Part shown: positions 1 to 33,726 of the stretch, one piece after another
Layout of the letters: each line of letters opens with the position of its first letter
Position numbering within the stretch: position 1 is the first letter of the stretch
Assembly (NCBI GenBank): GCA_947177205.1
Contig: CAMWTO010000007.1
Location: forward strand, 1-33,726
Reading direction: 5' to 3'
Length of the DNA: 33,726 nt
Origin: an uncultured Ruminococcus sp.
GTDB taxonomy: Bacteria > Bacillota > Clostridia > Oscillospirales > Ruminococcaceae
Program-made: the position numbers and the translations under genes
Notes under the pieces: model-generated
What the model saw: the letters and a program-made list of their open reading frames with translations, nothing else
Told to the model about the DNA's origin: nothing
Database searches by the model: none

Positions 1-72
1 GGACAAATCTGAAAAATTATGTTAAAATAATAATAATTTTAAAAATATTTTTAAAAATCAGGAGGTTTTTTC

Positions 73-1080
73 ATGAATCAGTCAAAATTAGTAAAATTTC
101 AGGATATGGACTGCGTCCGGCTCGAAGCCGGCGGGTATCTTGCAATGATTGCCCCCCAGGTCGGTTCTAATGTCATCCGGCTGTGTGAACAGAAACACAA
201 GATCGAATTTTTCCGGTACAGTCCGGACAATGACTATGCAAAGTTAATCCAGTCTGCGGAAGTCTGGGGGCTGCCGACACTCTATCTGCCGAATCGTTTT
301 GCGGATGGCGTTCTGAAAACTTCGGATGCTGTCTATCAGCTCCCGGTCAACGAGGCTGCGCCGTATCATAATCACATCCACGGATTTTTACACAAGCGCA
401 CACACAGAGTGACCGAAATGCAGGCGGATGACAATACAGCAAGATGCCGGACAGAATATCTCTATGACGAAAACGACGAATTTTTCCAGTATCTGCCCAT
501 TAAATTCCGTGCCGAATTCCTGTTCACGCTCTCTGCCAATGGTCTGGAATATGAATTTAAATTAACCAATTTATCAGATAAAAAAATGCCCGTTTCCGTG
601 GCAACGCATACGGCAATGAATTCGCCGTTTGTGGTAAATTCCAGAGAACAGGATCAGAGAATCATTGCTCCCGTCGGCAAGCGCTGGATTTTAAATTCCC
701 GTTGTCTGCCAACTGGCGAATTTGTCGATCTGACACAGGAAGATCAGGAATACCGGAACGGCACAAGATGTCCAGTACTGCGAAATATTGACAATGAAAT
801 GTATTTCGGCGAATACATGAATCTCAACGGCGAGCCGTTTTATGGGATTGTTCTGGAAGATATAGAGTCACGCAAAAAAATCTGCTACAAAGTCGGCGAA
901 GAATATAAATTCTGGATTTTCTGGAATGACAAGGGATTTCATCACTATTTCTGCCCTGAGCCGATGAGTGCCATGATTGATGCGCCGAATCTGGATCTGC
1001 CGAACGGCGTAACCGGGTACTGTGAATTAGATCAGGATGAAAGCAAGGTATTTTATCAGCATTTTTATATTCTTGAATAA
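73..1080 (+). CDS. Aldose 1-epimerase / galactose-mutarotase-like protein
   Basis: 335-aa ORF, ATG at 73 preceded by AGGAGG (60-65); mutarotase-like segments (NHIHGFLHKRTHRV, LYLPNRFADG). Confidence 0.75.
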   Translation: MNQSKLVKFQDMDCVRLEAGGYLAMIAPQVGSNVIRLCEQKHKIEFFRYSPDNDYAKLIQSAEVWGLPTLYLPNRFADGVLKTSDAVYQLPVNEAAPYHNHIHGFLHKRTHRVTEMQADDNTARCRTEYLYDENDEFFQYLPIKFRAEFLFTLSANGLEYEFKLTNLSDKKMPVSVATHTAMNSPFVVNSREQDQRIIAPVGKRWILNSRCLPTGEFVDLTQEDQEYRNGTRCPVLRNIDNEMYFGEYMNLNGEPFYGIVLEDIESRKKICYKVGEEYKFWIFWNDKGFHHYFCPEPMSAMIDAPNLDLPNGVTGYCELDQDESKVFYQHFYILE

Positions 1081-1088
1081 TAATATAC

Positions 1089-2210
1089 ATGCATGTTTTA
1101 ATGATAAATGTCCCATATTCCGGACATGTGAATCCGACGATTCCATTGACGAAAAAACTGGTAAAAGCAGGACATCAGGTAAGTTATATCAATGCAGAAC
1201 CATTCCGCAAAAAAATAGAAATGACCGGAGCTGTTTTCATCCCTTATGCAAATTATCCCGATAAGATCAGCGAAAAAGAAAAAAAACAGATTTGCTTTCA
1301 AGCTGCTTATGATACTGCCATGTGTCTGGATCAGCCATTTGATATCCTGATTTATGAGATGTTCTTTTATCCTGGGATCGAAATAGCTCGAAAAAAGAAA
1401 ATCCCCTGTGTCAGACAGTTTGCACAGCCGGCATGGTCTGAGGATACCTGGAAAAATACTTCTGTCCTGTTTAAACTATCCTCAAAGCTGCTCGATATGC
1501 AGGTAATGGGCAAAAAAAGGATTGCAGACATGGGATTGCAGCATCATTCCATGGCAGATGCCATCATACATGACAGACCTGATCTGAATCTTGTTTATGT
1601 CCCTGAGAAATTTCAAAGAAACCGTGATAGTTTTGATGCAAGCTTTGTGTTTACAGTCCCTGCACAAAAATCGGAAAAAAGCAATCTTGTCATTCCGTAC
1701 AATAACATGAAACATCCCATTGTTTACATTTCTCTGGGCAGTATGATCAGCAGTCGAGCTTTTTACCGGAAATGTATAAAAGCATTTGAAGAGAAAAATT
1801 TTTCAGTGATTCTGAATACTGGCAGGATTAACCCCGGTTCACTGGGAAAAATTCCGGATAATATATATGCATATTCTTTTGTTCCGCAAATAGAAGTATT
1901 AGAACACGCTGATGTTTTTTTGACACATTGCGGCATGAACAGCATCAATGAAGCATTGTGCGCTGGAGTATCTATGGTAGCTATGCCGATCCTGAATGAC
2001 CAGCCTGAAAATGCAAAACAGATCGTCAATTTAGGATTAGGAAAAAGGATTTCTCTGTTTTCAAACAGCAAAGAACTGTATCATGCAGTATGCGAAGTGT
2101 ATGAAAATAAAGCAATCAAAAACAATGTTCTTGCCATGAAAAATGCGTTAATGCAACAGGCAGACTGGGAGACCCTCATCAAAACAATAGAAAAACTTGC
2201 TTGCAAATAA
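1089..2210 (+). CDS. GT1/MGT-family (UDP-glycosyltransferase-like) glycosyltransferase
   Basis: N-terminal GHVNPTIPLTKKLVKAGHQVSYI and C-terminal HCGMNSINEALCAGVSMVAMPILNDQPENAKQIVNLGLG match the GT1 signature. Starts 8 bp after the previous stop; no clear SD. Confidence 0.8.
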   Translation: MHVLMINVPYSGHVNPTIPLTKKLVKAGHQVSYINAEPFRKKIEMTGAVFIPYANYPDKISEKEKKQICFQAAYDTAMCLDQPFDILIYEMFFYPGIEIARKKKIPCVRQFAQPAWSEDTWKNTSVLFKLSSKLLDMQVMGKKRIADMGLQHHSMADAIIHDRPDLNLVYVPEKFQRNRDSFDASFVFTVPAQKSEKSNLVIPYNNMKHPIVYISLGSMISSRAFYRKCIKAFEEKNFSVILNTGRINPGSLGKIPDNIYAYSFVPQIEVLEHADVFLTHCGMNSINEALCAGVSMVAMPILNDQPENAKQIVNLGLGKRISLFSNSKELYHAVCEVYENKAIKNNVLAMKNALMQQADWETLIKTIEKLACK

Positions 2211-2304
2211 TTTCCGGACATGAAAAAGCATCATAACCGACAAAATGCACAAATCATGTAAATAAATTTTAGCAGTGCTGTTTCAGAAATTTGTCAAAAA
2301 AGAC

Positions 2305-2333
2305 TTGCCAATTGTCTGAAAATATGCTATAAT
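2305..2333 (+). promoter_or_regulatory. Sigma-A-type promoter (TTGCCA-17-TATAAT) for the GH94 gene
   Basis: TTGCCA 2305-2310, 17-bp spacer, TATAAT 2328-2333 with extended -10 TGC. Confidence 0.6.
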
Positions 2334-2424
2334 AATTCTAGCGTTCTGTGGTTTCGTGAAAATTTCTGAGATGTCACAAGCGATTATTTTAAAAAAAATT
2401 ACCAAAAAGGAGAATTTTAGAGCT

Positions 2425-4887
2425 ATGCAGAAGTTCGGACATTTTGATGATGTCAATAAAGAATACGTCATCACTTCCCCCAAAACACCTTATCCGTGGA
2501 TTAATTACCTCGGCACACAGGCTTTCTTCTCTCTGATTTCCAATACAGCCGGCGGCTATCATTTCTATATGGATGCCCGTCTGAGAAGAATTACCCGTTA
2601 TCGTTATAATAACGTTCCTGTTGATATGGGTGGCAGATATTTCTACATCAACGACAATGGCACGGTCTGGTCTCCCGGCTGGTCTCCGGCAAAAACAGAA
2701 CTGGATGCTTACGAATGCCGTCACGGTATGGGTTACACCATCATCACCGGCAAGAAAAATAACCTTTCCGCAGAAGTGACTTTCTTCGTGCCGCAGGATT
2801 ACAATGGCGAAATTCAGAGAGTTGTTCTCAAAAATGACGGCGATTCTGTCAAGAATTTCAAACTGTTCTCTATGCTCGAATGGTGTCTCTGGAATGCACA
2901 AGATGATTCTACCAATTTCCAGAGAAATTTCAATACTGGTGAAGTCGAAGTCGAAGGTTCTACCATGTTCCATAAGACAGAGTACAAAGAGCGTAGAAAT
3001 CATTATGCGTTCTACACTGTAAATTCTGAGATTGATGGTTATGACTGCGACAGAGAATCTTTCATGGGATTATATAATGGTTTTGAGAATCCGCAGGCAG
3101 TTATGGCAAATCAGTCTAATAATTCTACGGCTGACGGCTGGTCTCCGATTGCTTCCCACAGCATTGCTGTGACACTTCAGCCCGGCGAATCCAAAGAATT
3201 GATTTTCATTCTCGGCTATGTGGAAAACCCGAAAGAAGAAAAATTTCTTGCAGATGGAAAGAGCCTGAACAAATCCCGTGCTTATGCAATGATCGAGAAA
3301 TATAACACTTCTGAGAAAGTGGAACAGGGTCTTGCTGAATTAAAGGCAATGTGGGATGCGCTCCTGTCAAAATACACAGTCAATACTCCTGATGATAAGA
3401 TGAACCGCATGGTTAACATCTGGAATCAGTATCAGTGCATGGTTACATTCAATATGAGTCGTTCTGCTTCTTATTTTGAGAGTGGTATCGGTCGTGGCAT
3501 GGGCTTCCGTGATTCCAATCAGGATCTGCTCGGCTTTGTACATCAGATTCCGGATAGAGCGAGAGAACGTCTGATTGATCTGGCATCCACACAGTTCGAG
3601 GACGGCGGATGCTATCACCAGTATCAGCCCTTGACGAAAAAAGGCAATGACGAAATCGGCGGCGACTTCTCGGATGATCCGCTCTGGATGATTCTCTCTG
3701 TTGGTGCTTACATCAAGGAAACCGGCGATTATGGCATCCTGGACGAGCTTGTGCCTTATGATAATGATATGTCCAAGGCACAACCGATGATGCATCATTT
3801 GAAACAGAGCTTTTATCGGGTTGCTAATACAACAGGTCCTCACGGACTGCCGCTTGCAATGCGTGCGGACTGGAATGACTGCATTAATCTTTCCTGCTGG
3901 AGCGAAGAACCCGGTGAATCTTTCCAGACTTCCACTTCTCCGAAATATGGCGATGAAAAATATTCCAGAATTGCAGAATCCCTCATGGTTGCCGGTCTGT
4001 TCACTTATGCAGGTCCTGCCTATGTAGAACTCTGCAAATACAAAGGTGACATGGAAGAAGCTGAAAAAGCTCAGGCTGAAATTGACAAGATGAAAGATAA
4101 CATCATGAAACACGGCTTTGATGGTGAATGGTTCCTCCGTGCTTACGACGACGAAGGCAAGAAAATGGGATCTTCTGAATGCGAAGAAGGCAAGATCTTC
4201 ATCGAACCGCAGGGCTTCATGGTTATGTCCGAAGTCGGTAAGGATGTCGGCGCAGACATCAAGGCTCTGAATTCCATTGATAAATATCTCAATTCTGAAC
4301 ATGGTCTTGTTCTGAACAATCCGGCATTCACAAAGTATTATGTCCAGTATGGTGAAATTTCTACCTATCCGGCAGGCTATAAAGAAAATGCAGGTATCTT
4401 CTGCCATAACAACGCATGGATCATCTGTGCAGAGGCTTATGCCGGCAGAGGTGACAAGGCATTTGAATATTATTCCAAGATTGCTCCGGCTTACAGGGAA
4501 GAAAAATATTCCGAACTCCACAGAACAGAACCTTATGTGTATGCGCAGATGATCGCCGGAAAAGATGCGGCTCGTCACGGTGAGGCAAAGAACAGTTGGC
4601 TGACCGGTACAGCAGCCTGGAATTTTGTGGCAGTTTCTCAGTACATCCTTGGTGTCATCCCGGATTGGAACGGTCTGAAAATTGATCCGTCTATTCCGCA
4701 TGAGTGGGATGGTTTCACGGCAGAACGGCAGTTCCGTGGTGCAACTTACAAGATTACAGTCAAGAATCCGGATCATGTCAACAAGGGTGTTGTGTCTATG
4801 ACCGTAGACGGCGAGACCGTAGACGGTAATGTCATCCCTGCAAAGGATGCCGGCACGGTTCACGAAATTGTTGTAACACTTGGCTAA
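2425..4887 (+). CDS. GH94 glycoside phosphorylase, probable cellobiose phosphorylase
   Basis: ORF 2356-4887; best start is ATG 2425 ([17 protein letters not shown]) behind AAAAAGGAG. Strong cellobiose-phosphorylase patterns ([97 protein letters not shown]). Confidence 0.92.
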
Positions 4888-4897
4888 TTAAAATAAA

Positions 4898-4934
4898 TGC
4901 GCCTCGTGTCTCAGGACATGAGGCGTATTTTTTA
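4898..4934 (+). terminator. Rho-independent terminator
   Basis: GCCTCGTGTC-TCAG-GACATGAGGC stem followed by a T-run. Confidence 0.8.
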
Positions 4935-4935
4935 A

Positions 4936-4972
4936 TTGAAAATCTACTAATCCTATGGTATAATGGTATAAT
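4936..4972 (+). promoter_or_regulatory. Promoter of the Rrf2-family gene with tandem -10 boxes
   Basis: TTGAAA 4936-4941, 17-bp spacer, TATAAT 4959-4964; GGTATAAT repeated at 4957-4964 and 4965-4972. Confidence 0.6.
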
Positions 4973-5011
4973 AGTAAATAGAATATAAAAATCATAAAAA
5001 GGAGATTGCAT

Positions 5012-5452
5012 ATGAAAATTTCAACCAAAGGCAGATATGCGTTAAGAATGGCACTGGATCTGGCAGAACATCAGAATGAAGGTTATATCTCCCTGAAAGA
5101 GATCGCCGGTCGGCAGGAAATTTCTAAAAAATATCTGGAACAGATCGTTCCATTGCTTAGCAAAAGCGGTCTGCTCCGGACAAACCGGGGCAACCGTGGT
5201 GGCTATATGTTAGCAAAATCTGCGGATGTGATGACTGTCGGAGAGATTCTCCGAGCAACAGAGGGCAATCTTGCGCCGGTTTCCTGCCTGGAATATCCTG
5301 AAAATACTTGCTTTCGTGCAGAGGAATGCGCTGTATTGTACATCTGGGAAGGTCTGCACAAAACAGTATGTGAGTATTTGGATAGTATCACGCTCCGGGA
5401 CATCCTGGAACATAATCATGCACATATTCCGGGTGGTGATTACTGTATTTGA
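5012..5452 (+). CDS. Rrf2/IscR-family transcriptional regulator
   Basis: MKISTKGRYALRMALDLAEHQNEGYISLKEIAGRQEISKKYLEQIVPLLSKSGLLRTNRGNRGGYMLAK is the canonical Rrf2 N-terminus; ATG 5012 follows AAAAGGAG. Three cysteines (CLEYPENTCFRAEEC) in the ligand region. Confidence 0.93.
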   Translation: MKISTKGRYALRMALDLAEHQNEGYISLKEIAGRQEISKKYLEQIVPLLSKSGLLRTNRGNRGGYMLAKSADVMTVGEILRATEGNLAPVSCLEYPENTCFRAEECAVLYIWEGLHKTVCEYLDSITLRDILEHNHAHIPGGDYCI

Positions 5453-5471
5453 TAAAAAATTGCAAAAATTA

Positions 5472-5487
5472 CGTTCCACGTGGAACA
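5472..5487. promoter_or_regulatory. parS: parS-like site (ParB/Spo0J-binding candidate)
   Basis: cGTTCCACGTGGAACa; perfect 14-bp palindrome GTTCCACGTGGAAC at 5473-5486. Confidence 0.7.
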
Positions 5488-5506
5488 TCATGCCAGATTA
5501 TATTTT

Positions 5507-6085
5507 TTATGATGCTTCATAAATAATCTGTAATCCCGGATGACAGTCTGCAAACGCATCTGGGGCAATCTGGATCTGTCCCGGATGATTCCGGATTTTG
5601 ACAGTCTTTAAATGCCGACATTTCTGAAACGCCGCTTCTTTGATGTTTCTGACTTGTCCGGGGATGACAACCGTTTCCAGTCTTTCACAACCCCAGAATG
5701 CAAAAATGTCAATCAATCTAATTTTTTCAGGAATCCGGACAACCTGCAGGTTTTTGCATTTGCAGAATGTAAACTCCCGGATGACAGACAGATTTTCAGG
5801 AATTACAATTGTCCGGAGATTCTCACATGCATGAAATGCGTATCCTTCTATTTCTGTAATTTTCCGTGACATTCGGATGGTCTGCAGGTTTTCGCAGAAA
5901 CCGAATGCAGAATTCCCGATTTTTCTGACAGTCCCCGGCATCTGTACGGAGAGGATCTCCCGGCAGTCGTCAAATGCAAATGCAGAAATTTCCGTGACAC
6001 CGCCTGGAATAATGATCTTAGTTTCCGGCGTAAAGCGGTTTTGCCTGTAATGCCGCAGGATGCCGTTTTCGATAATAAAGCTCAA
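5507..6085 (-). CDS. BspA-type leucine-rich repeat (LRR_5) protein, no signal peptide
   Basis: 192 aa with ~23-aa repeats (AFxxCENLQTIRMSRKITEIEGYAFHACENLRTIVIPENLSVIREFTFCKCKNLQVVRIPEKI...). Confidence 0.8.
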   Translation of the reverse strand: MSFIIENGILRHYRQNRFTPETKIIIPGGVTEISAFAFDDCREILSVQMPGTVRKIGNSAFGFCENLQTIRMSRKITEIEGYAFHACENLRTIVIPENLSVIREFTFCKCKNLQVVRIPEKIRLIDIFAFWGCERLETVVIPGQVRNIKEAAFQKCRHLKTVKIRNHPGQIQIAPDAFADCHPGLQIIYEAS

Positions 6086-6155
6086 ATTCGTGACTTCCTT
6101 TCTGATTCAGTTCCAGATATTATTTTTTAAAAAATTTAATATTTTAAATTTTTAA

Positions 6156-6171
6156 TGTTCCAGGTGGAACA
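6156..6171. promoter_or_regulatory. Degenerate parS-like site
   Basis: TGTTCCAGGTGGAACA: 15/16 identity to TGTTCCACGTGGAACA; sits in a 20-bp inverted repeat AATGTTCCA-GG-TGGAACATT (6154-6173). Confidence 0.4.
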
Positions 6172-6312
6172 TTCTGGTAATTCTCCTGTGATCTTAGTTT
6201 TATGTTATAGTTTTATTTTAGCATAAATTTTGGCAGAAGTCAATCCAGATTCTGCATATTCCTAAAAAATTCCGCATAGAATGTAGTAAATTCCTGACAG
6301 GAGGTTTCCAAA

Positions 6313-6609
6313 ATGAAAGAAGCAGATAACAATAGTTTTATTGCATCGGAAGAACAGCATACTGTCATCATGGAAAACCGGAAAACGCTCCGCATTGCCG
6401 GCATTACAGATATTGACAGCTTTGACGAGCGTGAAATTGTCTTATATACGAAAATGGGCGAACTGACCATTACAGGACGGGATTTACATATTAATGCAAT
6501 CAGTATTGAAAACGGCAATATGTCTGTAGAAGGCGATATCTGGTCGCTCCAGTACGGCGACAAAGACAAGCAGTCACCAGTCTCAATGCTTGGCAGACTG
6601 TTCCGGTGA
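6313..6609 (+). CDS. yabP: YabP-family sporulation protein
   Basis: 98 aa, HTVIMENRKTLRIAGITDIDSFDEREIVLYTKMGELTITGRDLHI; followed directly by yabQ and divIC-like genes as in Bacillus. Confidence 0.85.
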   Translation: MKEADNNSFIASEEQHTVIMENRKTLRIAGITDIDSFDEREIVLYTKMGELTITGRDLHINAISIENGNMSVEGDIWSLQYGDKDKQSPVSMLGRLFR

Positions 6610-7163
6610 TGAGATTGGAACTGCTGACAAAAACATTGGAGACGTTCCGGACGGTAGACGAAGAGTTAGGATTATTTGTCTGTTCTATCCTGTTAGGACT
6701 TCCGGCAGGTGTACTGATGGATCTGCTGCGGCTGCTGCGGAAACTGATTCCCCATCATGTCATATTTCTGGCGTGTGAAGATATTTTTTATCTGATCTGT
6801 CTGAGTTTTCTCATTCTGTGCTACACAAGTGCATTCGGCGGCGGTGAATTTCGTGTATATTATAGCATCGGCTGTTTGCTGGGACTAATGCTGTATTATG
6901 TTACGATCGGCGCATTCCTGATGAAATGCAGTGATTTGATTCTGAAACCGGTGCACTGGATTTGGGATCATTTCGTATGTATTTGTATCAAACTAAAGCT
7001 AAGTTTTGTGAAATGCGCCAAAAAATCCGGATTGCAGAAGAAAAATTTACAAAACAACTTGCCAAACCCGTCTCAAAAGGTGTATAATAAAAATAGTCGA
7101 AAAAAGTATGCGCAGAATCAGAAGAAAGCGGGGAAGTCACATGCGGAGCGAAACAAAACATAA
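6609..7163 (+). CDS. yabQ: YabQ-family spore cortex biosynthesis membrane protein
   Basis: Hydrophobic ~184-aa ORF overlapping the yabP stop (TGATG). Assignment rests on yabP-yabQ-divIC gene order plus TM pattern. Confidence 0.75.
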   Translation: MRLELLTKTLETFRTVDEELGLFVCSILLGLPAGVLMDLLRLLRKLIPHHVIFLACEDIFYLICLSFLILCYTSAFGGGEFRVYYSIGCLLGLMLYYVTIGAFLMKCSDLILKPVHWIWDHFVCICIKLKLSFVKCAKKSGLQKKNLQNNLPNPSQKVYNKNSRKKYAQNQKKAGKSHAERNKT

Positions 7164-7443
7164 ATCCGGATCAGCCACCCGGACGCTGATTCACATTGCC
7201 TTGGTGCTGTTTGTGATCTTTTGTGCAGTTTCGATTATCCGGACGCAGAATGCCATTGTAGAACAGCGGCAGGAGCTGACGGAATTAGAAGAACAGGTGG
7301 AGGTGCTTGCGGCGGAGAATGAAGAATTAGCCGCTTTGATTGCATCAGATGACATTGGTTCTTACATGGAGAAACTGGCACTGGAGAGCGCAGGGTATGC
7401 GTATCCGGATGAACGGCGCTATTATGACACATCACGGAAATAA
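7141..7443 (+). CDS. divIC: FtsB/DivIC-like septum formation initiator
   Basis: One TM followed by a coiled coil (QRQELTELEEQVEVLAAENEELAALI) and the DivIC-like end LESAGYAYPDERRYYD. ATG 7141 preferred over 7108 (SD GGGGAAG). Confidence 0.82.
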   Translation: MRSETKHKSGSATRTLIHIALVLFVIFCAVSIIRTQNAIVEQRQELTELEEQVEVLAAENEELAALIASDDIGSYMEKLALESAGYAYPDERRYYDTSRK

Positions 7444-7490
7444 TTATTTTTTAAATTTTAATTCTGAAAAGCAGGAGGATTTTTTGCTGT

Positions 7491-7943
7491 ATGCTGGAAA
7501 TGGGAAAAGTTTATGAAGGCAAGGTCAAGGGAATTACAAATTATGGTGCTTTTGTAGAAGTACCACAGGAGGAGGGAAATCCGATCACGGGAATGGTACA
7601 TATTTCCGAGGTAGCGAATGTATTTGTCAATGACATTCATGATTTTCTGACAGAGGGGCAGGAAGTGAAAGTGATCGTCCTGCAAGTGAATGAACAGGGC
7701 AAAATTGCCATGTCGATCCGGAAAACGATGCCGAAAGAGGAACGCAGACCGCAGAAGAATTATCCGACCCGGCAGAGACGGGAGAGAGGCGCAGTCTGGG
7801 ACGGCGGCAAGCCGCAGAAGCAGGATTCTGAAATGTCCTTTGAAGATATGATGAACCGTTTTAAGCAGAACAGTGAAGAACGGATCAGCGACATCAAGCG
7901 CATCACTGACCGCAAGAACCGCTCCCGGCGGCGGGCAAAATAG
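7491..7943 (+). CDS. yabR: S1 RNA-binding domain protein (YabR-like)
   Basis: GKVYEGKVKGITNYGAFVEVPQEEGNPITGMVHISEVANVFVNDIHDFLTEGQEVKVIVLQVNEQGKIAMSIRKT is an S1 domain; basic tail. Confidence 0.88.
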   Translation: MLEMGKVYEGKVKGITNYGAFVEVPQEEGNPITGMVHISEVANVFVNDIHDFLTEGQEVKVIVLQVNEQGKIAMSIRKTMPKEERRPQKNYPTRQRRERGAVWDGGKPQKQDSEMSFEDMMNRFKQNSEERISDIKRITDRKNRSRRRAK

Positions 7944-7959
7944 GCAAAACAAGAGAGCG

Positions 7960-8000
7960 ATCCCCTGCAAAGATAATCTACAGGGGATTTTTATTTTTTA
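7960..8000 (+). terminator. Rho-independent terminator
   Basis: ATCCCCTG...CAGGGGAT stem followed by TTTTTATTTTTT. Confidence 0.8.
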
Positions 8001-8020
8001 CGGATTTATTCGGGTCAGGA

Positions 8021-8036
8021 TGTTCCACGTGGAACA
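8021..8036. promoter_or_regulatory. parS: parS-like site (ParB/Spo0J-binding candidate)
   Basis: TGTTCCACGTGGAACA; perfect 18-bp palindrome ATGTTCCACGTGGAACAT at 8020-8037, intergenic between convergent genes. Confidence 0.8.
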
Positions 8037-8098
8037 TGCAGAAACGGCGTGCCAAAATAGCATGCCGTTTCTAGTATATATCTTAGGAGTGAGGAAAA

Positions 8099-10600
8099 TC
8101 AGAAATTTGTCATTCTGCCAGCTGTACCGTAATAATAACCACCTCCGGCGGAAGAAGCTGAGTTATTGCTGCTGATTGGATTGCCGCTTGTAATGACTTT
8201 CTGTACTAAATCAGCGTATTCCGGAGGGATGACATAGCGATTTGAATTGATGACAAGTACATAGCAGGGTTCATTGCTGATATAATGCGCTCTTGCGACT
8301 TTAAGCAGATCATACAAAGCAGGATTGTAAGAACGCAGATCACCGCCGAAATTATCAGTATAAATGCAGGTACTTTCATAGCAGGGAATGTCAGAACCAG
8401 AAGCATCTGGCTTGAAGAGGAATTTGCCCATGCTGTTTGTGGCATATTCCAGAGAGGGGGAAACGTAGTCTTCCGGGGCATAGATTCGGAGATACAGTGT
8501 CGTATTATTGTCATAATTACCCAGATCTGCATAATTGGCAGAGAGGGAAAATTCTTTCATGCCCCATTCTTTGAGTAATGCACAGGTTTCAGAATTGCAG
8601 GAATAGACGGGAAGTCCGTTCATGAAACAGATGATTTCATCTGTCTTGAACTGTTCTATTGTCATGTTCTGCAAGTCATTCTGGTAAGCCGTCCGGATTG
8701 TTTTCAGGTTGTTTTCCACATCCCGGACTGTAAAAATCTGTGCATCCTCAGGATAGTTGTTGTAAGATATGTAGTAGGAGGAGTTTGCATTTGAAATAGA
8801 AGGAGACTTAACAGAAAATGCAATCTGGTCAGGGTATTTCCGTGTTGTAATGCCGTTTTCGGTATAAGATTCCTGATACATATTTTTCATACGGTTTTCA
8901 AGCAGATTTCCGGTTGCTTCTGTGTAAGTATCCGTTTTCATGCAGATTGCAAGAAGATTCAGATACTCATCGGGCAGTAAATAATAGGTTCTGTAAATGG
9001 ATGATCCTGTGATCGTGTAGTAAGTAATATGAAATTCTGCACAGGATGAGACGGATTTTTGATAACGACTGCGACTGCGATAGCTGTAATAATCGTCGTC
9101 ATAATAATAATTATTCTCATCATTTTCATCCTGGTCACTTGTCCGGAATTTATAAGCATCATATATTGTGTTATTTTGGCTGACATTCTCCAGATAGAGA
9201 GAATAATAGCCGTCCATGTGTGCGAGTACCTGATTATTGTAATCCTGTTTCAGATTTTCGTTGCAGATTTTATGAAAATCACGGATTTTTGAGATCGTTT
9301 CTTTATCGCTGAAATTGAGTTCGTATTCAGGCATATTGAAATTACTGTCTGTTGTTTCAAATTCCACTTTGACAGATGTAATGCTTGTAAGTGCAGGAAT
9401 ATAATAGGCTCTGCCGAATGCATTTGTTGCAGAGACTGTATAAAGACCACCAAGCGTCACAACGACTGTAATGACATAAGAGATTGCACTCATCCAGAAT
9501 TTTTTGAATCCTCTTTTGCGGACAACTTCCATGATGAAGTAGACAATCATGCTGAAAATCAGAACAGGGATCAATGCACCTGTGCCGGTTTCTGTGAGGC
9601 AGAGAATGCAGACAGCAATAGCCGTCAGAATCACATAATAGATGCCAAGATACACAAACGGTTTGCTGACATGTTCGGCTTTACGGTGTTCATACAGACG
9701 CCATGCAAGAATCAGAACTGCCACTGTGAGTAAGATAATAATCAAAGCCCAGCGGATATAAGCCGGAGCAAGTCCGAGATCGCCAAGTTCTCCGCCGATT
9801 GCAGTATACGTGCCGGAATAACTGCTGACATAATCGGAAAGCATTTCATTTTTCGTAACAATTAGGAAAATCAGATAAATCAGACCGCCGATCGGGCTTG
9901 TATGTCCGATCACATCCCAGGAGTATTCAAAGCTGATGATTTCCACTTTGGAGCAGACCACAGCAAGCAGTACAGCAAGTGTGCCGGGGATCAGCAGATT
10001 TAATAAAATATTGGTGTAGATATTTTCAAATAGCGTTCCGCAGCAGCTTGTAATCAGGACAGAGATTGTGTAATACATCCACATCAGCAGGAACAAGCCG
10101 AGTGTCAACAAAAAATAATATTTATAAATCTGGCTGAGATCGCTGATTTCATCAGGTTTGAGTACAGAGCGGACTAACGGGGTGAAAGCGAGTGTGACAA
10201 TCCAACCAATCAAGGAAGCGGCAAGATAGGGAATCAGGTACATGCTCAGTCCGCCCAGATAATTACTGAAAAAGCGCTGTCTGCCGGTCAATGGAAGAGA
10301 ATAGAGCATATCCACTTTGGATTTGTCCCATTCTTCGTGATAAGCATTAATGCCGAAGAAGATTCCCAGAATCACAGAAACACCGAGACAGAAAGAACCA
10401 ATCGAGGCATATGCCCATGAATTCGTAGCAATATATCTATCTGTGACATTTTCATTATAAATTTCCAGCATCATACTGCCCATAATCAAGGGAATACCCA
10501 GAAGTTGCAGAATGCAGGTGACAATGGCGAATTTTTGATTCTGACGGAAAAGCCGGAAAGCGTTCCGGACGGGAAAACTATGCAAAAACCTGGCTGTCAT
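8099..10600 (-). CDS. ABC-2-type transporter permease
   Basis: 833 aa with many TM segments, large extracytoplasmic region, downstream of and overlapping an ABC ATPase gene. Confidence 0.82.
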   Translation of the reverse strand: MTARFLHSFPVRNAFRLFRQNQKFAIVTCILQLLGIPLIMGSMMLEIYNENVTDRYIATNSWAYASIGSFCLGVSVILGIFFGINAYHEEWDKSKVDMLYSLPLTGRQRFFSNYLGGLSMYLIPYLAASLIGWIVTLAFTPLVRSVLKPDEISDLSQIYKYYFLLTLGLFLLMWMYYTISVLITSCCGTLFENIYTNILLNLLIPGTLAVLLAVVCSKVEIISFEYSWDVIGHTSPIGGLIYLIFLIVTKNEMLSDYVSSYSGTYTAIGGELGDLGLAPAYIRWALIIILLTVAVLILAWRLYEHRKAEHVSKPFVYLGIYYVILTAIAVCILCLTETGTGALIPVLIFSMIVYFIMEVVRKRGFKKFWMSAISYVITVVVTLGGLYTVSATNAFGRAYYIPALTSITSVKVEFETTDSNFNMPEYELNFSDKETISKIRDFHKICNENLKQDYNNQVLAHMDGYYSLYLENVSQNNTIYDAYKFRTSDQDENDENNYYYDDDYYSYRSRSRYQKSVSSCAEFHITYYTITGSSIYRTYYLLPDEYLNLLAICMKTDTYTEATGNLLENRMKNMYQESYTENGITTRKYPDQIAFSVKSPSISNANSSYYISYNNYPEDAQIFTVRDVENNLKTIRTAYQNDLQNMTIEQFKTDEIICFMNGLPVYSCNSETCALLKEWGMKEFSLSANYADLGNYDNNTTLYLRIYAPEDYVSPSLEYATNSMGKFLFKPDASGSDIPCYESTCIYTDNFGGDLRSYNPALYDLLKVARAHYISNEPCYVLVINSNRYVIPPEYADLVQKVITSGNPISSNNSASSAGGGYYYGTAGRMTNF

Positions 10601-11483
10601 AACCGAGTACCTCCAATTCGTAAATAAAAATTTCTTCGAGTGACAAGGGGACTAAATCTTCCAGAACAGGATTACAGGGCGCAAGCGCCTGGTGGATCTG
10701 TTCTTCACTGCCCTTTGCAATAATATGGTAAATGCTCTGAGTCTTTTCAAAATGCAGGATTTCGAGACCGGGGAAATCCTGTGCAGAGAAAATCCGGGTT
10801 TTATCCTGAAATGCCGCCTGAATTTTATGCACTGCGCCTTTGAGACTGTCAAGCTGGCGGTTGAAGATAATTTTTCCGTGATGGAGTAAAGCCGCCGTGT
10901 CGCACATTTCGTTGATTTCTTTCAGATTATGGGAAGAGATGACGACTGTCAATTCCCGTTCGCACATGGCATCTACAAGCATTCGTTTGACAATGATTCT
11001 CATAGTAGGATCTAAGCCGTCAAATGCTTCATCCAGTAACAAATACGGTGTACAGCAGGCAATCCCGGTAATGACAATTGCCTGTCGTTTCATGCCCTTT
11101 GAAAATGTGCTGATTTTCTTATGCAAGGGGAGCTGAATGGCATCTTCCAGTCTCTTGAAGATTTCTTCTGAGAAATTGGGATAGAATTGCTTGTAGAAAT
11201 TTTTTAACTGCATGAGTGTAAAATTTGAAAACTGGATTGTTTCGTCATTGATGAAGAATACTTTCTGTTTTGCCTGGACATTATCATAGACAGATTCATC
11301 ATCAATGAGGACTTCGCCGCTTTCCGGCTTGTAGATACCGCTGAACAGTCTCAGGATCGTGGATTTCCCTGCGCCGTTTGATCCTAACAAGCCGAACGCT
11401 GTGCCTTTTGGGATTTCAAGATCCACGCCGTCGAGGGCTTTAAAATCTTCAAACTGTTTGACGGTCTGTTTTAATTGCATCAT
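10578..11483 (-). CDS. ABC transporter ATP-binding protein
   Basis: Walker A GLLGSNGAGKST, signature TFSKGMKRQ, Walker B YLLLDEAFDGLD, H-loop SHN; ATGA overlap with the GntR gene. Confidence 0.93.
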   Translation of the reverse strand: MMQLKQTVKQFEDFKALDGVDLEIPKGTAFGLLGSNGAGKSTILRLFSGIYKPESGEVLIDDESVYDNVQAKQKVFFINDETIQFSNFTLMQLKNFYKQFYPNFSEEIFKRLEDAIQLPLHKKISTFSKGMKRQAIVITGIACCTPYLLLDEAFDGLDPTMRIIVKRMLVDAMCERELTVVISSHNLKEINEMCDTAALLHHGKIIFNRQLDSLKGAVHKIQAAFQDKTRIFSAQDFPGLEILHFEKTQSIYHIIAKGSEEQIHQALAPCNPVLEDLVPLSLEEIFIYELEVLGYDSQVFA

Positions 11484-11878
11484 GATGGGAGATCTCCTTT
11501 CTGATTTAAATTCTGGTCTGATTTTTCTTCTGCAATCTGGTCAATACGTTCCGTGAGTGTTTCCTGTGGAATGCCGATGTCAAGGGCATGGGAAACAGCG
11601 CTGTCAAAATCCCGGAGCACACGTTCCTGGGCAAGCATTTTATCTGGTTTTGCAATAAAACTGCCCCGACCTGCAAGAGAATAGATAATGCCGTCCCGTT
11701 CCAGAAGGGAATAGGCTTTGGCAACCGTATTGGGATTGACGCCAAGCTGTGTTGCGAGACTGCGGACACTGGGGAGTTTATCCTGTTCCGTGAGAACGCT
11801 TTTCAGGATTAATTCAATGACTTTCCGGTAGAGCTGTTCATAGATTGGAATACGACTCATGAGATCAATGTCAAACAT
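11480..11878 (-). CDS. GntR-family (YtrA-subfamily-like) regulator
   Basis: MFDIDLMSRIPIYEQLYRKVIELILKSVLTEQDKLPSVRSLATQLGVNPNTVAKAYSLLERDGIIYSLAGRGSFI. ATG 11878 has SD AAAGGAGG; the 11923 ORF start has no clear support. Confidence 0.92.
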   Translation of the reverse strand: MFDIDLMSRIPIYEQLYRKVIELILKSVLTEQDKLPSVRSLATQLGVNPNTVAKAYSLLERDGIIYSLAGRGSFIAKPDKMLAQERVLRDFDSAVSHALDIGIPQETLTERIDQIAEEKSDQNLNQKGDLPS

Positions 11879-11926
11879 AAGGAATCCTCCTTTCTGGATA
11901 AAAAATAAATGAAGAAAATTCATTCA

Positions 11927-11951
11927 AGTGTATTAATTTAATTAGTACAGC
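11927..11951 (-). promoter_or_regulatory. Putative YtrA-like operator
   Basis: AGTGTA-N13-TACAGC just downstream of the -10 of the GntR operon promoter. Confidence 0.5.
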
Positions 11952-11964
11952 TAGAATTTATTTT

Positions 11965-11993
11965 ATTATAGCACAGGATTTTCATTCTGTCAA
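11965..11993 (-). promoter_or_regulatory. Sigma-A promoter of the GntR-ABC operon
   Basis: Minus strand: TTGACA-17-TATAAT with extended -10 TGC. Confidence 0.8.
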
Positions 11994-12022
11994 GTGAATT
12001 TTTTAAAATTTCAAAATAAAAA

Positions 12023-12062
12023 TCCCGGCAGGCTGGATTTTATGATTATCCAGTCTGCCGGG
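12023..12062 (-). terminator. Rho-independent terminator of the repeat-protein gene
   Basis: TCCCGGCAGGCTGGA...TCCAGTCTGCCGGGA stem; T-rich run on the minus strand. Confidence 0.8.
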
Positions 12063-12078
12063 AGAATTTTTTAATTAT

Positions 12079-14127
12079 TTATTTTACGTTAAATGTTTGT
12101 CTGTCAGCCGTGTGGTCTTTTGTTGCCGTTGTCGTCACAGCGACTCTGTAAGTATAAGAACCTGCCGGAAGCTTATCAAACTCGATATATTTATCAATAT
12201 TCTTCAGGTCGTAGCTGGAAGCATCCGGTGCAATGGATTTGCTTGTCACGAGTTTATTATTGGCATCATAAATCGCAACTGTCACAGCTTTGATCGTGGA
12301 ATCAGAACTGATCGTTCCACGGACTGCAACACCTCTGCCCTTGCTGATTGTCTCCGGAATGCTTGTGCCGCCCGTGAAGGAAATTCCCTTTTCGTTGGAA
12401 CTTGTCGTTCCGGAATTGGAACTGGTTGCATTGCCGACTGTAAATTTCTGATTTGTGATGACATAATTTGTATTTGCGGCATTGGTTGCGAATACCATAT
12501 AGGAATATTCGCCGTCCGTCAGCTTGTTGAATTCTACATAAGAATCCAGTTTGTTGAGGTTGTAAGTCTTGGCATTCGGGATTGCCGTCTTTCCGGTAAC
12601 AAGCTTGTTCTGACTGTCATAGATACCGACTGTCACGGACTTGATATCAGAACTTGCAGAGGAGACCGTGCCTTTGACATTCAGACAGCTTCCCTTTTTG
12701 AGACTTTCCGGAATGCTTGTGCCGTTGGCAATTGTCAGCAGATCCGATGCGGCAGTCTTGTTGCCGACTGTGAACTTCTGTTCTACCAGTGCGTAATCCT
12801 TTGTAGATGCGTTTGTTGCAAATACTTTGTAAGTATAGTCACCCTCAGCAAGCTGATTGAACAAGATATCATTGTCAAGCTTGTTCAGATTGTATGTCTT
12901 GGCATTCGGTGCAACGGTTTTGCCGGTTGCCATATTATTATTGGAATCATAGACACCAACTGTCAGAGATGTGATCTCTGAACTTGCAGATGCAACAGTA
13001 CCCTTGACAGATACGCCCTTGCCCTTGGCAATTGTGGACGGAACAGTTGTGCCGTTGGCGATTGCCATTACATCATTTGCAACCTGTCCGCTGCCCTCAC
13101 CGACTGTGAATGCTTTGTTGACCATGACGTAATTTTTTGATACGCTATTACTTGCAAATACCATGTAAGCATAAGTGCCGTCAGGGAGCTTGTTGAATTC
13201 GATATAATTATCCAGTTTGTTCAGGTCGTAAGTTTTGGCATTCGGGATTGCCGTCTTGCCGGTGACCAGTTTGCCCTGTGTGTCGTAGATGCCGACTGTG
13301 AGGGATTCAATATTGGATTCCGCAGAAGTTACAGTGCCCTTGACGATGACTGTCTTGCCCTTGGCAAGCTTGTCCGGGACTTCTGTACTGCCGGAAATGG
13401 ACATGGTATCTGTTGTTGCGCCGGGATTCTGTCCCTGATTGGGATCCTGTACCGGAGCGCTGCCGTCCTCTGTCACAGCGAATTCCTGGGAAACAACAAC
13501 AAAATCCGTATTTGCGGCATTTGTAGCAATGACTTTGTAAGTATAATTTCCGTTGTCAAGCTTGTTGAAAGCGATATCGCTGTCTACTTTGGTGACATTG
13601 TATGTCTTGGCATTGGGTGCGACGGTCTTTCCGGTCATGAGTTTGCCGTCTTTGTCATAAACGCCGACCGTCAGGGAAGTCATGTTGGAATCCGAAGAAG
13701 TCACAACGCCTTTTACAGTAACGCACTTGCCTTTTTTCAGTACTGCCGGCAGGGAAGTGCCGTTGGAAATGCTCATGGTGTCGCTTGCAGCGGGTGTCTG
13801 TGGCGTACTGCCGTCCGTAACCGTAAAGCTCTTGTTCGTCAGAACGTAATTTGTGCTTGTCTCATTGGTAGCAAATACCATGTAAGTATATGTACCAGCG
13901 GGGAGCTTGTCGAATTCAATATAACTGTCGAGCTTGGCAATGTTGTAGGACTTTGCCTTTGGCAGAGCACTCTTGCCGGTCACAAGTTTGCGGCTGGAAT
14001 CGTAAATGCCGACAGTGACGGAAGAAATATCGGATGTTTCGGAAGAAACAACGCCTTTGACAGCAAGACCCTTGCCTTTGGCGATTGTATCAGGAACGTT
14101 AGTACCGTTGGAAATAGAAAGCGCATC
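12079..14127 (-). repeat. Six coding tandem repeats of ~306-372 bp
   Basis: Repeat starts (minus strand) at 14127, 13782, 13410, 13074, 12744 and 12387, derived from residue positions 44, 159, 283, 395, 505 and 624. Confidence 0.9.
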
Positions 14128-14256
14128 ATCGGCAGCAGCGGCTGTTAGATTCAGAAATGCGTCTTCAATGCGTGACATAGGTGTCGACTTGGCAGCACCT
14201 GCAAAGACGACCGTGGCAGCGAGGATTCCGGCGGCGATTTTTTGGCTATTTCTCAT
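12079..14256 (-). CDS. Secreted protein composed of six tandem ~110-aa (Ig-like/beta-sandwich-type) repeats
   Basis: 725 aa; signal peptide MRNSQKIAAGILAATVVFAGAAKS; six copies of (D)xxSIxNGTxxPxxxxKGKxxxVKGxVxSxxSxxxSxTVGxYDxxxKxxTGKxxxPxAKxYxxxKxDxxIxFxKLxxGxYxYxVxAxN. Confidence 0.88.
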   Translation of the reverse strand: MRNSQKIAAGILAATVVFAGAAKSTPMSRIEDAFLNLTAAAADDALSISNGTNVPDTIAKGKGLAVKGVVSSETSDISSVTVGIYDSSRKLVTGKSALPKAKSYNIAKLDSYIEFDKLPAGTYTYMVFATNETSTNYVLTNKSFTVTDGSTPQTPAASDTMSISNGTSLPAVLKKGKCVTVKGVVTSSDSNMTSLTVGVYDKDGKLMTGKTVAPNAKTYNVTKVDSDIAFNKLDNGNYTYKVIATNAANTDFVVVSQEFAVTEDGSAPVQDPNQGQNPGATTDTMSISGSTEVPDKLAKGKTVIVKGTVTSAESNIESLTVGIYDTQGKLVTGKTAIPNAKTYDLNKLDNYIEFNKLPDGTYAYMVFASNSVSKNYVMVNKAFTVGEGSGQVANDVMAIANGTTVPSTIAKGKGVSVKGTVASASSEITSLTVGVYDSNNNMATGKTVAPNAKTYNLNKLDNDILFNQLAEGDYTYKVFATNASTKDYALVEQKFTVGNKTAASDLLTIANGTSIPESLKKGSCLNVKGTVSSASSDIKSVTVGIYDSQNKLVTGKTAIPNAKTYNLNKLDSYVEFNKLTDGEYSYMVFATNAANTNYVITNQKFTVGNATSSNSGTTSSNEKGISFTGGTSIPETISKGRGVAVRGTISSDSTIKAVTVAIYDANNKLVTSKSIAPDASSYDLKNIDKYIEFDKLPAGSYTYRVAVTTTATKDHTADRQTFNVK

Positions 14257-14429
14257 AAAAATAATCCTCTTCTTTCTCTTTGATTTGTTGATTTGTTCCG
14301 GGGGACACAGGATAAAAAATTGTAATAAACTTGTCTGATAGATTTATGATTTTATGAAAATTTCATGAATATTATGAATATCTGGCATAAAATCATAAAA
14401 ATATAGACTCCACCCCTAGTATAACTTTT

Positions 14430-14458
14430 ATTATAACACAGAAATTGGAATCCGTCAA
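14430..14458 (-). promoter_or_regulatory. Sigma-A promoter of the repeat-protein gene
   Basis: Minus strand TTGACG-17-TATAAT with extended -10 TGT; implies a ~165-nt 5' UTR. Confidence 0.65.
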
Positions 14459-14767
14459 TATATGGATGACAATCTTGTTGAAATTTGACTGCTTGCCCAA
14501 AAACAGCAGGCATTTTCAGGTCATTTTTCACAAATTTACACAAATTTTAAACCATATTTTTAAAGTATCGTTTTTCAATATTAAAAAATATTAAAATATA
14601 TTTAAAATATAGTTTGGAATGATAAAATTTTCATTATTTTTAAAAAAATAAAAATCAGAATTTTCCACGGAATTTTCCTGCTCTCATGTATATTTTTGTG
14701 AATTCTGCCTATAGTAATTGCAAATTTTTATGATCTGTTGATTTGATCTTTGAAAGGTGGTTTTTTT

Positions 14768-16711
14768 ATGCAGGCTGTTTTTTTCTGCGATAAGTTCGTT
14801 TCCTGCATTCCGGTCAGGGAATGCCCTGAAAGTCAGCTGACGCTCTGCAATGTGCCGCTGCTGGCATATCTGCTGAAATATATTCAAGAAAAAGGATTCC
14901 GGAATGCCGTTCTTCTGGGGACGGATGAGCAGACCAGAGAATTAGCGGATTCTCTCCATTTGAGAATGCCGGTGCAGTATGTGCGGACACTGGCTTCACT
15001 CCATGCGGACACGGCGACATTATTATTAAGAAGATTGTGTGTGCCGAACTGGGACATGGGAGAATTATTTTCACTCTGCGATTCCGGGACTGGCGCTGTG
15101 AAACTTCGTAATTCAGACGGCACGCCGACATTTGCGGAACTGCATCCGCAAGGCTCTGTTTTGCTTGCGCCGGAACGGACGGAATTATTGCAGGATTCCA
15201 CATTCCGGCAGATTGATACACCGGCGCAATATCGGGAAATTCAGCAGGAATTATTATCACAGGACAATTCCCGGCGGAAATTCCAGAATTCCCGGATTGG
15301 TGCAGGGGCAAAGATCAGCCGGCTTGCCGGGATTGATTCCCTAAGTGTCATCGGGAATGATTGTGTGATCCGAAAAGGCGCAGAACTGGAACGCTGTGTA
15401 TTAGGGGATGGCGTTCAGATCGGGGAGGATGCAAAATTAACAGATTGTGTGATCTGCCGCAAAGCCGTGATTGATCAGAAGACACATCTGGAAAATGCCG
15501 TGATTCCGGAGGAGACTGTTCTTCAGTCTGATGCGAGAATCCCCCGGAAAAAACAGATTGTAGTACTGCCTGAGGATGGCATCTGTCAGGGAATTCCACG
15601 GTGGAACACAGCCGAGACGGCGCTCCGTGCAGGTGCAGGAATGTCTGTCATCAGCCGGCGGCTTGCAATTGGTTACAGCCACAGAAGTGCAGAAAGTCTG
15701 GCGATTGCCGCATCCGCCGGCGCAGTTTCCCAGGGTATTCCTGTGTGGTATGCCGGAGAATGTGCGTTATCCCAATTGAATTTCATTGCGGCAATGACGG
15801 ACTGCGACATGCTTTTATGGGTACAAGGGGAACAGATCCGGCAAATCCGACCATTTCAGGCAGGTGGATTTCCATTGACAGAACAGCAGATTCACCGGGT
15901 TCAGCAGGCAATTGCGGCGGATGCCTGTGAAAGAATGACAGAATCAGGGGAATTATATCATGCGGAAAATTTACTGGCACTGTGGAAAGAACAGTGCAGA
16001 AAACTGATTCCGACGCAAATTCCGGGCAATCCGGAAATTCACGTGAGCTGTGGGAATTCGGGATTACGAAAAGCGGCGCAGGAACTGTTTTCTGAAATTT
16101 CCAGAAATTCGGAATCTGAGAATATAAAAAATAATATAAATTCCAGAATCACCCTGTCGCTTTCGGAAGACGGAACAAAAATTTCTGTATTTGTGTCGGA
16201 ATGTGGCATGATTCGCTGGGAACAGTTAATTTTAATCAGTCTGTTTGCATTCCGGGAAAACAGGGAAAGTCTAATCATTCCCGCAGATTTTCATCCGGTT
16301 GCCGAGGATTTCGCAAGGGAACAGCGTAAAAAAATCCGGAGAATCTCCCCGGAAGAGATCGAATCCGGGATGTCGCTGGAATTTCTGGAATCCTTTCAGA
16401 AACAGGGAATCTGCACAGATAGCGTGAAATTATTTGCGCACGTTCTGCAAGCGATGGCGTCCACAGGGAAGACTCTCCCGGAATTATTAAAAAATTTGCC
16501 GGAAATCTGCACCATACAGCATGAATTGTCCACGGAACTGACCCGACAGCAGATTGAACGGCTACAGGAATCAAACCAGGATCGGAAAGTAAGCATGATT
16601 CTTCCGGCGGGTGGCAAACTGGTGAAACTGCGGGTTCATGCGGATTCTGTAGAAACCGCAGCAGAGCTGTGCGGATTCTGGGAAAAAAAATTACAACGCC
16701 GTGAAAATTAA
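14768..16711 (+). CDS. Degenerate sugar nucleotidyltransferase + left-handed beta-helix + phosphohexomutase-like fusion protein (probable pseudoenzyme)
   Basis: Order of elements: MQAVFF...LTLCNVPLLAYLLKYIQEKGFRNAVLLG, ...IDTPAQYREIQQELLSQ, hexapeptide-like SLSVIGNDCVIRKGAELERCVLGDGVQIGEDAKLTDCVI, then a phosphomannomutase-like region ending LVKLRVHADSVETAAELCGFW. ATG 14768 with SD GAAAGGTGG. Confidence 0.7.
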   Translation: MQAVFFCDKFVSCIPVRECPESQLTLCNVPLLAYLLKYIQEKGFRNAVLLGTDEQTRELADSLHLRMPVQYVRTLASLHADTATLLLRRLCVPNWDMGELFSLCDSGTGAVKLRNSDGTPTFAELHPQGSVLLAPERTELLQDSTFRQIDTPAQYREIQQELLSQDNSRRKFQNSRIGAGAKISRLAGIDSLSVIGNDCVIRKGAELERCVLGDGVQIGEDAKLTDCVICRKAVIDQKTHLENAVIPEETVLQSDARIPRKKQIVVLPEDGICQGIPRWNTAETALRAGAGMSVISRRLAIGYSHRSAESLAIAASAGAVSQGIPVWYAGECALSQLNFIAAMTDCDMLLWVQGEQIRQIRPFQAGGFPLTEQQIHRVQQAIAADACERMTESGELYHAENLLALWKEQCRKLIPTQIPGNPEIHVSCGNSGLRKAAQELFSEISRNSESENIKNNINSRITLSLSEDGTKISVFVSECGMIRWEQLILISLFAFRENRESLIIPADFHPVAEDFAREQRKKIRRISPEEIESGMSLEFLESFQKQGICTDSVKLFAHVLQAMASTGKTLPELLKNLPEICTIQHELSTELTRQQIERLQESNQDRKVSMILPAGGKLVKLRVHADSVETAAELCGFWEKKLQRREN

Positions 16712-16773
16712 TATTAAAAAAAGTTATCACATCCGGGGAATTTTAGCGATTGTGTATAATTGTGGAAAAATGC

Positions 16774-16802
16774 TTGACAAAAATTCTGAATTCCGGTATA
16801 AT
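16774..16802 (+). promoter_or_regulatory. Consensus sigma-A promoter upstream of the RNase J gene
   Basis: TTGACA 16774-16779, 17-bp spacer, TATAAT 16797-16802. Confidence 0.85.
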
Positions 16803-16857
16803 AGAAATTAAGTATTAATTGCGACTGCGAATGCAAATGCGAATAAATGCAGAGCCT

Positions 16858-16910
16858 GCGGCATGTTTCTGAATATTCTGAAAAGCAGTGAATATTTCTG
16901 GATATGCCGC
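16858..16910 (+). promoter_or_regulatory. Hairpin in the 5' leader of the RNase J gene
   Basis: GCGGCAT...ATGCCGC outer stem (7 bp) plus inner GAATATTC/GAATATTT stem (8 bp). Confidence 0.45.
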
Positions 16911-16930
16911 TGTCCTGTGTGTAAACTGTT

Positions 16931-17002
16931 TTCATAATTTTCATAATTTTTATAAATTTAATAAATTTCACTAAATTTTACTAAATTTTACTAAATTTCA
17001 CT
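16931..17002 (+). repeat. ~10-bp phased A/T-rich direct repeat
   Basis: ttcataattt/tcataatttt/tataaattta/ataaatttca/ctaaatttta/ctaaatttta/ctaaatttca. Confidence 0.7.
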
Positions 17003-17077
17003 TAAAATAGAAAATAAATCAGTGTAAAACAAAAATAAAATAATAAATATAACTATTTTTAGAAAAGAGGGATTCTA

Positions 17078-18958
17078 TTGAATAATTCTAAGTCAACTAA
17101 TTCCAGATCAGAAAATCCCGGAACGGATGCCCACGGTCGCTTCAAATCCGGCACGCCCAGAACGAACACCCAGCGCAAAAATTCGACGGCAGGGCATGTC
17201 CAGAACCAGAACACCGCAAAACCGGACGACGGATCTTTCCAGAAACGGAAACATTACACCGTACAGTCCAAATCCACCCCGAAACTGAAAGTTCTCCACA
17301 CCACGCCCGTCAGGATCATTCCGTTAGGGGGATTGAACGAAATTGGCAAGAATATGACCGTTTTTGAATGCTGTAATGACATGTTCATTCTCGACTGCGG
17401 TCTTGCATTTCCGGATGCCGACATGCCGGGCGTGGATATTGTGATCCCGGATTTTACTTATGTCGAACGCAATAAAGACAAACTCCGTGGGATTGTGGTG
17501 ACGCACGGACACGAAGATCACATTGGAGGGCTTGCCTATCTGCTCAAGAAGGTCAATGTGCCGGTTTATGCGTCGGCGCTTACAATCGGATTAATCAGAA
17601 ACAAACTGGAGGAACACGGCATCGCAAACCGTGTTTCGCTCAACGTTGTGGAACACAGAAAAAACGTAAAAATGGGCTGTATGTCCGTAGAATTCATCCG
17701 GGTCAATCATTCCATACCTGGTTCTATGGGAATGGCAATTCATACACCGGCAGGCGTTCTTGTCCACACAGGAGATTTCAAGATTGACTACACGCCGATT
17801 GACAATCAGCCCATTGATTTAGCCAGATTCGGGGAACTGGGCAGCCGTGGCGTTCTTGCATTAATGGCAGATTCCACAAATGCGGAACGTCCGGGCTACA
17901 CGCCGTCAGAGCGGAAAGTCGGGGATTCTTTTGAAAATTTATTCAAAAGAGCCGGCAGCAAGAGAATTATTATTGCAACGTTTTCATCTAACATTCACAG
18001 AATTCAGCAGATCATTAACATGGCGGTCAAGACCAAACGAAAGGTTGCCGTTCTGGGGCGGAGCATGGTGAATGTCATTGCCACGGCAATGGAACTGGGC
18101 TATCTGGACATTCCTAAAAACGTTCTGATTGATATCGAAGCAGTAAATCTCTATGCACCGGAACAGCTTGTGCTTGTGACGACCGGCAGTCAGGGCGAAC
18201 CGATGTCAGCGTTGACAAGAATGGCGAAACATGATCATAATAAAATCACGATTACGCCTATGGATTTTATTATTTTGTCTGCGACGCCCATTCCTGGCAA
18301 TGAGAAACATGTGACACAGGTTGTCAATGAATTACTGCAATCCGGCGCAGAAGTGATCTATGAATCCATGTATGAAGTGCATGTATCAGGGCATGCGTGT
18401 CAGGAAGAATTAAAACTAATGATGGCGCTGACAAAACCAAAATTTTTCATCCCGATGCACGGTGAATACAAGCATCTTGTGAAGCACCGGAAGCTTGCAC
18501 TGGAAATGGGTGTCCCGAAAGAGAATATTTTACTGGCATCCATCGGGAATGTGATTGAAACAGATGGGACGAAACTGCAGATCATTTCCCAGGTTCCTGC
18601 CGGACGGACGCTCGTGGATGGTCTGGGCGTGGGAGATGTCGGCTCTGTGGTGCTCCGTGACAGAAAACAGCTCTCCGCAGACGGTCTGATTATTGTCGTA
18701 GTTGGTCTGGAACGTAGTTCCAGCCGTGTTGTTGTCGGACCTGAAATCATTTCCAGGGGCTTTGTCTATGTCCGGGAAGCCGATGAGATCATCACCCAGG
18801 CAAGACAATTAATGAGTGATGAACTGCGCAAGTGTTCCCATGCGGAACTGCGGGAATGGACAGCACTCAAATCCAGACTGCGGGAATCCATGTCGAATTT
18901 TATTTTTGACAATATGAAACGCACGCCCATGATTTTGCCGATTATTTTAGAAATATAA
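17078..18958 (+). CDS. rnj: Ribonuclease J
   Basis: RIIPLGGLNEIGKNMTVFECCNDMFILDCGLAFPDADMPGVDIVIPDF, GIVVTHGHEDHIGGLAYLL, HTGDFKIDYTPID; TTG start with SD AGAGGG. Confidence 0.96.
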   Translation: MNNSKSTNSRSENPGTDAHGRFKSGTPRTNTQRKNSTAGHVQNQNTAKPDDGSFQKRKHYTVQSKSTPKLKVLHTTPVRIIPLGGLNEIGKNMTVFECCNDMFILDCGLAFPDADMPGVDIVIPDFTYVERNKDKLRGIVVTHGHEDHIGGLAYLLKKVNVPVYASALTIGLIRNKLEEHGIANRVSLNVVEHRKNVKMGCMSVEFIRVNHSIPGSMGMAIHTPAGVLVHTGDFKIDYTPIDNQPIDLARFGELGSRGVLALMADSTNAERPGYTPSERKVGDSFENLFKRAGSKRIIIATFSSNIHRIQQIINMAVKTKRKVAVLGRSMVNVIATAMELGYLDIPKNVLIDIEAVNLYAPEQLVLVTTGSQGEPMSALTRMAKHDHNKITITPMDFIILSATPIPGNEKHVTQVVNELLQSGAEVIYESMYEVHVSGHACQEELKLMMALTKPKFFIPMHGEYKHLVKHRKLALEMGVPKENILLASIGNVIETDGTKLQIISQVPAGRTLVDGLGVGDVGSVVLRDRKQLSADGLIIVVVGLERSSSRVVVGPEIISRGFVYVREADEIITQARQLMSDELRKCSHAELREWTALKSRLRESMSNFIFDNMKRTPMILPIILEI

Positions 18959-19005
18959 AAAATAAGTTTATTCTTGAGATCTTGGGATAGAGGGGAGGTG
19001 GCAGC

Positions 19006-21015
19006 GTGAAACCGAAATATCATGGTTTGTTTTGGGCATTTCTGGTGATTCTGGTCGGGATGACAGTGATTTTATCTGTGATTTTGTTCCGCAGCAGTCA
19101 GCATTACAGTCTGCTGTATAATCTTCCGACATTTCTGCTGGTTGTCGTCACGGCTGTTAATCTTCTGTATTCCCAGCAGCATCATATCCGGTATATTGCA
19201 AAATTAAACCATGAATGCGAATATGCAGAACTGAATACCATGCAGCAGCTTCCCGTTGGAATCTGCGTTCTGGATCATGCAGACATTCTCCTGCACTGCA
19301 ATCAGTTTTTTGAACAGCAGATCATGTTTGACCAGGATTTTTTTGGAAAGAAACTTCCGGAGTGCATTCCGATGGATCCGGAACTTCCGGAACAGGATAT
19401 TCACTGGCAGGAAAGATATTATCATGTCACTTCTGTGTCTTACGAAGATCCAGAAAAAAATTGTTATACCGCATTTCTTTGGTCGGACAGAACGGAATTG
19501 GAACAGCTCCGGCAGGATTATGACAATTCCCGGATGTGTGTGCTTGTGATTGTCATTGATAATTACGAAGATCTCATCCAGAATGCCAAAGAGAGCGAGA
19601 AACTGGAAATCAGCGCAGCCATTGAAAAATTACTGGAAGCATTTATCTCCCGGACGAACGGCATTCTCAAACGTCTCAAAAATGACAGATTCATTGCAAT
19701 TCTGGAAGAACAGCATATCCAGCAGTGCATTCTGGAAAAATTCCGGATTCTGGACGATGCCCGGAAGATCTGTGTCAGCAGTCGGAATAATAAGAATTTT
19801 ATTACATTCTCTATTGGTATCGGACACGGTGCGGAAAATTTGCAGGAAAGCGAAGCGCTCGCCGTCCAGTGTCTGGACATGGCGCTAGGACGTGGCGGTG
19901 ACCAGGCTGTCGTCAAGACGGAGAACGGATTCCGATTTTTCGGAGGCGTTTCCAAAGGCGTCGAGAAGAAATCCAGAGCCAAAACCCGGATTGTTGCCGG
20001 TGCAGTGCAGGATTTCATCCTCAACAGCGAAAATGTGTACTTAATGGGTCACCGGTTCGGCGATCTGGATTCTGTTGGCTCTGCCTGTGGTCTTGCCGGG
20101 GCGATTCAGGAAATGAAAATTCCTGTGAATGTAGTCGTTGATCCGGAAAAGAATCTCTCTCAGCAGTTAATTGCTATGGTTAGGCAGGAAACGGGCGAAG
20201 AATTATTCCTCACGCCGCAACAGGCAATTGACACAATCACAGAGAATACGCTGTTGATTATCGTAGACACACATAATAAAGAAATTCTTGAAAGTCTGGA
20301 ATTATACCAGGCGGCAAAGAAAGTGATTGTCATTGACCATCACCGGAAAAATATTAATTATGTCGACAATGCGGTTGTATTCCATCATGAACCTTATGCA
20401 TCTTCCGCTTGCGAAATGGTCACGGAGCTGATCCAGTATTTTAAACTGGAACATCAGGTTCCGTCCTGGTGTGCGGATTGTCTGTTATCGGGGATTATGT
20501 TGGACACGAAAAATTTTGTGATGCGTACAGGCGTCCGGACGTTTGAGGCGGCGGCATATCTGAGAAAGACCGGTGCAGACACCGTCCGTGTCAAATGTCT
20601 GTTTTCGGATTCGATTGAAATTTACCGGAATCGTTCCATGATTGTATCCGGGGCGGAAATCCAGGGTTGTTATGCGATTGCAACAGCGCCGGAAGGAACG
20701 CCGGAAGTGCGGTTGGTTGCACCACAGGCGGCGGACGAATTATTAAATATTTCTCACGTCACATGTGCGTTCGTGATTTACAAAATTCAGAATGTTGTGT
20801 CAATTTCGGCAAGATCGCTTGGAAATGTGAATGTGCAGGTGATTATGGAACAGCTTGGCGGCGGCGGGCATCAGACAATGGCAGCAACGCAAATCCGGGA
20901 CATTTCCATAGAACAGGCGCAAGAACAGCTCCGGAGCGTTCTTGCGGAGAGTTTAGAAGAAAAGCCGGAAGAAAATTCAGAAAAAAATCCGGGAGAATCC
21001 GGACTGCCGGCTTAA
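19006..21015 (+). CDS. gdpP: GdpP/YybT-like c-di-AMP phosphodiesterase (2 TM, PAS-like, degenerate GGDEF, DHH-DHHA1)
   Basis: GHRFGDLDSVGSA, IIVDTHN, VIVIDHHRKN and GGGGHQTMAATQI motifs; gdpP-rplI-dnaB order; GTG start with SD GGGGAGGTGG. Confidence 0.93.
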   Translation: MKPKYHGLFWAFLVILVGMTVILSVILFRSSQHYSLLYNLPTFLLVVVTAVNLLYSQQHHIRYIAKLNHECEYAELNTMQQLPVGICVLDHADILLHCNQFFEQQIMFDQDFFGKKLPECIPMDPELPEQDIHWQERYYHVTSVSYEDPEKNCYTAFLWSDRTELEQLRQDYDNSRMCVLVIVIDNYEDLIQNAKESEKLEISAAIEKLLEAFISRTNGILKRLKNDRFIAILEEQHIQQCILEKFRILDDARKICVSSRNNKNFITFSIGIGHGAENLQESEALAVQCLDMALGRGGDQAVVKTENGFRFFGGVSKGVEKKSRAKTRIVAGAVQDFILNSENVYLMGHRFGDLDSVGSACGLAGAIQEMKIPVNVVVDPEKNLSQQLIAMVRQETGEELFLTPQQAIDTITENTLLIIVDTHNKEILESLELYQAAKKVIVIDHHRKNINYVDNAVVFHHEPYASSACEMVTELIQYFKLEHQVPSWCADCLLSGIMLDTKNFVMRTGVRTFEAAAYLRKTGADTVRVKCLFSDSIEIYRNRSMIVSGAEIQGCYAIATAPEGTPEVRLVAPQAADELLNISHVTCAFVIYKIQNVVSISARSLGNVNVQVIMEQLGGGGHQTMAATQIRDISIEQAQEQLRSVLAESLEEKPEENSEKNPGESGLPA

Positions 21016-21061
21016 ATTAAATTAAAATTTAAATTAAAATTTCAGAAAGGATCTGAGAAGT

Positions 21062-21508
21062 ATGAAAGTTATTTTTATCCAGGATGTCAAGGGTTCGGCG
21101 AAGAAAGGCGATCTGAAAGAGGTTGCCGACGGCTATGCACGGAATATGTTAATCAAGAAAGGGCTTGCCGTGGAGGCAACACCGGAGAATCTGAATAAAT
21201 TGCAGGGACAGCAGGCATCTGCACAGCACAAAAAAGATTTGGAAAAGCAGAGTGCGGAGGAAATCCGGAGAAAGATTGATGGACAAAAAATCACAATTTG
21301 TGCAAAAGCCGGTACGGGCGGCAGGCTGTTCGGGTCTGTGACATCCGGTCAGATTGCCCAGAAAATCGAAGAAGTTTATCAATGCAAAATTGACAAAAAG
21401 AAAATTTTATTAAAATCCGAAATTAAGGCATTTGGAACGTTCAGCGCAGAAATCAAGTTATATCACCAGATTTCCGCTGAACTCAAAGTAGAAGTAATTG
21501 AAAATTAA
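21062..21508 (+). CDS. rplI: 50S ribosomal protein L9
   Basis: [40 protein letters not shown]. Confidence 0.97.
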
Positions 21509-21600
21509 TTTAATTAATTATTAAAATTATAATTGATTTAAAATTCCACGCAGACAGTTGAATCGTTTCGGCTGTCTGTTTCAGGGGAAGGGGTATTTTC

Positions 21601-22968
21601 ATGGCAGAATTTACTGATTTTTCCAATTATCGTGACAGAGCTGATTTTGAACTTCCCTACAGTCTGGAGGCAGAACAGACGATTCTCGGCTCAATTCTGA
21701 TGAATCCCGATGTTCTGGGCACTGTCATGGAGATCCTTAAGCCGGATTGTTTCTATATCGAACAGCACAGGGAACTTTACAGGATTATGGTCAACATGGC
21801 TGGCAACAGCAGCCATATTGATGTGATTACCGTCCTGAATGAGGCAATCGCAGCGCATGTGTTCGAGACACCGGCGGAGGGCAGATCCTATCTTGCCAAC
21901 ATCGCCGAAAACGTTCCTACCATTGCCAACGTCCGGAGCTACTGCCGGATTGTGATGGATAAATATTATATTCGTCTTTTGGCGTCATCCTGCCGGGACA
22001 TTCTGACTGCAATCCAACGGGGAGAAAATGATGCACAGCTCTTGATTGAAACCGCAGAACAAAGTATTTTTAACATCCGTCAGGGCAGGAACACCGGCGG
22101 ATTGACACCATTTCATGAAATCATCACGGAAGCCTATCAGCACATCGGACGTCTTGCAGGACCTGACAGAGAATTATATATCGGCGTCCGTTCTGGATTC
22201 TCCTATCTGGACACGATGACATCCGGTCTGAATAAATCCGACTTGATTCTGGTAGCGGCTCGTCCGGCAATGGGCAAAACGGCATTTGCGCTGAACATTG
22301 CCCAAAATGTTGCCAAGAATAATCCAGACAAACAGGTTTGCATTTTTTCACTTGAAATGTCAAAAGAACAGCTTGCGGCAAGATTTCTTTCTTCCGTGGC
22401 GCAGGTAGATTCCGGAAAGCTTCGGAGCGGCAGAATTTTTGGCGATGAATGGACAAAACTTGCCTCCGCTGCAAGCTTTTTGATGCATATGCCGATTTAT
22501 ATCGATGATACAGCCGGAATCACCGTTGCGCAGATAAAAGCGAAACTCCGGCGGATGCAGAATTTAGGACTTGTTGTGATTGATTATCTGGGATTGATTT
22601 CGTCCACAATGCAGACAGACAGCAAAGTCCAGATTGTGACGGAAATCACAAGGCAATTAAAAATTATGGCGAAAGAAATGCAAGTTCCGGTTGTGTTGTT
22701 GTCGCAGTTATCCAGAGGACCTGAAAACCGGCAGAACAAACGTCCGATGTTGTCGGATCTTCGTGATTCCGGTTCTATTGAACAGGATGCCGATGTAGTA
22801 ATGTTCCTGTATCGGGATGCGTATTATAATGACAATTGCAAAACGCCGAATGTTGCCGAATGCATTGTTGCCAAGAACCGCCACGGCGAGACGGGGACAG
22901 TGAATCTGATCTGGGACGGACAATTTACAAGATTCAGTTCTATGGAGAAGTCCGGTGGGAAAATTTAA
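21601..22968 (+). CDS. dnaB: Replicative DNA helicase DnaB
   Basis: LPYSLEAEQTILGSILMNPD, ARPAMGKTAFALNIA, SLEMSKEQLAARFLS, LSQLSRGPENRQNKRPMLSDLRDSGSIEQDADVVMFLYRD. Confidence 0.97.
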   Translation: MAEFTDFSNYRDRADFELPYSLEAEQTILGSILMNPDVLGTVMEILKPDCFYIEQHRELYRIMVNMAGNSSHIDVITVLNEAIAAHVFETPAEGRSYLANIAENVPTIANVRSYCRIVMDKYYIRLLASSCRDILTAIQRGENDAQLLIETAEQSIFNIRQGRNTGGLTPFHEIITEAYQHIGRLAGPDRELYIGVRSGFSYLDTMTSGLNKSDLILVAARPAMGKTAFALNIAQNVAKNNPDKQVCIFSLEMSKEQLAARFLSSVAQVDSGKLRSGRIFGDEWTKLASAASFLMHMPIYIDDTAGITVAQIKAKLRRMQNLGLVVIDYLGLISSTMQTDSKVQIVTEITRQLKIMAKEMQVPVVLLSQLSRGPENRQNKRPMLSDLRDSGSIEQDADVVMFLYRDAYYNDNCKTPNVAECIVAKNRHGETGTVNLIWDGQFTRFSSMEKSGGKI

Positions 22969-24400
22969 AGAGAATAAAAATAAGGTTTATCAGACGATCC
23001 GGGATTTTCTGATCCGGGAACGAATCAGGGATATACCTGTTGCAGTGGCGCTCTCCGGCGGTGCAGACAGTGTGTGCTTACTAATGGGATTGTTACACTG
23101 GCGGGATATGTTCCACGTGGAACTTTCTGCTCTGCATGTGCAGCATAATCTAAGAGGAGCGGAAAGTTTCCGGGATGAGCAGTTCTGCCGGGATCTGTGT
23201 AAAACAATGGAAATTCCTTTGCAGGTGGTTTCCGTAAATGTCCGGGACTATCAGAAATCTTCCGGGATTTCGTCATTGGAAACTGCCGCCCGGAAATGTC
23301 GTTATGACGCATTTGAAGCACATCGTCCGGAAAATGGTTTGATTGCGACAGCACACACGGCGTCGGACAATCTGGAAACGATTCTGTTCCGGCTGGCTCG
23401 TGGGACGGGATTAAAAGGCTTGTGTGGGATTCCGCCCAGGAGAGACTATTATATCCGGCCATTATTGGAAATTACACGATCCGAGATTGAATTATTTTTA
23501 GAACAGCAAAATCAGGATTATGTCACAGATTCCAGTAATTTACAGGAGGATTATACCAGAAATTTTATTCGGCACAGAATTGTGCCATTATTGAAAAGGA
23601 TCACGGGCAGTCCCGAAAAATCCGGGATCATGCTGACGGATCTGCTCCGGCAGGAAGAAGATTTTCTGGAAATTTCTGCACACCAGGCGTATCAAGCATG
23701 TTTTCAGCCGGCGGATAATTCACTCCGGGGACTGAAAACGCTCCATCCGGCATTACAAAGATGTTGTATTAAAATTTATCTGGAACACTGCAAAATCCGT
23801 GCTGACTATCAGAATATTATTCTGGTGCAGAATTTGTTACAGAATGGTGGTCATGCGGAACTTGTCCGAGGTCTGGTCACGGCAAGGGTTAGCCAGGGAA
23901 TACTTTGTCTGGAAGAAAAGAAGCCTTCGTCCGGGATACCAGAACAGAATTTCAGAATTTTTAAAATTCCTGAGAATTTTAATCAAATCAAGGATCTTAT
24001 AAATTATCAGATATTTGAAAATTCTGTTCTTTCTGTGGAATTTATCCGGAAAGACCGGAATCCGGAAAAATTTACTTGGATTGTGAAAAAATTTCCGGAT
24101 GCCGTCCTGGATTATGATAAAATTTCTGCTATTTCGGCGCAGGGCAGGGAAATCATCCTGCACGGCAGAAAGCCCGGATTATATCTGAGACTGCCGGGGC
24201 GGGAACACAGAATCCGGATTCAGAAATGGTTGCAGACACTCCCTGTGTCGGAGCGCACCAGGATTCACTATCTTTCAGATGAATCCGGGCATTTGCTGTG
24301 GGTGGAACGCCTGGGATCGGATCCATCCGTCAGCATAACAGATCACACCCGGCACATATTGTTTCTGGATGTTCACAATCCCGACACAGAATCAACATAG
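22955..24400 (+). CDS. tilS: tRNA(Ile)-lysidine synthase
   Basis: VAVALSGGADSVCLL PP-loop; RGAESFRDEQFCRDLC; IATAHTASDNLETILFRLARGTGLKGLCGIPP. GTG start overlapping the dnaB end by 14 bp. Confidence 0.95.
   Translation: MGKFKENKNKVYQTIRDFLIRERIRDIPVAVALSGGADSVCLLMGLLHWRDMFHVELSALHVQHNLRGAESFRDEQFCRDLCKTMEIPLQVVSVNVRDYQKSSGISSLETAARKCRYDAFEAHRPENGLIATAHTASDNLETILFRLARGTGLKGLCGIPPRRDYYIRPLLEITRSEIELFLEQQNQDYVTDSSNLQEDYTRNFIRHRIVPLLKRITGSPEKSGIMLTDLLRQEEDFLEISAHQAYQACFQPADNSLRGLKTLHPALQRCCIKIYLEHCKIRADYQNIILVQNLLQNGGHAELVRGLVTARVSQGILCLEEKKPSSGIPEQNFRIFKIPENFNQIKDLINYQIFENSVLSVEFIRKDRNPEKFTWIVKKFPDAVLDYDKISAISAQGREIILHGRKPGLYLRLPGREHRIRIQKWLQTLPVSERTRIHYLSDESGHLLWVERLGSDPSVSITDHTRHILFLDVHNPDTEST
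23109..23124. promoter_or_regulatory. parS: parS-like site inside tilS
   Basis: TGTTCCACGTGGAACt; same 14-bp palindrome GTTCCACGTGGAAC at 23110-23123; encodes (M)FHVEL of TilS. Confidence 0.65.
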
Positions 24401-24499
24401 AATCATCATGTTTTCGGGTTATACTAGAATATTCTAAAATAAATTGTTTGATTTATTATTTTATTTATTAATTTAATTTATTTAAAGGAGCTGAACTGT

Positions 24500-26503
24500 T
24501 TGACACCACAAAAAAGCAGGGGCGGTCTCGCAGCATACCTGATTATCGCAGCACTTCTCATTTTTCTTGCTGCCTACATGCTGCCACGGATGAATGAGAA
24601 AGAGCCGGAGTTCACATACTCAGAGATTATCCGTCATTTTGACAACCTCGAAGTTACCAATTATACGCTCGATCTGGGTTCCGGTGATCTGGAACTGGTT
24701 CTCAATGATGGCACGGAACTGGAGTATTCCGTCCCGAATGTGAACCTATTTCTCACAGATACGGAAAATTATCGTCTGGATTATAATGAAAAAAATCCAG
24801 ATGCGCCGCTGGAACAGGATTATTACAAGATTACCGATAATTCCTGGCTGATCACATATGTGCCGACGCTGATTATTTTAGTCATGGGCATTGTTCTGTT
24901 TGTATTCATGATGCGCCAGGCAGGCGGCGGAAAATATTCCAATTTCGGAAAAATGCAGTTCCGCAACCAGGCGGAGGGCAGAAAGGCATTATTTAAGGAC
25001 GTAGCAGGCGCAGAAGAAGAAAAATTTGAAATGGAAGAAATTGTGGATTTTCTGAAAAATCCCGAAAAATACAGGGCACTCGGCGCAAGAGTCCCCAAAG
25101 GCGTTCTGTTATTAGGACCTCCCGGTACTGGCAAGACATTACTGGCAAGAGCAATTGCCGGAGAAGCCGGCTGTGCATTCTATCCCATTTCCGGTTCGGA
25201 TTTTGTGGAAATGTTTGTCGGCGTGGGCGCATCCCGTGTCCGGGATCTGTTTGAGACGGCAAAAAGAACTGCTCCGGCGATTATCTTCATTGATGAGATT
25301 GACGCTGTGGGACGGCACAGAGGCACAGGACTCGGCGGCGGTCATGATGAACGGGAACAGACACTGAATCAGATGCTTGTTGAGATGGACGGCTTTTCTG
25401 ACAATGAAAGTGTGATCGTTATTGCGGCAACCAACCGGCGTGACATCCTCGATCCGGCACTGCTGCGTCCGGGCAGATTCGACCGGCAGATTGTTGTGGG
25501 CTATCCGGATATCAAGGGCAGAGAGGCGATTCTGAAAGTTCACACGGCGAACAAGCCGCTTGCGCCGGATGTGAAACTGGATGATATTGCCAAAGGCACA
25601 GTAGGCTTTACGGGTGCGGATCTGGAAAATCTTGCCAATGAGGCAGCTTTGTTAGCTGCCCGGTATGACCGGAAAGCAATCACGAATGATGACATTGCAG
25701 AAGCAATGATCAAAGTTGTGGCAGGTCCGGAAAAGAAATCCAGAATCAAGACAGAACGGGAAATCAAGCTTACGGCATATCACGAAGCAGGTCATGCCAT
25801 CTGCACGTATTATTGTCCGCATCAGGACAAAGTTCATCAGATTTCAATTATTCCCCGTGGCATGGCAGGCGGTTATACGCTGTCGCTCCCGGAACAGGAT
25901 AAGTCTTATCACAGCATGATGGAAATGCATGAAGAAATTATTGTGCTGCTGGGCGGTCGTGTCGCTGAGAAGTTAATCATGGATGATATTTCTACGGGTG
26001 CGTCCAACGATCTGGAACGTGCAACGGCGACGGCAAGAAGTATGATTACTCGTTACGGATTCAGCGAAAAGCTCGGACCTGTTGTTTATGGAGATGACAA
26101 TTCTGAACCGTTCCTGGGACGTGATTTCAGCAGTACGCCGAATTATTCCAATGAAGTGGCGGCAGAGATTGATGAAGAAATCCGGAGTTTCGTGGAAGAA
26201 GGTTATGCAAAGGCAGAAAAAATTCTCACGGATCATATGGATCAGCTTCATACAGTGGCACAGTATTTAATCCAATATGAAAAAGTGGAAGCAGAGGAAT
26301 TTGAGATGCTCATGCATGGGGAAGAACCGCCGCATCCTGAGAATTCAGAAAATTTAAAAAATCCGGAAAATTTGGTGAAATCCGGAGATCCGGAAATTCC
26401 TGGAACACCGGACATTCCGGCACCAGGATTCCGACCGGTAGTGAATCCGGAGCAGAATCCGGAATCTGACCTGGGAACTGACAAGCAGAATCCGACAGAA
26501 TAA
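24500..26503 (+). CDS. ftsH: ATP-dependent zinc metalloprotease FtsH
   Basis: [58 protein letters not shown] start with SD AAAGGAG. Confidence 0.97.
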
Positions 26504-26542
26504 AAGAGATTTAAATATTAAATTTAGTTTAAATTTAATTTT

Positions 26543-26573
26543 AAAGCCCCTGCTTGTGAAACAGGGGCTTTTT
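26543..26573 (+). terminator. Rho-independent terminator after ftsH
   Basis: AAAGCCCCTG-CTTGTGAAA-CAGGGGCTTTTT. Confidence 0.88.
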
Positions 26574-26814
26574 CTCCGGATTTCCGGAGAATCTATTCAA
26601 AAAGCAGTGTTCAGGATTCTGACTGTGCAGAGAGCAATTTTACAGACGTTCTCTGCACAGTACAGAGTCGGTCACTCTCCATCAGGATCAGGAACGAAAA
26701 AATTCTGCTGATGCTATTTTATGCAGAATTTTTGATTTTGCAACTGGAAATAATTAGAAGTTTCAATTTATCATGAAAATATTATAAAATTTTATCACTT
26801 CAGGAGGTTTTTTT

Positions 26815-27183
26815 ATGACTCTCACAACTGGTCTGTATCTTCTTATCGGCGGAGCGCTCGTTGCAATTCTGGGATTTCTGTTATTGTGCAATCATGGAAA
26901 AGTCCTCACAATTATCTTTGGCATATTGTTCCTGGTTGCCGGGCTGTGCGGTGTCAAATTCGGCTATGATCTGGATCAATCTACGGAAACCGTCTACACG
27001 GTCACAGAAGTCACGGCTGTCACGGCAAGAGACAATAACAATAATTATCGGATCAGCATTAAAAATCAAGCTGGCGTGGAAACCTGGATCTATGTCACAG
27101 AAGATAATTTATTCCGTTTTCCCAAAGACCAGGAAATCACCATGACAAAAAAAGAAGTCAAGCAGTACAGCAAGCAGAATTAA
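26815..27183 (+). CDS. Small membrane protein, unknown function
   Basis: 122 aa, two N-terminal TM helices and a C-terminal soluble domain; strong SD CAGGAGG then T-run and ATG. Confidence 0.75.
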   Translation: MTLTTGLYLLIGGALVAILGFLLLCNHGKVLTIIFGILFLVAGLCGVKFGYDLDQSTETVYTVTEVTAVTARDNNNNYRISIKNQAGVETWIYVTEDNLFRFPKDQEITMTKKEVKQYSKQN

Positions 27184-27232
27184 ATTAAAAACTAAAATTA
27201 TAAAAATAGATTGAGAAATTTTCCAAAACTAC

Positions 27233-27261
27233 TTGCAATCCGGTTTAAATTCTGGTATAAT
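27233..27261 (+). promoter_or_regulatory. Promoter of purA
   Basis: TTGCAA-17-TATAAT with extended -10 TGG. Confidence 0.65.
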
Positions 27262-27325
27262 AAACTTGTATGTGTTTTTTATTATAAAATTTTAAAAAAT
27301 TATTAAATGAAAAGGAGTCTTTTTC

Positions 27326-28600
27326 ATGTCTGCTAATATCGTAATCGGAACGCAGTGGGGCGACGAGGGCAAAGGCAAGGTCATTGACATCCTGGCTTCC
27401 CGTGCGCAGGTCGTTGTCCGCTCCCAGGGCGGCAATAATGCAGGACACACGGTTGTCAGCAACGGCGAAACTTACAAACTGCATCTTGTCCCTTCCGGTA
27501 TTCTCTACCCAGAGACACAGTGCCTGATCGGCGCAGGTGTTGTGCTCAATCCTCAGGACTTCATCGGAGAATTGGACGAAATGGAACGCCGGGGCATTTC
27601 TACAAAAAATTTAAAAATTGACCCCCGTGCTCATGTTGTCATGCCCTGGCATATCACGCTTGATGGTCTGTCCGAGGCGTTCCGTGGCGGAAACGACATT
27701 GGTACAACCAAACGGGGCATTGGTCCTGCTTACATGGATAAATACGAACGCTGCGGCATCCGGATCTGTGATCTGGTGAATCCGGCAGTATTTGAAGAAA
27801 AAGCCCGTGCAACGGGAAATCTCAAAAATAAGATCATTACGGCTGTTTACGGCGGACAGGCACATGACCTGGATGCTGTGATTGCGGAATACACGGCTTA
27901 CGGTGAACGCCTGAAACCCTATGTGGCAGATGTTTCCGTTCTGACTTATGAAGCTTACAAAGCAGGCAAGACAATCCTGTTTGAGGGCGCACAGGCAACG
28001 CTTTTAGATATTGATTTTGGTACATATCCGTTTGTGACAAGTTCTCATCCGCTGTCCGGCGGTGTCACGGTCGGCACGGGTGTTGGTCCTAAAATGATTG
28101 ATCATATTATCGGCGTTGCAAAGGCTTACACAACCAGAGTCGGCAAAGGACCGTTCCCGACAGAACTGGAAGATGAAACGGGCGAACTGATCCGGAATCG
28201 TGGCGGAGAATTTGGAACGACAACCGGCAGACCGAGAAGAACAGGCTGGTTTGACGCTGTGATTGTACGGCATTCCGTTCGTGTGAACGGTCTGGATGGT
28301 CTGGCAATTAATAAACTGGATACGCTGAGCAATATCGGGAATCTGAAAATCTGCACGGCTTACAGCAAGCCGGATGGGACAATTCTAAGGGATTTTCCGT
28401 CCAGTCTGGAAGAACTTGCCGAATGTCAGCCGGTTTATGAAGAATTTCCCGGTTTTGATGATGATATTACAGGATGCAGAAGTTTTGAAGAATTGCCGGA
28501 GACATGCCAGGAATACATCCGGAGACTGGAAGAATTATGTGAATGCAAAGTCTGCATGGTCGGCGTTGGTCCTGACCGGGATCAGATGATCGAAAGATAA
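27326..28600 (+). CDS. purA: Adenylosuccinate synthetase
   Basis: IVIGTQWGDEGKGKVIDILA, GGNNAGHTVV, TTTGRPRRTGWFDAV. Confidence 0.97.
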   Translation: MSANIVIGTQWGDEGKGKVIDILASRAQVVVRSQGGNNAGHTVVSNGETYKLHLVPSGILYPETQCLIGAGVVLNPQDFIGELDEMERRGISTKNLKIDPRAHVVMPWHITLDGLSEAFRGGNDIGTTKRGIGPAYMDKYERCGIRICDLVNPAVFEEKARATGNLKNKIITAVYGGQAHDLDAVIAEYTAYGERLKPYVADVSVLTYEAYKAGKTILFEGAQATLLDIDFGTYPFVTSSHPLSGGVTVGTGVGPKMIDHIIGVAKAYTTRVGKGPFPTELEDETGELIRNRGGEFGTTTGRPRRTGWFDAVIVRHSVRVNGLDGLAINKLDTLSNIGNLKICTAYSKPDGTILRDFPSSLEELAECQPVYEEFPGFDDDITGCRSFEELPETCQEYIRRLEELCECKVCMVGVGPDRDQMIER

Positions 28601-28648
28601 TTTTAATTTTTAAAACATTTAAAATATTAAATATATTGAGGTGATTTC

Positions 28649-29752
28649 ATGCCGGATCTCAATGACCTGCTTGGCGAAACGCCGGAAGTCTGGACTGGGA
28701 ACGAACAGAAAAGGGGTGCGCCGAAAATTGATGCGGATGACCTGATGGGACTGCTCGGTGATACCCCGGAAGTCTGGAATGGAAACGAACAAAAAAGGGG
28801 TGCGCCGGTACTCGCTGAACAGGTTGTCCTTGATGATCCGGCGCAGAACTGGCAGAATCAGGCATCAACAGCCGTTCATCCGGATGCGTCCGTCCTGCAG
28901 CAGGCGGCATCTGCGGAGGATCTGCTCGGCGGTGCTGACGATTCTGCGAATGCATATGACGCTGCTGCGGAATTCTGCAAAAAACTTCAGTTTGATGAAA
29001 ATCTCAAAAAAGCATTTGTCACGCTTGATCCTGAAAAGCAGATGCAAGTTGTGAAAATGCGGGCGGATGCACTCGGTATTCCTGCACCGATCATCCCCAA
29101 TGAAATGCGTCCGAAATTGAATCAGGAAACGCCTGTTCAGGAAGAAGTTATGCTGGAAGATGCACCCGTTCAGGAAAAGTACGTTCCTAAATTCAAAGAT
29201 GAGGATCTGGAACGTGCCAAGGCGGAGGCACAGAAGCCCCAAAAATACACACCGCCGCCCATGGAGATGACCGAAGAACAGAAACAGGAAAGCCGTCGGT
29301 TAATGGCACAGCTCCGGGAGGAGCGTGAACGGGAACAGGCAAAGAAAGGATTCCGGCAGTTGATTCTTCTGACGATTGTCGGGATTGTCGGCGCAGTGGC
29401 ATTCTGTCTGTTTTTCTCGGACATGTTCGGACTCGGCAACAAGATGGAAGAAGCCGGAGGATTTGCACAGAAAATGAAATCCGTTGCCGGATATGTTGGT
29501 GCAGGCATCGGCATTGGGTCTCTTTTGCTGATTGCACCGATTCCGGCGTTCAAAGGACTGTGCAAATTCCTGGATTTGGTGGGTTTTGTGATGATGTTAT
29601 TCCCTGGCATTCCGTTGTTGATGCAGACCGAGGGCAACGGTGCAGTCAACGGCATTCTCTACGCCGTCGCCATCCTTGCTTGTATTGTAGGATTTGTCAT
29701 TCTGATTACAAGCGACAACATCCGGATGTACAATAAATATGGCAACTCGTAA
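28649..29752 (+). CDS. Membrane protein with duplicated N-terminal LLGxTPEVWxGNEQKRGAP motif, unknown function
   Basis: 367 aa; cytosolic-type N-terminus with two 28-aa repeats, then a charged helix and several TM helices; SD GAGGTG. Confidence 0.8.
   Translation: MPDLNDLLGETPEVWTGNEQKRGAPKIDADDLMGLLGDTPEVWNGNEQKRGAPVLAEQVVLDDPAQNWQNQASTAVHPDASVLQQAASAEDLLGGADDSANAYDAAAEFCKKLQFDENLKKAFVTLDPEKQMQVVKMRADALGIPAPIIPNEMRPKLNQETPVQEEVMLEDAPVQEKYVPKFKDEDLERAKAEAQKPQKYTPPPMEMTEEQKQESRRLMAQLREEREREQAKKGFRQLILLTIVGIVGAVAFCLFFSDMFGLGNKMEEAGGFAQKMKSVAGYVGAGIGIGSLLLIAPIPAFKGLCKFLDLVGFVMMLFPGIPLLMQTEGNGAVNGILYAVAILACIVGFVILITSDNIRMYNKYGNS
28650..28807 (+). repeat. Two coding tandem repeats, 84-bp period
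   Basis: ...DLNDLLGETPEVWTGNEQKRGAP / DDLMGLLGDTPEVWNGNEQKRGAP, ending at 28723 and 28807. Confidence 0.85.
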
Positions 29753-29770
29753 AAATTTAATTTTAAAAAA

Positions 29771-29825
29771 AATCCGTGGAAACTGTACGTTTCAGTACAG
29801 TTTCTGCGGATTCTGTGTTTTTTTA
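29771..29825 (+). terminator. Rho-independent terminator
   Basis: AATCCGTGGAAACTGTAC-GTTTCA-GTACAGTTTCTGCGGATT followed by a T-rich run. Confidence 0.75.
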
Positions 29826-29843
29826 TGAAAGGAGTTGTCTGCT

Positions 29844-30317
29844 ATGTCAGAACCAGAATATCTACAGAAAATCATTCTGAAAGGATATGGAAAATTTATT
29901 GATACAACGCCCCTGCGCAACAGACTCACACAGGGAGAATCCCTTGTGGATGTTGCGTTTTTTTATCTGGATCGTTATTGTCATTACCGGGATCTGCTTC
30001 ATTTTCTGTTTGTGATGCGTGGCATTCTGCCATCCGGGAAACAGGTCGAAGCGGTTCTTGCTGTGGATGACTATGATTCGGGGATTATTGCATGCTGGAA
30101 AATCGAAAAAGAATTCACGGAAGAAGCTGGAGAAGTATTGCTTGATCTGTGTGCCTATGCGTATCGGAATGAAGCAAAAAATACAGAATTTCTTGCAAGC
30201 GAAACATGGGGTGCACCTCTGCAGCGGGATCTGGTTGCCGATCCGCCGGACTATGTTCTGCATTATCAGCTTCCGGCAATCACCATCCGTGCAATACCGG
30301 AACGGATTCCGGAGTGA
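29844..30317 (+). CDS. Hypothetical protein, ~157 aa
   Basis: ATG 29844 preceded by GAAAGGAG; bounded by terminators on both sides; no family recognised. Confidence 0.7.
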   Translation: MSEPEYLQKIILKGYGKFIDTTPLRNRLTQGESLVDVAFFYLDRYCHYRDLLHFLFVMRGILPSGKQVEAVLAVDDYDSGIIACWKIEKEFTEEAGEVLLDLCAYAYRNEAKNTEFLASETWGAPLQRDLVADPPDYVLHYQLPAITIRAIPERIPE

Positions 30318-30323
30318 TATTTT

Positions 30324-30345
30324 CCCCCGTCTGTAGAGACGGGGG
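30324..30345. terminator. Bidirectional hairpin terminator between convergent genes
   Basis: CCCCCGTCT-GTAG-AGACGGGGG. Confidence 0.75.
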
Positions 30346-30359
30346 ATTTATAATAAATT

Positions 30360-31301
30360 TTATAAATTTTTTAAGAGTTCTTCACGGATGCCATTTAATC
30401 TGGGATTGGAAAGACCAAAATCCAGTTCTTTATAATTCCACGCACAGCGACCAATGTTATATGTTTCAAATACATTGTGAATCACCTGAAACCATTTCAG
30501 GATATCTTCCGGTTCTGCTCTGTCAATCATGCCGTATTCACCACAGTATAACACAGTATGGTTTTCCTGTGCTTTGACAATGGCAGAAGTAAAAAGCTGT
30601 TCAAAATAATTTTCTGTAATATTGATTTCCGAAAAACGAAATCTTTCATCCGGATTGATTTTATCCGTCCAGTATGCGCCTTGATGTGTGAATTTTAAAG
30701 GTTCATAACAGTGCATGTTATAAATCACATGCGGATCATAAGGCGGATTTAAATATTTCACAGTTTCAGGGCTGTTATTCTCATAACTGCCAACTAAAAT
30801 CAATACATCCGGTGCAAATGTTCGGATTCTCTGAATACATGTATCAGCAATTTCATTCCAGGCAGGAAGATAGTATTTTTCTGTCACTTCGTTTAATAAT
30901 TCAAATGCAACTTGTTGAGAATCCTGTCCATATCGTTGGGCAAAACATTCCCATATGTTATAAAAATGCTCTTGATAAATTTTATTTTCAAAAAATCCTT
31001 CTTCGTGTTCTGCATAATTATCAAAAGAAAATCCCTTTGTCTTATGCAGATCCAGCACAGTATGCAGACCATAGGCTTTACACATAGCAATTGCCTTGTC
31101 AATTCTCAGCAATCCGTCATTTAATTCCAGGATATTATAATCAATTGGGATTCTGACATGATCGAGACCCCATGCAGAAATAATTTTAAAATCCTGTTCT
31201 GTGATAAAATGATCCATTTTTTCAGGATGATAATCACACTGTGAAAGCCAGCCTCCAAGATTCACGCCTTTATAAAATCCTCGTTGTTCTAAATTCAGCA
31301 T
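30360..31301 (-). CDS. Glycoside hydrolase family 5-like (cellulase superfamily), no signal peptide
   Basis: GVNLGGWLSQ, HVRIPIDYNIL, VAFELLNEV (acid/base NE), VLYCGEYG (nucleophile E). Confidence 0.88.
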   Translation of the reverse strand: MLNLEQRGFYKGVNLGGWLSQCDYHPEKMDHFITEQDFKIISAWGLDHVRIPIDYNILELNDGLLRIDKAIAMCKAYGLHTVLDLHKTKGFSFDNYAEHEEGFFENKIYQEHFYNIWECFAQRYGQDSQQVAFELLNEVTEKYYLPAWNEIADTCIQRIRTFAPDVLILVGSYENNSPETVKYLNPPYDPHVIYNMHCYEPLKFTHQGAYWTDKINPDERFRFSEINITENYFEQLFTSAIVKAQENHTVLYCGEYGMIDRAEPEDILKWFQVIHNVFETYNIGRCAWNYKELDFGLSNPRLNGIREELLKNL

Positions 31302-31415
31302 AATTAGCAGCTCCTTTATTTATTTTTAATTTTTATTATCATAACAGATTTTTTTCATCCTGTATAGCATATTTTTGCTATTTATAGTATTTTCTTGTGT
31401 ATAACATCTAAGCGG

Positions 31416-31443
31416 AAAAGCTCCGGCACAGACCGGAGCTTTT
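31416..31443 (-). terminator. Rho-independent terminator
   Basis: AAAAGCTCCGG-CACAGA-CCGGAGCTTTT, downstream of the HAD gene. Confidence 0.8.
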
Positions 31444-31444
31444 G

Positions 31445-32212
31445 TTATGCTTTGCTGAAATGATGGATAATTTCACTTAGATTTTTCACAGACAAATCGC
31501 TGATTTTCTGCATTTCCTGCCAGTCCCAGACAGATGTGTAGGAATCATGCACAGCAACCGTAAGAAAACCGCCCTCTTTCGCCGATTGGATACAGTGCAG
31601 GGAATCTTCCACAACGCAGGTGGTTTCCGGACTGCTCCCCAGAATTTCGCACCCTTTCAGGTAGATTTCTGGCGTTTTCTTACAGCTCGGAACGTCTTCT
31701 CCCGTGAGGATGAATTTCACACGTTCCAGAAGTCCGTACCGGTTAAGAATCGTATTGGCGGCACTGGCATAACCGGCGGTGGCGATTCCATAGGGAATGC
31801 CGCAACGATCCAGGAAATTCAGAAATTCCATCATATGCGGTTTGGGATTGACTTTTGTATTATAATAATCACAGGCGATTTCCTCAATCCGGTAAATAAT
31901 CTGCTTGGGAGACAGAGAAATATGGTATTCTGTTGTGAAGAACTCTGCCCATTCCGCAATAGACATCCTGTTAATCTGATTGGCGACATTGCCGGGGAGT
32001 TTCATGTCCTGTTCCTCAAAGAATTGGCGGTCAATCTCCTGCCATGTGCCCACGGAATCGAACAGTGTCCCGTCAAGATCCAGGATAAACGCTTTCACGG
32101 AGTTGTCATTTCCGGAACTTTCCGGAATTCTATGCGTCACCGTGATATTGGGATTTGTTTCAAAATGGCCCTGACTTTTGGGTTTATAAATATGATCTGT
32201 TTTTTCAATCAT
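31445..32212 (-). CDS. HAD-superfamily hydrolase (beta-phosphoglucomutase/phosphatase-like)
   Basis: VKAFILDLDGTLFDSVGTW, GIATAGYASAANTILNRYGL, CVVEDSLHCIQSAKEGGF; start ATG 32212 with SD AGGAG. Confidence 0.9.
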   Translation of the reverse strand: MIEKTDHIYKPKSQGHFETNPNITVTHRIPESSGNDNSVKAFILDLDGTLFDSVGTWQEIDRQFFEEQDMKLPGNVANQINRMSIAEWAEFFTTEYHISLSPKQIIYRIEEIACDYYNTKVNPKPHMMEFLNFLDRCGIPYGIATAGYASAANTILNRYGLLERVKFILTGEDVPSCKKTPEIYLKGCEILGSSPETTCVVEDSLHCIQSAKEGGFLTVAVHDSYTSVWDWQEMQKISDLSVKNLSEIIHHFSKA

Positions 32213-32261
32213 AAAAATCTCCTGATTACTTCTAATTTTTTTATTTTTTATCAATTTCTAC

Positions 32262-32300
32262 AAAAACAGGACAGAAAATCAAGTTCTCTGTCCTGCTTTT
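32262..32300 (-). terminator. Rho-independent terminator after ackA
   Basis: CAGGACAGA...TCTGTCCTG stem with T-rich flank on the minus strand. Confidence 0.75.
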
Positions 32301-32343
32301 GCATTCTGACAGAATGTTTCAGAATTTTTTGAAATTCTCCGGA

Positions 32344-33543
32344 TTACTTGGAAATCAAAGCAAGCGTGTCTCTTGCAATCAGTAATTCCTCGTTCGTCGG
32401 AACAACCCAGATTTCTACTTTCGAATCTGACTGGGAAATTTTGCAAAGTTTGCCGTGAACGCCTGCATTGGCAATCGTGTCAATCTTGATGCCGAGAATG
32501 TCCATATCAGCGCAGACAGCTTCCCGGACATCCGGGGCATTTTCACCGATGCCGCCTGTGAATAACACTGCATCCAGACCATTCATTGCTGCGGCAAATG
32601 CGCCGATGTATTTCTTGATCTGATAAGACAGCATTTCTTTGGAAAGTGCTGCTCTTGCGTTGCCCTGTTCTGCGGCAGCACTGACATCACGATTGTCAGA
32701 ACCAACACCGGAAACGCCGAGAAATCCGGATTTTTTATTCATGTAATCGGACATTTCCGCCGGTGTGAATCCATGTTTTTCCATCACGAACGTTACAGCG
32801 GACGGGTCGAGCGCCCCGGTTCTTGTGCCCATGAGAACGCCGTCGAGCGGTGTGAAGCCCATTGTCGTATCAACGGATTTTCCGCCGTCAATTGCTGTAA
32901 TAGAAGAACCGTTTCCGAGATGACAGGAGACAATCTTAAGATCTTTCGGGTTTTTGCCCATTGCCTTTGCCAGGGCGGCAGAGACGAATCTGTGAGAAGT
33001 GCCGTGGAAACCGTATTTTCTGACATGAAGAGTTTCATAATCTTCATAAGGCAGACCATACATGAATGCCTTTTCGGGCATTGTCTGGTGGAATGCCGTA
33101 TCAAATACAGCCGCCTGAGGAACGGATTCCGGCATTACTTTCTTGCAGGCACGCAGTGCAAGTGCGTGTGCGTGGTTATGTACCGGCGCAAGTTCCCGCA
33201 GTTCATCAATCTTGTCAATGATCTCATCTGTGATGAGTGTTGTCTCAGAGAATGTTTCTGCGCCCTGGACGATTCTGTGACCAACAGCGGCAATTTCACT
33301 CATATCCTTGATGACAGCGGCATCTCCGGTAGTAAGGACTTCCACAAGTTTCATGAAAGCTTCTGTGTGTGTGGGAAAATCGCAGTCAGCGATGTATTCT
33401 CTTCCGTCAGAAGTTTTGTGTGATACATGACCATCAATTCCGATCCGGTCGCAGTTGCCCTTAGCGAGAACGCTCTCGTCATCCATGTTCAGCAGTTGAT
33501 ATTTCAGAGAAGAACTGCCGGCATTCACTACTAAAATCAGCAT
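32344..33543 (-). CDS. ackA: Acetate kinase
   Basis: LILVVNAGSSSLKYQLL, GHRIVQGAETFSE, VFDTAFHQTMPEKAFMYGLPYE, GTRTGALDPSAVTF, LFTGGIGENAPDVRE. Confidence 0.98.
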   Translation of the reverse strand: MLILVVNAGSSSLKYQLLNMDDESVLAKGNCDRIGIDGHVSHKTSDGREYIADCDFPTHTEAFMKLVEVLTTGDAAVIKDMSEIAAVGHRIVQGAETFSETTLITDEIIDKIDELRELAPVHNHAHALALRACKKVMPESVPQAAVFDTAFHQTMPEKAFMYGLPYEDYETLHVRKYGFHGTSHRFVSAALAKAMGKNPKDLKIVSCHLGNGSSITAIDGGKSVDTTMGFTPLDGVLMGTRTGALDPSAVTFVMEKHGFTPAEMSDYMNKKSGFLGVSGVGSDNRDVSAAAEQGNARAALSKEMLSYQIKKYIGAFAAAMNGLDAVLFTGGIGENAPDVREAVCADMDILGIKIDTIANAGVHGKLCKISQSDSKVEIWVVPTNEELLIARDTLALISK

Positions 33544-33633
33544 AAATTTCTTTCCTTTCCAGTATAGAATTTTAAAAAAATAAGAAATAATTCTGTGAGC
33601 ATTATTTTAAAATAATTTCTCACTCCAGTCTTA

Positions 33634-33662
33634 ATTATATTACGAATCTGAAAAAAAAGCAA
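33634..33662 (-). promoter_or_regulatory. Promoter of ackA
   Basis: Minus strand TTGCTT-17-TATAAT. Confidence 0.5.
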
Positions 33663-33726
33663 GTCTTTTTTCAAAAAAAAATAAATTTTTTTGTAAGTCA
33701 TTTCTCAGACTTGCATCCCTCCGGAA

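Follow-up and report, generated by a model that had tools for sequence, protein, structure and literature searches.

The stretch of DNA analysed here, 33,726 nucleotides from an uncultured Ruminococcus sp. (GCA_947177205.1; GTDB Oscillospirales; Ruminococcaceae) and referred to below as the window, carries on its forward strand an open frame that codes for 647 residues plus a stop codon, followed on the same strand by genes for RNase J (rnj) and a GdpP-type DHH phosphodiesterase (Table 1). An earlier note, made from the letters alone, had described this frame as intact over 648 codons and upstream of rnj/gdpP, and both descriptions are borne out. Orthologues without internal stops are present in 27 further genomes of the genus, so that the frame is not a chance one; a frameshift or wrong-frame artefact was considered separately and is ruled out by conservation of the frame across all 28 genomes. 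Although a TTG at 14750 is a possible alternative start, the ATG at 14768 is favoured, because the Shine-Dalgarno-like GAAAGGTGG and its genus-wide counterpart GAAAGGYGG precede the same ATG. The GAAAGGYGG upstream of orthologues L002–L027 is an unusual ribosome binding site, and most genes in the window carry other variants. Divergent from the gene, at 12079–14256 on the reverse strand, lies a gene for a secreted-looking 725-residue protein with six repeats of ~110–125 residues and the motif TVGxYD, and this adjacency is kept in close relatives. An Rfam scan of the window found no RNA element.

Table 1. Coordinates of the gene, its parts and its neighbours in the window
Feature	Position	Strand	Basis
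Shine-Dalgarno-like GAAAGGTGG	14752..14760	+	Conserved as GAAAGGYGG across genus
Pseudoenzyme gene, NTase-like/LbH/PGM-like fusion, 647 aa	14768..16711	+	ORF call, orthologues, hhalign to full-length family
Eroded nucleotidyltransferase domain, residues 1–165	14768..15262	+	AF2, PDB folds, hhalign
CDKFVSCIPVREC, residues 7–19, at NTase signature GGxGTRLxPLT site	14786..14824	+	Alignment
LbH (hexapeptide) domain, residues 173–262	15284..15553	+	Pfam
Phosphohexomutase-like domain, residues 268–643, domain II shortened	15569..16696	+	Foldseek, hhalign
MLLWVQGEQIRQIRPF, residues 348–363, replaces catalytic-serine loop TASHNP	15809..15856	+	Alignment
SEDGTKISVFV, residues 466–476, replaces metal loop DGDGDR	16163..16195	+	Alignment
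LPAGGKLVKL, residues 612–621, replaces phosphate loop RPSGTEP	16601..16630	+	Alignment
rnj (RNase J), conserved downstream neighbour of pseudoenzyme gene	17078..18958	+	Synteny
gdpP-type DHH phosphodiesterase	19006..21015	+	Follows rnj in genus and part of order

The product belongs to a family whose full-length members run from a sugar-1-phosphate nucleotidyltransferase (NTase) through a left-handed beta-helix (LbH) to a phosphohexomutase (PGM)-like domain. Searches with Pfam alone were too weak to reveal this, the LbH being the only clear part (Hexapep_GlmU, 9e-9, and Hexapep, 2e-6, both over the cut-off; LbH_EIF2B, 3e-13, narrowly under), and profiles built from the family together with predicted folds were therefore used. 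In the HMM search that the earlier note had proposed, NTP_transferase (PF00483) has no match to the frame at E<=10, while three other genes are matched genome-wide, and PGM_PMM_I reaches only E 0.05, below the cut-off. A profile of the genus form nevertheless aligns to that of the full-length form of ~770 residues over 624 columns (hhalign E 5e-58). Structure prediction, also proposed there, returns a Rossmann-like NTase fold at the N-terminus and a PGM fold at the C-terminus (AlphaFold2 with only genus sequences in the alignment, pLDDT 82); the LbH is poorly modelled but clear from sequence. The NTase-LbH-PMM-like order that had been read from the letters is thus the correct one, and by domain order, full-length similarity and synteny the gene is an orthologue of the NTase-LbH-PGM fusion (MPG1/K16881-type).

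The NTase half is eroded, with ~165 residues in the genus of the window compared to ~235 in intact relatives. Residues 1–168 modelled alone (pLDDT 85, pTM 0.82) still find nucleotidyltransferases as their best PDB folds (E 1.5e-4, TM 0.63) when intact relatives are left out of the alignment, and the domain aligns to the A2 profile with an hhalign E of 3.6e-6. At the N-terminus MQAVFFCDKFVSCIPVREC aligns with the MKAVIxAGGxGTRLxPLT of intact relatives, as the earlier note had proposed for the signature GGxGTRLxPLT, and throughout the genus the GGxGTRL loop, the catalytic Lys and the metal-binding Asp are all absent, the region being deleted or replaced. Among the Clostridia relatives sampled, those from outside the order all have the same loop, Lys and Asp intact, as do most of those within it. 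Differently eroded NTase domains occur in other genera of the family (L158, L161, L162, L173, L181, L184, L185, L232 and others), and these are apparently independent natural intermediates of NTase erosion.

The PGM-like half retains its fold. The predicted model contains the four-domain PGM arrangement with a shortened domain II, and Foldseek matches it to PGM, PMM and GlmM structures (E 1e-18 to 1e-14; best 1.6e-18, 9du5). Alignment with solved phosphohexomutases places MLLWVQGEQIRQIRPF and SEDGTKISVFV where TASHNP and DGDGDR are expected, exactly as had been suggested, and across the family the TASHNP, DGDGDR, GEESGH and RPSGTEP sites are all replaced or deleted. A motif scan for the four loops finds them in none of 172 Clostridia relatives; the single pattern match, STSNN in L162, is not a catalytic loop. 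They are absent as well from three relatives in Streptomyces, Nonomuraea and Sulfuricurvum, so that the sample covers Clostridia, Actinomycetota and Campylobacterota. The claim that both catalytic sets have been lost is therefore correct in that both are absent, but the loss in the PGM half is not special to this gene. Because the loops are missing in all 172 proteins and in the three relatives from other phyla, the PGM half was non-catalytic long before the NTase was lost. The Streptomyces and Sulfuricurvum relatives are annotated "sugar phosphate nucleotidyltransferase"; for L304, L305, L306 and L113–L142, from Actinomycetota, Campylobacterota and other Clostridia, whose PGM half lacks the catalytic loops, the usual annotation as phosphomannomutase looks doubtful.

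The gene occurs in three forms. First, in a search of 61 genomes (that of the window and 60 relatives), the eroded fusion is present in 28 of 37 genomes of the genus, the window included, and the misses may not be absences since many of the remaining genomes are incomplete MAGs; the other 27 orthologues share 40–75% identity, and their carriers are uncultured Ruminococcus or Oscillospiraceae, several of them from herbivore rumen or gut. Second, R. flavefaciens and related Ruminococcus encode stand-alone proteins of ~360 residues that match the C-terminal part only, the NTase and LbH having been dropped completely in this clade. Third, the matching proteins in other families of the order are full-length (~770 residues). 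Profile comparison joins all three into one family (stand-alone form against genus form, hhalign E 1.4e-37; against full-length form, 7e-35), and synteny agrees. At most loci with enough flanking sequence the gene, in each of its forms, is the immediate upstream neighbour of rnj and shares its strand, and several families beyond the order show this arrangement too. A few genomes have the gene away from rnj, and gdpP is not always adjacent to the locus.

A survey anchored on rnj extends this picture to the family. It starts from RNase J in 139 family genomes, of which 80 had their upstream regions newly read. Recognisable members turned up in ten of these 80: four are full-length, one is eroded, and the remainder are PGM-like only, a short piece or a fragment at a contig edge. 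In almost all of the other regions there is none, a few of them being truncated where the contig ends, and an NTase-only gene is found at none of the 80. By a hand tally of newly and earlier-read genomes, roughly 57 of the 139 carry the gene. The NTase is intact in ~20 of them and clearly eroded in 15, another 14 have the PGM-like part alone, and the rest are ambiguous or fragments. Forms with a dead NTase, or none, that retain the PGM-like part recur. A 260-residue remnant upstream of rnj in one genome (L249, G537) matches the PGM-like domain in its first part only and may be an even shorter form or a copy in decay.

The order of the losses was read from a PGM-like domain tree of 120 rows, built by a quick method with SH-aLRT support; given its long branches and fast search, single nodes deserve limited trust. 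By parsimony the intact/non-intact NTase label changes at least nine times, at least five of these changes being forced by well-supported (starred) branches, and a recount that leaves out L155, L157, L165, L170, L171 and L177, six proteins whose NTase motifs are borderline, still gives nine. The changes are read as losses because the NTase is intact in every class-level row from beyond the order. The clade of the window (100*) and the stand-alone R. flavefaciens clade are sisters (90), and both fall within a larger clade (97*) whose 32 rows are all non-intact and which is itself nested among intact clades. On this tree the NTase half was lost in the common ancestor of the window's clade and independently in several others, and the two halves died at different times, the PGM half earlier and the NTase later.

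Selection has nevertheless kept what is left. The dN/dS comparison and the inspection of relatives for broken frames, both put forward in the earlier note, yield a frame that is open in all 28 genus members and purifying selection in all three domains: pairwise dN/dS within the genus is mostly 0.05–0.2 in the NTase remnant, LbH and PGM parts, rising to 0.4 in the N-terminal parts for one distant pair. Values this low indicate that the NTase remnant is retained for a purpose, and together with the intact frame they characterise a maintained pseudoenzyme.

With homology, predicted folds, motif loss, the order of losses, constraint and synteny taken together, the preferred reading, to which we give a probability of roughly 0.7, is a maintained double pseudoenzyme with the PGM-like domain as a non-catalytic sensor or scaffold core that would bind a ligand and regulate. 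The ancestor would have been an active NTase and LbH fused to a PGM-like domain already without catalytic loops; in the Ruminococcus lineage of the window the NTase active site would then have been lost and the domain rebuilt as a smaller conserved module. The PGM-like domain would be the working part, its remodelled cleft presumably binding a phosphosugar, a nucleotide-sugar or a protein partner and acting as a sensor or scaffold on another protein, while the LbH and NTase remnant may provide shape and oligomerisation. The product most probably serves regulation or scaffolding and not catalysis, a role that the earlier note had also proposed in view of the intact frame. Also present in the genome are genes for GlgC and GlgD, a separate GDP-mannose pyrophosphorylase-type gene with a gmd-like neighbour, and one separate phosphosugar mutase with intact motifs (all named by inspection), so that neither NTase nor mutase activity depends on the fusion. 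Counted against this reading is that most other genera of the family lack the gene in front of rnj, which makes the role dispensable at family scale.

The other enzymes of the genome raise the possibility, which we consider rather unlikely, that the protein is a trans-acting regulatory subunit of an active NTase, either GlgC/GlgD or the stand-alone GDP-mannose pyrophosphorylase, with the dead NTase-LbH joining the enzyme and the PGM-like part sensing substrate. The three other NTase-family genes of the genome could supply such a partner, and non-catalytic NTase-LbH paralogues do regulate elsewhere, GlgD acting on GlgC in this way. The best precedent for regulation by a dead NTase is GMPPA, a GDP-mannose-binding protein that regulates GMPPB (PMC11228364). 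However, the gene is not linked to glg or manC genes, and the sister clade drops the LbH and the whole NTase and keeps only the PGM-like part.

Synteny raises the further possibility of a regulator of RNase J or the c-di-AMP system, with the PGM-like domain acting on RNase J or diadenylate cyclase. GlmM, which has the same fold, inhibits the c-di-AMP cyclase CdaA through domain 2, whose acidic residues contact CdaA Arg126 (PMC8573169); a DAC gene is found in the genome, and gdpP often follows rnj, the neighbour kept even outside the order. We nevertheless regard this as improbable, since adjacency of genes alone is weak evidence, about half of the sampled family genomes have rnj but not the gene, gdpP is not a constant neighbour, and domain II, with which GlmM binds CdaA, is shorter in this protein. 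A transfer of the CdaA interface of GlmM was considered, but its acidic residues could not be assigned in the shortened domain and the transfer could not be established. The rnj/gdpP adjacency and the inhibition of CdaA by GlmM suggest, by analogy, a direction only for the mechanism. As a broader and tentative proposal, the PGM-like domain would be a non-catalytic signalling module, dead across phyla and repeatedly shedding its NTase in Ruminococcus and relatives, that possibly couples sugar-phosphate status to RNase J/c-di-AMP at the rnj-gdpP locus.

Invariant polar residues common to the fused and stand-alone forms, such as Cys428, His509, Asp468 and Asp551, may alternatively confer a new catalytic activity, the rebuilt clefts catalysing a different reaction. 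With four separate loops lost and no new motif resembling a known active site, and with residues that may be structural, the chance of this is small. The graded series across the family, from full through eroded and PGM-only forms to absence, could, finally, reflect slow decay of a gene not yet broken, but 28 open frames and a dN/dS well below 1 in every domain argue against this within the genus and leave it very improbable there. The preferred reading, a maintained double pseudoenzyme, carries a caution for annotation, as GDP-mannose or phosphomannomutase function should not be assigned to these gut-genome genes. The full, eroded and PGM-only forms also provide natural intermediates for the study of a transition from enzyme to regulator. 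Within the partial coverage of an open-access literature search, no paper describes an NTase-PMM fusion with both halves dead, and none gives an account of repeated NTase loss with a dead mutase kept.

Pseudoenzymes of both folds are already known. GlgD is the non-catalytic NTase-LbH partner of GlgC, and it shares with GMPPA and eIF2B gamma/epsilon the non-catalytic NTase-LbH architecture seen here, the LbH of the window matching those of eIF2B and GMPP best; unlike the present protein, however, these have known partners and no PGM-like domain. PGM5 (aciculin), a non-catalytic phosphoglucomutase with a structural role in vertebrates, similarly reuses the phosphohexomutase fold without catalysis, but in an unrelated lineage, without a fusion and with far less sequence change. 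GlmM, PMM and PGM have the same fold, and GlmM also moonlights on CdaA, whereas the domain described here lacks all four motifs and has domain II cut short. The closest counterpart is the fused mannose-1-phosphate guanylyltransferase/phosphomannomutase, which we take to be KEGG K16881 and CDD cd05805 (MPG1-type). The gene of the window shares its domain order, its full-length profile and, in Clostridia, its locus upstream of rnj, but has lost the NTase site and is cut to ~165 residues in that domain. A chain that joins two enzymes is commonly taken for a two-step catalyst, and the names given to this family generally imply two active halves; the PGM half lacks the catalytic loops in every member sampled and the transferase half is repeatedly lost, which inverts the usual reading.
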